A stretch of 55,625 bases of DNA, taken from positions 79,064 through 134,688 of the forward strand of contig SVOT01000005.1 in the NCBI GenBank assembly GCA_015066225.1, read 5' to 3'. Source of the DNA: Oscillospiraceae bacterium (GTDB lineage Bacteria; Bacillota; Clostridia; Oscillospirales; Acutalibacteraceae). The notes below the pieces were generated by a model. It did no database searches and had not been told where the DNA came from. It saw only the letters and a list, made by a program, of their open reading frames with translations. The translations under genes were made by a program, and so were the position numbers. Positions 1 through 55,625 of this stretch are shown piece after piece. The first letter of the stretch is position 1. The number at the start of each line of letters is the position of its first letter.

Positions 1-1637
1 TCCTCTGGACCGGAACCACCCGCGCAGGCAAAGCATATTCCTCCGACACAGCTCCCACGGAAGCAGGTAGCTACACCGTGACCGTTACCTATCCCGGCGG
101 TCAGACGGGTAGCGCCGACTTTACGGTGCATCCCCAGTCGATCAACTACTGCGCTGTGTGGCTCGATGACTCTGAGCTCACCTATAACGGCTTGGAGCAG
201 ACCAAGGGTGTAAACGTCAGCTACATCGGGATAACGCAGGTAGAGGGTGTTGATTATATTGTCACCGGCAACAAGCAAACCAATGCGGGCACCCATACGA
301 TAACAGTAACCGGCATCGGCAACGTTGAGGGAACCAAAACCGTCAACTTTACCATCTACGAAAAGCACCCCACAGTGGATGATTTCAACATCCCCGAAAT
401 CGCAGAATACGCCTATACAGGCAAGAAGGTGGAGCTGCCCCTTCCCACACTGAAGGAGCCTTACACGGGCGGCGGCACCATCACTGTTTACTATAACGGC
501 GTCTCAACGCAGCCCACCAAGATGGGTGAGTATGAGGTGACATTCCGCATGGGGGATGGCACAAACTTCTACTCCAGTTCCTACTTCGAATACGGCACAC
601 TGGTGATTAAAGCTGCCGATATTTCCGACATCGTTCTCCATGATCTGGACGTACCCCAGGTGGGCAAGACCCCCGATACGAGTGTATATTCCGGTTATTC
701 CGCCCTCTACACCGCGTTGGATGTATGTTGGCTGGATGAAGAGGACGCTGAGGTAAATAGCTTTGAAGAAGGAAAGTTCTATACCGTAGAGATCACCGTT
801 TCCTCTAACTATATCGGCGACGGCAGCGGCAACAGATTTAACTTTGCAGATTCTGTCACCGCCTCCATTAACGGCAATGCGGTCAGTGGCGAAGGCAACA
901 GTGTCACCGTGAACGACGACCATAAGGTGACCATTCGCTACAAGTTTGCGGCTGCTCCCGCAGGCGCTATTGTCAGCGGCACGGTAACCAGCTTCAACAG
1001 CGATACCGATGATGTGACCATCGAGCTTTTTGCCGAAGGTAGCACATCGGCAGACTACATCGATACCGTCAAAGGTAACACTGCAGAGTATTCCATTGTA
1101 GGCGTTGCCGAGGGTACTTATACTATGAGAGTCAGCAAAGCAAACCACGTCACCCGTGAATATACCATAGTTGTCGGTACGGACGATGTTACTCAGGACG
1201 TAGAATTGAATCTTTATGCCGACACTAATCTTGACGGTGAAATAGATGTTGAAGATTATCAGGCTCTTGTAAATGCTGTTCTCAAAGATGACCACGAGCA
1301 GATTGGAACTGCAGAATATGACGATTTGATTCATTATGATTTAGTAATGGACGGTTATCTTGATGTTCTTGATGTTGCTGTTATGGAGCTTGTCGTTAAC
1401 GGTCACAGAACAATTAATGAAGTATATGACATTAAAAAAGGTGACTATGACTATGACGGTGAAGCATTCACCGAAAGCGATATTGTTGCAATGCAAACAG
1501 CGCTTTCGGATATTGAAACCAATGCTCCAAAAATGAACACTGCTCAAAAATTTGCGGCAGATGTGAACTACAACGGCAAAGTCGATTCCGATGACCTTGC
1601 ATTTCTTATTAAAAGATACGGAAATTTAATTGTATAA
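1..1637 (+). CDS. MBG/dockerin-type surface protein, 3' part (5' end outside window)
   Basis: The frame is open from base 3, so the true start lies upstream; a GTG at 78 is only the first internal start-like codon. The N-terminal half has immunoglobulin-like MBG/YDG repeats (AGSYTVTVTYPGG near 60-110, LTYNGLEQTKGVNVSY near 178-230). A carboxypeptidase-regulatory-like beta-sandwich follows near 955-1215. The C-terminus carries four Ca-binding-type segments resembling paired dockerin modules: DTNLDGEIDVEDY, DLVMDGYLDVLD, DYDYDGEAFTESD and DVNYNGKVDSDD. Such proteins are secreted and either join cellulosome-like complexes through cohesins or stay at the cell surface; which applies cannot be told here. 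Codon choice shifts from GC-rich to AT-rich near base 1190, just before the dockerin part. A hairpin terminator follows at 1659. Confidence 0.85.
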   Translation, partial: LWTGTTRAGKAYSSDTAPTEAGSYTVTVTYPGGQTGSADFTVHPQSINYCAVWLDDSELTYNGLEQTKGVNVSYIGITQVEGVDYIVTGNKQTNAGTHTITVTGIGNVEGTKTVNFTIYEKHPTVDDFNIPEIAEYAYTGKKVELPLPTLKEPYTGGGTITVYYNGVSTQPTKMGEYEVTFRMGDGTNFYSSSYFEYGTLVIKAADISDIVLHDLDVPQVGKTPDTSVYSGYSALYTALDVCWLDEEDAEVNSFEEGKFYTVEITVSSNYIGDGSGNRFNFADSVTASINGNAVSGEGNSVTVNDDHKVTIRYKFAAAPAGAIVSGTVTSFNSDTDDVTIELFAEGSTSADYIDTVKGNTAEYSIVGVAEGTYTMRVSKANHVTREYTIVVGTDDVTQDVELNLYADTNLDGEIDVEDYQALVNAVLKDDHEQIGTAEYDDLIHYDLVMDGYLDVLDVAVMELVVNGHRTINEVYDIKKGDYDYDGEAFTESDIVAMQTALSDIETNAPKMNTAQKFAADVNYNGKVDSDDLAFLIKRYGNLIV

Positions 1638-1658
1638 TTCAATTCTTTCCAAATATAA

Positions 1659-1697
1659 AAACAACAAGTCGGCTGAAAAGTCGGCTTGTTGTTTTTT
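1659..1697 (+). terminator. Intrinsic terminator of the dockerin protein gene
   Basis: A stem of about 15 pairs (AACAACAAGTCGGCT with AGTCGGCTTGTTGTT, two G-U pairs) closes a GAAA loop and runs into a T tract. It begins about 22 bases after the stop codon. Confidence 0.85.
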
Positions 1698-1927
1698 ACA
1701 TATATTGTGTGTTGAATATTTACCGGACCTTTTTCATCGGTCACTAAACACCCTGTAAAGATTTTATATAGAAACAGAAGCTGGTTCCTATTTACGTTTC
1801 TTGCTAATATGCCCAATAATGCGCCGTAATTAAGCAAAGTAAAGAAAAGCAAAGCAACCTAAATTGCCTTTTTTAAGCCATGGCAACCACGGACAAAAGC
1901 CCGAACCTGCTTGAGTGATAACGGGCG
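1698..1927. other. Intergenic stretch, no gene seen
   Basis: No credible reading frame with a ribosome binding site is visible on either strand. The right end (from about 1880) holds GC-rich sequence leading into the first tRNA-associated cassette. Its last part, GGGCGGGTTCAAGTCCCG at 1923-1940, resembles a sense-strand tRNA T-arm without the rest of a tRNA. Confidence 0.5.
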
Positions 1928-2017
1928 GGTTCAAGTCCCGATTGCTTTGATTTTACATAAAAATAAAGAACTCACATAAAGTGAATTCTTTATTTTGGTG
2001 CAGAGAATGGGACTTGA
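1928..2017. repeat. 90-bp direct repeat, copy 1 (tRNA-Leu 3' end plus terminator)
   Basis: This nearly matches 2085-2174, differing mainly as GATTGC versus GAATAC near the left end. The unit begins with a plus-strand T-arm-like sequence (GGTTCAAGTCCC), contains the tRNA-Leu terminator hairpin, and ends with the antisense of the tRNA-Leu 3' end, TGGTGCAGAGAATGGGACTTGA (first base 1996). The tRNA sequence stops at the T-loop and becomes unrelated hairpin-rich sequence, so this is a tRNA-Leu 3' fragment, not a gene. Confidence 0.8.
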
Positions 2018-2084
2018 TGGGCTCTGCCCATCATTCGCTGCGTTTCACTTGCGAACACCCGATTGTGTTCGGCTTCGCCGAGGG
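2018..2084. other. 67-bp insert between the two 90-bp repeats
   Basis: A GC-rich filler containing short palindromes (TGGGCTCTGCCCA at 2017-2029; TTCGGCTTCGCCGA around 2069-2082). With one flanking 90-bp copy it makes a 157-bp tandem unit. It encodes nothing recognisable. Confidence 0.55.
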
Positions 2085-2174
2085 GGTTCAAGTCCCGAAT
2101 ACTTTGATTTTACATAAAAATAAAGAACTCACATAAAGTGAATTCTTTATTTTGGTGCAGAGAATGGGACTTGA
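2085..2174. repeat. 90-bp direct repeat, copy 2 (overlaps the genuine tRNA-Leu 3' end)
   Basis: This is the second copy of the unit at 1928-2017. Its right end is the 3' end of the intact tRNA-Leu gene, so the tandem unit repeats the tRNA 3' end and its terminator, as an attachment-site duplication would. Confidence 0.8.
2118..2152 (-). terminator. Terminator of tRNA-Leu
   Basis: AAATAAAGAACTCAC pairs with GTGAATTCTTTATTT around an ATAAA loop, directly after the CCA end. On the minus strand it runs into a T-rich tract. An identical hairpin lies in the upstream copy at about 1961-1995. Confidence 0.7.
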
Positions 2175-2239
2175 ACCCACATGAACTTGCATTCACTAGA
2201 ACCTGAATCTAGCGCGTCTGCCAATTCCGCCACCCCTGC
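2153..2239 (-). tRNA. tRNA-Leu (anticodon CAG)
   Basis: An 87-nt class II tRNA read on the minus strand. It begins GCAGGGGTGGCGGAATTGG and ends with an encoded CCA. The anticodon stem CTAGA/TCTAG holds the loop TTCAGGT, giving CAG. A long variable arm and the T-arm GTGGGTTCAAGTCCCAT are present. Partial copies of both its 5' and 3' parts lie on either side. Confidence 0.95.
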
Positions 2240-2277
2240 ATATTTAGTTAAGAAGTAAGAGTGAATAGTGAATAGGT
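2221..2277. repeat. 57-bp direct repeat, copy 1 (tRNA-Leu 5' end and leader)
   Basis: This matches 2443-2499 with one mismatch (TTAAGAAG versus TTATGAAG). It covers the first 19 nt of the tRNA and the upstream leader, so a segment starting inside the tRNA D-arm and running upstream has been duplicated. Confidence 0.85.
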
Positions 2278-2329
2278 GAGTCTTAATGATTCACTCATAA
2301 ACTATATCTAAAAAAGAACTTTATGGGAA

Positions 2330-2427
2330 GGACTCTTGCGGTACCCAAAATTTTTGCTCGCTTTTCGCTTCGCATAATTTTGACCGCTGCGCCGTTTCGC
2401 CCTTACTGCATCCGCCACAGGCGGCGT
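2330..2427 (-). repeat. Dispersed repeat family A, copy 1
   Basis: About 98 bp matching, with substitutions, the arms of the foldback element at 38138-38722. Shared landmarks on the plus strand are ACTCTTGCGGTACCCAAAAT, the TTCGCTTCGC segment, ATTTTGACCGCT and CATCCGCCACAGGCGGCG. It sits between the two copies of the tRNA-Leu 5' end. Confidence 0.75.
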
Positions 2428-2442
2428 GCGGGCTCGACGCTA

Positions 2443-2499
2443 CCAATTCCGCCACCCCTGCATATTTAGTTATGAAGTAAGAGTGAATAGTGAATAGGT
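2443..2499. repeat. 57-bp direct repeat, copy 2 (truncated tRNA-Leu 5' half)
   Basis: On the minus strand this reads leader, then GCAGGGGTGGCGGAATTGG (2461-2443), then departs from tRNA sequence in the D-arm. No anticodon arm follows, so it is a tRNA-Leu 5' remnant. The remaining stretch 2500-2611 shows no gene. Confidence 0.8.
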
Positions 2500-2611
2500 T
2501 TTTCTGTATCAATCAGTTTTTACATATAACTCTGCCGCTGCGTCTCGTTCCACAAACGGCAAGGGGTATTCTAACATATAAACTATTCTCTGTCAACAAA
2601 TATATTCCACT

Positions 2612-3271
2612 TTATCCGTTTAATTCTGCCTCAAATTCGGGCATTATGTGGGTTGTGGTTGTGAGAAAAATCACCATCATTTCGCCGTATGGGTATTCGT
2701 TGAGCGAATTATCCTTGCTTGCTCGTTTACTATTGAGGTCTTTATCTATTGTATAGATTGCCACAAGCGTATCCTTATTTCTTATCGGCTTGCCGTTTTC
2801 GTCTGTTGTGCCGTTGAATTCAAGCACAATATTACCGTTGCCATCGGGCACGGTGTAAAAAACGACCATCTTCTTTGGGTCTGTGTCGTATTTTGAGACC
2901 ACGGCGTTTATATATTTATTCTTCGGGCTGTCAGAAAATTCCATTTCTCCTGTTTTTTGTGGCTGCTTCTGCGTTGTGGGTGGCTCGGTGATCTCGCCAG
3001 TTTCCACTTCTGTTACGGGAGGTACTTGTGGTTCGGTTGTTGTGGGAGCTGTGGTGTTTGGGGTTGACGTGCTTTCACTCTCTCCGGGAGCAGTCACGTT
3101 AACCGTCGGCTTTTCACCCACAATGGCACTCTGGGTTTCGTGGGGTAGGGTTTTGTATTCTATAATGGTTGTAGACTCAGAGGACGGCTCATTTCGGTCT
3201 ATTGTTGCCGTGCAGGAGCACAAACACACTATTGACAAAACAAGCACAAGTGAAATTATTGTTTTTTTCAC
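2612..3271 (-). CDS. Putative lipoprotein with Thr/Pro-rich linker
   Basis: 219 aa of unknown function. I place the start at a GTG (3271) behind GGGAG; the frame remains open further upstream but without a matching binding site. The N-terminus is a lipoprotein signal: two Lys, a hydrophobic core, and the lipobox LCSC, predicting lipidation of the Cys at about residue 20 and anchoring outside the membrane. A linker rich in Thr, Ser, Pro and Glu spans about residues 30-110. The C-terminal ~110 residues form a compact domain (VVFYTVPDGNGNIVLEF, TLVAIYTIDKDL) that I do not recognise. It reads away from the next gene, so it is probably monocistronic. Confidence 0.75.
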   Translation of the reverse strand: MKKTIISLVLVLSIVCLCSCTATIDRNEPSSESTTIIEYKTLPHETQSAIVGEKPTVNVTAPGESESTSTPNTTAPTTTEPQVPPVTEVETGEITEPPTTQKQPQKTGEMEFSDSPKNKYINAVVSKYDTDPKKMVVFYTVPDGNGNIVLEFNGTTDENGKPIRNKDTLVAIYTIDKDLNSKRASKDNSLNEYPYGEMMVIFLTTTTHIMPEFEAELNG

Positions 3272-3474
3272 GCTCTCATCTCCCAAAACTTTGTACTTTA
3301 AAATATACCACAAATAAGAACATTCTGCAACAGTATAATCACTTCTATTTTTCCATAACATAAAAGGAACAAACCCGAAACGGTTAAAACTGCGGCTTTC
3401 GGTGATTAAAATACGACACGTTATTAAACAAGTGTTTAATGTTTCGCTTTTGGTGAGTTTTTTTACAAATTTGC

Positions 3475-3503
3475 TTGACTTTGTCGGAAAAAACCGATAT
3501 CAT
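3475..3503 (+). promoter_or_regulatory. Sigma-A type promoter of the acyl-CoA-ligase-like gene
   Basis: TTGACT at 3475-3480, a 17-base spacer and TATCAT at 3498-3503. Transcription would begin near 3510, which rules out start codons further upstream and supports the ATG at 3562. Confidence 0.7.
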
Positions 3504-3561
3504 CAACATAGTTTCTATTTTTATAGCCACTAATTTTTTGCTGTTAAGCGCGGAGGATAAA

Positions 3562-5322
3562 ATGGGTAAACCTTGCAATTATTTTTCTACTATGAAGCCT
3601 ATAAAGCTCATAGATGTTCCCGAAAACGAGAAAACCTGGTTAAAGCATTACGGCACAATGCCCGAGCACGTTCAATACCTTGACGGCTCAATTTACGATA
3701 TGTTTTCACAGGTTGCCAAAGAGCACCCCACCCTGCCCGCTCTTGAATTTTTTGATGTTGAATATTCTTTCAAGGAGTTTGACAAGCGTGTTAACATTGT
3801 GGCTCAGGCCCTTAAAAAACACGGTATAGTTGAAAACGAAAGCGTTACAATCTGCATGCCCAACATCCCCGAAGCAATTTTCCTTGTTTACGCTGTTAAC
3901 AAAATCGGTGCTGTTTGCAACATCATCCACCCTCTCAGCGATATTCAGGAAATCAAAAATGCTGTTGCCGTTACAGAATCCTCAATAATTTTCACAACTG
4001 ACGCTTCATACGCAAACGTTAAACAGGTTGGCGTTGAAACTGTTGTTGCTATTGACGTGAGCACAAGCATGAAGCCCCTGCTCAGAATGGCATACAACCT
4101 CAAAAGCAGAAAACAAATGAAGTATGATTCCGACACTATCCGTTGGAAGGATTTCATCGCAGGCTTCAGCGGAAGCTGCCCAACTGCAAAAAGAAGCAAG
4201 GATGACCCCGCAGTTCTTATTTACAGCGGCGGCACAACAGGCAAGTCAAAGGGCATTGTTCTTTCTAACCTTTGCTTTAACGCTCTTGCCACACAGTGCT
4301 ATTCCGTATGCCCCGAGGCAAGACCCGGTGCTTCAATGCTTTCTGCCCTCCCCATTTTCCACGGATTTGGTCTTTGCGTTGCAATCCATGCTCCCCTTAT
4401 GCTTGGAATGAAATGCATTCTCATCCCGAAAATTGACGTTAAAAAACTTAACGAAACAATTCAGAAGAAGCAGCCCACAATTCTCCCCGCTGTTCCCACA
4501 ATGCTCAAGGCTATTACAAACAACAAGAGCCTTGGTCCCGACAGCTTCAAAAGCGTTAAGGTTATTCTCAGCGGTGGCGACTACCTCCCCACAGACCTCA
4601 AAGAAAAGGTGCTTGAATATTTCAAAGCCTGCGGCTCTTCAACACACATAAGAATCGGCTACGGCCTTTCAGAGGCTACCGCATTCTTTACCGCCACAGC
4701 CTACGGCGCAGAGGATATTGACAACATCGGTATCCCCAACCCCGACACAATGATAAGAGTGTGTGACCCCGCAACAAACGAAGTGTTGCCCGATGGCGAA
4801 ATCGGTGAAATCTGCGTTAACGGCCCCACGGTTATGCTTGGCTACGTCAACGAAAAAGAAGAAACCGAAAATGCCCTCAGAACGCACAGCGACGGCACAC
4901 AATGGCTCCACACAGGTGACCTCGGTTACCTTGACGACGGTGTTCTTCACTTCACCTCAAGACTCAAGCGAATGATTATTTCAAATGGCTACAACATTTA
5001 CCCCACAGAGCTTGAAAACATCATCAACAAATGCAAATACGTTGCATCAAGCGTTGTTGTCGGCATCAAGGACAAGGTTCGCCAGGAAGCGCCCAAGGCG
5101 GTTATCGTTCTTAAAAACGGTGTTCAGCGCTCCGCAGAAATTGAAAAAGAAATCAAGGATTTCTGCAAGGAGCACCTTGCCAAGAACGCTCAGCTCAAGG
5201 AAATTGAATACACCGATGCGTTGCCCACAACAAAAATCGGCAAAATCAACTACAGAAAGTTTGAGCGAAAAAAAGACAAGGACGAAGTCGAAGCTACAGA
5301 AAACGAAACAGTCAATAAATAA
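3562..5322 (+). CDS. AMP-dependent synthetase/ligase (long-chain acyl-CoA synthetase-like)
   Basis: 586 aa. The ATG at 3562 follows GGAGG with good spacing and lies downstream of the promoter. It belongs to the ANL adenylating superfamily, which activates a carboxylate with ATP and usually transfers it to CoA. Visible core motifs in order: A3 YSGGTTGKSKG (about residue 222), A5 GYGLSEA, A7 HTGDLGY, A8 RLKRMIISNGYNIYPTELE, and A10 PTTKIGKINYRKFE with the catalytic Lys. Length and motif set fit fatty-acyl or aryl-CoA ligases; the acyl substrate cannot be read from sequence. No acyl carrier or beta-oxidation genes are adjacent. A strong terminator follows. Confidence 0.9.
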   Translation: MGKPCNYFSTMKPIKLIDVPENEKTWLKHYGTMPEHVQYLDGSIYDMFSQVAKEHPTLPALEFFDVEYSFKEFDKRVNIVAQALKKHGIVENESVTICMPNIPEAIFLVYAVNKIGAVCNIIHPLSDIQEIKNAVAVTESSIIFTTDASYANVKQVGVETVVAIDVSTSMKPLLRMAYNLKSRKQMKYDSDTIRWKDFIAGFSGSCPTAKRSKDDPAVLIYSGGTTGKSKGIVLSNLCFNALATQCYSVCPEARPGASMLSALPIFHGFGLCVAIHAPLMLGMKCILIPKIDVKKLNETIQKKQPTILPAVPTMLKAITNNKSLGPDSFKSVKVILSGGDYLPTDLKEKVLEYFKACGSSTHIRIGYGLSEATAFFTATAYGAEDIDNIGIPNPDTMIRVCDPATNEVLPDGEIGEICVNGPTVMLGYVNEKEETENALRTHSDGTQWLHTGDLGYLDDGVLHFTSRLKRMIISNGYNIYPTELENIINKCKYVASSVVVGIKDKVRQEAPKAVIVLKNGVQRSAEIEKEIKDFCKEHLAKNAQLKEIEYTDALPTTKIGKINYRKFERKKDKDEVEATENETVNK

Positions 5323-5328
5323 TTAATG

Positions 5329-5360
5329 AAATCCCCCGATGAAAATCATCGGGGGATTAG
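5329..5360 (+). terminator. Terminator between convergent genes
   Basis: AATCCCCCGATG pairs with CATCGGGGGATT around a short AAAAT loop, 8 bases past the ligase stop codon. The flanking A/T tracts could let it serve both the ligase and the convergent fibronectin-III protein gene. Confidence 0.8.
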
Positions 5361-5369
5361 TTTATGGAT

Positions 5370-8300
5370 TTATTTTACTTTTATTGTTTTGCTGTTTCCC
5401 AAACAAGCCATACCATCGTCAGTATGATTTGCGTCACGCCATGCAGCAACTGCATAGGTGTATTTTTTCCCTGATTCCACGCTACTGTCTATGGTAGATG
5501 TTTTTCCGTCATCTATAAAACGAAAGCTTTTGAAATATTCGTCAACGCCTTCTACCTTTCTATAAACAGCATAGCACTCTGCATACTGAGATTTTTCCCA
5601 TGAAATCTTTACACCGTCAGAGGTTTCTTTAACAGAAACAACGTCCACAGGAGCAAGTCTGAATATATATCTTTGAGTTGACCAATTCATATCACCAAAG
5701 GTTCCCTTATAGCTTGCTCTGAGATAGTATGCGTAGGTTTCGCCTTCTTTTGCCGTTTTATCAACGTACATAAACACGCCGTATTGATCTTTTTCTAAAT
5801 CAGCGGGGTCAAGCACAGCAATCTGCTTTTTGGTATCTGTGCCTTTAACTTCTCTGTAAATGTAGTATTTATCGGCTTTTTTGGAGGGGTCAAAACGAAG
5901 GAGAATACCGTCCTTTTCGTTAGTAGGTGTATAGAGTGCATAGGTTTTAACATATCTGCGGCTGAGACCTGTTTTGTTATAGCTGCTACCGTAGCTGTCC
6001 TTATATGCTCTTACTGTGTATGTATAAACCTTACCCTCTGCTACAGAGGTATCTTCAAAAGATGTTTTTGTTGTATCAGCAAGCTTTGACCAGCTTGTTT
6101 CGCCTGATGCTTTTCTGTAAACTCTGTATTTTGTTGCACCGGAAACCTTGCCCCAAGAAATCTTGATACCGCCATCTGTGTTTTCTGCTTTTGAAAGCTT
6201 GGGTGTTGCAACAAACGCAGTTTTAACGTTTTTGGTTGCGCTGGCAGCTTTACCGTTAAGAGCTTTTACTGTATAGGTATATGTTTTGCCGTTTTTTGCA
6301 GTTTTATCTGTGTAAGATGTTCCTGTTGTTACCTTGAGAGCAGTCCAGCTCTTTTCGCCTGCGGCTTTTCTGTAAACCTTGTATTCCTTCGCACCGCTGA
6401 CTTTGCCCCAGGAAATTTTAACTCCGGAAGCAGTATTTGATAACTTTGCGGTAGGTGCTGCAAGATACTTCACAGAAAGACCTGTTGAGTTAACGGCACT
6501 TGCCGAAGAATCCTTATATGCCTTTACTGTGTAAGAATAAGTCTTGCCGCTCTTTGCTGTTTTGTCTGTGTAAGCAAGCTTTGTTGTGTCTGCAAGCTTG
6601 GTCCAGCTCTTTTCGCCGGATGCTTTTCTGTAAACTCTGTATTTTGTTGCACCCGAAACAGCATTCCATTTAATCTCAACACCGTCTTTTACATTCTTTG
6701 CAGAAGCGAGCTTGGGTGTGGAAACAAATGTTATTTTTTCTGTGTCATAAGAGCTTGCGGCTTTACCCTTGAGAGCCTTTACGCCATAGGTATATGTTTT
6801 GCCGTTCTTTGCGGTTTTATCGGTAAAGGATGTGGAGGTTGTTGTTTTGAGAGCAGTCCATTTAGACTCGCCTGCGGCTTTTCTGTAAACCTTGTATTCG
6901 GTAGCACCTGCAACCTTTTTCCAGGAAACCTTAACGCCGCTTGTTGTTGCCTTTACATCAAAGTCAGGCTCCTCAACGTATGTTTTTGTGAGACCTGTTT
7001 TGTCATATGAGCCCCAACCGACAATGTTGCAGGCTCTGACGGTGTATGTATATTTAACTCCGCTCTTTGCAGATTCGTCAACGTAAGAGGTCTTTGAGCC
7101 GTCAACTGTATCAAGACCCACCCAGCTTTTATCATTGGGGCCTTTTCTGTAGATTTTGTATTTTGTAGCACGTGTTGAAGCCTGCCATTTGATTTCAACG
7201 CCATCTTCAACGTTTGTTGCACTGAGAAGCTTAACAGCCTTAGGAAGAACCGAGCCGCCGTTGTTCATTGTGAGCGTTTCAAGTGTGTAGGCATCCATAT
7301 ACTCTTTTTCGCCGATTTTCTGCGCTGTAAGACCGGCAAGGTCATATTTGTTGGGAACCTCTTTTGCAACGTAGCCGTATGTGGGATGCTCAATCAATTC
7401 ATAGACCGTATACTCGTAATCTATCTCACCGGTCTCCTCGTTGTAATAGCCATATTCTTCAAAACCGTATTTCTTGCCGTTTTCATCTAGGGCGATATCA
7501 TACGCCATTTTTTCTGTGGGGATGAAAACATTTTCCATATATGCGGGAATAGCGCCGTTCATTTTAACTGTGTAGCCCGCTTTTGCAGGGTCAATTGATT
7601 CTTCGGAAACAGGAGTACCCACGTATCTGCCGAGAGTTCCGTCGTAAACTACAGAGAAAAGGAAATACTTGCCGTTGGGCTCGTATGTTTCATAGTCGTA
7701 ATCCTCAACGCCTGCGTATGTAACGCCGTCCTTTGTGAAAACAGCTTCAATGTATTCGTATGTGTCCCAGAAAAGGTCGTATGCTTCAACCTGCTCGTAA
7801 ACATTTACTGTATAAGGCTCTGTAACAATAGCGCCACCGGCTTTAACCTTGCCTTCAAGCTGAATGAGCTTTGAAGGATCTGTGATGGTTGAGCCATAAA
7901 CCGCAATAGCCGCACCACCGTATTCAACGTCTGAATAGAGCTTGAGGTTAACGTCTTTTTCTGCCTTGAAAAACGCTGCTGTGTCGTCTGCACTTATTTC
8001 AACCGCTGCGGGGTAATTTTTGAGCTTGTTTACAACAAGCTCACCGGAGCCTGTAAGGGTAACGGCACCGCCCCAGCCCATACCGCTGGAGGACAGGCAC
8101 ATTATTTCATTATAACCCGAGAGCTTGATTTTGAAATCATCGCCCATACTCAAAGCCGCGATAACAGCCTTCTGGTTTCTGAAATTTTTGAGTGTAAGGG
8201 TATTCTTCTCCTGATTATAGCTGATTGAGCCAAAGGAAGAAGGAACACCGAAGCCCTCCACCTCAGGATAGACAAAGTATATCTCAGGGAAGGGAAACTC

Positions 8301-8501
8301 ATCACTGTTTAAAATATCCTCCTCAGTAGGCATTATCATAACGCCTATTGCAGACATTTTCAAACTGCCGTCTATGATTCCATCCTCAGGTAAATTTTCA
8401 AAATCATTAGGATACGGACCATTTTCAGCGAAAACAGTAACAGGCATCATTATCGAGCATAATAAAATGACCGATAAAATAATGCTTAAAAACTTTTTCA
8501 T
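5370..8501 (-). CDS. Secreted multi-domain fibronectin type III protein
   Basis: 1043 aa. The start follows AAGGAGTG. A Sec signal peptide (MKKFLSIILSVILLCSIMMP, cleaved near VFA-E) directs export. Residues ~30-230 are beta-rich and Gly-rich, resembling a beta-helix or carbohydrate-binding region but not assignable. From about residue 420 there are seven fibronectin-III-like repeats, each with a core such as GVKISWGKVSGAKEYKVYRK and a closing KTYTYTVKA. Repeats 2 and 4, and 3 and 5, are closest to each other, suggesting duplication of a two-domain unit. No sortase motif, SLH domain or dockerin is seen, so attachment to the cell is not evident. Likely an extracellular adhesive or carbohydrate-interacting protein. 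Confidence 0.85.
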   Translation of the reverse strand: MKKFLSIILSVILLCSIMMPVTVFAENGPYPNDFENLPEDGIIDGSLKMSAIGVMIMPTEEDILNSDEFPFPEIYFVYPEVEGFGVPSSFGSISYNQEKNTLTLKNFRNQKAVIAALSMGDDFKIKLSGYNEIMCLSSSGMGWGGAVTLTGSGELVVNKLKNYPAAVEISADDTAAFFKAEKDVNLKLYSDVEYGGAAIAVYGSTITDPSKLIQLEGKVKAGGAIVTEPYTVNVYEQVEAYDLFWDTYEYIEAVFTKDGVTYAGVEDYDYETYEPNGKYFLFSVVYDGTLGRYVGTPVSEESIDPAKAGYTVKMNGAIPAYMENVFIPTEKMAYDIALDENGKKYGFEEYGYYNEETGEIDYEYTVYELIEHPTYGYVAKEVPNKYDLAGLTAQKIGEKEYMDAYTLETLTMNNGGSVLPKAVKLLSATNVEDGVEIKWQASTRATKYKIYRKGPNDKSWVGLDTVDGSKTSYVDESAKSGVKYTYTVRACNIVGWGSYDKTGLTKTYVEEPDFDVKATTSGVKVSWKKVAGATEYKVYRKAAGESKWTALKTTTSTSFTDKTAKNGKTYTYGVKALKGKAASSYDTEKITFVSTPKLASAKNVKDGVEIKWNAVSGATKYRVYRKASGEKSWTKLADTTKLAYTDKTAKSGKTYSYTVKAYKDSSASAVNSTGLSVKYLAAPTAKLSNTASGVKISWGKVSGAKEYKVYRKAAGEKSWTALKVTTGTSYTDKTAKNGKTYTYTVKALNGKAASATKNVKTAFVATPKLSKAENTDGGIKISWGKVSGATKYRVYRKASGETSWSKLADTTKTSFEDTSVAEGKVYTYTVRAYKDSYGSSYNKTGLSRRYVKTYALYTPTNEKDGILLRFDPSKKADKYYIYREVKGTDTKKQIAVLDPADLEKDQYGVFMYVDKTAKEGETYAYYLRASYKGTFGDMNWSTQRYIFRLAPVDVVSVKETSDGVKISWEKSQYAECYAVYRKVEGVDEYFKSFRFIDDGKTSTIDSSVESGKKYTYAVAAWRDANHTDDGMACLGNSKTIKVK

Positions 8502-8779
8502 AGTATCACTCCTTATTATTTTTTGTGTACTGTATTAACAGAGTAACACAAACGATATGATTTTGCAATAGTTAACAAAAATTTGTAATATTTGGAGCCT
8601 GTTTTGTAACACTTGACGGTCAAATGACTGTATAATGCAGATTTCGGAATTATCCGGGCAATTCGTGCCACTTTCAATTTGCTACTTAAAAATGCGGGAC
8701 GTTCAAGACCGTCCCCTACTGGCGGCTGGTGACCGGCAACTAAGCAATCGGCACGCCGTACTCCGAAGCGTGACACTAA
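8502..8779. other. Intergenic stretch with one palindromic repeat
   Basis: No supported gene. It contains a copy of the GGGACGGTC-type palindrome at 8696-8716, here with one changed base, followed by CTACTGGCGGCTGG, which also follows the copy at 15358. Reading frames across it lack binding sites and consist largely of repeat sequence. Confidence 0.6.
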
Positions 8780-8811
8780 AAAACCCGACGTCATTCTGAC
8801 GTCGGGTTAAA
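8779..8811 (-). terminator. Terminator of glyA
   Basis: On the minus strand TAACCCGACGTCA pairs with TGACGTCGGGTT around a short loop and is followed by a run of T. It starts about 10 bases after the glyA stop codon. Confidence 0.85.
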
Positions 8812-8820
8812 TCTCAAAAA

Positions 8821-10074
8821 TTATTTATACAGGGGGTATTTTGCACAGATTCTTGCAACATTTTCGCGGATATAGTCTGCGCTGTTTTCAAAATCTGTTG
8901 CGGCAAGCTTGATATATTCTGCGATATCAATCATATCCTGTGCCTCGAAGCCTCTTGATGTGACGGCTGCCGTGCCGATTCTGACACCGCTTGTAACAAA
9001 GGGCTTTTCGGGGTCGTTGGGGATAGCGTTTTTGTTGACTGTTATGTGAACCTCGTCAAGTCTGCGCTCAAGCTCCTTGCCTGTGATACCGAGGCTTCTC
9101 AAATCGAGAAGCAGAAGGTGGTTATCGGAGCCGCCCGAAACGATGTCAACGCCCTGTGCAATAAGTGCATTTTCAAGCGCCTTGCAGTTTGAAATAACCT
9201 TTTTACCGTATTCCTTAAACTCGGGCTTGAGTGCCTCGCCAAAGCAGATTGCTTTTGCGGCGATAATGTGCATAAGGGGGCCGCCCTGTATGCCGGGGAA
9301 AATTGCTTTGTTGACTTTTTTTGCAATTTCTTCGTCGTTAGTGAGGATTATGCCGCCCCTGGGGCCTCTGAGGGTTTTGTGCGTTGTAGAAGTAACAACG
9401 TGTGCATAGGGCACGGGTGACGGATGCATTCCTGCGGCAACAAGACCCGCAATGTGTGCCATATCAACCATAAACAATGCGCCGACGCTGTCTGCAATTT
9501 TGCGGATTCTTTCAAAATCAATTATTCTTGAATATGCGGAAGCACCCGCAACAATAAGCTTGGGAGCACATTCCTTTGCTTTTTTCTCGAGAGCGTCATA
9601 ATCAAGGTAGCCGTTTTCGTCAACGCCGTAGCTTTCAAAGTTGAAATAAGAACCGCTGACGTTAACGGGTGAGCCGTGGGTAAGGTGGCCGCCGTCTGCA
9701 AGGCTCATACCGAGAACTGTGTCACCCGGTGTGAGAAGTGCAAAATAAACGGCAAAGTTTGCCTGGGAGCCTGAGTGGGGCTGAACGTTGGCATATTCAC
9801 AGCCGAAAAGCTTTTTAAGGCGTTCGATTGCAAGGCTTTCTGCGATATCAACGTATTCACAGCCACCATAGTATCTGCGTGCGGGGTATCCCTCAGCATA
9901 TTTGTTTGTGAAGATGCTGCCGCTTGCCGCCATAACAGCGGTGCTTGCATAGTTTTCGCTGGCGATAAGCTCGATGTTATCTGCCTGGCGGTTGCTTTCT
10001 TTTTCGAATGCTTCAAAAAGCTCTGCATCCGCCGATTTGAGAAGATTAAAATTTTCGTTGAGATAAGCGTTCAT
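8821..10074 (-). CDS. glyA: Serine hydroxymethyltransferase
   Basis: 417 aa, the usual length for bacterial SHMT. This PLP enzyme interconverts serine and glycine with tetrahydrofolate, feeding the cytoplasmic one-carbon pool. Seen in order: the N-terminal ELIASENY region, [16 protein letters not shown], the PLP-lysine motif [15 protein letters not shown] (about residue 230), and the C-terminal [15 protein letters not shown]. The ATG at 10074 follows GGAGG. It is a single gene with its own terminator, divergent from the nad operon. It supplies the methylene-THF used on the way to MetH, encoded 18 kb away. Confidence 0.97.
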
Positions 10075-10165
10075 TTTTTCTTCCTCCGCAATATTCGATA
10101 TTCGTTGAAAATATAATACAATATTTCCCTTTTCTTTGCAACAAAAACCCGCTAAGTTTATTTTT

Positions 10166-10186
10166 TAACACAAAAGTTCTGTGTTA
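10166..10186. promoter_or_regulatory. Candidate operator palindrome between glyA and nadA
   Basis: TAACACA and TGTGTTA form a perfect 7-bp inverted repeat around a 7-bp centre, about 50 bases upstream of the nadA -35 box and in the divergent space with glyA. The size fits a dimeric repressor site. I cannot match it securely to the NiaR consensus. Confidence 0.4.
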
Positions 10187-10233
10187 TGAACAAAACGAGA
10201 GTTCCTTTGAGAGGTTTTTTGGAATTTTTTATA

Positions 10234-10261
10234 TTGCGAAGTCACAAAATAGTGATATAAT
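10234..10261 (+). promoter_or_regulatory. Promoter of nadABC
   Basis: TTGCGA (10234-10239), 16-base spacer, TATAAT (10256-10261), about 33 bases before the nadA ATG. Confidence 0.6.
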
Positions 10262-10293
10262 AAATACAGTTATGATTATGATTGGGTGATATT

Positions 10294-11211
10294 ATGACTA
10301 CACAGGAACTGAAAAACAAAATAATTGAGGCAAAAAAAGCAACCGATACGGTAATTCTTGCCCACACCTATCAGGAGCCTGATATAATTGACGTGGCAGA
10401 TGTGACAGGCGACAGCTTCTTTCTCAGCAAAAAGGCGGCAGAGCTGAAGGCTAAAAGAGTTGTTATGTGCGGTGTACGCTTCATGGCGGAAAGTGTAAAG
10501 ATTCTTTCCCCCGAAACCGAAACTCTTTTGCCCGTAGCGAGTGCCACCTGCCCCATGGCAGAGCAGATTCTTCCCGAAAGAGTCAGAAAATTCAAGGAAG
10601 AAAACCCCGACACCTGCGTTGTGGCATATATCAACACGACAGCGGCACTGAAAGCGGAATGTGACGTTTGTGTCACAAGCTCCTCCGCAATAAAAATAGT
10701 CAGAAATCTTCCCGAAAAGGATATTCTTTTCATCCCCGATCAGCACCTTGGCTCATTTGTTGCCCAAAAGGTACCCGAAAAAAACATTATTCTTTGGGAC
10801 GGTTATTGCCCCGTTCACGCACAGCTTACGGCACAGGATGTTAAAAACTGCAAAGCACAGCACCCCGACGCAGTTTTCGCCGTGCACCCCGAATCCCCTG
10901 CCGAGGTTGTGGCACTTGCAGATATGGTTGGTGCAACAAGTGAAATTATAAAATACGCAAAAGAGCAACAGGGTAAGGTTATTATCGGCACAGAGCGTGG
11001 CGTTGTTGACTACCTCGCAATCAACGAGAAAAACGGTGAACGCTTTATTCAGCTCGCTCCCGAAAAGCTCTGCTGCGAGGATATGAAAAAAATCTCTCTT
11101 GAGGATGTTTACAATGCAATCGTCGGTGATGGCGGTGAAATCATCGAGCTTCCCGAGGATTTGAGAAAAAAAGCACTCAAAAGCATAAACAGGATGTTGG
11201 AATTGGGGTAA
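10294..11211 (+). CDS. nadA: Quinolinate synthase A
   Basis: 305 aa from the ATG at 10294 (a TTG four codons earlier is less likely). NadA condenses iminoaspartate with dihydroxyacetone phosphate to quinolinate using a 4Fe-4S cluster. Landmarks are the early LAHTYQEPDIIDVADVTGDS segment, CGVRFMAESVKIL with the first cluster Cys (about residue 59), the middle domain ending in LWDGYCPVH, and a late Cys in the KLCCEDMKK region. It is the first gene of nadA-nadB-nadC; nadB begins 4 bases after its stop. The order of steps matches aspartate to quinolinate to nicotinate mononucleotide. Confidence 0.96.
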   Translation: MTTQELKNKIIEAKKATDTVILAHTYQEPDIIDVADVTGDSFFLSKKAAELKAKRVVMCGVRFMAESVKILSPETETLLPVASATCPMAEQILPERVRKFKEENPDTCVVAYINTTAALKAECDVCVTSSSAIKIVRNLPEKDILFIPDQHLGSFVAQKVPEKNIILWDGYCPVHAQLTAQDVKNCKAQHPDAVFAVHPESPAEVVALADMVGATSEIIKYAKEQQGKVIIGTERGVVDYLAINEKNGERFIQLAPEKLCCEDMKKISLEDVYNAIVGDGGEIIELPEDLRKKALKSINRMLELG

Positions 11212-11215
11212 TAAA

Positions 11216-12688
11216 ATGAACCTTTCCTCTTTAAAAAAGCATTATAGTGTTGTTATTGTGGGCAGCGGTCTTGCGGGGCTTTACGCTTCGCTTAATTTCC
11301 CGCAGGAGGTTGATATCCTCATGCTCTCAAAAAAAGAACGGCACCAATCAAACAGCTCCCTTGCGCAAGGAGGCGTCGCTTGCGTGCTCGATCTTGAAGA
11401 TGACAGCTACGATTTACACATTGAAGACACATTAATTGCAGGCGGCAGGGCAAACGATCTTGAAGCCGTGACACAGCTTGTGACGGAGGGCCCCGCCGAC
11501 GTTTTAAAAACCATTGAATATGGCGTGGAATATGACCGCTATGAAAACGGCGAGCTTGTAAAAACTCTTGAGGGCGGCCATTGCAGACGAAGAATAGTTC
11601 ACCACAAGGACACGTCAGGCAAGGAAATGGTTGACAAATTGATGATTGCCGTTGAAAAGCTCCCCAACGTGACGTTGGCGGACGAAACAATGGTGACCTC
11701 AATCAGCCGCATCAAAAACGGCTTTAAAATAAACGTTATGAGCGACGACTGCCACAAAGCCGTCTATGCAGATTTTTGCCTTCTTGCAGGCGGCGGAATA
11801 GGCAGAGTTTATAAATACACCACCAACCCCTCGGTTGCAACGGGCGACAGCATACGCTTTGCCTACGAAATGGGGGCGGCGATTAAAAATCTCAGCTACG
11901 TTCAGTTTCACCCCACTGCCTTTAACGGCGCAAACCGCGAGCAGTTTCTCATAAGCGAAGCCGTCAGGGGCGAGGGGGCATACCTTCTCAACTGCAACAA
12001 GGAGCGTTTTATGGACAGGTACGACAGCCGTCTTGAGCTGGCGCCCAGAGACGTTGTTTCACGCTCGATTATTATGGAATCACGCCGTCTTGGCAGTAAC
12101 GATTTTTATCTTGACATACGCTACAAGGGTGAAGAGTATCTGAAAAAGCGCTTCCCCGGTATATATGCGGGGTGCCTGAAGCAGGGCGTTGACATTTCAA
12201 AGGATCTTATCCCTGTTTTCCCCTGTCAGCATTACCTTATGGGCGGTATTGAGGTTGACCTCAACGCAAGAACAACTCTTCCAAGGCTTTATGCGGCGGG
12301 CGAATGCTCCTGCACGGGTGTCCACGGCAAAAACAGGCTTGCAAGCAACTCGCTTCTTGAAGCCCTTGTTTTCGGCAGACGTGCCGCAGAGGATATTACA
12401 CGGTGCATTAAAGCCGGCTTCTATAAGCTGAGCGTGCCCGAGGAAGAGGACATTCCCCAATCAGCGGGGGCACCGCTCCCCAAGGGCCTCAGAACAGAAA
12501 TACGCGAAATAATGCAGCGGGCATATTTTGTTATCCCCGACGAGGGCGCAATCCACCAGGGCAAACGGCGGATTGAGAACATACTTAACAGGTTGAAAAA
12601 CGGAAAATTCGCTGTAAACGCCGATTACTGCGAGGCTCTTTCCCTTGCAACGGTGGCATATATAATTCTTCAGGAGGTTGACAGATGA
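11216..12688 (+). CDS. nadB: L-aspartate oxidase
   Basis: 490 aa FAD flavoprotein that oxidises L-aspartate to iminoaspartate for NadA. The N-terminal Rossmann motif VVIVGSGLAGLYASL binds FAD. SSLAQGGVACVLD, RRIVHHKDTSG, the substrate-loop region GAAIKNLSYVQFHPTAF, PCQHYLMGGIEVD and GKNRLASNSLLEALVFGRRA are family hallmarks. The C-terminal helical domain is somewhat shorter than in Escherichia coli NadB. The stop codon overlaps the nadC start (ATGA), implying translational coupling. Confidence 0.96.
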   Translation: MNLSSLKKHYSVVIVGSGLAGLYASLNFPQEVDILMLSKKERHQSNSSLAQGGVACVLDLEDDSYDLHIEDTLIAGGRANDLEAVTQLVTEGPADVLKTIEYGVEYDRYENGELVKTLEGGHCRRRIVHHKDTSGKEMVDKLMIAVEKLPNVTLADETMVTSISRIKNGFKINVMSDDCHKAVYADFCLLAGGGIGRVYKYTTNPSVATGDSIRFAYEMGAAIKNLSYVQFHPTAFNGANREQFLISEAVRGEGAYLLNCNKERFMDRYDSRLELAPRDVVSRSIIMESRRLGSNDFYLDIRYKGEEYLKKRFPGIYAGCLKQGVDISKDLIPVFPCQHYLMGGIEVDLNARTTLPRLYAAGECSCTGVHGKNRLASNSLLEALVFGRRAAEDITRCIKAGFYKLSVPEEEDIPQSAGAPLPKGLRTEIREIMQRAYFVIPDEGAIHQGKRRIENILNRLKNGKFAVNADYCEALSLATVAYIILQEVDR

Positions 12689-13521
12689 TTTTACCCCAGT
12701 TTTACATTGATGATTTAATAAAAAACGCAATTACCGAGGATATAAACTACATTGACGTTGCAACAGACTACCTTTTAAGCGACGAGCAGGTAAGCGACGC
12801 ATATTTTGTTGCAAAAGCCGAGGGTATTCTTTGCGGTGCAGAGGTTGCCATGAGGGTTTTTCAGCTTCTTGACGACAGCTTCAGCTATACACTTTTCAAG
12901 AAAGACGGCGACAAGGTTGAAAACGGCGACGTTATTGCCGAATTCAGCGGCAAAACCGTGAAGCTTTTAAAGGGCGAAAGAACGGCTCTTAACCTTATTC
13001 AGCACATGAGTGGCATCGCAACCCTCACACACGAATGTGTAAAGGGCACCGAGGGCACAAAGGCAACCATCGCCGACACAAGGAAAACCCTGCCCGGTCT
13101 TCGCTCAATACAGAAATACGCCGTAACCTGCGGCGGCGGCAGAAACCACCGCTACAACCTTTCTGATTGCGCAATGCTCAAGGATAATCACATCGACGCA
13201 AAGGGCGGCATAACCCCCGCGGTTAAAGCGCTTCGTGAGAAAATCGGCCACACGGTAAAAATCGAGGTTGAAACAAGAACTCTCGCCGAGGTTGAAGAGG
13301 CATTGAATGCGGGCGCAGACATAATTATGCTTGACAATATGGATAACGACACAATGAAAAAAGCCGTTGAAATTGTCGGTGGCAAGGCTCTTCTTGAAGC
13401 GTCGGGCAACCTGACACCCGAAAGAATCAAAAGCGTTTCACAGCTTGGTGTTGACATTCTCTCAATCGGTGCTCTCACCCACTCCGTTACCGCTTTTGAC
13501 ATTTCAATGAAAATGAAATAA
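12685..13521 (+). CDS. nadC: Nicotinate-nucleotide pyrophosphorylase (quinolinate phosphoribosyltransferase)
   Basis: 278 aa, normal length. It converts quinolinate and PRPP to nicotinate mononucleotide, the last step particular to de novo NAD synthesis. Seen: GERTALNLIQHMSGIAT, the TRKTLPGLRSIQKYAV active-site segment, GGGRNHRYNLSD, KDNHI, EVETRTLAEV, the barrel motif ADIIMLDNM, and EASGNLTPERI. It overlaps nadB by four bases and ends the operon; a strong terminator follows. The GGAGG before its ATG lies inside nadB. Confidence 0.97.
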   Translation: MILPQFYIDDLIKNAITEDINYIDVATDYLLSDEQVSDAYFVAKAEGILCGAEVAMRVFQLLDDSFSYTLFKKDGDKVENGDVIAEFSGKTVKLLKGERTALNLIQHMSGIATLTHECVKGTEGTKATIADTRKTLPGLRSIQKYAVTCGGGRNHRYNLSDCAMLKDNHIDAKGGITPAVKALREKIGHTVKIEVETRTLAEVEEALNAGADIIMLDNMDNDTMKKAVEIVGGKALLEASGNLTPERIKSVSQLGVDILSIGALTHSVTAFDISMKMK

Positions 13522-13533
13522 ACAGAATCCAAA

Positions 13534-13575
13534 AACAACAGCCGTAAGGAGTTAACCTTACGGCTGTTATTTTTA
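13534..13575 (+). terminator. Terminator of nadABC
   Basis: AACAGCCGTAAGG pairs with CCTTACGGCTGTT around AGTTAA, followed by ATTTTT. Confidence 0.9.
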
Positions 13576-14090
13576 AAGCTGCCAGCCTATCATCCCTGTT
13601 AAGTTGCAAGTGGCAAGTTGGAAGTGGCAAGTTTCGGGGCGCAAGCGCCGATTGTATTTGATATGTTAAAGAGTTGCGAAGCCTATCATCCCTGTTCGGC
13701 TTGCCGAATAGGGAGGGGGACACCGCCTTATTTCGGGGTCCCCAAAAAGCGTAGCTTTTTAGGGGGAGAGGAAGCACAGTGTAGCGTTGAATATTTTGCG
13801 TAGCGAAAAAATGATAAGCGGAACTTAGTGCTGACGAGGTGGTGGGTCGCCCCCTAACCTCTCCTCTTCGTTGATGAGACGAACAACGTAGGGGACGGTC
13901 TTGACCGTCCCGCAAAAATCGAATACAAAAACGGGCGGGTCAAGACCCGCCCCTACATTATCTATCCCAATAACAAATCAATACAATCGGCACGAAGTGC
14001 CCATTAACTTGCCACTTGCCACTCTCAACTTACAACTTTAAAAGGCGGCTTGGAATTAAACAAACCGCCCTTTGAAATGTTAAATTGTAG
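13576..14090. repeat. Repeat island 1: family B copy plus palindromes
   Basis: The core 13636-13853 matches 37858-38076: GGGCGCAAG stretch, GCGAAGCCTATCATCCCTGTT, an AATAGGGAGGGGGA segment, GGGGTCCCCAAAAAGC, GAAGCACAGTGTAGCGTTGA and AAAAATGATAAGCGGAAC. It is followed by palindromes GGGGACGGTCTTGACCGTCCC (13891-13911) and CGGGCGGGTCAAGACCCGCC (13932-13951). The ends carry short direct repeats of GCAAGTGGCAAGTT type (13606-13632) and their inverse near 14008-14037. No gene is supported; frames across it are repeat-derived. Confidence 0.8.
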
Positions 14091-14351
14091 TTAATCCGGG
14101 TCAATCACAGAACCGTCCCCTGATTGGTCAGATTGGTTTGATTGGCTTTTGGGTTGCCTCTTTTTCTCTGTTGTTTTATCTTCTGACAAACGCTTAGCTG
14201 TTATAATAACGTTAAACGACATAACTATAATTATTGCAATATGAAAAATTATATCACTATACACAATTACATTTCTCTTTAAATCAAAAACAATTGTAAT
14301 CAACCAAGCCAAAATTACTACTGAAGAAAATACAATATATGTCTTCCTCAT
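14091..14351 (-). CDS. Small two-helix membrane protein with repeat-derived tail
   Basis: 86 aa, start supported by GGAGG. Two hydrophobic segments (about residues 6-23 and 30-51) suggest a small integral membrane protein. The soluble C-terminal tail (KSQSNQSDQSGDGSVIDPD) is encoded by repeated CAATCTGAC/CAATCAGG words and by the dispersed repeat CACAGAACCGTCCCCTGATTGG (14107-14128, antisense), so the end of the protein comes from a repeat insertion. Function is unknown. It resembles the neighbouring 73-aa protein in size, topology and tail. Confidence 0.55.
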   Translation of the reverse strand: MRKTYIVFSSVVILAWLITIVFDLKRNVIVYSDIIFHIAIIIVMSFNVIITAKRLSEDKTTEKKRQPKSQSNQSDQSGDGSVIDPD

Positions 14352-14423
14352 ATATTCAACCCTCCTTATTAACTAATTTCAATATTGATTGCAAAAGAGT
14401 AAACGATGCTATCAACACACCAG

Positions 14424-14445
14424 CACAGAACCGTCCCCTGATTGG
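14424..14445. repeat. Family C repeat, left inverted copy
   Basis: CACAGAACCGTCCCCTGATTGG, identical to 14107-14128 and the inverse of 14824-14844. The inverted pair brackets the 73-aa membrane protein gene. Confidence 0.85.
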
Positions 14446-14474
14446 TCGTCCTTTTTACTATTGACTTTTAATAG

Positions 14475-14696
14475 TTAGTCTGATTGGTTATCGCCTGATT
14501 GGTTCTGGTCTGATTGGTGTTTCAGCATATACATTTTAGCATTTTTTATCAAATAAACGACTGTTAAGATGTTTGCAACTGGAACGCCTACCCTATAAAA
14601 TATCTCAAACATATAGATACCTGTTTTGAGATATACCACATCACACAAAATTGACAAAATATGACACAATACACATGTAACCAAAAGTAACTTCAT
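14475..14696 (-). CDS. Small two-helix membrane protein, Gln/Ser/Asp tail
   Basis: 73 aa with two hydrophobic segments (about 2-22 and 32-50) and a tail KHQSDQNQSGDNQSD encoded by tandem AACCAATCAG-type words. The binding site before the ATG at 14696 is weak. It lies inside the inverted pair of family C repeats (14424 and 14824). Function unknown; possibly a paralogue of the 86-aa protein next to it. Confidence 0.45.
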   Translation of the reverse strand: MKLLLVTCVLCHILSILCDVVYLKTGIYMFEIFYRVGVPVANILTVVYLIKNAKMYMLKHQSDQNQSGDNQSD

Positions 14697-14704
14697 ACCA
14701 AACC

Positions 14705-14995
14705 CTAACTTTCTTCAGTTATCAACTCAAAGTGGCGTAAAACACTCCAAGCGAGGCAAACAACTGATACACCTAGAGAAATCCCCAAAGGAACTGTTGG
14801 TGTAGCTACAAAAGAAACATGAACAATCAGGGGACGGTTCTGTGATTGACGATTTTTATTCAAAACCGCCCCCGATTGGTTTCTTGAAACTAATATAACA
14901 CTAAATTTCATTTTCTTCAACCTAGCGTAAAAAAGGCAACCACCCCCTGTCGTTTTAAGATCCCCTAGGTGGGTGAATTTTTTAAATTCACCCAA
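14705..14995 (-). pseudogene. Doubtful or broken small membrane protein frame
   Basis: A 96-codon open frame, also readable from an internal ATG (14911), ending nine bases before the 73-aa gene. Its C-terminal part has one hydrophobic segment (TPTVPLGISLGVSVVCLAW) resembling a membrane helix. The middle is translated family C repeat (NQSGAVLNKNRQSQNRPLIV), which interrupts any normal fold. No good binding site is seen. I read it as a remnant of a third small membrane gene disrupted by the repeat, with low confidence. Confidence 0.25.
14824..14848. repeat. Family C repeat, right inverted copy
   Basis: CAATCAGGGGACGGTTCTGTGATTG; the first 21 bases are the exact inverse of 14425-14445. Confidence 0.85.
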
Positions 14996-15384
14996 TATAT
15001 TTTTAACCCTTCACCCATATATGAAAAAATTTTCAATATTACTACAATTTTTTTGAAAATATTTTTTATTTTTTGCAGATTTGTAGGGTTGCATAAATGC
15101 ATACACCAAGAATTGTGCAAAACATAAAAGCTGGACGGTCAAGACCGTCCCCTACGTTGTTCGTTTCATCAGCGAAGAGTGTCCGCAAGGGGGCGACCCA
15201 CCACCCCGCCTGCGTTACACTACGGCGGTGTCCCCCTCCCTATTTTGCTACGCAAAACAGGGATGATAGCTTCGCACCCAACAACATATCAATACAATTG
15301 GCACGCAGTGCCCCTTAACTTGCCACTTGCCACTATCAACTTGCAACTTAAAAAAGCGGGACGGTCAAGACCGTCCCCTACTGG
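14996..15384. repeat. Repeat island 1, right part: inverted family B pieces and two palindromes
   Basis: 14996-15090 is AT-rich with nothing recognisable. Palindrome copies lie at 15133-15152 and 15358-15378. Between them, 15170-15350 is family B in the opposite orientation to 13636-13853: GGGCGACCCACCACC, CGGTGTCCCCCTCCCTATTTT, ACAGGGATGATAGCTTCGCA and the AACTTGCCACTTGCCAC tail. Near-identical sequence recurs at 38715-38840. No gene is supported. Confidence 0.75.
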
Positions 15385-15461
15385 CGGCTGGCGACTGATA
15401 GCTTTCCTGCTGACAGAAAATAGGTAAAAATTTTTGATTACAAAATATAAATTGCATAAAC

Positions 15462-15490
15462 TTGTAATATAGGCTTGATTGTGATAAAAT
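15462..15490 (+). promoter_or_regulatory. Promoter of cysK-cysE
   Basis: TTGTAA (15462-15467), 17-base spacer, TAAAAT (15485-15490), 25 bases before the GTG start. Confidence 0.5.
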
Positions 15491-15515
15491 ATTTTTCAAT
15501 AAAGGTGGCGATAGA

Positions 15516-16445
15516 GTGAAAGTTTTCGGTTCGGTTGATGAATTAATCGGCAACACTCCCTTGTTGGAGTTAAAAAACACTCAAAAAAAAGAAAATCTTC
15601 AGGCTCGCATTTTTGCAAAGCTTGAATGCTTTAACCCTGCAGGCAGCGCAAAAGACAGACCTGCTCTTGAAATGATTAATGCGGCTGAAAAAAGCGGGCT
15701 TCTCAAGAAAAATTCCGTAATTATTGAGCCCACAAGCGGCAATACGGGAATTGCTCTGGCGGCTATCGGTGCCGCAAGGGGCTACAAGGTTATTATTGTT
15801 ATGCCCGACACAATGAGCAAGGAGCGAATTTTGCTTATTAAAGCCTATGGTGCAGAGGTTATCCTCACCGACGGCAAAAAGGGTATGCAGGGCTCCATTG
15901 ATGAAGCGTTGCGACTTTCGGCAGAATATGAAAATTCTTTTATTCCGTCGCAGTTTGACAACCCCGCAAACCCCCTTGCCCACTACAAAACCACCGGCCC
16001 AGAAATCTGGCAGGATACCGACGGCAAGGTTGATATCCTTGTTGCGGGCATAGGCACAGGCGGCACACTTTCGGGCACAGGCAAATTTCTTAAAGAGAAA
16101 AATCCCGACATCAAGGTTGTGGGCGCTGAGCCACTCTCCTCGCCGCTTCTCACACAGGGCTCCTTCGGCCCACACAAAATACAGGGCATCGGCGCAAATT
16201 TCATCCCCGAAAATCTCGACAAGGTAATTTATGACGAAATAATCGACGTGCCTGACGAGAGTGCATTTGAATACGCACGAAAAATGGCTGTTAACGAGGG
16301 AATCCTTGTGGGAATTTCGTCGGGTGCGGCTGTTTACGCCGCAGCGGAGCTTGCAAAGCGACCCGAAAACAGCGGTAAAATAATCGTTGCCGTTTTAACG
16401 GACACGGGCGAAAGATATTTATCATCGGGACTTTTTTCTGATTGA
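15516..16445 (+). CDS. cysK: Cysteine synthase (O-acetylserine sulfhydrylase)
   Basis: 309 aa, standard length. A PLP enzyme that makes cysteine from O-acetylserine and sulfide. The GTG start follows AGGTGG. Visible: IGNTPLLEL, the PLP-lysine site NPAGSAKDRPA (about residue 46), the substrate loop PTSGNTGIALA, the phosphate-cup motif GIGTGGTLSGTGKFL, and the C-terminal SSGAAVYAA and LTDTGERYLS. The serine acetyltransferase gene follows by 12 bases, so the two steps of cysteine synthesis are co-transcribed. No T-box or other leader is seen. Confidence 0.95.
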   Translation: MKVFGSVDELIGNTPLLELKNTQKKENLQARIFAKLECFNPAGSAKDRPALEMINAAEKSGLLKKNSVIIEPTSGNTGIALAAIGAARGYKVIIVMPDTMSKERILLIKAYGAEVILTDGKKGMQGSIDEALRLSAEYENSFIPSQFDNPANPLAHYKTTGPEIWQDTDGKVDILVAGIGTGGTLSGTGKFLKEKNPDIKVVGAEPLSSPLLTQGSFGPHKIQGIGANFIPENLDKVIYDEIIDVPDESAFEYARKMAVNEGILVGISSGAAVYAAAELAKRPENSGKIIVAVLTDTGERYLSSGLFSD

Positions 16446-16457
16446 AAGGGTATTTTT

Positions 16458-17330
16458 ATGGAAAAATTTTACAAATCTATTGAAAGCATCGCCAACACAG
16501 TAGGCGAGCTTGAAAGCGTAAATGAATCCTGCTTTCTTAAAAACAACAGGGATAACACTCTTATTCCCGACAGAAAAGAGGTTATAAAGGTCATAAAGGA
16601 CCTGCAATCCCTTCTTTTCCCCAACTATTTCAAGCACAGCGAGGGTAGCGAAAACGTGCTTTCGCAAACTGAGCTTTTATTAAATATTTACAGCCGTCTT
16701 TCGGTGCAGATTAAGGGTGCATACGCATTTGGCGGCACACCTATGAGCAAAACCCCCGAGGAAATCTGCGATACTTTTGTTAAAAAGCTCCCCTACGTCA
16801 AGGAAATGCTCATAAAAGACATTGAAGCTCTTTATGAGGGTGACCCTGCTGCAAAATGCCGTGAAGAGGTGCTTATCTGCTACCCCGGCTTTTATGCAAT
16901 TTCAATCTACCGTGTGGCTCACGAGCTTTACATATTGGGTGTTCCGCTTATTCCACGAATTATGACGGAGTTTGCCCACGAAAAAACAGGTATCGACATC
17001 CATGCAGGCGCAACAGTCGGCGAATATTTCTTTATTGACCACGGCACGGGTATCGTTATCGGTGAAACAACCACCATCGGCAGACACGTCAAGATTTATC
17101 AGGGTGTTACCCTTGGTGCAAAAAGCTTTGAGGTTGATGAAAACGGCAACCCCGTTAAAAACATCAAGCGCCACCCCGACATCGGCAATAATGTTGTTAT
17201 TTACGCAAATGCAACAATTCTCGGCGGCAACACAAAAATCGGCGACAACTGCATAATCGGCGGTAACACGTGGCTCACCCACTCCGTTGAAGCGGGCAGC
17301 ACCATATATTACTCTGAAAAAAACAAATAA
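16458..17330 (+). CDS. cysE: Serine O-acetyltransferase
   Basis: 290 aa with an N-terminal helical domain of about 170 residues, typical of the longer SAT form (EpsC-like). The C-terminal left-handed beta-helix shows hexapeptide repeats: GIDIHAGATVGEYFFIDHG, TGIVIGETTTIGRHVKIYQG, VVIYANATILGG. The catalytic His-Asp pair is in FFIDHGTG. It transfers acetyl from acetyl-CoA to serine, giving the CysK substrate; CysE and CysK often form a complex. The extreme C-terminus is short after the helix and ends YYSEKNK rather than in the usual Ile that inserts into CysK. Confidence 0.93.
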   Translation: MEKFYKSIESIANTVGELESVNESCFLKNNRDNTLIPDRKEVIKVIKDLQSLLFPNYFKHSEGSENVLSQTELLLNIYSRLSVQIKGAYAFGGTPMSKTPEEICDTFVKKLPYVKEMLIKDIEALYEGDPAAKCREEVLICYPGFYAISIYRVAHELYILGVPLIPRIMTEFAHEKTGIDIHAGATVGEYFFIDHGTGIVIGETTTIGRHVKIYQGVTLGAKSFEVDENGNPVKNIKRHPDIGNNVVIYANATILGGNTKIGDNCIIGGNTWLTHSVEAGSTIYYSEKNK

Positions 17331-17338
17331 CATAAAAG

Positions 17339-17373
17339 CAGAAGCCCCTTGCCATTCGGCAGGGGGCTTCCGC
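17339..17373 (+). terminator. Hairpin between convergent cysE and noc
   Basis: GAAGCCCCTTGCC pairs with GGCAGGGGGCTTC. It lacks a clear T tract on the plus side, so termination may be partial; its position suggests use by both convergent units. Confidence 0.55.
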
Positions 17374-17440
17374 TTGTGGATGTGGGGTGTGAAAGAGAAA
17401 GATATGGCTTATATAAACTCCTTTCGGAGATTATATCGAA

Positions 17441-18316
17441 TTAAACCGCCTGTGTTGTAACCGTCACAACGGCTGTTTCTTCAGGCTTCGATATTCTTAT
17501 GACGTATTCAAAATATTCGTCAGTTTCGCTTTTTGCCGTGTCGGCTTCAATGCCGGCTTTTCTTATAGTGTCAACGGCGTGGTTAAGGGTGTTGAGGAAA
17601 ATCCGCATATCCTTATAGACCTTGGTGTGAGCCTTTTTGGGGCTTCGCTTTCGCCTGTGAACGTCGGCAATAAGCCTTTCTGTTTCGGCAACGCTCAGGT
17701 GCCGTTCAATTACAAGGTCAAGCACTCTGCCACGTGTGGAATTGTCGGGCAAGGTAAGAAGCGCTCTTGCGTGGCGCTCCGAAAGCCCCGAATAGGCTAT
17801 TTTATCACGCATTTCCTCGGGCAGACGCAGAAGCCTCAGCTTGTTTGACAAGGTGGATTGGGCTTTGCCAAGCTTTCGTGATATTTCCTCCTGAGAGAGA
17901 CCGTGTTCAGTCATCAACCTGTCAATCGCCACCGCCTCCTCGAAAAAATCAAGGTCCTGCCGCTGAACGTTTTCAATCACGGCAAAGAGCGCCGACTGTC
18001 TGTCGTCAACATTCATTATGACACAGGGGATTTTGGCAATGCCCACCATTCTTGCGGCTCGAAGGCGCCTTTCGCCCGATATCAGCTCATAATTGCCATC
18101 GTCAAGGGGTCTGACGTTAATCGGTTGAAGCATTCCGTTTGCCCTTATGGAGCAGGCAAGTCCCTCCAGCTCGTTGTAATCGAACCTGACTCTTGGTTGG
18201 TTGGGATTTGGTTTTATTGTTTCGTGGGGTAAAAGCTGAATCTGACAATTCGCCTTGCTTTTTGAAGATGTTTTCAACATTGGTATTCCTTTCCGGCTGA
18301 GCCGTTTGTTTTGCAC
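17441..18316 (-). CDS. noc: Nucleoid occlusion protein / ParB-like DNA-binding protein
   Basis: Up to 291 aa. Two starts are plausible: GTG at 18316 behind GAGGG, or ATG at 18280 behind AAAGGAA. The ParB/Sulfiredoxin fold carries the CTPase motif region PNPNQPRVRF and ISGERRLRAAR; the helix-turn-helix GLSQEEISRKLGKAQSTLSNKLRLLRLP binds the DNA site, followed by LSERHARALLTL. In Bacillota the gene beside rsmG is usually noc, which binds NBS sites and blocks septum formation over the chromosome. parS-type ParB is the alternative; no parA is adjacent, which favours Noc. An rsmG terminator lies upstream, so it is probably expressed separately. Confidence 0.85.
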   Translation of the reverse strand: MQNKRLSRKGIPMLKTSSKSKANCQIQLLPHETIKPNPNQPRVRFDYNELEGLACSIRANGMLQPINVRPLDDGNYELISGERRLRAARMVGIAKIPCVIMNVDDRQSALFAVIENVQRQDLDFFEEAVAIDRLMTEHGLSQEEISRKLGKAQSTLSNKLRLLRLPEEMRDKIAYSGLSERHARALLTLPDNSTRGRVLDLVIERHLSVAETERLIADVHRRKRSPKKAHTKVYKDMRIFLNTLNHAVDTIRKAGIEADTAKSETDEYFEYVIRISKPEETAVVTVTTQAV

Positions 18317-18362
18317 ATCTTGTCCCTCTCTGTGATTACACTATAACATCTATTTTCAAAAA

Positions 18363-18410
18363 AATAAAGCATTTTCGGTCGGGGTAAATCGACTGAAAAT
18401 GCTTTGTTTT
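18363..18410 (-). terminator. Terminator after rsmG
   Basis: On the minus strand AAAGCATTTTC pairs with GAAAATGCTTT around an 18-base centre that itself pairs in part, followed by a T-rich tract. It separates rsmG from noc. Confidence 0.7.
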
Positions 18411-18417
18411 CTTATTT

Positions 18418-19131
18418 TTAAAGTGGCTTTTTCGCTATCTGTGCCGATGGTCTTGGGTATTTTGGCGAAGTTTGCGAAATCTTTTTTATTTTTATTATTG
18501 CTCTGTTGTCGCCACCGGGGAGAGTGAACTCCGTTACGCCCTCAACCTCACCGCCGAGAATACCCAGCGCCTTTTTAGCACCACCGATTTCTTCCTTGGC
18601 GGTAACGCTTTTAAGCGACAGGAACGAGCCACCCTTTTTCACAAAGGGCAAGGTGTATTCCGAAAGAATACGAAGCTCTGCAACTGCTCTCGCCGTTGCG
18701 TAATCGTATTTTTCACGAAATTCGGGGCTTTTGCCCGCTTCCTCTGCCCTTGCGTGGACTATTTTGACGTTCTCAACGCCCATAGCCGCCGCCATAGCTT
18801 CAACAGCTTTTAGCTTTTTGCCCGTTGAATCAAGAAGCGTTACTCTCACATCGGGGTGCGCCGCCGCAATAACAAGACCGGGGAAGCCCGCACCTGTACC
18901 AACGTCAATAACGCTCATACCCGCTTCAAACGATGCGGCTTTTGAAACGAGAAGACAGTCAAGAAAATGCTTGATTGCTATGCCCTCATCGTCAAGGATG
19001 GCGGTAAGGTTGATTTTTTCGTTCCACTCTCTGAGCTCTTTTGCATAAATACTCAGCTTCTCTGATAAATCGTCGCTGATTCCAATGCCGTAGGGTGTGG
19101 CTTTAGCTTTTAAAATATCAATTACTGACAC
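18418..19131 (-). CDS. rsmG: 16S rRNA (guanine-527 N7)-methyltransferase
   Basis: 237 aa with a GTG start behind GGTG. It methylates G527 of 16S rRNA with S-adenosylmethionine. Motif I is VIDVGTGAGFPGLVIA (about residue 76); motif II is VTLLDSTGKKLKAVE; RAEEAG and YDYATARAVAEL are typical of GidB. The N-terminal helix ELREWNEKINLTAI and IKHFLDCLL are also diagnostic. The gene starts 13 bases after the oxidoreductase, so it is probably the last gene of a GH31-oxidoreductase-rsmG transcript, an unusual setting for a gene normally grouped with mnmG/mnmE. Confidence 0.95.
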   Translation of the reverse strand: MSVIDILKAKATPYGIGISDDLSEKLSIYAKELREWNEKINLTAILDDEGIAIKHFLDCLLVSKAASFEAGMSVIDVGTGAGFPGLVIAAAHPDVRVTLLDSTGKKLKAVEAMAAAMGVENVKIVHARAEEAGKSPEFREKYDYATARAVAELRILSEYTLPFVKKGGSFLSLKSVTAKEEIGGAKKALGILGGEVEGVTEFTLPGGDNRAIIKIKKISQTSPKYPRPSAQIAKKPL

Positions 19132-19144
19132 AGTTTTTCACCAA

Positions 19145-20167
19145 TTAATCAAAATTATAGTCGGGCTTAACGATTTTGCCTGTTGTTGCAGATTCAACAA
19201 TAGCAATACAGGCGGCAACAGTTTTTGCGCCCTCTTCTGCACTAGTTGCAACAACGGTATCGTTAACAATAGCATCTGCAAAAACCTCAAACTCCTTAAC
19301 AAAGTTGTGGTTGTTGATTTCAAGCTCAATGATTTCGGGTTTTTCGGGTGCTACGCCGTTTTCATCGGCAACGAAAAGCTGCATTGTGGGAGATGTGTTG
19401 TCACAGATAATTGTACCCTTCGTGCCGTAAATTACGGTTCTCATTGTGTAATCACGCTTGCAGCCCGTTGAAACGTAAACCTTACCTGCAATATCGCCGG
19501 GGAATTTCATAATAGCGATTGTTGAGTCGTCATAAGTAACTGTGGGGAGGCACTTGTGTGTTCCGTAAGCGAAAACCTCCTCGGGGTCGCCGACAAGCCA
19601 ACGAAGAAGGTCAACTGCGTGACAGCCGCCGCCGATAACGCCGTGACGAGCATCGTCACTTCTCCAGTTCTGTTTGTTTGAAACGATGTTCATATAGTCG
19701 TGAGCATATTCGCTTTCAACGAAATAAATTTCACCGAGAGTGCCGTTGTCGATAAGCTCTTTTGTTTTAACAAATGAGGGTGTAAAGCGGCAAATCTGAC
19801 CAACCATAAACTTGCGGTTTGATTTTTTTGCAGCTCTTACAATTTCTGTAACGTCCTCTTTTGTGAGGGCAAGGGGCTTTTCGCAAAGCACGTGCTTGCC
19901 TGCCTCAAGCATTTCAATGGCAACCTGCTTATGGAGCTGGTCGGGAATACCGATTGAAACGGCGTTGATTTCTTTATTGTTTATGATGTCGTGGTAATCA
20001 AGAGTCCATTTTTCTTCGGGAATATCGTATTTTTCACCTGCGAAGCGAAGAGATTTTTCATCACAGTCGCAAATAAGACCGATTTCTGCACCGTATGCGA
20101 GAGCACCCTCAAGGTGTGCTCTGCCGAATTCAAGGCCAATAATGCCTACAACAATTTTTTCACTCAT
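19145..20167 (-). CDS. Gfo/Idh/MocA family NAD(P)-dependent oxidoreductase
   Basis: 340 aa. The ATG follows AAGGAG. The N-terminal Rossmann motif is GIIGLEFGRAHLEG, the family lysine motif is CEKPLALTKED (about residue 96), and GGGCHAVDLLRWL carries the catalytic His region. Members oxidise or reduce sugars and sugar acids such as inositol, or process glycosides with NAD. Its gene begins 12 bases after the GH31 alpha-glucosidase-like gene, so a substrate released by that enzyme is a reasonable guess; the exact substrate cannot be read. Confidence 0.88.
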   Translation of the reverse strand: MSEKIVVGIIGLEFGRAHLEGALAYGAEIGLICDCDEKSLRFAGEKYDIPEEKWTLDYHDIINNKEINAVSIGIPDQLHKQVAIEMLEAGKHVLCEKPLALTKEDVTEIVRAAKKSNRKFMVGQICRFTPSFVKTKELIDNGTLGEIYFVESEYAHDYMNIVSNKQNWRSDDARHGVIGGGCHAVDLLRWLVGDPEEVFAYGTHKCLPTVTYDDSTIAIMKFPGDIAGKVYVSTGCKRDYTMRTVIYGTKGTIICDNTSPTMQLFVADENGVAPEKPEIIELEINNHNFVKEFEVFADAIVNDTVVATSAEEGAKTVAACIAIVESATTGKIVKPDYNFD

Positions 20168-20179
20168 TTTAAATTCTCC

Positions 20180-22585
20180 TTATCCTCTGTAAAGTGCAAG
20201 TATTTCTTCGATGGGGCCCGTGTAATTCTCTGCCATCGGGGGCAAGGGCTTTTCTGTTTTAAGGAAATCTGTAAACAGCAAGCCTTTTTTGTCGTTACCC
20301 ATCTGATATTTTGCGATAGTTTCAATTAATGCCTGTTTTTTATCGCTGTTTGTAAGATATTCGCAATCCTTCATCACAACCTCAACCGTGTCGGCGGCTT
20401 TAATATCGCTGAGGGAAAGAGTGATGGTATCGCCCTTTTCTCTATTGATTTCTTTTTCTTCGCCGTTGATTTTAAGTGTGATTTCAGCGTTGACAATATC
20501 TTTAAAGAACAGTGTGTATGCTCTCTTTTCGGGGGCAACCGTTACGTCGCCCTCGCCCATACCGATTGTGAAGGTGACGCTTGAGCCATCCTCTTTAACG
20601 GTGTAGGGTGTTTTGAGATATGCACCGTTCTGATATGACAAGGTTTCGCCGTCATCCTCGTAGAGCGTGAAGGTGTTGTTGCCCCTGTAAATAAGAAGCT
20701 CAAGTGCTTCGGGGTTAGAGCAGTCGTTATCCGTGCCGTTTGCACTCATGGGGATTATTGAGCCCTCTTTTGCAAGCACGGGGATATTTTCGATATCGCG
20801 GTACATTTTAACAAAACGCTTACCGCTGTAAATTCTGCCTGTGAAAATATCGGTATATCTGCCCTCGGGAATCCACACGTTGACCCCCGCCATATTGTTG
20901 TCGGTTGAGGTGTGCTCTGTAATGGGTGCAACAATAAGCTCTGTGCCGAAGAAGAACTGATTTTTGCAGTTATACGCGCTCTTTCTTTCCGGATAGTGGT
21001 AATACATCGGTTCGCATATTGCACGGCATTCGGTGTGGGTGCGGTAGTTCATTGTGTAGATATAGGGAAGAAGCTTGTGACGCAGTCTGAGATAATCCTT
21101 TGCGATTCTCTCAACAGGGCCCGAATAGTTCCAGGGCTCCTTGCCCATAAACTCGTTGTTTGTTGAGTGCAGACGCATTATGGGGCTGAACACGCCAAGC
21201 TGCAACCAACGAAGATAAAGCTCATCATCCTTTTTACCCATACAATGGCCGCCGATGTCGTGACTCCACCAGGGGTAACCAACGTTGGAAGCCGTTGCGG
21301 TAAAGCCGGGCTGAAAATCAAGGCTCGCCCAGGTCTGGGTTGTGTCACCGCTGAAGCCCAAGGGGTAACGCTGTGAGCCTGCACCCGCAAAACGGGAAAG
21401 AATGAGGGGTCTGTTATTATTTTTTGCGTTGTCATAGAAGTGGTAGTGGTTCAATGCCCAGAGGGGGTCAAGACCGGGTACGGCTGACCTTGTGCCCTGC
21501 TGCCAATCTATCCACCAGAAATCAACGCCCATTTTCTCGTATGGGTGGTGAAGCACCTTGAAATAATGCTCCATAAACTTTTTATCGGTAATATCGAACT
21601 TGACGGGGGCTTTTTTTGAAGGGTCCTGCCCCATAGCCTTGCACATTTCATCATACTGGTCTTCATACCAGCGAACACCCTGCGAGGGGTGAAGATTGAA
21701 GGTTACCTTGTAGTTGTCGTCTTTAAGCTTTTTGAGGAAGCCCTCGGGGTCGGGGAACAAATCGGTGTTGAAGCTGTAACCCGTCCAGCCCGCCGACCAC
21801 ACGTCATAGACATATTCCATAAAATTCAGATGGGGGAAAACCTTGTGGCTGTCCTTGCCGAATTTATCTTTGATATCAACCCAGTGCCAATCCATATCAA
21901 CCGTTGCAACGGTTATGGGAAGCTCCTCTTTTTTGAAGCGTTCAAGAAGTGAAAGGTATTCATCCTGTGAATATGCTTTGTAGCGGCTCCACCAGTTTGA
22001 AAGGGCATATCTGGGGATGAGGGGCACCTGACCTGTTAATTTATAAAGGTCGGTTGTGGCACCGATGTAATCGTTGCCATAGGCGAAGTAGTATTCATCC
22101 TTGCCCTTATATTTTCTGGGAAGAATTGCACCGTCATCCTTGAGAACGAGAGTGTCGCTGTCGTCAAGTATGGCTACGCCGTTTTTGGAGCATACGCCGT
22201 CGCCAAGCGTGATAACACCGGCTGTTATATCAAGTGTTCTGCAGGTACCCTTGAGGTTGCCCGCCTTGTAGTTGGTAACGACTCTGCCGTCACGCAGCTT
22301 GATTCTTACCATCTTTTTTGTTTTGTAGTTATAAAGGAAATTTGCTTTTGTTGTTTTGATTTCGAGTGTGTCGCTTGATTCGTTGAGCTTGAACTCGGGC
22401 TTGCAGAAATCACGATACCACACGCTCTGGGTGGGCTCGTCGCAGAATTTGCCCTTTGACTGCTCCTCTACCCTCAAAAGACAGGGTGTGAGCACGGTTA
22501 TTCTCACGTTACCGCGCACTATTGTGTGGCTTTTTTCTGCCACAGGTGACCAATCGAGCTTGAATCTGTCAAAAAACTGTTCCAT
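20180..22585 (-). CDS. Glycoside hydrolase family 31 (alpha-glucosidase/alpha-xylosidase type)
   Basis: 801 aa with no signal peptide, so cytoplasmic. An N-terminal beta-sandwich precedes the (beta/alpha)8 domain. The nucleophile motif is FWWIDWQQG (Asp, about residue 360), the acid/base region is PLGFSGDTTQTW, and YPWWSHDIGGH is a strong GH31 marker. The C-terminal beta-sandwich includes IPVLAKEGSIIPM. GH31 enzymes remove alpha-linked glucose or xylose from the non-reducing end of oligosaccharides. The start follows AAGGAG, 35 bases from a promoter. The adjacent oxidoreductase suggests a shared catabolic role. Confidence 0.93.
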   Translation of the reverse strand: MEQFFDRFKLDWSPVAEKSHTIVRGNVRITVLTPCLLRVEEQSKGKFCDEPTQSVWYRDFCKPEFKLNESSDTLEIKTTKANFLYNYKTKKMVRIKLRDGRVVTNYKAGNLKGTCRTLDITAGVITLGDGVCSKNGVAILDDSDTLVLKDDGAILPRKYKGKDEYYFAYGNDYIGATTDLYKLTGQVPLIPRYALSNWWSRYKAYSQDEYLSLLERFKKEELPITVATVDMDWHWVDIKDKFGKDSHKVFPHLNFMEYVYDVWSAGWTGYSFNTDLFPDPEGFLKKLKDDNYKVTFNLHPSQGVRWYEDQYDEMCKAMGQDPSKKAPVKFDITDKKFMEHYFKVLHHPYEKMGVDFWWIDWQQGTRSAVPGLDPLWALNHYHFYDNAKNNNRPLILSRFAGAGSQRYPLGFSGDTTQTWASLDFQPGFTATASNVGYPWWSHDIGGHCMGKKDDELYLRWLQLGVFSPIMRLHSTNNEFMGKEPWNYSGPVERIAKDYLRLRHKLLPYIYTMNYRTHTECRAICEPMYYHYPERKSAYNCKNQFFFGTELIVAPITEHTSTDNNMAGVNVWIPEGRYTDIFTGRIYSGKRFVKMYRDIENIPVLAKEGSIIPMSANGTDNDCSNPEALELLIYRGNNTFTLYEDDGETLSYQNGAYLKTPYTVKEDGSSVTFTIGMGEGDVTVAPEKRAYTLFFKDIVNAEITLKINGEEKEINREKGDTITLSLSDIKAADTVEVVMKDCEYLTNSDKKQALIETIAKYQMGNDKKGLLFTDFLKTEKPLPPMAENYTGPIEEILALYRG

Positions 22586-22619
22586 AATACTCTCCTTGCC
22601 GTCATAATATATCCATTAT

Positions 22620-22648
22620 AATATACATCCTACAAGTATTAAAGTCAA
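22620..22648 (-). promoter_or_regulatory. Promoter of the GH31-oxidoreductase-rsmG unit
   Basis: On the minus strand TTGACT (22648-22643), 17-base spacer, TATATT (22625-22620), with a second overlapping AT-rich -10 candidate. Confidence 0.55.
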
Positions 22649-22678
22649 TTAAAACTCTTACACATAATTCAATTTTCG

Positions 22679-22707
22679 TTGACAAATCTATTGGTGAATG
22701 ATAAAAT
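22679..22707 (+). promoter_or_regulatory. Promoter of the DUF1846 gene
   Basis: TTGACA at 22679-22684, exactly 17 bases, TAAAAT at 22702-22707. This is the best sigma-A match in the window; the ATG is 24 bases downstream, giving a short leader. Confidence 0.8.
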
Positions 22708-22731
22708 TAGTATTTGTGAAAGGGTGATTAT

Positions 22732-24231
22732 ATGGATTTTCGTAAACCTGTCGGTTTCGACAACGATATGTATATCGAAAAACAGTCGGAACAAATTATG
22801 AAACGAATCGACGAATTCGGTGGCAAGCTCTACCTTGAATTCGGCGGCAAGCTTTTTGACGACTTCCACGCTTCCAGAGTTCTGCCCGGCTTCAAGCCCG
22901 ACAGCAAGCTTCAGATGCTTCTCAAACTCAAGGACCACGCCGAAATTGTTATTGTTATCTCCGCTGGTGACATTGAAAGCAACAAAATCCGTGGTGACTA
23001 CGGCATCACATACGACAGCGACGTTTTGCGCCTTATGGACTCCTTCGCAAACGCAGGTCTTTTTGTGGGAAGCGTTGTTATCACCCAATTTGACGGCCAG
23101 CCCTCTGCTATAAAATTCAAAGAAAAGCTTGAAAACCTTGGCATAAAGGCATTTATTCAGTATAAAATCGAGGGTTATCCCTACAACGTGAAAAAAATCG
23201 TCAGCGACGAGGGCTTCGGCAAAAACGACTATATCGAAACAACACGCCCCCTCGTTGTTATCACAGCGCCCGGTCCCGGCAGCGGCAAGATGTCTGCCTG
23301 CCTTTCACAGCTTTACCACGAAAATGCAAGAGGAATCAAAGCCGGCTATGCCAAATTTGAAACCTTCCCTATATGGAACCTCCCCTTAAAGCACCCTGTT
23401 AACCTTGCTTATGAAGCAGCAACTGCTGACCTTAACGATGTTAATATGATTGACCCCTATCACCTTGAGGCATACGGTAAAACCACCGTCAACTACAACC
23501 GTGATGTTGAGGTTTTCCCCGTTCTTAACGCTATGTTCGAGAAAATCGAAGGTGTTAGCCCCTATAAATCACCCACGGATATGGGTGTTAACATGGCGGG
23601 CTATTGCATAACGGATGACTACATCTGCCGCAAGGCTTCACACGATGAAATTATCCGACGTTATTTCAGCGCCCTTTGCGACAAAAAAAACGGTCAGAAA
23701 AACGATGCCGCAATCGCAAAAATCGAGAGCCTTATGAATCAGGCGGGCATTTCTGTTGAAAGTCAGCGCCCTGTTGTTAAGGCGGCTCTTCAAAGAAGCG
23801 AAGAAACAGGCAACAGACCCGCTGTTGCAATCGAGCTCCCCGACGGCACCATCGTTACGGGTAAGACAAGCGACCTTCTCGGCTCCGCATCTGCGGCGCT
23901 TCTCAACGCATTGAAGGCTGTTGCAGGCATAGACGAAAGCACCCTTCTTATTGAAAGAAAGGTTATTGAACCCATACAGCTTCTTAAAACAAGCATTCTC
24001 GGCAACCACAACCCCCGTCTGCACACAGATGAGGTTCTTATCGCTCTTACAATGAGTGCGGTTGAATCCACAGACGCTAAAAAAGCCTTTGATGCTCTCA
24101 AAAGCCTTGAGGGTAGCGAGGCTCACGCAACGGTTATCCTTTCGCAGGTTGACCGTGACACCTTCCGCAAGCTTGGAATTAATCTGACCTGCGAGCCCCA
24201 CCACGAAAGCAAAAAGCTTTATCACAGATAA
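22732..24231 (+). CDS. DUF1846 (UPF0371) family protein
   Basis: 499 aa, full family length. I recognise it from the N-terminal QIMKRIDEFGGKLYLEFGGK and IVIVISAGDIESNKIRGDYG. The family is common in anaerobic Bacillota and Actinobacteria and has no established biochemical role. A Gly-rich, Walker-A-like motif TAPGPGSGKMSACLSQLYHE lies near residue 180, suggesting nucleotide or phosphate binding. No membrane segment or signal is seen. It is transcribed alone from a strong promoter and followed by a terminator, consistent with a constitutive housekeeping role; that is inference. Confidence 0.9.
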   Translation: MDFRKPVGFDNDMYIEKQSEQIMKRIDEFGGKLYLEFGGKLFDDFHASRVLPGFKPDSKLQMLLKLKDHAEIVIVISAGDIESNKIRGDYGITYDSDVLRLMDSFANAGLFVGSVVITQFDGQPSAIKFKEKLENLGIKAFIQYKIEGYPYNVKKIVSDEGFGKNDYIETTRPLVVITAPGPGSGKMSACLSQLYHENARGIKAGYAKFETFPIWNLPLKHPVNLAYEAATADLNDVNMIDPYHLEAYGKTTVNYNRDVEVFPVLNAMFEKIEGVSPYKSPTDMGVNMAGYCITDDYICRKASHDEIIRRYFSALCDKKNGQKNDAAIAKIESLMNQAGISVESQRPVVKAALQRSEETGNRPAVAIELPDGTIVTGKTSDLLGSASAALLNALKAVAGIDESTLLIERKVIEPIQLLKTSILGNHNPRLHTDEVLIALTMSAVESTDAKKAFDALKSLEGSEAHATVILSQVDRDTFRKLGINLTCEPHHESKKLYHR

Positions 24232-24236
24232 AATAT

Positions 24237-24284
24237 AACGCATCGAAATTTGCCGAAAGCATTTTTTCGGTGCGTTTTTTTAAA
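24237..24284 (+). terminator. Terminator of the DUF1846 gene
   Basis: ACGCATCGAAA pairs with TTTCGGTGCGT (one G-U), followed by TTTTTTT. Confidence 0.8.
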
Positions 24285-24303
24285 GTATTTCAGACAAATC
24301 TAA

Positions 24304-25809
<1,506 letters not shown>

Positions 25810-25823
25810 TCTGCCGACGGACA

Positions 25824-25910
25824 ATACCGCTCTGCCGCAAGGCAGAATATCACTGTGCGTAGCACAATATCACTGCGCAGCAATATCACTCGCCAACAGG
25901 CGAATATCAC
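25824..25910. repeat. ATATCAC hairpin array, left side
   Basis: Four exact ATATCAC heptamers (25847, 25867, 25883, 25904) and one degenerate (ATACCGC, 25824) separate palindromic words: TCTGCCGCAAGGCAGA, TGTGCGTAGCACA, TGCGCAGCA and TCGCCAACAGGCGA. Every word starts with T, ends with A and folds into a small hairpin. The words differ while the heptamer is constant. An inverted array lies at 26377-26468. Confidence 0.9.
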
Positions 25911-25929
25911 TAAAAAATAAATACATAAA

Positions 25930-25973
25930 AAAGAGAGAAACTTCACAGTAAACGAAGCTTCTCTCTTTTTTGT
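25930..25973. terminator. Bidirectional terminator beside the left array
   Basis: AAGAGAGAA and CTTC pair with GAAG and TTCTCTCTT around ACAGTAAAC, with an A tract on the left and T tract on the right. It can end the GH51 transcript (after the array) and the four-helix-bundle transcript (before the array). Confidence 0.75.
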
Positions 25974-25989
25974 TATTGGTAAATTTCAA

Positions 25990-26352
25990 TTATATTTCAT
26001 CTTGTTTGTGTTTTACTGTATTAAGCGAAGCTATCAACATTCGCCTAATTGCACCGCAATCATTATGCATCTTGTTATATTTTTCTTGGCTCATACAACC
26101 AGTTTCAAAAAGAATATCTAACCAAAACTCTGTTTCATAGCATTCTTTTTGTGCTATTTCAAGTTTTGATATAAAATCCTTCGTACTTTGTGCATAATGT
26201 GCCTCGTATATATTTGCCCCTATAGATGTGCCGGAACGAAGCATTTGATTTATTATCGGTGCTTCTTTGATCTCGGCTTTCATTTCTCGGCAAAGAAAAA
26301 TAATGTTTTTCGCAAACTCTTTTGATTTGTCTCTTAAAACACTGTCTGCCAA
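25990..26352 (-). CDS. Four-helix-bundle protein (S23/IVP, Avd-like)
   Basis: 120 aa. The N-terminus MADSVLRDKSKEFAKNII and the core RSGTSIGANIYEAHYAQSTKDF followed by KECYETEFWLDIL are diagnostic of the family first seen as ORFs inside 23S rRNA intervening sequences and related to Avd of diversity-generating retroelements. The fold is four amphipathic helices that assemble into oligomers and may bind nucleic acid. The start is a TTG (26352) behind AGGAG at long spacing. The gene sits alone between two inverted ATATCAC/GTGATAT hairpin arrays. No reverse transcriptase or rRNA sequence is adjacent, so it is neither a complete retroelement nor an rRNA insert here. Confidence 0.88.
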   Translation of the reverse strand: MADSVLRDKSKEFAKNIIFLCREMKAEIKEAPIINQMLRSGTSIGANIYEAHYAQSTKDFISKLEIAQKECYETEFWLDILFETGCMSQEKYNKMHNDCGAIRRMLIASLNTVKHKQDEI

Positions 26353-26376
26353 GAATATCCACTCTCCTCTTTATAA

Positions 26377-26468
26377 GTGATATTCTGCCTTACGGCAGAG
26401 TGATATTGCTGCGCAGTGATATTCGCCTTGCGGCGAGTGATATTGAAACTTGCAGTTTCAGTTGTATT
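26377..26468. repeat. GTGATAT hairpin array, right side
   Basis: Inverse orientation of the left array. GTGATAT occurs at 26377, 26400, 26416 and 26437, with a degenerate copy (GTTGTAT) at 26462. Words between: TCTGCCTTACGGCAGA, TGCTGCGCA, TCGCCTTGCGGCGA and TGAAACTTGCAGTTTCA. Three of the four have close counterparts on the left. It lies just upstream of the four-helix-bundle start, between it and the MFS gene. Confidence 0.9.
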
Positions 26469-26500
26469 TTCTTCGCAAGTTTTTTACCAAACAATAAACT

Positions 26501-27928
26501 TTATTTCTTCAACTCTTCTCTTTGCTGAAGAACACGTTGGTGAACAGCGTCCTTTGTTTCACCTGTGAGGTGATAGAACAAGAACGGGATACCCGCAAGA
26601 AGCATCATAATGCCGTGGAAAACAGTGTAGAAGAAAAGCATTGTGATTTTTGTGTATTCGCTTTGAACAGGGTCGGGATTTTCGTCGGTTGGCTGAATGT
26701 AGTGGATAATTGAATCGTCGCCATAGAGAATCTTTGGTGAAAGGCTTGAAGCAACAGTTCCGCTTATCATTGTGCCTACACCAATAACGAAGGGTAACGC
26801 CGCATCAAGACGCTTGCCCTTTGTCTGAACCTCGAGAGCTTCAAGCACGTCTGCCTGGAACATTGAGGGCAACAGGTTGGATGCACCAAACTGAAGACCG
26901 ATAAGGAAAAGGCAGGCAATAAACAAAATCTGCATAGCAGAGCTACCTGTTTTAAAATATGAATAACCGACAGTAAAGGCAATTACGTTTGCGGTTATTG
27001 AATAAATACCTGACGCAATATAGAGCACCTTTGCATTGAATTTTTTGAGAAGCATATTGATAACGAGCATACCAACCGCTGTACCTATGCCTGTGGGAAG
27101 ACCGAATAAAATAAATTTATCTGAGCCGCCGAGAAGCGCCGCCGCAAGGAAAACGCCCATATAGTTTGCAATCTGGCGGAAGTTTTTGAGAGTTTCGCTG
27201 ACGATGATTATCCAGGCATACTTGTTCTTGATAACATCAACAAAGCCCTCAAGGGGATTTTTCTTTTCCTGTGTGTATTCAATTCGCTCTTTTACAAAGC
27301 GCATACCCATAAGGGTGATAAATGTGCCGACAACGCTGATAAGAGCGGCAGAAATGATGTAAAGAATCTGCTTATCTTTAACAAAAAGACCGATTACGAG
27401 AGTAACAACAAGGGGAGCTGAGTTACCAACAGCACTTGAAATACTCTTGAATGATATAACCTTGTCACGCTCACGGTTGTCAGGCGACATAACAAAAGAA
27501 ACAAGGTTTATTGCGTTACCAAAGCTACAGCAAGCACCGTGAAGAAGACCGATTGTTATGAGGTAAATCAGAAGAAGTGTGCCTGTGAGACCCTTGGGTG
27601 TTATAAACATCAGAAGCGTTACAATACCCATAGGGATAGCAACCGCATTTATAATCGGCACAAATTTGCCCTTTTTCGTGATTTTATGGTTGTCGATAAC
27701 CATCGCATAGAAAAAGCTGAGCACGAAGCCCGCAACGCTGAGGAAGCCGTTCATAAATGAAAGGCTGTCATCGCTGAGACGAATGATGTTGACAAGGTAT
27801 TCCTGCCTGTAGGAGCCGACGATACCTGTCATCATTGTGTAGAAGAAAATAGCGGCAAGATAAAAGATAAATTCTTTATTTTGCACGTATTTCTGCTGAT
27901 TGGGGAGTTTTGATTGAGCTTGTTTCAT
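26501..27928 (-). CDS. MFS/GPH-type sugar transporter
   Basis: 475 aa. The ATG at 27928 follows GGAGAG; a GTG two codons earlier is less likely. About 12 hydrophobic segments are visible, with paired blocks such as FLSVAGFVLSFFYAMVIDN and VPIINAVAIPMGIVTLLMF. The loop after TM2 (DNHKITKKGKFVP) and the organisation suggest the glycoside-pentoside-hexuronide cation symporter group or a related MFS sugar carrier. The C-terminal cytoplasmic tail is basic and ends QQREELKK. Neighbouring glycosidases favour an oligosaccharide or sugar substrate; that is inference. Its 3' side faces the right hairpin array. Confidence 0.8.
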   Translation of the reverse strand: MKQAQSKLPNQQKYVQNKEFIFYLAAIFFYTMMTGIVGSYRQEYLVNIIRLSDDSLSFMNGFLSVAGFVLSFFYAMVIDNHKITKKGKFVPIINAVAIPMGIVTLLMFITPKGLTGTLLLIYLITIGLLHGACCSFGNAINLVSFVMSPDNRERDKVISFKSISSAVGNSAPLVVTLVIGLFVKDKQILYIISAALISVVGTFITLMGMRFVKERIEYTQEKKNPLEGFVDVIKNKYAWIIIVSETLKNFRQIANYMGVFLAAALLGGSDKFILFGLPTGIGTAVGMLVINMLLKKFNAKVLYIASGIYSITANVIAFTVGYSYFKTGSSAMQILFIACLFLIGLQFGASNLLPSMFQADVLEALEVQTKGKRLDAALPFVIGVGTMISGTVASSLSPKILYGDDSIIHYIQPTDENPDPVQSEYTKITMLFFYTVFHGIMMLLAGIPFLFYHLTGETKDAVHQRVLQQREELKK

Positions 27929-27959
27929 AAACACTCTCCTGTCTTTTTATTTTTTATAT

Positions 27960-30311
27960 TTATCGGAGAACCTCTCCGGCAATATCTGCACTTTTTTTTG
28001 CGTCCTTAGCGTAATAATCGGCGCCGATTTTTATTGCGTATTCTTCGGTTAAAACTGCACCGCCCACCATTATGCGGCAATCTGCTCCCGCTACCTTCAA
28101 TGCGTTTATGGTTTCAGCCATTGCGGGGAGCGTTGTTGTCATCAAAGCAGAAAGCCCGACAAGCCTTGCTCCGCTTTCTCTCTGAGCTTCAACAACAGCT
28201 TCAGGCGGCACGTCCTTTCCGAGGTCAATAACCTCGTAGCCATAGTTTTCAAGAACGGTTTTCACAATATTTTTGCCGATATCGTGAACGTCACCCTTGA
28301 CGGTTGCAAGAATTATTTTGCCCTTGCTTTGCGAAGCGCCGTCACATTTCATAGCACTTTTTATCACATCAAAGCAAGCGCCCGCCGTGTCTGCGGCACG
28401 TATAAGCTGCGGAAGAAACAGCACGCCGCTTTCAAAGCCCTTGCCCACATTATCAAGCGCCGGGATGAGCATTGTGTTAATAACGCCTTGTGCATCCTGT
28501 TTTTTAAGCTCTTCCTCGGTGAGCTTTACCGCTACACTTGTAATGCCTTTTTCAACCGCTTCAGACAAGGTCAGTTCTTTTTTCAATGTGCTGTCCTGCT
28601 TTTCGCCTGACGTGTGTTTTATATATTCCGTTGCGCCCTTATCAATGTTGTGAAGCACCTTGAAGGACCTGACGGCTTTCGTCATAGAGTCGCTGTTGGG
28701 ATTCATAATCGGTAAATCAAGACCGTTTTCAAGCGCCAATGTTACAAAAGCTGTGTTCACAGCCTCTCTGTCGGGCAAGCCGAAGGAAACATTGGAAACC
28801 CCAAGAGTTGTTTTTACGCCGAATTTTTCCTTGACCTCTCGCATAGCTCTGAGGGTGGTTTTTGCCGCATCCTGATTTGCGCTGACGGTCAACGTCAGAC
28901 AGTCGATTATAATATCCTCACGGGGGATGCCCTCTTTTTCGGCACGCAGTATAATTTTTTCAGCTATTTTTACACGCTCATGCCAGGTGTCCGGAATACC
29001 GTTTTCATCGAGAGTAAGCCCGACAACCGCCGCACCGTATTTTTTTGCAAGCGGCAACACCGAAGAAAGTGATTTTTCCTCACCGTTTACGGAGTTTATT
29101 ATTGCCTTACCCGTGTAGGTGCGAAGCGCTTTTTCGAGAACGTCCGTATTTGTGGAGTCAAGCTGTAACGGCACTCCGAGAGACCCTTGAAGGGAGGTTA
29201 CCACCCTCTCCATCATTTCTTTTTCGTCAATTTCGCTGTGGCCAACATTAACATCAAGAATGTCTGCCCCCGCCTCCACCTGTGAAATACCTTGACCCAG
29301 AATATAATCAAGGTCGTTGTTTTCAAGCGCCTGCTTGAATAGCTTTTTGCCCGTGGGGTTTATTCTTTCGCCGATTATTCTCGGCTCGCTGAGCTTTACA
29401 ACGTCACACAAGCCACATATAACATCGGTTTCGGGTGTCTGCTTTTCGCCTTTTTCGGTGTTCTCGAGAACCTTTTTCAATTCATTTATGTATTCCGGAC
29501 TTGTTCCGCAACAGCCGCCGAGAATTTTAATACCCTTTTTGTAAAACTCTGCCATCAACAAAGCAAAGGTTTTTTCATCCATTGAATACTTCCCTGTTTC
29601 GGAATCGGGCAGGCCTGCATTGGGCTTTACGATTACAGGAAGATGGGAATATTTCAGAAATTCGTCAACAACAAATGTCAGCTTGTCGGGTCCCAACGAG
29701 CAGTTAAGACCGACTGCATCTGCCCCCGCACATTTAAGGGCGATTGCAGTAGCACCCGGGGTATTGCCACCCATTGTTTTACCGTTTTCATCAAATGAAA
29801 GCGTTACGAATACCGGCAAAGATGTGTTTTCTTTAACCGCAAGAAGTGCAATTCGTGCTTCTCTTAAATCTGTGAAGGTTTCAAGACAGACTAAATCTGC
29901 TCCCGCCTTTTCGCCGCAAAGGGCAACCTCTTTATAAACCTCGTAGGCTTGCGTAAGAGTCAGCTCACCTGTCGGCTCAAGAAGCTTTCCCGTTGTGCTG
30001 ACATCGAGGGCAATAAGTGTATCGGTGCCCTCTGCCGCTTTTTTTGCAATAGAAATCGCTTTTTTTATTGATTCTTCTACTGTATAGGGCGAATTTTCAA
30101 GCTTTATTCTGTTTGCGCCGAAGGTATCGGCAAGAATAACGTTACTGCCCGCCGCAATATATTCGGAGTGTATCTGCTCTACCCAATCGGGGTGGGTGAA
30201 AACTGCAGAAGCAGTATCCTCATTGGGCAAAAGTCCTTTTTTTATAAGCTCCGTACCAAAGCCGCCGTCGAGAAGAATATAATCTTTTTTTAAAAGCTCT
30301 GTAAATGTCAT
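27960..30311 (-). CDS. metH: Cobalamin-dependent methionine synthase, without reactivation domain
   Basis: 783 aa, against about 1200 in Escherichia coli MetH. Domains in order: homocysteine-binding barrel (residues ~1-285) with zinc ligands in GLNCSLGP and GGCCGTSPEYI; pterin-binding barrel (~300-560) opening with GERINPTGKK; cobalamin cap (~580-670); and B12-binding domain (~680-783) with the base-off motif GDVHDIGKNIV. It ends there, lacking the SAM-binding activation domain, as in many Clostridia. It transfers methyl from methyl-THF to homocysteine via B12. A separate reactivating protein would be needed and is not seen here. It starts 11 bases after the lipid kinase gene. No SAM or B12 riboswitch is visible upstream. 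Confidence 0.92.
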   Translation of the reverse strand: MTFTELLKKDYILLDGGFGTELIKKGLLPNEDTASAVFTHPDWVEQIHSEYIAAGSNVILADTFGANRIKLENSPYTVEESIKKAISIAKKAAEGTDTLIALDVSTTGKLLEPTGELTLTQAYEVYKEVALCGEKAGADLVCLETFTDLREARIALLAVKENTSLPVFVTLSFDENGKTMGGNTPGATAIALKCAGADAVGLNCSLGPDKLTFVVDEFLKYSHLPVIVKPNAGLPDSETGKYSMDEKTFALLMAEFYKKGIKILGGCCGTSPEYINELKKVLENTEKGEKQTPETDVICGLCDVVKLSEPRIIGERINPTGKKLFKQALENNDLDYILGQGISQVEAGADILDVNVGHSEIDEKEMMERVVTSLQGSLGVPLQLDSTNTDVLEKALRTYTGKAIINSVNGEEKSLSSVLPLAKKYGAAVVGLTLDENGIPDTWHERVKIAEKIILRAEKEGIPREDIIIDCLTLTVSANQDAAKTTLRAMREVKEKFGVKTTLGVSNVSFGLPDREAVNTAFVTLALENGLDLPIMNPNSDSMTKAVRSFKVLHNIDKGATEYIKHTSGEKQDSTLKKELTLSEAVEKGITSVAVKLTEEELKKQDAQGVINTMLIPALDNVGKGFESGVLFLPQLIRAADTAGACFDVIKSAMKCDGASQSKGKIILATVKGDVHDIGKNIVKTVLENYGYEVIDLGKDVPPEAVVEAQRESGARLVGLSALMTTTLPAMAETINALKVAGADCRIMVGGAVLTEEYAIKIGADYYAKDAKKSADIAGEVLR

Positions 30312-30322
30312 TTAACCACTTC

Positions 30323-31258
30323 TTATACGTTATTGTTTTTAACTCTCTCTAAAAAGTCTGAGCAAGCGGGCACAACAAAGTTAATGCCCTTTTCAACAAT
30401 TTCGAAGGTGCATTCCGTAACAAAATCACACTCGCCGTCAACGTTCATTGCGGCAGGCTTTTCGCTTTTTATTGTAATTTTTTTACCACGCTTGAAAATT
30501 GTTCTGTCCCAGTCGAGGTGCTGACCCTTTTTATAGGGATTGATAAGGGTAAGAAGTTTGATTCTCAGACAGTCTTTTTTAACAATGATAAAATCAAGAA
30601 GCCCGTCATAGGTCAATGCCTTGGGTGCCGCCATATAACCGCCGCCGTACCAACGGGAGTTACCCGCAACGCAGAAAAGCACGTCGCTTGTAAATGGCTC
30701 TTCATCATCAATCTGAATTGTGAAACGGCTTTTCATTCTGCCGATAAAGCAATAAAGCAGAGCCGCTGTGTATGCCGCCTCGCCCGAAAGAAGGGGGAGC
30801 TTTTTGAAGTCTGCTTGCTTTGCGCAAACCTCGGCATCAATACCCATTGAGCACTGGTTGATTGCATACTGGTCGCCGCATTTTATAAGGTCAAACTTCA
30901 TAGGTGTGCCGTTGACGTGGTCGCTGACGTTTCTAAGGCTTCTTTTATCACCGAAAATACGGATAAAGTCGTTACCGCTGCCAAGGGGATATGCCGCAAC
31001 CTCTGCATTATCGTGACAGGCACAGGCATTGACAACCTCATAAAGTGTGCCGTCGCCGCCACAGGCATAAACTCTGATTTTTTCGCCCTTGAGCACTTCT
31101 TTTTTTGCATATTCGTAGCCGTCACGAGGGCCTGTTGTTATATGAATTTCATAATCTGTTATTCCTGCGGCATTCATCGCCTCGATAATACCGTTGGAGC
31201 ATCTTTCTTCAGAAAAGCCTTTACCGGAAACGGGGTTAACAATAAAAAGATGTTTCAT
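30323..31258 (-). CDS. Diacylglycerol/lipid kinase family protein (DagK/YegS-like)
   Basis: 311 aa. It phosphorylates a lipid such as diacylglycerol with ATP at the inner membrane face. Seen: the start FIVNPVSGKG, the nucleotide motif CGGDGTLYEVVN (about residue 67), AYPLGSGNDFIRIFG, and the C-terminal MNVDGE. These match the DAGK catalytic domain (PF00781). The exact lipid is not determinable. Start supported by GGCAGG. It lies 14 bases downstream of the RNA methyltransferase gene. Confidence 0.9.
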   Translation of the reverse strand: MKHLFIVNPVSGKGFSEERCSNGIIEAMNAAGITDYEIHITTGPRDGYEYAKKEVLKGEKIRVYACGGDGTLYEVVNACACHDNAEVAAYPLGSGNDFIRIFGDKRSLRNVSDHVNGTPMKFDLIKCGDQYAINQCSMGIDAEVCAKQADFKKLPLLSGEAAYTAALLYCFIGRMKSRFTIQIDDEEPFTSDVLFCVAGNSRWYGGGYMAAPKALTYDGLLDFIIVKKDCLRIKLLTLINPYKKGQHLDWDRTIFKRGKKITIKSEKPAAMNVDGECDFVTECTFEIVEKGINFVVPACSDFLERVKNNNV

Positions 31259-31272
31259 AATTTTACCTGCCT

Positions 31273-32388
31273 TTATTTAAAATACATGTGAAGTCTGCAT
31301 TTAATCATACCGTTGTAGAGCTTGCGGCTTTTATCCGCTTTTCTGCCGAAGCATTGCTCGAACTCCTCGTCGGGAGTGATAACATAGTAGCTCCAGCCGT
31401 GAGCTTTGTCGAAAACTCTGCCCATTTCTTTATAAATACGCTGAGCCTCCTGTAAATCAAGAAGCCTTTCGCCGTAGGGCGGGTTGCAGATTACAGTTCC
31501 ACGCTCGCTGTATTTTTTGAAATCCTTTATATCCCGCTTTTCAAAATGGAGCTTTTTGCCTATGGGGAGTCTTGAAGCGTTTTCTACGGCAATTTTTATT
31601 GCCTCGGCATCAATATCCGAGCCGTAGCCAACAAAATCGGTGTCTATCTTTTCAAGGCTTATTGCCCTCTCCTTTTCTTCCTTCCAAATGTTTTTGGGAA
31701 GAACGTCGAAACGCTCCGCCGCAAAATGGCGGTTAAGACCCGGGGCAATATTGTGGGCATAGAGTGCACCCTCAATAAGAAGCGTTCCGCTGCCGCACAT
31801 TGGGTCATAAAGCGTGTGGTAATGCCTGAGCTTTGCAAGAGCACATATTGAAGCGGCGAGAGTTTCCTTGATGGGGGCACCGTTCTGTGAAAGCCTGTAT
31901 CCCCTTTTGTGAAGACCCGCGCCCGTTGTGTCAATAAGCATTGTTACTTCATCATTCATTATTGAAAACTGAATCTGATGAACAGGCCCGCTTTCGTCAA
32001 ACCACGATATGCCGTATTTTGATTTGAGCCTTTCGACCACCGCTTTTTTTATTATTGCCTGGCAATCGCTGACGCTGAAAAGGGTGGATTTGAGAGAATA
32101 GCCCTTAACGGGGAATGCGTCATCCTTGCCGATCCATTCCTCCCAGGCGAGGGCTTTAACTCCCTGAAAAAGCTCCTCAAATGTCTTTGCGGTGAAGGAG
32201 CCCACAAGAATCTGCACACGCTCTGCAAAATGGGAGCAGAGGTTGACTCTTGCCAGCATATTTTCATCGCCGGAAAAAAGCACTCTGCCGTTTTGCGCCT
32301 GAACATTCTCTGCGCCGAGGAAGCGGAGCTCGTCGGCTATCAAGCCCTCAACACCGAGAAGACAGGGTATTACAAAATTAATATTCAT
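31273..32388 (-). CDS. THUMP-domain class I SAM RNA methyltransferase (RlmL/YpsC type)
   Basis: 371 aa. The N-terminal ferredoxin-like/THUMP region (residues ~1-160) binds RNA. A Rossmann methyltransferase follows with the SAM motif YDPMCGSGTLLIEGAL (about residue 190) and catalytic NPPYGERL (about residue 300). The architecture matches the N-terminal half of RlmL, which makes m2G2445 in 23S rRNA, and Bacillus YpsC. The start overlaps the histidine kinase stop by 11 bases, so it is translated from the same message. Confidence 0.9.
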   Translation of the reverse strand: MNINFVIPCLLGVEGLIADELRFLGAENVQAQNGRVLFSGDENMLARVNLCSHFAERVQILVGSFTAKTFEELFQGVKALAWEEWIGKDDAFPVKGYSLKSTLFSVSDCQAIIKKAVVERLKSKYGISWFDESGPVHQIQFSIMNDEVTMLIDTTGAGLHKRGYRLSQNGAPIKETLAASICALAKLRHYHTLYDPMCGSGTLLIEGALYAHNIAPGLNRHFAAERFDVLPKNIWKEEKERAISLEKIDTDFVGYGSDIDAEAIKIAVENASRLPIGKKLHFEKRDIKDFKKYSERGTVICNPPYGERLLDLQEAQRIYKEMGRVFDKAHGWSYYVITPDEEFEQCFGRKADKSRKLYNGMIKCRLHMYFK

Positions 32389-33817
32389 CAGACTTCCCTT
32401 TCAAAACGGTGAACCAGAAGGTTACGCCGTTTTCTTTATTTTCAAAGCCACATTCGCAGCCGTGATTTTCTGTTATTGATTTTACAATTGCAAGCCCGAG
32501 ACCAAACCTGCCCTCGGCTCTTGAGTGCGCCTTGTCTGCACGGTAGAAGGAGGTAAAAATGCCGTCCTTATCCTTTTCGTCAACAAAGCTACCTGTGTTA
32601 AAGACGTTTATTTTATAAAAGCTATCAAGCTCCTCAACGTCAATTAAAATCTTCTTTTCTCCCCGGGCATGTGAGCAGGCGTTGAGAACAATGTTTGAAA
32701 GCACCGTCGTCATCTGTGCTTTATCGGCAAACGCTGTTTTTCCGCCTGTTTTTTCATAATGAACGTCGGCGCCCTTTTCCTCAAAAATCGGAGTTACGGT
32801 TTTGAGGAAGCCTTCAACAAATTCATCAACAGAGAATTCTGTCATTTCGGGTTTTTTGCCGCCCGAGGTATATAGCGACTGTTCAAGCATATTGAGAACG
32901 AGATTATTCATTCTGTCTGACTCGTTCATTATAATATCGCAATATTCATTTGCTGCTTTATTTTCTTCATCCACCGACATTTTAAGACCCTCTGCATAGC
33001 CTCTTATTATAGCGATTGGGGTTTTCAACTCATGGGATGCGGCAGAAATAAAATCGGAGCGCATTTTTTCAATTTTTCGTTCTTTTTCAATATCCTCAAG
33101 AAGTTGAGCATTCTTTTCCCGAAGCTCGGTGAGTGCCGCACTCAAGGAATCCGAAACTGTGTTTATATTGTGAGCAAGAACACCGATTTCGTCATTTCTT
33201 TTAACGTCGCACCTGTCGGAAAAATCAAGGTCTGCAATGCGGTTTGTTACCTGACTCATTTCAACAAGGGGCTTTGTGAAGCGTTTTGAATAAAAAAGAA
33301 TGAAGAGCAAAGCCACCACAAGTGCGGAAACTGTAACAATTGTTGTAACGCTTGTTGCGGTTTTAGCACTCTCCTGAATGGGATCCTTCTGGGTTGAAAT
33401 TTCGATATGGTAGCCGTTGGCAAAATCCTTACCGAAAACAATATACTGTGTTGCACTGCCCTCAGCGCTGACAATATTGAAATAACTGCCGTCTTCATTT
33501 TCCGTTCGGCTGATTATGTTGATTCTGTTACCCGAAACAAAGTTGCCGCCGCCCTCATAAAGAAAATTATCCTGACTGTCGTACAGGTCAATACTGACAC
33601 CCTTTGTGCGTTCAAACTCAGAAAGCAGGTAAAAATACCCGTCTCCCGCCTGCTCCGCCTGCTGAGCCATCTGGTTCATGCTTCTTTCAGCGTTCCAGAT
33701 ATACACGTTTTCAACAAGGCGGGAGTTTGCAACAGCGATACCGATAAGGCAAACCGCAATTATGGCTCCAACCTCGAGAAAGAGCCTTATTCTGATACCG
33801 AGACCTTTCTTTTTCAT
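32378..33817 (-). CDS. Membrane sensor histidine kinase
   Basis: 479 aa, start behind AGGGGG. TM1 at about 11-31, an extracytoplasmic sensor of about 120 residues, TM2 at about 155-177, then HAMP (KRFTKPLVEM to IADLDF), a short coiled coil, HisKA with the phospho-acceptor in SAASHELKTPIAIIRGYAEG, and HATPase_c with N-box NIVLNACSHA and G-box RFGLGLAIVKSI. It pairs with the response regulator encoded 62 bases upstream. The ligand is unknown; the sensor sequence suggests no named fold. Confidence 0.93.
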   Translation of the reverse strand: MKKKGLGIRIRLFLEVGAIIAVCLIGIAVANSRLVENVYIWNAERSMNQMAQQAEQAGDGYFYLLSEFERTKGVSIDLYDSQDNFLYEGGGNFVSGNRINIISRTENEDGSYFNIVSAEGSATQYIVFGKDFANGYHIEISTQKDPIQESAKTATSVTTIVTVSALVVALLFILFYSKRFTKPLVEMSQVTNRIADLDFSDRCDVKRNDEIGVLAHNINTVSDSLSAALTELREKNAQLLEDIEKERKIEKMRSDFISAASHELKTPIAIIRGYAEGLKMSVDEENKAANEYCDIIMNESDRMNNLVLNMLEQSLYTSGGKKPEMTEFSVDEFVEGFLKTVTPIFEEKGADVHYEKTGGKTAFADKAQMTTVLSNIVLNACSHARGEKKILIDVEELDSFYKINVFNTGSFVDEKDKDGIFTSFYRADKAHSRAEGRFGLGLAIVKSITENHGCECGFENKENGVTFWFTVLKGKSDEY

Positions 33818-33879
33818 ACGGTTTACCCCCTTTCAAAATGTATCCCAACCGAATTTTTGGATAATTTTTCACTTTCCAA

Positions 33880-34566
33880 TCACGGCTTTTCTATCTTGTA
33901 GCCTGTGCCGTAAATTGTTTTTATGTTTTCGTTGCCCCACTCGCCAAGCTTCGTGCGAAGCCTCGCCACGTGGGAGTCCACCGTTCTTGTATCACCATAG
34001 TATTCGGGACCCCACAAATCATCAAGAAGCTTTTCTCTTGAAAAAACCCTGCCGGGTGACCGACAAAATTTGCAAAGCATTTTGAATTCCTTTAGTGTGA
34101 GGTTTATTCTTTCACCCTTCAGGCGTACCTCATGTGCATAGGGCCTTACAAGAAGTTCCCCGAGAATGATATCATCAGGGCTCACCTTCTTTTCAACGGG
34201 GCTGGCTCCACGTTTTAAGAGCGTGTCAATTCTTCGGGTAAGCACCGCCAATGAAAAAGGCTTTGTTACATAATCATCCGCACCGCTTTCAAAGCCCATT
34301 ATCTGGTCAAAATCCTGCGAACGTGCGGAAACAAGAATAATGGGAACGCCGCTTGTTTCACGTATTCTGCGGCAAACCTCCCACCCGTCAACCTCGGGCA
34401 TCATAATATCAAGAAGTGCAAGCTCGATATCGGAATTTTCAAAAAACAACTCCAGCGCCTGCGCCCCATTCTCGGCTTCCAGGACGGTGTGACCGTCCTT
34501 TTTAAGGCAATCGCCTATAAGCTTTCTGATAAGCTGTTCATCATCTGCAATTAAAATTTTTGACAT
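33880..34566 (-). CDS. OmpR/PhoB family response regulator
   Basis: 228 aa from the ATG at 34566 behind GGAGTGG; a GTG three codons upstream overlaps that site and is rejected. The receiver has the acidic pair ADDEQ, phospho-acceptor Asp in LALLDIMMPEVDGWEV (about residue 52), Ser/Thr in ILVSARS, and Lys in VTKPFS. The C-terminal winged helix ends with the recognition segment DTRTVDSHVARLRTKLG and YGTGYKI. Partner of the downstream kinase. Target genes are not evident; no clear direct-repeat operator is seen nearby. Confidence 0.94.
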   Translation of the reverse strand: MSKILIADDEQLIRKLIGDCLKKDGHTVLEAENGAQALELFFENSDIELALLDIMMPEVDGWEVCRRIRETSGVPIILVSARSQDFDQIMGFESGADDYVTKPFSLAVLTRRIDTLLKRGASPVEKKVSPDDIILGELLVRPYAHEVRLKGERINLTLKEFKMLCKFCRSPGRVFSREKLLDDLWGPEYYGDTRTVDSHVARLRTKLGEWGNENIKTIYGTGYKIEKP

Positions 34567-34625
34567 TTTTTCCACTCCAACTTATTTAGTACGCCAATAC
34601 GATAAGTTGTTTCGTTTTTCTTTGT

Positions 34626-35285
34626 TTATTTTTTACCCACAGGGCAAACCTTCATACATATTCCGCACACCGCACCTCTGCCGATTTTCTGGTATGCTTT
34701 TTTCATATGCTCGCTGCAAAGTGCGGCGCCGAACATCTCTTCACGGGTTATTCCCTCGTGATACATCGGGCCTAGAATTGCCCCCGCGGGGCAAGCCTTC
34801 ACGCACAAATCACAGCTTGTGCAAGGGTTTTCTGCCATAACACCCTCACCCTCAAGGGGGCAATCGGTGAAAAGAGTTCCCAAGCGCACCCTTGCGCCAT
34901 ATCTTCTGTGAAGAAACAGGGAGTTTTTGCCGATGTTGCCAAGGCCCGCAAGGCAAGCCGCTTTTTTGTGAGAATACCTGCCGTTAAAGGGTGTGCCGGG
35001 CATACTCTGCGATGCGGCAACGGTAATATATTTGTAGCCCATACTCTGCAGAAGCATCCCTGTTTCAAGAAGGCAACGGTCAATGAATGCGTTAACTGTT
35101 CTGTAATGGTTAAAATAGGTGGCTGTGGGTGCACCGTCGATTTCGTCAACGATGGCATCCGAAAGGCGCACAACAATGCTGATTGCGTATTTCAGCCCGC
35201 CTGTGTCGGCATCGTGAACCTCTGAGAAGCCAACGTCCGCCACGCCCTTTGAGAGTAAAAATTCTCTGATTTCTCTTTCAATCAT
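34626..35285 (-). CDS. QueG-like 4Fe-4S protein (short epoxyqueuosine reductase homologue)
   Basis: 219 aa, clearly shorter than QueG (about 300-380). The middle part (KAACLAGLGNIGKNSLFLH) matches the QueG/DUF1730 core, and two 4Fe-4S motifs follow, CTSCDLCVKACPAG and CGICMKVCPVG. QueG reduces epoxyqueuosine in tRNA using cobalamin, but this short form lacks the C-terminal HEAT-like repeats and part of the N-terminal domain, so an alternative electron-transfer role is possible. The start overlaps the preceding oxidoreductase gene by 8 bases. Confidence 0.75.
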   Translation of the reverse strand: MIEREIREFLLSKGVADVGFSEVHDADTGGLKYAISIVVRLSDAIVDEIDGAPTATYFNHYRTVNAFIDRCLLETGMLLQSMGYKYITVAASQSMPGTPFNGRYSHKKAACLAGLGNIGKNSLFLHRRYGARVRLGTLFTDCPLEGEGVMAENPCTSCDLCVKACPAGAILGPMYHEGITREEMFGAALCSEHMKKAYQKIGRGAVCGICMKVCPVGKK

Positions 35286-36246
35286 TTTTAACCCTCATTC
35301 TTTCCATACACAAAAGAACCTTTTCATTCATTTCGTGACATTCCTTTAAAAATTCCTTCGTTTTTTCGGGGTAAAGAATAAACTCAACGGCGTTTCTTGC
35401 CTCGTTGCCCATAAGGATTTTTTTATCCTCATCTGCCTTTATAAGAGTTTTTTCGCCCTTGTTATTGAAAAGATAAATTTCATCGGTCTGAGAAATGCTG
35501 CCGATTGTCACGGTGCCCTCGTCGCCCATTATCTGTGACGGGCTTCTGCTCTGACCCACCTTTGAATAGGTTATGGTCACCATTTTGTCGTTGTATTTAA
35601 AAACGGCACTTCCGCAACCGTCCGCCCCGGAAGAAAGAAAATGCTGAGCGGGGATTATTTTTTCGGGCAAACCGAACAAATCAATTACGGGGTAAACGCA
35701 ATAAATACCCAAATCATTGAGAGCGCCAGTCTTCATTTCGGGGTTGAAAATATTCGGGAGCTCCCCTCTTTTAAGTGCGGGGTATTTTGAAGAAAGCTGT
35801 GAAAAGTCAATGCTCGCACTTCTCACGGTGCCGATTTTTTTAACCGCTTCTTTTAAAAGATTTCGTGCAGGATTATGCATATACATAATCGCTTCAAAAT
35901 AAACGACGCCGTTTTCTTCTGAAAGCTGACAAAGCTCATTAAACTCCTGTGCTGTAACAGTTATGGGCTTCTCGCATATAACGTGCTTTTTCGCCGTCAG
36001 CAAGGCTTTGCATTGCTCATAGTGACAGCTGTTGGGGCTTGCAACGTAAACGAGCTGTGTGTCGGAGGAAATTAATTCTTCAAGAGAGGTGAAAACACGC
36101 TTCGCCCCAACTTCATTTGCAAACTCCTCGCCCCGCTCCCTTGTGCGTGAAAAAACGCCGTCGAGAGAAAGCTCATTAACAAGGCTTGCGCCGTCTATAA
36201 AGGATTTTGTTATCCACGATGTGCCGATAACGGAATATTTAATCAT
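35278..36246 (-). CDS. Gfo/Idh/MocA family oxidoreductase
   Basis: 322 aa, start behind GAGGAA. The dinucleotide-binding motif is VIGTSWITKSFIDG and the lysine motif is CEKPITVTAQE (about residue 96). NDLGIYCVYPVIDLFG is typical of the trans-1,2-dihydrobenzenediol dehydrogenase/glucose-fructose oxidoreductase-like branch. It lies 6 bases after the GH20 gene and overlaps the QueG-like gene, so it is within one transcript. Sugar substrate unknown, perhaps one released by the GH20 enzyme. Confidence 0.88.
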   Translation of the reverse strand: MIKYSVIGTSWITKSFIDGASLVNELSLDGVFSRTRERGEEFANEVGAKRVFTSLEELISSDTQLVYVASPNSCHYEQCKALLTAKKHVICEKPITVTAQEFNELCQLSEENGVVYFEAIMYMHNPARNLLKEAVKKIGTVRSASIDFSQLSSKYPALKRGELPNIFNPEMKTGALNDLGIYCVYPVIDLFGLPEKIIPAQHFLSSGADGCGSAVFKYNDKMVTITYSKVGQSRSPSQIMGDEGTVTIGSISQTDEIYLFNNKGEKTLIKADEDKKILMGNEARNAVEFILYPEKTKEFLKECHEMNEKVLLCMERMRVKND

Positions 36247-36252
36247 CTTGTG

Positions 36253-37719
36253 TTATTCCTCGATATGTAAAAATTGCTTGATTGCTTTTTTTGTAAGAGT
36301 GTTTTTGAAAAAACCTACTGTATCTGCAACCCTGTTGGCGGGTAAAACGTCCCAATCCTTTTTGGGGGCGGGATTTATGCCCATTCCCCTGAGAATGTCG
36401 CAGAAAAATTCCGCAGATTTCAAAAAGCTCTGATAGTTTTTATTTTTTGCACCGTTCCACCCTGTTTCGGCAACAGCCATCCAACGGGGGAAGCATTGGT
36501 AACACATTTTGTCAAAATCTCTGACGTATTCAGTCCATATAGGTGACTCAACACCCTTTATTGACGCCTTGCCGAGAGATGAAAGACCCTTGAAGCCCTC
36601 GGGGTCAAACATATAAACGCTTTTTAACGGATGCATTCCATAGGGATAATCCACGTAATATGGTGTGAAATTTTCTGCAATAACGGGGTTGCCGGAATTT
36701 GCCCATTCGGCGGTTTTGTTTGTTTTTTCAGACCAGAGTGCAACGGTAACGTTATCGTGGTCAACGTTGCCACCCCTTATTGCCTCGTTCCAGCAGATTA
36801 CCTTTTTGCCCTTTTTCTTGAGATAATCGGCAAAGGTGTTCACCATGTAGCCCTGCAATTCATCCATTGTGTGAAGCCCCAAATCGGAGAGCTTCTTTTT
36901 ACATTTTTCGCACTCTCTCCACCTTGATTTTGGTGCCTCGTCGCCACCGATGTGGAAATATTTACCCGTAAATATCTCGCAAAGTTCATCAATAACTGCT
37001 TCAATGAGCTTGTAGGTATCGTCATTGCCCGCACAAAGAATATCGTCAAATATGCCGGCACAGGTTTTTGGCTCGATTTTTTCACCCTTGCAGGAAAGCT
37101 CGGGGTATGCGGCAATTACAGACGTTGTGTGACCCGGTATATCAAACTCCGGTACAACCTCAATGTGACGCTCCTTGCAATATTCAACAATTTCACGAAG
37201 CTCTTTTTTCGTATAATAACCGCCATAGGGATTTTCGTCGTTTTCGCCCCTGCCGAAATTTGACGACGGTCTTACAGAGCCAACTGTTGTCAGAAGCGGA
37301 TAGCTTTCAATCTCTGCTCTGAAGCCCTGGTCATCGGAAAGGTGAAAATGAAATTTATTAAATTTGAAATAAGCCGCACCGTCAATCATCCTTTTTATTT
37401 CATCAACGGTGAAAAAGTGACGGCAGGGATCAATCATAAAGCCACGGTATGAATACCTCGGCTCGTCATAAAGATATAAATACGGCAAACAACCACGGTA
37501 GTTGAGCATAATCTGCCTGAGAGTAAGCTCGCCGTAATAAAGGCCCGCATCATCTGCACCCTCAATAAGCACGCCGTTTTCATCGATAATTATGCGGTAG
37601 CTTTCTTTTTCAAAAAGCGTTGCAGGCTTTGTTTTTTTAACCTCCGGCATTTCGCCAACGGGGAAATACAGCATCCCTTTTTCAAGCTTCAGGGTTGTTG
37701 GTTGGGGGCAAAGATACAT
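36253..37719 (-). CDS. Beta-N-acetylhexosaminidase, GH20
   Basis: 488 aa with no signal peptide, so probably intracellular. A short N-terminal GH20b-like domain (residues ~1-85) leads into the catalytic barrel: GFMIDPCRHFFTVDEIKRM, FHLSDDQGFR, PEFDIPGH, and the catalytic Asp-Glu pair in HIGGDEAPKSRW (about residue 240). Later, WNEAIRGG and a distal Trp motif complete the active site. It removes terminal GlcNAc or GalNAc from oligosaccharides using substrate-assisted catalysis. It is the first gene of a long minus-strand run and follows AGAGGTG. Confidence 0.94.
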   Translation of the reverse strand: MYLCPQPTTLKLEKGMLYFPVGEMPEVKKTKPATLFEKESYRIIIDENGVLIEGADDAGLYYGELTLRQIMLNYRGCLPYLYLYDEPRYSYRGFMIDPCRHFFTVDEIKRMIDGAAYFKFNKFHFHLSDDQGFRAEIESYPLLTTVGSVRPSSNFGRGENDENPYGGYYTKKELREIVEYCKERHIEVVPEFDIPGHTTSVIAAYPELSCKGEKIEPKTCAGIFDDILCAGNDDTYKLIEAVIDELCEIFTGKYFHIGGDEAPKSRWRECEKCKKKLSDLGLHTMDELQGYMVNTFADYLKKKGKKVICWNEAIRGGNVDHDNVTVALWSEKTNKTAEWANSGNPVIAENFTPYYVDYPYGMHPLKSVYMFDPEGFKGLSSLGKASIKGVESPIWTEYVRDFDKMCYQCFPRWMAVAETGWNGAKNKNYQSFLKSAEFFCDILRGMGINPAPKKDWDVLPANRVADTVGFFKNTLTKKAIKQFLHIEE

Positions 37720-38137
37720 AAGCTCACCTCTTGTTATAACTAAATATAAATATACATAATAATCATACTATTTATGAGGGTAAAATGCAAGAAATTTTTT
37801 AGATGCCTGATGAGTGCACGGCGGATTTTTAATGGGTAATGCTTCATTCGTAATTGTAGGGGCGCAAGTGCTGATTGTGTTGATATGTAAAAGTGTTGCG
37901 AAGCCTATCATCCCTGTTTGCCAACGGCAAATAGGGAGGGGGACCAACACTTAACGGGGTCCCCAAAAAGCGGAGCTTTTTAGGGAAGAGGAAGCACAGT
38001 GTAGCGTTGAATTTTTTTGCGTAGCGAAAAAATGATAAGCGGAACTTCGTGCTGACGAGGTGGTGGGTCGCCCCGTTATTGTTTTCATTCGCTGATGAAA
38101 CGGAAAATCTCACCTTTCTTTTACCTCTCTTCGAAGA
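37720..38137. repeat. Repeat island 2, left part: family B copy
   Basis: 37858-38076 matches 13636-13853 closely, from GGGGCGCAAG to GGTGGTGGGTCGCCCC, with the same internal landmarks. No binding site or conserved protein is visible, and two copies in opposite island contexts argue for a non-coding mobile sequence. 37720-37857 holds no feature. Confidence 0.8.
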
Positions 38138-38722
38138 GAGGGGGCAAGGAACACGACCGCCGCCTGTGGCGGATAAAGGGAGTGTGAGTTGGCGTAGCGG
38201 TCAAAATTCTGTGAAGCGAAAAGCGAACAAAGAATTTTGGGTACCGCAAGAGGACTTATTGTTATTTGCTACTTTAATAAATTTTCAAGCGACGATATAG
38301 CGTGGTGGAGAGTTCTTGACGCGAAAATCTGAGCGTCTTTTCACCGCAAGGTGAAACTGTAATGAGGTTATTGCTATTCGTTAGTCTGTTGCATTTGAAT
38401 CTTGCGATTCAACGACGTTCGAGGGCTCACGTCGAGAATCCTCCACCATCGCAAGCGATGGTCCCCCTCCTTTCGAAAGGAGGTAAAAATTCAGCAAGTT
38501 GTTCGTTTCATCAGCGAAGAGTGTCCGCAAGGGGGCGACCCACCACCCACAAATTTGGTTTTAATCTACGCTTGAAAATTCATTAAAGCAGCAAATAACG
38601 ATAAGTCCTCTTGCGGTGCCCAAAATTCTTTGTTCGCTGTTCGCTTCACAGAATTTTGACCGCTACGCCAACTCACACTCCCTTCATCCGCCACTGGCGG
38701 CGGTCGTGTTCCTTGCCCCCTC
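38138..38722. mobile_element. Foldback (MITE-like) element with 154-bp inverted arms
   Basis: The left arm 38138-38291 is the inverse of the right arm 38569-38722, with few mismatches (for example GGTACCGCAAGAGGAC against GTCCTCTTGCGGTGCC). Each arm contains family A, also present alone at 2330-2427. The 277-bp centre holds small hairpins (TCACCGCAAGGTGA, CCATCGCAAGCGATGG, CCTCCTTTCGAAAGGAGG) and an inverted piece of family B (38502-38552). No transposase is encoded, so it would be non-autonomous if mobile. Target-site duplications were not identified. Confidence 0.65.
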
Positions 38723-38868
38723 CCTATTTTGCTATGCAAAACAGGGATGATAGCTTCGCACCCAACAACATATCAATTCAATTGGCACGCAGTGCCCCTT
38801 AACTTGCCACTTCCAACTTGCCACTTGCCACTTAACAAAGTGATAGGCTTCGCAACACTACCACCAAA
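38723..38868. repeat. Repeat island 2, right part: inverted family B end
   Basis: 38718-38836 repeats 15229-15350 almost exactly (CCCTCCCTATTTTGCTATGC, AGGGATGATAGCTTCGCACC, GGCACGCAGTGCCCCTTAAC), ending in tandem TTGCCACTT words. No gene. Confidence 0.75.
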
Positions 38869-38899
38869 CAAAAAATCCACGCACAAAATTGTGCGTGGA
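38869..38899 (-). terminator. Terminator of the isomerase gene
   Basis: On the minus strand TCCACGCAC pairs with GTGCGTGGA around AATTTT, followed by TTTTTT. About 30 bases after the stop codon. Confidence 0.85.
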
Positions 38900-38932
38900 A
38901 AGGGAGCTTTTTAATTGTTTTCGCCCTGGCAA

Positions 38933-39793
38933 TTATTTCTTTTTTTCAAAATAATCCGCAAGATATCTGCCTGTTTTTGCCATAAATTTAGCGCAATCCT
39001 CATAAAGCTCAACGGGCTTATCATCAAAGAAACAGTCTGCCTCAAAGGTTATTTCGCCGTCGTAGCCGATTTCTGCAAGGGCAGTCATAACCTTGTGCCA
39101 GTCAACAACACCAAAGAATGGCAAGGTGTGGCTGTCGTTAGTGCCGTCAACGTCGTGAACGTGCAAGCATTTCAGCCTTTTTGCGCCGAGCCTTCTGATG
39201 AATTGGTCGGGGTCCTCCCTCACAAGGGCGGCGTGGCCAATATCAAGACAGGCAACAAAGCAATCGTTGTTGAGCCTGTCAAGATATTTTATAAATTCAT
39301 CGGGACGTGAGCAGGTTGAATGGTTTATCATCCCCGTGTGCTGCCACATATTCTCAAGGGCAACCCTTATACCGTATTCCTCACAATAGGGCACAAGCCT
39401 TGAATAGAAATCCATATTGTATTCAAAAAGCATTTCAGGGTTGCCGGGTATGTTATATTCCACGTGCTGACAGGGGTGTACAATAATGTTTCTAACCCCA
39501 AGAAGCGACGCCCTTTTCATAGCTTTCGTTATTTCGGTGAAGCGCTTTGCCGTGCGCTCCTCGTCAGCATAGGAGGAGCTGAAGGGGGCGTGTGACTGGT
39601 TGAAATAAACGCCCTTTGATTCTGCATACTTTCGCATTTCGGTATAGTAGCTGTCGGGAAAATCGGCGTCATAAACCTCTTTGTCGAACTGGGAAAAATC
39701 AAGGGCATCGTAGCCCGCTGCCGACAAAACGTCAACAGCCTTTTTCAGGTCGTATTTTACATTGAATCTGCCGGTGGTTGTTGAAATTTTCAT
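38933..39793 (-). CDS. Sugar phosphate isomerase/epimerase (xylose isomerase-like TIM barrel)
   Basis: 286 aa from the ATG at 39793 behind GAGGGTG, two bases after the preceding stop. It has the AP-endonuclease-2 barrel with metal ligands spread over strands: NIIVHPCQHVE, RVALENMWQ (Glu), CLDIGHAAL (Asp/His), CLHVHDVDG and GEITFEAD (Glu). The family includes IolE/IolI, hydroxypyruvate isomerase and sugar epimerases; the substrate is not determinable. It forms a coupled pair with the phosphodiesterase gene. Confidence 0.87.
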   Translation of the reverse strand: MKISTTTGRFNVKYDLKKAVDVLSAAGYDALDFSQFDKEVYDADFPDSYYTEMRKYAESKGVYFNQSHAPFSSSYADEERTAKRFTEITKAMKRASLLGVRNIIVHPCQHVEYNIPGNPEMLFEYNMDFYSRLVPYCEEYGIRVALENMWQHTGMINHSTCSRPDEFIKYLDRLNNDCFVACLDIGHAALVREDPDQFIRRLGAKRLKCLHVHDVDGTNDSHTLPFFGVVDWHKVMTALAEIGYDGEITFEADCFFDDKPVELYEDCAKFMAKTGRYLADYFEKKK

Positions 39794-39795
39794 GC

Positions 39796-40569
39796 TTACA
39801 CCCTCGCAATTCCTTCCCATTCCTTTGCGGGCGGCACATCAAGAAGCTTTGCCACCGTCACCGCAACATCCTTTATTGATGCCTCGGGAAGCTCTTTATT
39901 TTCTTCGAATTTTCTGCCACAGAATACTATCGGAATCGTCATATCCTCAGGCATATCAGAGCCGTGGCTTCTTTCGTGTCCGCCGTGGTCGGCAAGAAGA
40001 ATTATTGTGTAATCCTCAGAAATTGCGTTCTGCAGCTTTTCAACACAAGAAAGTGCCTTGCTGACGCTTTTCATATATTGCTCGCTCATCCAACCGCAGT
40101 CGTGGCCGCCGACCTCGTCGGTTTCACCAAGGTAAAGGAAAAGAAAATCGGGCTCCTCCTCGTTTATATATTTAATAGCCGCATCGGTGATTTTTATGTC
40201 TGTATCAGCCTGCTTGTGCTGATTTATGCAAAGGGCTGTGTGAAGATGATCGGGTCTGCCAAGGTCACGAAGCTCCTCCCAGGTGTAGAAGAATGCACAC
40301 TTTTTGTCGTAGTCATCAAAGCGGTCGAACATACCCTTTATGGGGCGAACCTGGGGAACATAGCCGTTTGTTGTGATGCCGTGACGCTGTGGGTCAACGC
40401 TGTGAAAAAGTGACATATGGCAAGGAAGTGTAACAGAGGGCATTACCGTTCTTGCTTTAAGACAATATGTGCTTTTTTTGAGAAGCTCCCCTGCAAAGGG
40501 ATTGCCGCATTGCATCATTCCGTCGGGGCGCATACCGTCAACTAAAATGAGAATTACTTTTTCAGACAT
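39796..40569 (-). CDS. Alkaline phosphatase superfamily phosphodiesterase
   Basis: 257 aa, start behind GGGAGG. Matches the type I phosphodiesterase/nucleotide pyrophosphatase family: the metal Asp in LILVDGMRPDG, the nucleophile Thr in PSVTLPCHMSL (about residue 46), LGETDEVGGHDCG with metal Asp and His, and LLADHGGHERSHG near residue 195. No signal peptide, so it acts in the cytoplasm. Substrate unknown; possibilities include phosphoesters or phosphonates. Its stop is directly followed by the isomerase start. Confidence 0.88.
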   Translation of the reverse strand: MSEKVILILVDGMRPDGMMQCGNPFAGELLKKSTYCLKARTVMPSVTLPCHMSLFHSVDPQRHGITTNGYVPQVRPIKGMFDRFDDYDKKCAFFYTWEELRDLGRPDHLHTALCINQHKQADTDIKITDAAIKYINEEEPDFLFLYLGETDEVGGHDCGWMSEQYMKSVSKALSCVEKLQNAISEDYTIILLADHGGHERSHGSDMPEDMTIPIVFCGRKFEENKELPEASIKDVAVTVAKLLDVPPAKEWEGIARV

Positions 40570-40589
40570 AGAAATACCTCCCGTAGGAT

Positions 40590-41147
40590 TTATTTTGATT
40601 CTGCAGGCACCTCTGCCGCAGAGCTGTCGTCATTCTTTTTTCTGTCGTGAATAATCATACCCACAACAGAGAAGCCCATCTGGACAATGTGTGTAACGAG
40701 CACGCTGTAGTTTTTTGACAAAAGGTCGTATGTGCACCAGAGAATCATATTGATAATGCTCCAGAAACGGTATTTTGCACCGTTTTTCTGACCGATGCAC
40801 ATAACAAAAGAAAGGGATGCAACTATTGCAAGGATGCAAAGCCCCGTGAAGCCGCCAACAGCGAGATTCACGCCGATGAATGAGAGGGCATAGATTGCAA
40901 CAAGCCATTTGGGAAGAGGCTTATTTTTTGAATCAAAGAAATAGTTGATTATTGATTGCACCGCACCGATACAGCAGGAGGCCGCACCGTTAAGACCGCT
41001 GCCGCCCACAAAATAGCTTGCGGCAACAAAAGCGTTGCTGAGGAAGACAAGAATGAGAATTTTTTTCATATTCTTGCCCTTTAAAAGTGATGACGTAATA
41101 ATGCAAAGCAAGCCGAGAAGGCTCAGAACAAATGATAATTTTTCCAT
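40590..41147 (-). CDS. YgjV-like inner membrane protein
   Basis: 185 aa with six or so hydrophobic segments, beginning SFVLSLLGLLCIITSSLL. The layout and the motif FWSIINMILWCTYDLL match the YgjV/'bacterial inner membrane protein' family, whose function is unknown. A charged C-terminal tail (DRKKNDDSSAAEVPAESK) faces the cytoplasm. Start follows AGGAGAA. Between the lipase-like and phosphodiesterase genes with gaps of 20-30 bases, so co-transcribed. Confidence 0.8.
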   Translation of the reverse strand: MEKLSFVLSLLGLLCIITSSLLKGKNMKKILILVFLSNAFVAASYFVGGSGLNGAASCCIGAVQSIINYFFDSKNKPLPKWLVAIYALSFIGVNLAVGGFTGLCILAIVASLSFVMCIGQKNGAKYRFWSIINMILWCTYDLLSKNYSVLVTHIVQMGFSVVGMIIHDRKKNDDSSAAEVPAESK

Positions 41148-41174
41148 ATTTTCTCCTGTTTGTAATTATTATTA

Positions 41175-42635
41175 TCAGCTCAAAAGCATTCCAACATCAA
41201 GGTCTGCATCTGCTTTCATAAACTGCGGGTAACGCTCAAACATTGTTACGGTGGGCTGCTCTTCACTTTCAAGAAGAGTAAATGTGAAATCGCTGAAGCC
41301 TGTGCCGTAATCCGCCGCAACGTGGGGTGCATCCTTTACAAACCAGGTGTTATCCTTGAAAAGTGCTGTTGAAGCATCGATAACGTGGTCGGGTGAAATG
41401 TATTTCGGGTCGGCGTTTGCAATATAATCATCGGAAAGCGTTTCTCTCAAGGGTGCGATTGTTGCGTGGTTTGAGGTGAGCTCGCTTTCAAGCACCATAT
41501 CACCGTTGAGGTTTGCTCTTTCATAAACGGGCACAAGGCCGATGTTGTAGTTTGAAACGAAGCTGAGCTTCACACCCGCATTTTTTGCATCAATAAGAGT
41601 TGCCTCGGTAGCGAAAACGAAGCCCTGAGTTCCCCTTATTTTTTCAAGAAGAACGGGGTATTCATCCTCGTGAGAGCCGAAGATTGTTTCAACACCGCTT
41701 TCAAAATCCTCATCGGGGCAAAGAGCCCAGAAGCCGCAAAGAGTGCCGAAGCAATCACGAAGAACCCGGTCGTTTACCTTGTCGAAGCTGTCAGCAACAA
41801 GGTCGTTCACCAAATCAACAAGAAAATCAACCGCACCTAGAGCATCGAAAACGTTGAGTGCAATTTTCAAAAAGAAGTTGTCGTCTGTGAGGCTGTAAAG
41901 AAGATTAAAGAGAGTGTCTTTATCAAAAACAATTCTGCCGTTGAGGGCATCGCCGCAGACGTAGGTGCCGTTTTGCGCACCTGAAAGATAAACGGCGGAA
42001 TTAACACTTTCGTAGCCGTAGTAATGGAGATATGCCGTTGTTACCATACCGCCCATTGAAGCACAGATTATGTTGACCTGCTCCTTGCCGCTGTTAGCTT
42101 TAGCTGTTTCAACAAAGCCGTTGAGCTCACCCGCCAATTCCTCGGGGGTTTTGCGCCAGTCATAGGTAAAGAAATATGTATTTTCTGCGCCGTAGCGTTC
42201 AATGGCGGTTTTAACTATACCGATTTCCGCACCGTCGGTTAACGCACTTGTGAATTCGGGATGCTCTGCCATAGAGCCGGGGTACTGCACCATAGAAACG
42301 GGCTCAACAGTGTTACCCTCGTTATCACAGGCGATGGGTGAGAGAATATCGTATGCAACGTCACACACGGAATCAATAAGATTTTCTTTATTCTGCCAGC
42401 CGAATCTTGTGAAAAACGACTGCAGAAGAAGAGGAATGATTTCACCAACGTCAAGCTGAAGCGCTTTTGTGCCGTCTTCATAGGTAAGGCCCGCAAAATC
42501 TATTCCACGCACAATAATAACAGGGTTGCCGTTATAGTCTGTAAATACGGGCGCACCCTCATTTGCCGCAAAGGACGGAACCGCGAGGCTGAAAACCAGA
42601 ACAATCGCCATCAAAACAGATAATGTTTTCTTCAT
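41175..42635 (-). CDS. Secreted alpha/beta hydrolase (lipase/acyltransferase-like)
   Basis: 486 aa. Signal peptide MKKTLSVLMAIVLVFSLAVP cleaved near SFA-A. A classical alpha/beta hydrolase pattern follows: FFTYDWRKTPEELAGEL and the nucleophile elbow IICASMGGMVTTAYLHYYG (Ser at about residue 191), where the first Gly of GxSxG is Cys-Ala in place of Gly. The His of the triad is probably in SPDHVIDAST. The overall scheme resembles lecithin:cholesterol acyltransferase-like lipases. Start follows GGGGAT. Extracellular; substrate unknown. Confidence 0.8.
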   Translation of the reverse strand: MKKTLSVLMAIVLVFSLAVPSFAANEGAPVFTDYNGNPVIIVRGIDFAGLTYEDGTKALQLDVGEIIPLLLQSFFTRFGWQNKENLIDSVCDVAYDILSPIACDNEGNTVEPVSMVQYPGSMAEHPEFTSALTDGAEIGIVKTAIERYGAENTYFFTYDWRKTPEELAGELNGFVETAKANSGKEQVNIICASMGGMVTTAYLHYYGYESVNSAVYLSGAQNGTYVCGDALNGRIVFDKDTLFNLLYSLTDDNFFLKIALNVFDALGAVDFLVDLVNDLVADSFDKVNDRVLRDCFGTLCGFWALCPDEDFESGVETIFGSHEDEYPVLLEKIRGTQGFVFATEATLIDAKNAGVKLSFVSNYNIGLVPVYERANLNGDMVLESELTSNHATIAPLRETLSDDYIANADPKYISPDHVIDASTALFKDNTWFVKDAPHVAADYGTGFSDFTFTLLESEEQPTVTMFERYPQFMKADADLDVGMLLS

Positions 42636-42758
42636 TTTCTTATCCCCTTTATTCAGGAATTATTTTTACACACCACAATATACCACACATATCCTCAAAA
42701 CTCAACGATTTTGAAAACATCAACAAATAAATAATTTCAAATATATGAATTTTTAACC

Positions 42759-42787
42759 TTGTTTAAAGTGCCGGGGTTTGATAAACT
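42759..42787 (+). promoter_or_regulatory. Possible promoter of the plus-strand oxidoreductase
   Basis: TTGTTT (42759-42764), 17-base spacer, TAAACT (42782-42787), 33 bases before the ATG. A modest match. Confidence 0.35.
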
Positions 42788-42820
42788 TAAACCATATTAT
42801 CGGGAATGAGGGTTTTCATT

Positions 42821-44062
42821 ATGAAAAAATATAAAATTGGTATCTTCGGCGCAGGCAGAGGCATTGACCTTGCCGAAAATTTTATGCATCTCGGCTGTGA
42901 AATTTCGGCTGTTTGCGATTTTAACGAAAAAAGAAGACGTGAGGGCATTGAACGCCTTGGTGCAGAGGTTTCTGAATTCGCTGATTTCGATGAGTTTATC
43001 AAATGCGATATGGATGCTGTAGTTATTGCGAACTATTTTCACGAGCACACGCCATATATTATCAAATGCTTTGAAAAAGGGATTCACGTTTTGTGCGAGT
43101 GCATAACAAATGCCACCATGGCAGAGGGTGTTGAACTGACCCGCGCCTTTGAAAAAACGAGCTCAGTTTTTATGCTTGCTGAAAATTACCCTCAGATGAT
43201 TTTTAACCGTGAAATGAAAAAGGTGTACGACGGCGGAACCTTGGGCAAAATTATTTATGCCGAGGGCGAATACAATCACCCATACAAGCCCGACGACCCC
43301 GAATTCAACAAATCCGCCGTGTATTTCACCGATCATTGGCGCAACTTTTTACCCCGCTCATATTACATAACCCACTCCCTTGCTCCCCTTATGTGGGCAA
43401 CCGGCGCAACGCCGAAAAAAGTTGTTGCAATGCCTGTTTTTTCACCCATTAAAGAAGAAGTAACCGCCCGCCGCGTGGGTGACAGGGCGGCTATTATCAC
43501 AACCCTTAATGACGACGACTCTGTTTTCAGGGTTACGGGCTGTGCCGCTTTCGGTGCACACCACAACTCCTACCGCATTTGCGGTGAAAACGGTCAGATT
43601 GAAAATCCCCGCGGTATGGGCGAAAAGGTGATGCTTCGCTACAGCGACTGGGCTATCCCCGAGGGTAAGCAGGAGGTTAACCTCTATGAACCCACGTGGG
43701 ATGACAGCGACGAGGATCTCATCAGGGGTGCCGGTCACGGCGGCGGTGACTACATCGTTTCAAGGATGTTCATCGAATGTCTTGAAAAAGGCGAGCAACC
43801 CCCGCACCCTTACGACCTTCACTCGGCAATTGCCATGTCAAGCGTGGCGATTCTTTCCCACCGTTCAATTCTCAATGGTGGTGTTACATACGACATACCC
43901 GATTTCACAAAAGAGGAGTGTCGCAAGCAATATGAAGCCGACAGGCTTTCGCCTTTCGTTTACACTGATGGGACTAAGCCTGATATCCCCTGTTGCTCAC
44001 ACCCCGACTATTCCCCCACAGAGGAACAGATTGAAAAAATGCGTGAGCTTCTCAAGGATTAA
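42821..44062 (+). CDS. Gfo/Idh/MocA-like oxidoreductase with altered lysine motif
   Basis: 413 aa; the ATG at 42821 follows GAGGG. The N-terminal Rossmann motif GIFGAGRGIDLAENF is intact, but where relatives have EKP this protein reads HVLCECITNATMAEG, so the usual catalytic Lys is missing. The rest, including LGKIIYAEGEYNHPY and SLAPLMWATGA, is well preserved. It is longer than the other two paralogues in the window. It may bind NAD(H) and a sugar without ordinary hydride chemistry, or use a different residue. A separate transcription unit from its minus-strand neighbours. Confidence 0.8.
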   Translation: MKKYKIGIFGAGRGIDLAENFMHLGCEISAVCDFNEKRRREGIERLGAEVSEFADFDEFIKCDMDAVVIANYFHEHTPYIIKCFEKGIHVLCECITNATMAEGVELTRAFEKTSSVFMLAENYPQMIFNREMKKVYDGGTLGKIIYAEGEYNHPYKPDDPEFNKSAVYFTDHWRNFLPRSYYITHSLAPLMWATGATPKKVVAMPVFSPIKEEVTARRVGDRAAIITTLNDDDSVFRVTGCAAFGAHHNSYRICGENGQIENPRGMGEKVMLRYSDWAIPEGKQEVNLYEPTWDDSDEDLIRGAGHGGGDYIVSRMFIECLEKGEQPPHPYDLHSAIAMSSVAILSHRSILNGGVTYDIPDFTKEECRKQYEADRLSPFVYTDGTKPDIPCCSHPDYSPTEEQIEKMRELLKD

Positions 44063-44127
44063 TTTGTGAAATCTTTACTTCTTTAAAAATAAGTAGTATA
44101 ATTATCCGACAGAAAGGATATGGTAAA

Positions 44128-45579
44128 ATGAAATACATCGGATTTGCGTTGCTTGCAATTCTTGCAATCATCGTGATTTTACTTGTTGTTGCCGCTTTGA
44201 AGGCTGTTAAAATCAAAGCTAAGCCCAACACAAACTCCCCTGCCATCAACCCCACCGAGGCTGAGGCGAATGACTACGCTCAGAAGCTTTCCGAAATGGT
44301 TAAGGTGCCCACCGTTTCTTTGCGAGGCAACACCGATTTAACCCAATTCTACAAGCTTCACGAGGTTATGAAAGCAAACTTCCCCCTTATTTTCTCAAAG
44401 CTTGAATGCACCGAAATAGAGGGTAACCTGCTTTTCCGCTGGGCGGGTAAGGACCCCAAAAGAAACGGTCTTCTTCTCATGGGTCACCAGGACGTTGTTA
44501 CTGCAGACGAGCCCAACTGGGAAAAAGACCCGTTCTCGGGCGAAATTTCAGATGGCAACATCCACGGCAGAGGTGCTATGGATTGCAAATCAACTGTTTT
44601 TTCAGAGTTTCAGGCTATTGAAGAGCTCCTTCAAGAGGGCTTCGAGCCACCCTGCGACATTTATCTCGCAACAGCAGTTGACGAAGAAATATCCGGCGAG
44701 GGTGCACCAAAGCTTGTTAATTATTTAAAAGAAAAAGGCGTTCATCTTGATGTTGCGATGGATGAGGGCGGTGCAATTCTTAAAGACCAGCTTCCAACAA
44801 TGAATGGCTGGTGTGCGGCAATAGGTCTTCTTGAAAAGGGCTACATTGACCTTAAGGTTATTGCCAAAGGCAAGGGCGGTCACTCATCAACTCCCAAGAG
44901 CAACACCCCTCTTGCAAGGCTTTCAAAATTTGTTGCAGATATTGAAAAAGACAAACCCTTTAAAGCGGAAATTTCGGGCGCCGTTTATGCAATGCTCGAC
45001 GAAGCCGCACCGTATCTCGGCTTCCCTCTTCGAATGGTGCTCGGCAATATGTGGCTTTTCAAGGGTCTTCTCACAAAGGTTCTTCCCATGGTTTCACCTA
45101 TGTGTAACGCATTCGTAAAAACAACCTTCTGTTGTACAATGGCTGAGGGATCACACACACCAAACGTTATCCCTTCCGAGGCTTACATAGTTTGCAACCT
45201 GAGAACATCTCCCCACCAGAATGTTGACGAATCCTTGGCGGTTCTTAAAAAATATGCCGACAAATACGACCTTGAGTTTGAAATTATCCACGCCAGAAAC
45301 GCTTCAAACACCGTTGATTACAAGGGCGAAGAATTCGGCTACCTTAAAAAATGTCTTAACGAATGCTACCCCGATGCAGGCGTTATCCCCTATCTTATGA
45401 CCGGCGGAACAGATTGCCGCCACTACGAAGAGGTTGCAGACAACTGCCTGCGCTTCTGCCCCATTAAAATGAGCAACGCTCAGCTTGCGGCAATGCACGC
45501 GGCTAACGAGAGCATTGGAGTCAAAGAGGTTGCAGACTGCGTAAAATTCTATAAATACTACATAAAAAATCACAAATAA
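44128..45579 (+). CDS. M20 family metallopeptidase (PM20D1/carboxypeptidase S-like), membrane-anchored
   Basis: 483 aa. An N-terminal hydrophobic segment (residues ~4-25) without a cleavage site suggests a membrane anchor. The dinuclear zinc site is visible: LLMGHQDVV (His, Asp), GRGAMDCKS (bridging Asp), DEEISGEGA (Glu-Glu), and the late MTGGTDCRHYEE (Asp/His). The dimerisation lid lies between. M20 enzymes hydrolyse N-acyl amino acids or dipeptides. The start follows GAAAGGATATGG. A terminator hairpin follows. Confidence 0.9.
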   Translation: MKYIGFALLAILAIIVILLVVAALKAVKIKAKPNTNSPAINPTEAEANDYAQKLSEMVKVPTVSLRGNTDLTQFYKLHEVMKANFPLIFSKLECTEIEGNLLFRWAGKDPKRNGLLLMGHQDVVTADEPNWEKDPFSGEISDGNIHGRGAMDCKSTVFSEFQAIEELLQEGFEPPCDIYLATAVDEEISGEGAPKLVNYLKEKGVHLDVAMDEGGAILKDQLPTMNGWCAAIGLLEKGYIDLKVIAKGKGGHSSTPKSNTPLARLSKFVADIEKDKPFKAEISGAVYAMLDEAAPYLGFPLRMVLGNMWLFKGLLTKVLPMVSPMCNAFVKTTFCCTMAEGSHTPNVIPSEAYIVCNLRTSPHQNVDESLAVLKKYADKYDLEFEIIHARNASNTVDYKGEEFGYLKKCLNECYPDAGVIPYLMTGGTDCRHYEEVADNCLRFCPIKMSNAQLAAMHAANESIGVKEVADCVKFYKYYIKNHK

Positions 45580-45585
45580 AAATTT

Positions 45586-45620
45586 TTGGCTACCTGTAAA
45601 AATCAGGTAGCCGTTTTCTT
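45586..45620 (+). terminator. Terminator between M20 peptidase and phosphatase genes
   Basis: GGCTACCTG pairs with CAGGTAGCC around TAAAAAT, with a T-rich tail on the plus strand and A/T flanks on the other. Confidence 0.85.
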
Positions 45621-46244
45621 TTATTTATTCACATCTTTTAAAATACAAGCACCGTCTCGGGTATATTGGACAACGGTCATTGAAATATTATCAAGAGAAA
45701 AGAAAAATTTTCGGGTTTCAAGCCCTAAAGCCGTTGGAATAAGGTATTCGAGCATTCCGTGATGGCTGAAAACCGCAACTCTGTTACCGTATGTATATTT
45801 TTCTTTTATATACTCAATCACCTTTTGTGCCCGACGGTTATTATCTTCAACCGCTTCACACCCGAACTCATATTCCTTTGTGCCAAAAAGCTTCTTGCAC
45901 ATTTTTGTGTTTTTATAATATTTCTGCAGATATTTTTCACTGCAACCGAAATATCCCGGAGTGCAACCGCATTCAATAAGCTCGGGACAAATATATAAAA
46001 CAGGGCTATTTTTCTTTGCCTTGCAAACACCTGTTGCTGTTTTGAAGGCTCTGAGAAGTGAGCTTGTAATAAAGCCGTCTATCTCAACGTTTTTCAGCTT
46101 TTCTCCCAATATGCAACATTGCTTCTCACCAAATTCGGTAAGCTCGCCGTCGCAATTGTCGCGGTCACCAATATCTGTATAATTTGTTTCGGCGTGACGG
46201 ATGAAAATTATTTCCAACACATCTTCATTCTTCAGATTTTCCAT
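45621..46244 (-). CDS. Histidine phosphatase family protein (phosphoglycerate mutase-like)
   Basis: 207 aa from the ATG at 46244 behind GAGGGAAAG; it overlaps the preceding gene by 20 bases. The catalytic motif is IFIRHAETNY (His near residue 14), with FITSSLLRAFKTATG carrying the second Arg and VAVFSHHGMLEYLIP the second His. The family removes phosphate from small molecules or proteins. It is the last gene of the 45.6-50.7 kb run. Confidence 0.88.
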   Translation of the reverse strand: MENLKNEDVLEIIFIRHAETNYTDIGDRDNCDGELTEFGEKQCCILGEKLKNVEIDGFITSSLLRAFKTATGVCKAKKNSPVLYICPELIECGCTPGYFGCSEKYLQKYYKNTKMCKKLFGTKEYEFGCEAVEDNNRRAQKVIEYIKEKYTYGNRVAVFSHHGMLEYLIPTALGLETRKFFFSLDNISMTVVQYTRDGACILKDVNK

Positions 46245-46620
46245 CTTTTTTCTTTCCCTCGCTGTCAAAATTTTGCTTCAATGCCTTTTCTGTTAAGAAA
46301 ATGGAAAAAAGAACCGGCACAAGCTGTGCTGTTATAATTATCGAGCCTAACGTTCCGATGGTATCTTTATCCTTGTCAATTGCTGTTAATAATAACGGGA
46401 TTGATATCATCAGCAATAGCCATCCCCATTTATACCATATTTTTCCGATATATTTGTGAGCAAATTCCCAGGTTTCTTCATTTTTCATTGAAAGATTTGT
46501 TCTGTAGCCGAAAAGATAATTTATATTATCGGGTGCTTTTTTTGCAAAATATCTGCCGCAAATAATCATTATGGCAGGTATAAACAAAACTGTTGAAAGC
46601 ATAAAGAACCAAAAACCCAT
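46225..46620 (-). CDS. SdpI-like membrane protein
   Basis: 131 aa with an N-terminal hydrophobic segment (2-22), the SdpI-type motif NINYLFGYRTNLSMKNEETW followed by AHKYIGKIW, and two further hydrophobic segments. SdpI of Bacillus subtilis confers immunity to a peptide toxin and acts in signalling; most homologues are uncharacterised. No toxin gene is adjacent. The tail is strongly charged (EGKKKDGKSEE). Start behind GAGG, 12 bases after the beta-propeller gene. Confidence 0.75.
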   Translation of the reverse strand: MGFWFFMLSTVLFIPAIMIICGRYFAKKAPDNINYLFGYRTNLSMKNEETWEFAHKYIGKIWYKWGWLLLMISIPLLLTAIDKDKDTIGTLGSIIITAQLVPVLFSIFLTEKALKQNFDSEGKKKDGKSEE

Positions 46621-46632
46621 AAAATACCTCGC

Positions 46633-47589
46633 TTATATTTCGGCTTCGAAAATACCGATACTCTCCCTGCCGGTCAGGTTATTTGAAACGTTTCGGGCGT
46701 TGAAATACAGGCGAAGACGGTTGTCGTAGTATGTCAGACAACAGGCGTAAACATATTGCGCCATCCAATTACTTTTTCCGCATTTTTGCGGGACAAGAAA
46801 GGGCTTCACAAACTCAAATTTCTCACCATCATCACTTTTTAACAGCATTATTGCCGAATGACTTTTACCACCCTTTTCAAAAATGCCGTTCTGAAGCCCT
46901 ATGTAGCAATCCTTCAGCCTGTAAACCTTAAGACAGCCCGAACACAAATTGAGCCATTCAATATTTTTGTCGGGGCTTATAATCGGCTTTGTTCTTGCAA
47001 GATAGCCATCTGTGATGTTTTTGCTTTCGGCAAAGCTTATATGTCTTGGCTCACAAAATCCACAATCCTTTATGAATGTCTGCCCACAGGAATAATAAAG
47101 CCGATAGTCGTCTTCCGTCTTAATCAGAAACGGATTTGAAAGGGCACTGCCGTTTTCATCCCTTTCAAAATCACGGGTCTGCCCGAGAACGAGCCTTGGC
47201 TTCGTCCACTCTTTAAAGTTCTCACTTTCGACGCAATAAATTTCACTTTTCCACTTTGCACCCAAAAGCGTCAACGCATTGCATATAACAGGCTTTGTTC
47301 TTTCGTAAAAAAGATAATATCTGCCGTCAATGCAGTTAATATTGGGGCGCATCGCTCTTTTTACTATTTTTCCGCAATTTTTAAAGCTGATTCCGTCGTC
47401 GCTCTCATAATGATAAACCCCGAAAAAGGTGTGGCAGAAAAGGTGCCACTTTTTGTCGTGGCTCTCATCAGGTGTCAGAACACAAGGGTCCGCAATAACA
47501 AAGCTCGAAAGCGGATTTTTTATTATTGGATTATTTTCGTAAAGACTGAATTTTGCCTCATTTATGTCATTAAAAGAGAGATTAAGCAT
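46633..47589 (-). CDS. Five-bladed beta-propeller glycosidase-like protein (GH43/GH130 type)
   Basis: 318 aa without signal peptide. Repeated strands with a DPCVLTPDE-like entry, RPNINCIDGRYYLFYER, NPFLIKTEDDYRLYYS and RLRLYFNAR show a five-bladed propeller as in GH32/43/62/68/117/130. Asp and Glu placements (ADPC near residue 33, several ENG and SE pairs) are compatible with a hydrolase or phosphorylase, but I cannot assign the family. It has an unusually large number of Cys residues for a cytoplasmic glycosidase. The start behind GGAGGAG overlaps the transporter gene by 8 bases. Confidence 0.7.
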   Translation of the reverse strand: MLNLSFNDINEAKFSLYENNPIIKNPLSSFVIADPCVLTPDESHDKKWHLFCHTFFGVYHYESDDGISFKNCGKIVKRAMRPNINCIDGRYYLFYERTKPVICNALTLLGAKWKSEIYCVESENFKEWTKPRLVLGQTRDFERDENGSALSNPFLIKTEDDYRLYYSCGQTFIKDCGFCEPRHISFAESKNITDGYLARTKPIISPDKNIEWLNLCSGCLKVYRLKDCYIGLQNGIFEKGGKSHSAIMLLKSDDGEKFEFVKPFLVPQKCGKSNWMAQYVYACCLTYYDNRLRLYFNARNVSNNLTGRESIGIFEAEI

Positions 47590-48265
47590 TTTTCTCCTCC
47601 ATCCTGTTGGGCTGTTGTGCTTGCTGTTCTTTATAGAACTTGTGAACGTTTATGAATGCACAGATTACACAATAAAGGGCATAAACACCATAAATCAGAT
47701 ATGTTGTTTCCTTGTAATCGTTTACAACCATCTGAACATTCAGAAAAACGCCCACAACACATTGGATAATCCAAAGATATGTATATTCAATATATGCAAG
47801 CATTGTGAGAACCTGCGTTAAAAGCCCAAACAAAAACGTGCAGCTGTCAAGAATTGCATATTCGTAACCAAAATGAATAAGAGCAACCGCCATCACGCCC
47901 CAAACAGCAAGAAAAGCTATGCTCCAGCCCACCCGCATTTTTGTGGTCATTTTTCTGAACACGGCAGTTTTTTTATAGGCTTTTTTCTTCCAACGAAAAA
48001 ATGTCATAAGCTGCACAGGAAAGCTGAAAATAATTGCCGAAGCCGCTGAAACGTAGACGCCCATATAAACATATGCCGCTGTGTAAATCAGCGAATTTAT
48101 TGAGCCGATTAAGGCACCTACCCTATTTGCCTCGGATTGAAATGCCATAACAAAAAGGGATATAAAAAGCGGAATCATAAGAAAGAATTCCTGTTTGCAC
48201 AAAACCCCCGCAGCGAGAATGGCAACACCCGTTGCGACTATTATAATAATTTTGCTGTTTTTCAT
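47582..48265 (-). CDS. PnuC-like nicotinamide riboside transporter family protein
   Basis: 227 aa from the ATG at 48265, one base after the ADP-ribosylglycohydrolase stop. About seven to eight membrane segments are visible. The segment LLTQVLTMLAYIEYTYLWI followed by IIQCVVGVFLN matches the conserved late helices of PnuC carriers. PnuC imports vitamin B3 compounds (nicotinamide riboside or mononucleotide) by facilitated diffusion with intracellular trapping. The adjacent ADP-ribosyl hydrolase supports a pyridine-nucleotide salvage role, though the substrate is inferred. Confidence 0.65.
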   Translation of the reverse strand: MKNSKIIIIVATGVAILAAGVLCKQEFFLMIPLFISLFVMAFQSEANRVGALIGSINSLIYTAAYVYMGVYVSAASAIIFSFPVQLMTFFRWKKKAYKKTAVFRKMTTKMRVGWSIAFLAVWGVMAVALIHFGYEYAILDSCTFLFGLLTQVLTMLAYIEYTYLWIIQCVVGVFLNVQMVVNDYKETTYLIYGVYALYCVICAFINVHKFYKEQQAQQPNRMEEKNA

Positions 48266-48266
48266 T

Positions 48267-49640
48267 TTATAAGCCGATATGCTCCATGGTTTTATTGACG
48301 GCTTTTTCAATATCGACAGTTTCCACGCCGAAAAGTGAAGTGTGGATTTTGTTGTTTATGGGCTTTTTCCAGCATTCGTCGATGCAATCAATGCCGCCAC
48401 GCATACCGAGAATTGAGCCAACAGTTGCACCGTTGCAATCCGTATCAAAAGCGAAGCCCACCGCCGTGCAGACAGATTTGCCGAAATCGCCCTCACCGTA
48501 AAGAAGTGCCGCCACAACAATCATTGCATTTGAAATTGTGTGGCACCAGCCGTGGTCAGTGTGCTCGTCGTATGCAGAGTGAATATAGCTGAAGGCTTCG
48601 TCAAGGGTTACATCATTTTTGTAGTTGTTGTAAATTTTCATTACCGCCTCATAAAGCCTTGATGTTGCGGGAATCTGTGCAAGGCCGCCTAAAATAATAT
48701 CTTCTATATTATCATTCACAGCGGCAACGGCTATCATCGCCGAAACAAACATTTCACCGTAAATGCCGTTTTTGATGTGTGAAATTCTTGCGTCGTTATA
48801 AGCCATTTTCGCCGCTTCCTCGGGCTTGCCGGGGCAGATATAGCCGAAATAGTCGCCCCTTATCTGTGCGCCGATCCACTCACGGCACACATTTTTATAC
48901 ATTGCAGATGCAGGCGGTTCAATGCAATTTATAAAATTGATATATGCGATTCTTTCCGCCGTGAAATATGAATGAACCGACTGATACTTCAGCCACGCAT
49001 TCACAACATTCTCAGATTGAAAATTTCTGCCATATTGTTCAACAATTTTCTGTGCAAGCACAACGTAGTTTGTGTCGTCATCGACAGGCATACCGTCCAC
49101 ATTGTCGCCATAGGGCTTGTTTTTAAAATGAAATTTGTAGTGTGAGCAAACCTCATCTGTTATATCGGTTGAAAGAATATATCTGTGCAGCGGGTAGTTG
49201 CCGGTTTCTTTAAGAAACGGTATAAACTCATCGCTTCTTATACCCTCAACAGGCTTTCCGAGAAGGCAGCCGCAGGCTCTGCCTGTCCACGCACCGAGAA
49301 GCTTCCTGCGAAGCGCTTCCTCGTCAGGCATAACTGCTTTGTAATCATAGGCATTTCTAAGAGCCTTGATTTCTTCGAGCTTGCTTGGCTCGTTGTATTT
49401 ATAATCGGGGCGAATTTTTGAGTTTATAACAAGCTCAAAAATGCTGTCGCTCATTTTTGTTTTGATTTCGCCGTTTTTAAGACCCGCAACAGCTTCAAAA
49501 AGGGCTTTCTGCTTTTCAATGTCAAGACCCTCTTCAACACTCTGTTGGTATTCTGCCATAATATCATCGGCATATCTGTTGAAGCCGTCGGCATTGTTGT
49601 AATCAATCTTTATTTCTGTGTCATAAATTTTTGCAAACAT
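48267..49640 (-). CDS. ADP-ribosylglycohydrolase family protein
   Basis: 457 aa; the ATG at 49640 follows AGGAGTG. The DraG/ARH fold is shown by LLGAWTGRACGCLLGKPVEG, the metal motif MPVDDDTNYVVLAQ, and the distal VGFAFDTDCNGATVGSILG with the second Asp set. Members cleave ADP-ribose from proteins or small molecules using two Mg ions. It is longer than DraG (about 300), with an N-terminal extension of about 130 residues of unknown role. The adjacent PnuC-like transporter suggests NAD or ADP-ribose turnover. Confidence 0.88.
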   Translation of the reverse strand: MFAKIYDTEIKIDYNNADGFNRYADDIMAEYQQSVEEGLDIEKQKALFEAVAGLKNGEIKTKMSDSIFELVINSKIRPDYKYNEPSKLEEIKALRNAYDYKAVMPDEEALRRKLLGAWTGRACGCLLGKPVEGIRSDEFIPFLKETGNYPLHRYILSTDITDEVCSHYKFHFKNKPYGDNVDGMPVDDDTNYVVLAQKIVEQYGRNFQSENVVNAWLKYQSVHSYFTAERIAYINFINCIEPPASAMYKNVCREWIGAQIRGDYFGYICPGKPEEAAKMAYNDARISHIKNGIYGEMFVSAMIAVAAVNDNIEDIILGGLAQIPATSRLYEAVMKIYNNYKNDVTLDEAFSYIHSAYDEHTDHGWCHTISNAMIVVAALLYGEGDFGKSVCTAVGFAFDTDCNGATVGSILGMRGGIDCIDECWKKPINNKIHTSLFGVETVDIEKAVNKTMEHIGL

Positions 49641-49698
49641 AGAATCACTCCTGAATGTTGTAAATTGTTGCAAAGACTATCATCATTCTTAATTGCCC

Positions 49699-50694
49699 TT
49701 ATTTCTCAAAATAAATCGCACCGCTCTGGGCGAAAATCAACGGGGGCAAATCCATTCCCTTTTGCTCGGGTATTCTTGATGCAATTGCAAAATCATGTAT
49801 TTTGCTGTATAAAAAATCGGGCTCAAATAACACGTGAGCGCACAAAAAGCCGTCCTTTTTAACGGGGAGTGTCACAGAATAATCCTTTGTGGTTTTTGCT
49901 GTGTATGTAAAGCACTCGCCATCCTTGTCAAACACAACGAGCTTGTGCTTTCTGAGAAGCTTTTTAACGCTTATGGTTACTGTTGTGTTCTCTTCCAATT
50001 TAACGGTGTCGCCCAATTTTGCATCACCGCTTGTGATGTCAATAAAGGTTGTGCCAACGTCAAAGCATATTGTTGTGTGCCCTTCAACAATGGCGTCAAG
50101 TATATCTTCTGCTGCATTCGATTTTGCATAAACATACGTTACAGGCCAGCAAAGCATATTTGTAACAACATAATCCTTGTGGTAGTCACTGCCACCAACA
50201 ACGGGGAGCTTATGGCCGTTTCGCATCTGCTCGTGCCACCACTCGGTGCATTCAAGGTTGTCAAAATGTGTGGGGGCATTCCACACCTCGAGCACATCAA
50301 CGTCTGCGGCATTTTTCTCCCATCGCCAGGGGCATTGCTTGCAGTGAGGGTGATTCATACAAATTACTGCACCACGCTCCTCTGCCTTTCCCTTAACACG
50401 CAGAAAATCCTCATAGGTTTCGCAGGTTTCATAATCTTCCCGGTCGATAACATCTTTTACTCCCCACATATTGCAATGACCGCCGTGCTTTGTCAGCTCC
50501 GCGCCATATATAAGGGTCAAGCCCTCAACCTCTGGAAAATCCTTGCAATTAACGTTGTGGTCGGTAATCATCAAAAAGTCAAGCTTGTTTTTCTTTGCTT
50601 TTTTTATAACCTGCTCCAAGGTGAGCCCACCGTCAGAAGCAACCGTGTGACAATGGGGCACGCCCACGTACCATTTATAACCGTCGTAGCTCAT
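49699..50694 (-). CDS. PHP-domain metal-dependent phosphoesterase (CehA/McbA-like)
   Basis: 331 aa, start behind GGAGAGG. The PHP fold is clear from VGVPHCHTVASDGGLTLEQV (His-x-His), LDFLMITDHNVN, the MNHPHCKQCPWRW segment and VVGGSDYHKDYVV with the last metal ligands. A beta-rich C-terminal domain follows. Members hydrolyse phosphoesters; substrates are mostly unknown. It is the first gene of the 45.6-50.7 kb run, next to the hairpin array at 50.7 kb. Confidence 0.88.
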   Translation of the reverse strand: MSYDGYKWYVGVPHCHTVASDGGLTLEQVIKKAKKNKLDFLMITDHNVNCKDFPEVEGLTLIYGAELTKHGGHCNMWGVKDVIDREDYETCETYEDFLRVKGKAEERGAVICMNHPHCKQCPWRWEKNAADVDVLEVWNAPTHFDNLECTEWWHEQMRNGHKLPVVGGSDYHKDYVVTNMLCWPVTYVYAKSNAAEDILDAIVEGHTTICFDVGTTFIDITSGDAKLGDTVKLEENTTVTISVKKLLRKHKLVVFDKDGECFTYTAKTTKDYSVTLPVKKDGFLCAHVLFEPDFLYSKIHDFAIASRIPEQKGMDLPPLIFAQSGAIYFEK

Positions 50695-50706
50695 AAAACC
50701 TCTCCT

Positions 50707-50941
50707 TTATAACGATTACAGTTAGTCGAAACAGTGTGAAATTACACTGTTTCGATACCAAATTATGATTTGGTATCGAATTTTCTTCGAAAATTCGACT
50801 ATAATCCTTTCAATGAGTGTAATGCAAAATTGTATTTATAAAAAACAATTTTGCTAAAAGCCGATAAAATCGGCTTTTGCGAAACGCGACTGCGTTTCGA
50901 CAAATTACAATCATTATAACGATTACAGTTAGTCGAAACAG
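50707..50941. repeat. Chain of six perfect hairpins between 28-bp direct repeats
   Basis: Direct repeats beginning TTATAACGATTACAG occupy 50707-50734 and 50914-50941. Between lie six palindromes: 50726-50755 (12-bp stem), 50752-50779 (12 bp), 50776-50798 (10 bp), 50824-50854 (10 bp), 50856-50878 (10 bp) and 50880-50899 (8 bp). The first three share TCGA at their joints. No T tract marks them as terminators and no protein is encoded. 50942-51039 shows no feature. Confidence 0.9.
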
Positions 50942-51039
50942 CTTTTTATATTTTCAGTATATCTTTCCGCCGCCATTTTGTCAATCCGCAGGATTTTGGC
51001 TTTCACGCCCACAAAACAGGCTCAACCCGCATTAAAAAA

Positions 51040-51060
51040 GGGACGGTCAAGACCGTCCCC
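51040..51060. repeat. GGGACGGTC palindrome at the end of the XRE gene
   Basis: GGGACGGTC AA GACCGTCCC plus one C. The last codons and stop of the XRE regulator gene lie inside it. Other copies: 8696, 13891 (centre TT), 15133 (one base short), 15358 and 52407 (centre AA). Confidence 0.9.
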
Positions 51061-51658
51061 TGCATTGTAAAATTACACACTTTATCACAAATAAAAGAAA
51101 AACAACAATCACAGCATAGACCTCTCGGGTCAGTGCAAGAAACAACACAGCAAAAATATTAATTATCATAGATATTTTTATCAGAGCTGTGTTTGCTTTT
51201 TCTTTTCCTCTCTTTGATACTGCAAGCTTTATCGCCCCCATAGCAAAAAGAGCGGTGAACATAACCCAATAAATGGTTAAGCTAAAAGAAGATATGCGTG
51301 TGTAATCCATTAACCCCACAGAATAAACGAAACCGTCAATGGTGTTTGGGTACAGCGGCAAAAAAACAAGAAAAACAGAAAACAAATCGGCTGTGGCAAA
51401 TAAAAAGTCACACAATCTTTTTATTTTTTTATTACTTTCACTCTCTGCTATTGAAAGAAGCTTTTCGCCCGACAGCAAAACATCAAGCGACACAGAAAAA
51501 AACCGTGAAATTTCTTTTAACGACTCTATATTCGGGTACCCTCGCCCCGATTCCCATTTTGAAACTGCCGTTCTTGACACATACAGAATTTCTGCAAGCT
51601 CTTCTTGTGTCAGACCCTTGCTTTTTCTTAATTCCTGTAATTTTTCGTTAAATTCCAT
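51047..51658 (-). CDS. XRE-family regulator with C-terminal membrane segments
   Basis: 203 aa; ATG at 51658 behind AGGAATAG, overlapping the PAP2 gene by 31 bases. The N-terminal helix-turn-helix (LRKSKGLTQEELAEILYVSR and AVSKWESGRGYPNIESL) is typical of Xre/Cro proteins. About four hydrophobic segments follow, so it is a membrane-tethered regulator, a class common in Clostridia where a stimulus at the membrane controls binding. The last residues (CRGRS) and stop codon are supplied by the GGGACGGTC palindrome, so the original C-terminus may be lost. Confidence 0.8.
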   Translation of the reverse strand: MEFNEKLQELRKSKGLTQEELAEILYVSRTAVSKWESGRGYPNIESLKEISRFFSVSLDVLLSGEKLLSIAESESNKKIKRLCDFLFATADLFSVFLVFLPLYPNTIDGFVYSVGLMDYTRISSFSLTIYWVMFTALFAMGAIKLAVSKRGKEKANTALIKISMIINIFAVLFLALTREVYAVIVVFLLFVIKCVILQCRGRS

Positions 51659-52296
51659 AGCACTATTCCTTTGTAAATACAAAATAATCCCAAGCTCAAA
51701 AGAATTGAGCCGACAATATCCGTTAACCAATGAACACCCGAAAGCAATCTTCCTGCCACCATAAATATTGTAAACATTACCGTGACGCTTGCGGTTAGTC
51801 TTTTTATTGCCGCATTTCTTAACCTTTGATTTGCCTGAAAAACCGCTGTTGGCATAACCGACAACACAAGAAGGGTTGTCGAAGACGGGTAAGAGCTTTC
51901 TAAAAAACCGTCGATTAAAATCGGTCTGTAATTTATAGGTATCGTTTCAAAAATAAGATACCCGAATATTACTATAACATAATAAACTCCTAAAAGCACA
52001 ATATCAAAATCGACTTTAAATAAGCTTCTTCTTTTTATTAGCTGAACAACCCCCAACACACAAAAAAACGTGCAGACAAATATGGGAACAAGCCCCAGCC
52101 AATCTGTAATATTATACAACAGCATATTTACTCCCGTTTCAGAATGAAACCACGTGTTAATTGCAGAAAAGCCTATTTCTGTTCCGTTTGCTCCTGCGGG
52201 TTTTACGTCTATTATTTGTATCAACAAAGTCCACAAAACAAACCACAAAATTAACACTATGCCGGATAATAATATTTTTTTCTCTTTCGTTTTCAT
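51628..52296 (-). CDS. PAP2 superfamily membrane phosphatase
   Basis: 222 aa from the ATG at 52296 behind AAAGGAA. Six hydrophobic segments. Phosphatase motif 1 is reduced (INYRP near residue 125), motif 2 reads SYPSSTT rather than PSGH, so the His is absent, and motif 3 GRLLSGVHWLTD retains His and Asp. PAP2 enzymes dephosphorylate lipid phosphates such as undecaprenyl pyrophosphate or phosphatidic acid. The regulator encoded next to it may control it. The family C1 palindrome at 52407 lies upstream. Confidence 0.8.
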   Translation of the reverse strand: MKTKEKKILLSGIVLILWFVLWTLLIQIIDVKPAGANGTEIGFSAINTWFHSETGVNMLLYNITDWLGLVPIFVCTFFCVLGVVQLIKRRSLFKVDFDIVLLGVYYVIVIFGYLIFETIPINYRPILIDGFLESSYPSSTTLLVLSVMPTAVFQANQRLRNAAIKRLTASVTVMFTIFMVAGRLLSGVHWLTDIVGSILLSLGLFCIYKGIVLWNLTKNYRN

Positions 52297-52406
52297 TTTC
52301 TTTTTTCCTTTCTGTTTCTTTTTAATAAAAAAATAACAGAACACAGAAAAAATAAAAAGCATTTTCAAGTAACAATCAACGATACTTTTCGTGTCAACAA
52401 TAAAAA

Positions 52407-52426
52407 GGGACGGTCAAAACCGTCCC
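52407..52426. repeat. GGGACGGTC palindrome, imperfect copy
   Basis: GGGACGGTCAAAACCGTCCC, in the 190-bp gap between the TPR and PAP2 genes. Confidence 0.85.
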
Positions 52427-52489
52427 GAAAGTGATTGATATAAGAAATTATTTAAAAATAAGCGTTTTTGTTTTCAAATATCTTGTGCT

Positions 52490-53215
52490 TTATATAGATG
52501 CTATCAGCTTTTCACAATGCTCCTTTAAATAATCGGGCAAACCGTCAACAAGCTTTTTTGACTCGTCTTTTTTGCCCTCAATGGCATATAAAACAGCAAC
52601 TATGTAGTTTCTTTGAGGATTTTCGGCGGGGCTGCATTTGCATGATTTTTCAATAAACTCCCAAGATTTATCATAATCCTGACAAGAAAGATAAATTGTT
52701 GCCATATCGTAATATATCTGCCCCATATTTTCGAGCCCTGCTGTGTCGGCTTCATTCTCAGAAAACAGTTCGAGTGCTTTATTATAATAGCTCAGAGCCT
52801 TTGCATTTTCAGCTTTTCGCTGTGCAAATTTTGCTGTGCGATAATATGGGTGAAAGGCCACCATAAAGGTGAATTTTATATCATATTTCTGCATTTGCTC
52901 ATAGTATTTGTTCATCTGCGGCTCATTTTCCAGCAGCTCGTAGCAAAGACCTATGAAATAACTCAACGCCGCACAATCAAAGTCGTTAAAGCAAACGCTT
53001 TCGAGCATAAGAAGCGTTGAAAGACCCCCGTTAAAATCACGCTTCGATATTTTAATCAGTGCGGCTGTCAGATGTATCTGCGCTTCAGCGGATTCTTCAA
53101 ACGCTGCAAGAAACACGTCACCAAAGGCTTTGCCGTGTATCTCCCGCCACTGTTTGTAGTTTTCGTTATCCAACGCATATTCCCGCATTAATTCGGCAAA
53201 TTCGTTTATATCCAA
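52490..53215 (-). CDS. TPR-containing protein of unknown function
   Basis: 241 aa with a TTG start (53215) after AGGGATGA; an ATG overlapping that site is out of frame. Helical repeats include TAALIKISKRDFNGGLSTLL, YYRTAKFAQRKAENAKALSYYNKALELF and YYDMATIYLSCQDYDKSWEFI, typical tetratricopeptide pairs that bind partner proteins. No signal peptide or catalytic domain. It follows the aldo/keto reductase by 32 bases. Confidence 0.75.
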   Translation of the reverse strand: MDINEFAELMREYALDNENYKQWREIHGKAFGDVFLAAFEESAEAQIHLTAALIKISKRDFNGGLSTLLMLESVCFNDFDCAALSYFIGLCYELLENEPQMNKYYEQMQKYDIKFTFMVAFHPYYRTAKFAQRKAENAKALSYYNKALELFSENEADTAGLENMGQIYYDMATIYLSCQDYDKSWEFIEKSCKCSPAENPQRNYIVAVLYAIEGKKDESKKLVDGLPDYLKEHCEKLIASI

Positions 53216-53247
53216 AAAATCATCCCTATTTATCGCAAAAGTTAACC

Positions 53248-54420
53248 TTATTTTTTCTTTTTGAATGCCGAAGTGAGCTTGTAAACAGCTTTATATGATG
53301 TTGTTTCAAGCACCTTTTCGGCTTCCTTCAATTCTTTTCTTATCTCAATGCCCTGCGGACAATGCTTTTCACACTTGCCGCAGCCTATGCATTGTGAAGC
53401 AGGTGCAGATTTCATCGTGCATTTTACATAATCCTTGAAGCCGGCAAGGCTGCTGTCAGAAAAATGCTTGTTATACGCCGAAAAAGTGCCGCTGATATTA
53501 ACCCTTTGCGGGCACGGCATACAATATTCGCAGCCGGTGCAGCCAACCTTCATTTTTGAGTTTATGGCATTAACAACCCTTTTGAGCATCACTTCATCAT
53601 CGGCAGTTAATTCGCCTATTTCCGTTTCGGATGCTGTCCTTATGTTGTCTGCTACCATTTCGTCGGAATTCATACCGGAAAGCACAACGGCAATCTGTGG
53701 CTGATTCCAAAGCCAACGAAAAGCCCATTGTGCGGGAGTGTGCTGCACAGAATGGCTTGCAAAAATCTCTTTTGCATCCGTCGGCAGATTGTTCACAAGT
53801 CTGCCACCGCGAAGTGGCTCCATAATCATAACAGGAATCCCCTTTTCGTATGCGTGATTCAAGCCCTTGCGACCTGCCTGAGTGTGCTCATCCATATAGT
53901 TATACTGAATGAGGCACATATCCCAATCGTATGCATCTATTATTTTGCAAAACATATCCGATTTGCCGTGATACGAAAAGCCTATCTGACGTATTGCGCC
54001 GCTTGCTTTCTTGTCTTCAATCCATTTTTCAATACCAATACTTTTTAGCCTTTCCCATACCTTGATATCAGACATCATATGCATAAGATAAAAATCAATG
54101 TGGTCTGTGCGCAGTCTTTTTAACTGCTCATTAAAAAGCTTGTCGAGAATTTCTGTGCTTCGCATCAACTGCGGCGGGAGCTTTGTTGCAATATATACCT
54201 TGTCACGGATGTTGTTTTTCTGAAAAATTTCGCCTATTGCCGATTCGCTGCCGGGATAAATAAATGCGGTATCAAAATAATTTACACCGTTTTCGAAAGC
54301 TCTCATAACCTGTCGCTCGGCATCATCCATATTAATTTTGCCCATTTTCTTTTTAAAGCGCATACAACCAAAGCCCAAAACAGAAAGCTTGTTGCCATAT
54401 TTATCCTCACGGTATTTCAT
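53248..54420 (-). CDS. Aldo/keto reductase with C-terminal 4Fe-4S domain
   Basis: 390 aa, start behind GGAGGTGG. The N-terminal AKR barrel shows GFGCMRFK, the Asp/Tyr active site NYFDTAFIYPGSE, VYIATKLPP and IDFYLMHMM, with QYNYMDE later. The C-terminus carries two ferredoxin-like Cys clusters, CTGCEYCMPCPQ and CIGCGKCEKHCP. This domain fusion is frequent in anaerobic Clostridia and suggests electrons are passed between ferredoxin and a carbonyl substrate. Substrate unknown. First gene of the small minus-strand run down to the XRE regulator. Confidence 0.92.
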   Translation of the reverse strand: MKYREDKYGNKLSVLGFGCMRFKKKMGKINMDDAERQVMRAFENGVNYFDTAFIYPGSESAIGEIFQKNNIRDKVYIATKLPPQLMRSTEILDKLFNEQLKRLRTDHIDFYLMHMMSDIKVWERLKSIGIEKWIEDKKASGAIRQIGFSYHGKSDMFCKIIDAYDWDMCLIQYNYMDEHTQAGRKGLNHAYEKGIPVMIMEPLRGGRLVNNLPTDAKEIFASHSVQHTPAQWAFRWLWNQPQIAVVLSGMNSDEMVADNIRTASETEIGELTADDEVMLKRVVNAINSKMKVGCTGCEYCMPCPQRVNISGTFSAYNKHFSDSSLAGFKDYVKCTMKSAPASQCIGCGKCEKHCPQGIEIRKELKEAEKVLETTSYKAVYKLTSAFKKKK

Positions 54421-54570
54421 AAAGCCACCTCCGGTATATCAACTGTAAAAGCTGAACCTATAAATTGATTATAGCATATCCAACACACCTGTCAACTTTA
54501 CCGCATAAAAGGTGTTAATTATTTAATATAATAAGCATCCTACCTGAAGTAAAATGGCAAAAATTTTTGT
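54421..54570. other. Intergenic stretch without a gene
   Basis: AT-rich leader of the aldo/keto reductase gene; no terminator or frame is evident. It leads into the tRNA-Asn cassette array. Confidence 0.5.
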
Positions 54571-54746
54571 GAACCTACGACAACGACGGTCAGAAACATA
54601 GTCCTCTCACTCGCTCTTCGCTTCGTGATACTCCTTGTTTCTTCCTCTCGAAACCTCGCCTTTCTCTGCCACCGGCAGCGGCAAGGCTTCGAGCAGTTAA
54701 CAGCCGGCTCGTCTGCCGTAAACAAGCTATCGTAGATTTAATTTCT
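54571..54746. repeat. tRNA-Asn cassette, copy 1 (partial)
   Basis: Begins GAACCTACGACAAC (antisense tRNA-Asn T-arm/variable region) and continues into an insert that matches copy 2 for about 130 bp (GACGGTCAGAAACATAGTC, TCGCTTCGTGATACTCC, GGCAAGGCTTCGAGCAGTTA). The insert then diverges. No complete tRNA is present. Confidence 0.75.
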
Positions 54747-54828
54747 TATTTTAGAAACAAAACAAAAAGCACACCGATTGGTGTGCTTTTATTTTGGCGC
54801 CTCAAGTAGGACTCGAACCTACGACAAC
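54747..54828. repeat. tRNA-Asn 3' half plus terminator, degenerate copy
   Basis: 82 bp repeating 54987-55067: terminator hairpin AAAAAGCACACC/GGTGTGCTTTT (54764-54790) and the antisense tRNA-Asn 3' half from TGGCGCCTCAAG to ACGACAAC (54795-54828). The sequence then enters the insert (54829-54986) instead of the anticodon arm, so this is a truncated tRNA. Confidence 0.85.
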
Positions 54829-54986
54829 GACGGTCAGAAACATAGTCGTCTCACTCGCTCTTCGCTTCGTGATACTCCTTGTTTCTTCCTCTCGAAACCT
54901 CGCTTTTTTCTGCCACAGGCAGCGGCAAGGCTTCGAGCAGTTAACAGCGTCGGCTGTCAACCTTGAGTTGTCTTACTTTTGAATTC
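54829..54986. repeat. Insert of tRNA-Asn cassette copy 2
   Basis: About 158 bp, near-identical for its first 130 bp to the insert of copy 1. Its end (GAGCAGTTAACAGC, then CCTTGAGTTGTC) echoes tRNA-Asn anticodon and variable-arm sequence in both orientations. No gene; frames across it are repeat-derived. Confidence 0.75.
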
Positions 54987-55003
54987 TATTTTAGAAACAA
55001 AAC

Positions 55004-55029
55004 AAAAGCACACCAATCGGTGTGCTTTT
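55004..55029 (-). terminator. Terminator of the rRNA/tRNA-Asn transcript
   Basis: AAAAGCACACC pairs with GGTGTGCTTTT around AATC, directly after the tRNA-Asn CCA end on the minus strand. Confidence 0.85.
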
Positions 55030-55033
55030 ATTT

Positions 55034-55109
55034 TGGCGCCTCAAGTAGGACTCGAACCTACGACAACTCGGTTAACAGCCGAGTGCTCTACCGACTGAGC
55101 TATTAAGGC
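55034..55109 (-). tRNA. tRNA-Asn (anticodon GTT)
   Basis: 76 nt on the minus strand beginning GCCTTAATAGCTCAGTCGG, with anticodon loop CTGTTAA in the stem CTCGG/CCGAG, T-arm GTAGGTTCGAGTCCTAC and encoded CCA. Last gene of the rRNA operon here. Confidence 0.96.
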
Positions 55110-55140
55110 ATATAACCGGATGAAACCATCCGGTGTTTGT

Positions 55141-55256
55141 GTCGGCATCGCCCTATTTTCCCAAGCGGCTTCCCACTAAGTATCTTCGGCACTGTTGAGC
55201 TTAACTACCGTGTTCGGGATGGGAACGGGTGGACCCTCAACGCCATCAACACCGAC
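55141..55256 (-). rRNA. rrf: 5S ribosomal RNA
   Basis: 116 nt on the minus strand: begins GTCGGTGTTGATGGC, contains the conserved TCCCATCCCGAACACGG and AGTGCCGAAGATACTTAG, and ends GGGCGATGCCGAC, pairing with the 5' end. Confidence 0.95.
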
Positions 55257-55298
55257 TATTATATTATAAACAGCTCTTCACCGTTTATTCCTAAAAAA

Positions 55299-55374
55299 TG
55301 GTGACCCGTACGAGATTCGAACTCGTGTTGCCGGCGTGAGAGGCCGGAGTCTTAGGCCACTTGACCAACGGGCC
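55299..55374 (-). tRNA. tRNA-Glu (anticodon CTC)
   Basis: 76 nt on the minus strand beginning GGCCCGTTGGTCAAGTGG, anticodon loop CTCTCAC in stem CCGGC/GCCGG, T-arm ACGAGTTCGAATCTCGT, encoded CCA. It lies between 23S and 5S. Confidence 0.95.
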
Positions 55375-55401
55375 ACATATGAACTGAATCCAAAGGGTCT
55401 T

Positions 55402-55477
55402 TGGTGCACCTTCAGGGACTCGAACCCTGGACACCCTGATTAAGAGTCAGGTGCTCTACCAACTGAGCTAAAGGTGC
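55402..55477 (-). tRNA. tRNA-Lys (anticodon CTT)
   Basis: 76 nt on the minus strand beginning GCACCTTTAGCTCAGTTGG, anticodon loop CTCTTAA in stem CCTGA/TCAGG, T-arm CCAGGGTTCGAGTCCCTGA, encoded CCA. Between 23S and tRNA-Glu. Confidence 0.95.
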
Positions 55478-55544
55478 GAATTTTCCCTTTTACAAGGCAT
55501 ATACCCTGAAAACTGAACAAAGTCAAGCGAAGAAACAAACGAAA

Positions 55545-55625
55545 TGGTCAAGCCCTCGACCTATTAGTACTGCTTAGCTGAACATGTCACCATGCTTACA
55601 CACGCAGCCTATCAACCTCATAGTC
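55545..55625 (-). rRNA. rrl: 23S ribosomal RNA, 3' end (partial)
   Basis: Antisense of the conserved 23S 3' end: GTACTAATAGGTCGAGGGCT near the left edge and CATGGTGACATGTTCAGC further in. The gene continues beyond the window. The exact 3' end is placed within a few bases. Confidence 0.92.

Follow-up and report, generated by a model that had tools for sequence, protein, structure and literature searches.

Between the end of a GH51 open reading frame and that of an MFS gene, an Oscillospiraceae genome carries what is probably a gene-bearing copy of a class of mobile elements in which an S23 gene is the only gene and inverted arrays of short words form the ends. This copy lies in a 55,625-nt stretch of contig SVOT01000005.1 (hereafter "the window"), and its features are collected in Table 1. 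Across the class, S23 genes are associated with such arrays, and elements are present in some genomes and absent from others.

Table 1 Features of the element, in positions of the window
Feature	Position	Strand	Remark
Whole element as folded	25826..26468	-	Both arrays paired in a long stem (RNA fold)
Left array: 4 palindromic words and 4 ATATCAC heptamers	25831..25910	-	
Gut-1 RNA match in left array	25842-25912	-	Rfam RF01706
Intrinsic-terminator-like hairpin 3' of the S23 gene	25927..25971	-	GAGAGAAGCTTC..GAAGTTTCTCTC, then a T run; in the predicted fold
S23/23S-IVP four-helix-bundle gene, 120 aa, TTG start	25990..26352	-	Clade with hairpin arrays
Likely ribosome-binding region before the start codon	26353..26370	-	GAGGAGAGTGGATATTC, from reading of the sequence
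Gut-1 RNA match in right array	26375-26448	+	Rfam RF01706
Right array: 4 GTGATAT heptamers, 4 palindromic words, 1 degenerate heptamer	26377..26467	+	
Degenerate heptamer GTTGTAT	26461-26467		Right array end

The initial annotation had described four exact copies of ATATCAC to the left of a lone gene and four of the inverse heptamer to its right, with small palindromes in between. Both arrays were recovered: ATATCAC is found at 25847, 25867, 25883 and 25904 on the plus strand and at 26377, 26400, 26416 and 26437 on the minus strand, and palindromic words of 9–17 nt alternate with the heptamers, of which each array has four. By reading of the sequence, these words occupy 25831–25846, 25854–25866, 25874–25882 and 25890–25903 on the left and 26384–26399, 26407–26415, 26423–26436 and 26444–26460 on the right, and the three word types said to be common to both sides are indeed shared. 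The location between the GH51 stop codon and the MFS gene end was likewise correct (GH51 ORF end at 25809; end of the minus-strand MFS ORF at 26501). Along the minus strand, the order is right array, ribosome-binding region, S23 gene, terminator-like hairpin and left array. The whole window contains 14 ATATCAC heptamers, eight of them in the element, compared with a mean of 4.42 and a maximum of 10 in 100 shuffles, and the pattern ATATCAC N9-20 ATATCAC occurs 23 times in the host genome, including six times in the element; the reversed pattern was found 0 times. Elsewhere in the window, two GTGATAT copies lie 27 nt apart (10252–10292) with no hairpin word visible between them, probably by chance.

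Aligned to the inverse of the right flank, the left flank of the window's gene reached a match score of 42.5. Folding of the minus-strand transcript, proposed as a check in the initial annotation, gave −224 kcal/mol for the element compared with a mean of −141.9 in 20 shuffles (z = −14.58; 0 of 20 as low). By flank match and fold, the element thus has terminal inverted repeats that form a stem around the S23 ORF. The earlier suggestion of a free-standing element whose arrays fold back is supported by this fold and by the empty-site alleles of sister elements described below. The element is located outside any 23S rRNA gene, and the rRNA matches of the window are confined to its far end.

The product of the single gene between the arrays, which had been read as an S23-like protein of 120 aa, scored 95 bits against PF05635 (23S_rRNA_IVP; cut-off 33.8) and 104.7 bits against TIGR02436 (cut-off 24), and its structure model (pLDDT 93.8) matched the S23 structures 2rld (TM 0.90) and 2gsc (TM 0.79) in Foldseek. 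In a 22-member alignment over S23 types A, B and C, the residues Q36, R39, S43, I44, N47, E50, I66 and E73 (window numbering) were invariant. Five of these, namely Q36, R39, S43, N47 and E50, all fall in helix 2 of the model (residues 32–52) with helix-like spacing, and might possibly have a role in binding or catalysis. With a pI of 6.3, compared with a clade median of 8.4, the window protein lacks a basic character, and its binding to nucleic acids is not self-evident. The host genome encodes five S23 genes, each of which has, by eye, short-repeat arrays beside or around it, with five different word types.

We compared the flanks of S23 genes in two sets of loci. The first set comprised the first 80 PF05635 matches from outside the host genome listed for 60 related genomes, plus the five host genes (85 loci). 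At each locus, the left flank was aligned locally to the reverse complement of the right flank, and a score of at least 20 was taken as a match. In this set, drawn from the order of the host, 45 of 84 loci matched (one locus with a 14-nt flank was dropped). Control positions 2.2 kb away within these loci yielded 4 matches out of 137; the top shifted control, at 62.5, scored above every S23 locus of this set. For loci with at least 300 nt of flank on both sides, matches were obtained for 44 of 82 within-locus pairs compared with 342 of 6642 between-locus pairs, the within-locus score sum of the first set was reached by 0 of 10,000 random pairings, and the sole top-scoring partner of a left flank was its own right flank in 18 of 82 loci, where chance predicts about 1. 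The second set, which spans at least seven phyla by record titles (Bacillota, Bacteroidota, Cyanobacteriota, Campylobacterota, Verrucomicrobiota, Pseudomonadota and Fusobacteriota), consisted of the best 80 of 584 relatives of a B-type alignment among one genome for each of 84,980 species, and is hence biased. After eight loci with short flanks were dropped, matches numbered 57 of 72 within loci, 2 of 134 at shifted positions and 530 of 5112 between loci, and 25 of 72 left flanks had their own right flank as sole top-scoring partner (again about 1 by chance). An automatic test, which called an array when at least one flank contained a tandem array or hairpin words in a chain, was positive for 68 of the 85 first-set loci and 72 of the 80 second-set loci. 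Of 143 single control flanks from the first set, 2 had tandem arrays and 0 had hairpin chains; since a locus has two flanks, these rates should be roughly doubled to give the chance level per locus. Overall, inverted arrays bracket S23 genes across many phyla; the words are specific to each locus, yet those on the left pair with those on the right.

The words at some individual loci are of types known from elsewhere. TAACTGA-type words flank an S23 gene at L204, and GGGAACA and CCCCAAT, which we take to be words of cyanobacterial repeats, flank S23 genes on Nostoc and Planktothrix plasmids (L303 and L304). At L304 (2980–3339; Planktothrix agardhii plasmid NZ_LR882951.1), the S23 gene and its heptamer arrays are found between annotated drmD (DISARM) and pglX (BREX) genes. 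The S23 genes of L083, L090 and L134 contain internal stop codons and represent decayed copies, next to which arrays are still detected.

Array periodicity was evaluated for 90 loci with a flank score of at least 22. Self-matches of the arrays peaked at lags of 7, 14 and 21 (0.66, 0.62 and 0.58) compared with 0.24–0.31 at the other lags from 3 to 24, and the best lag was 7, 14 or 21 in 158 of the 176 array sides of at least 28 nt. For the 67 of 90 loci with a clear period of 7, a common heptamer profile, A-R-T-K-N-A-N, reached a log-likelihood of 818 compared with 109 for shuffled segments; A-type S23 loci displayed other words, e.g., AGTCGCC or GTCAGTG. On the first-set S23 tree, which has few columns for its number of rows, array class required 12 label changes compared with 37.3 when shuffled (0 of 200 as low). 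All 24 hairpin-only loci were found in one 37-row clade (support 100/99), which includes the window's gene, nearest to L151; the other 13 rows of this clade were scored as having no array, none was scored as tandem, and the two loci scored as both array types fell outside the clade. Eleven of these 13 rows were inspected by eye and all 11 show hairpin words, with different spacers, which indicates that the hairpin detector is too strict.

The words themselves were compared with the proteins across the 116 tandem-array loci of both sets (6650 pairs, with 20 same-site pairs left out). Word similarity tracked protein similarity (Spearman 0.23; Mantel 0 of 500): words were common to 89.5% of the 19 pairs with a protein similarity of at least 0.8, and to <1% of those below 0.5. 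The words are inherited with the S23 protein lineage. An origin of the words from the target site was also considered and is weakened, because the words follow the S23 lineage at different sites. Among the pairs listed, no clear left–right homogenisation was seen in orthologous same-type pairs (own and cross scores were alike for L021/L119, L105/L106, L115/L136 and L118/L133, and mixed with L141), which suggests that rapid, continuing exchange is not what keeps the arrays paired. Taken together, these patterns make it scarcely credible that the heptamer arrays are passive simple repeats that grow by slippage and in which S23 genes merely survive. Tandem repeats do expand easily, but the inverted match between the two arrays of a locus far exceeds that seen at shifted controls or between loci, same-orientation flank matches with a score of at least 20 are rarer than inverted ones (11 of 82 in the first set and 13 of 72 in the second), and both array type and word follow the protein tree.

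Orthologous sites were compared between genomes of the genus. At the site between glyS and an ABC gene, both anchors were found in 12 of the 21 genus loci examined, of which three carry an S23 gene (G000, G003 and G007), one carries arrays with a remnant (G014) and eight are empty, the anchors being 36–90 nt apart when empty compared with 570 nt in G000. At the site between xpt and a BMP-type gene, S23 is present in 3 of 16 genomes, arrays without the gene in one (G002), and 12 are empty. The S23 genes at this second site are B-type in G001 and G011 and A-type in G018, and the insertion begins at the xpt end, where in G001 it seems, by eye, to provide the stop codon. No target-site duplication was evident by eye at either the glyS or the xpt site, at which between-species divergence blurs short repeats. 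Unrelated S23 types with unrelated words were also detected at one site in sister species (L020/L090, L082 and L083/L130, and L092/L095). Overall, for sister elements of the window's copy, complete insertions occur at a site in some species and are missing from the orthologous site in others, and all the differences recorded are between species. As for the window's own site, no genome other than the host among the 22 of the genus had GH51 and MFS matches side by side, among the matches listed, and no empty allele was recovered for this copy.

Both arrays of the window belong to the Rfam family Gut-1 (RF01706), with 64.3 and 56.8 bits for a gathering threshold of 50. The initial annotation had missed this identity and the generality of the class, and its reading of the element is partly supported. 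In the host genome, 18 stronger Gut-1 matches were grouped into 13 sites, two of which are contig ends and perhaps one place, and two weak matches were left out. Only 2 of these 13 sites have a PF05635 gene within 1 kb, i.e., gene-less arrays outnumber gene-bearing ones, and the earlier expectation that arrays depend on the gene literally failed. Most of the remaining sites hold array pairs face to face without a gene, and some are near-copies of each other. Among the 60 genomes, which are related and not independent, 36 had both Gut-1 and S23, 3 had Gut-1 only, 6 had S23 only and 15 had neither, among the matches listed. Since 68 of the 85 S23 loci have arrays and 36 of the 39 Gut-1 genomes have S23, this pattern suggests autonomous and non-autonomous copies. 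Gene-less, MITE-like copies with the same ends as gene-bearing elements exist: L114-type ends without S23, roughly 200–230 nt long, were found in G011, G001 and G002, and glyS-type ends without S23 in G014 and G003. Some of these copies are truncated by a contig end, and for some only one end was visible.

One further pair of Gut-1 copies was considered as proof of movement and set aside. These copies, at L046 (contig C6, about 43700–44050) and L051 (contig C17, about 73030–73380), are near-identical, ~340 nt long and in opposite orientation, contain a Gut-1 pair and have the ends AGCTGTAA..TTACAGC. Because their likeness extends beyond the arrays, they were possibly carried by another repeat.

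Insertion sites were evaluated against neighbouring genes. For 75 of 98 loci, compared with 39 of 374 control positions, the outer edge of the upstream tandem array was located at most 30 nt from the stop codon of a same-strand ORF with 60 or more codons, and convergent ORFs end at the downstream array edge in 43 of 96 loci compared with 61 of 367 controls. In the window's clade, 20 of the 36 other loci have a tRNA gene upstream on the same strand within about 450 nt, compared with 1 of the 48 remaining loci (distances by eye; tmRNA genes not counted). Comparisons from the tRNA side (9 and 14 loci) yielded a mixed picture. Among the 14 loci for the tRNA next to the gene-less site C3:12.2k, the same array end as in the host genome was found in G007:C38, several others have different arrays or tandem heptamers, and the rest have none visible. 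At the tRNA 3' end by C3:12.45k (L044; counterparts L350–L364), species differ in array elements and terminator stems, and this may be a hotspot. S23 elements with AATTCGG/AATGCGT words are also found just before the tmRNA gene in L099, L105 and L106 (G001:C13, G006:C8 and G017:C34), where the gene upstream looks, by eye, like smpB.

Arrays located at gene 3' ends and beside tRNA genes could also be expected of a regulatory or RNA-processing module, in which S23 would be an RNA-binding regulator, the arrays its sites in its own mRNA and in the 3' ends of others, and the gene-less arrays a regulon spread by ordinary recombination. Gut-1 is indeed catalogued as a structured RNA, and TAACTGA heptamers have been put forward as sites of a post-transcriptional regulator (PMC4679880). 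However, insertions are missing at orthologous sites of sister species, a given site can be occupied, depending on the species, by S23 families that are unrelated and have unrelated words, loci within a genome differ in their words, as would not be expected of a single regulon, and the neighbours differ among the sites read (glyS, xpt, tmRNA and tRNA genes), all of which makes such a module rather unlikely.

We next considered partner enzymes, by searching the 60 genomes for RVT_1 (PF00078) and Y1_Tnp at E up to 1e-6. Of the 42 genomes with S23 among the matches listed, 10 had RVT_1 and 12 had Y1_Tnp; of the other 18, RVT_1 was detected in 3 and Y1_Tnp in 4, which gives totals of 13 and 16 genomes, respectively. 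At this threshold, the host genome (95.45% complete) had 0 matches to RVT_1, the reverse transcriptase expected of diversity-generating retroelements (DGRs), and 0 matches to Y1_Tnp, the transposase expected of REPIN/RAYT systems; none to RVT_1 was found in G020 either (98% complete, 11 S23 matches). A resident reverse transcriptase or Y1 transposase was considered as a partner and rejected, as these searches found it neither in the host genome nor in many S23-rich genomes. Neither therefore seems to be needed as a resident partner, although a past or missed partner is possible.

These distributions bear on two alternatives. The first is a retro-element that moves via RNA, with S23 acting in an Avd-like manner for a reverse transcriptase that is provided in trans. 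The RNA of the element is strongly folded by prediction, and the four-helix-bundle fold of the S23 model is similar to that of Avd in DGRs, at a TM of about 0.75 (4dwl, TM 0.76, Foldseek E only 0.066; DGR ribonucleoprotein 8ub7, TM 0.75, E only 0.15), the four Avd/DGR matches listed having 12–16% identity and E-values of 0.066–0.29. Unlike in DGR Avd systems, however, no reverse transcriptase was found in the host genome by PF00078, and the presence of RVT_1 in a minority of the genomes and the lack of a match in G020 make this alternative very unlikely, even if a partner may have been lost or missed. The second stems from REPINs, with their RAYT transposases, and MITEs, which consist of dispersed gene-less copies that have the ends of a gene-bearing copy, a feature shared by the elements described here. 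Hairpin arrays and dispersed gene-less copies would thus be consistent with REPIN-like elements moved by a Y1 (HUH) transposase, with S23 as a passenger. This is highly improbable given the 16 of 60 genomes with Y1_Tnp, the host not being among them, and given words that are matched to the S23 lineage; unlike in REPIN/RAYT systems, the ends are word arrays that vary by lineage.

For a mobile element with S23 as its sole gene, the co-inheritance of words and protein suggests that the S23 protein may recognise the array words. In the mechanism that we propose, an S23 oligomer would bind the array words of its own element where one DNA strand, or the transcript, has folded back into a hairpin, and bound S23 would protect or present the element ends. 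S23 would also direct insertion just past stop codons and, in the window's clade, beside tRNA genes and terminators, and gene-less copies, including Gut-1 elements, would be mobilised in trans. Because the host genome yielded neither a reverse transcriptase nor a Y1 transposase, we suggest, as a guess, that the folded ends may undergo strand transfer by host replication and repair enzymes, for which S23 would serve as specificity and annealing factor. A broader reading, which is plausible but which we hold only tentatively, is that S23/IVP proteins are the machinery of a phylum-crossing mobile class without a recognisable nuclease, recombinase, transposase or reverse transcriptase of its own, whose oligomeric four-helix bundle would read lineage-specific heptamer or hairpin words at folded-back ends and bring about insertion at stop codons and tRNA genes via host enzymes. 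Gut-1, 23S rRNA intervening sequences (IVSs) and many heptamer arrays (cyanobacterial STRRs, TAACTGA) would then be ends, relics or non-autonomous copies of this class. Cyanobacterial STRRs are themselves heptamer arrays.

Some of these features have been described separately. In the passages of PMC4990558 on the 23S rRNA IVS of Coxiella burnetii, this IVS has an S23p ORF, a terminal inverted-repeat stem of 28 bp and two to three GACAGAT heptamers beside the ORF; it is called selfish and of unclear origin, and an older hypothesis is cited in which the ORF product served mobility. The elements described here are similar in having an S23-family ORF as sole gene, terminal inverted repeats and tandem heptamers. 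In contrast, IVSs are, according to the same passages, located inside 23S rRNA genes and cut from the rRNA by RNase III, while the present elements are found between genes or at tRNA genes, with longer arrays and gene-less copies. The Coxiella IVS looks like a member of the class that landed in rRNA, and if IVSs are counted as the same kind, the class would represent a large extension of IVSs and not a new category. Gut-1 was described in 2010 as a non-coding RNA from human gut samples only, in passages that name neither a protein partner nor mobility (PMC2864571); here, with both window arrays above the gathering score of the family, it appears as the end or gene-less form of an S23 element.

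For heptamer arrays, the TAACTGA paper favours translational regulation, with transposon excision mentioned as conceivable in the same passages (PMC4679880). The GGGAATC arrays of Xanthomonas and GGGGA(C/T)T arrays of Nostoc are also heptamer arrays (PMC4692102), and the passages of Rehm et al. on Xanthomonas report convergent GGGAATC array pairs, 90% position-conserved between two species, and no tie to known mobile elements (PMC4692102). If these arrays are of the same kind, this conservation argues against recent mobility there and points to old or immobile copies. As described in these passages, TAACTGA, GGGAATC and GGGGA(C/T)T arrays are tandem, mostly intergenic and in some cases convergent pairs, as here, and the terms "S23" and "23S" are absent from the main text of both papers. 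In the FLSHclust paper, a figure legend on association scores and CRISPR links names 23S rRNA IVP (PMC10910872), which could be explained by heptamer arrays being miscounted as CRISPR arrays. Our search, which covered few subscription papers and no bioRxiv preprints, found no literature linking S23 with such arrays as an element. The element class is widespread and, judged against the literature searched, apparently unrecognised.

If the broader reading is true, it would provide a function for the S23/IVP family, whose structures have been solved (2gsc in 2006 and 2rld in 2007) and whose role is so far not known. It would also explain the origin of heptamer repeat arrays and Gut-1 RNAs, and 23S rRNA intervening sequences would represent one special landing site of a common element. 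Finally, a mobile element whose sole protein is a small helical bundle without a recognisable catalytic domain would be mechanistically new.
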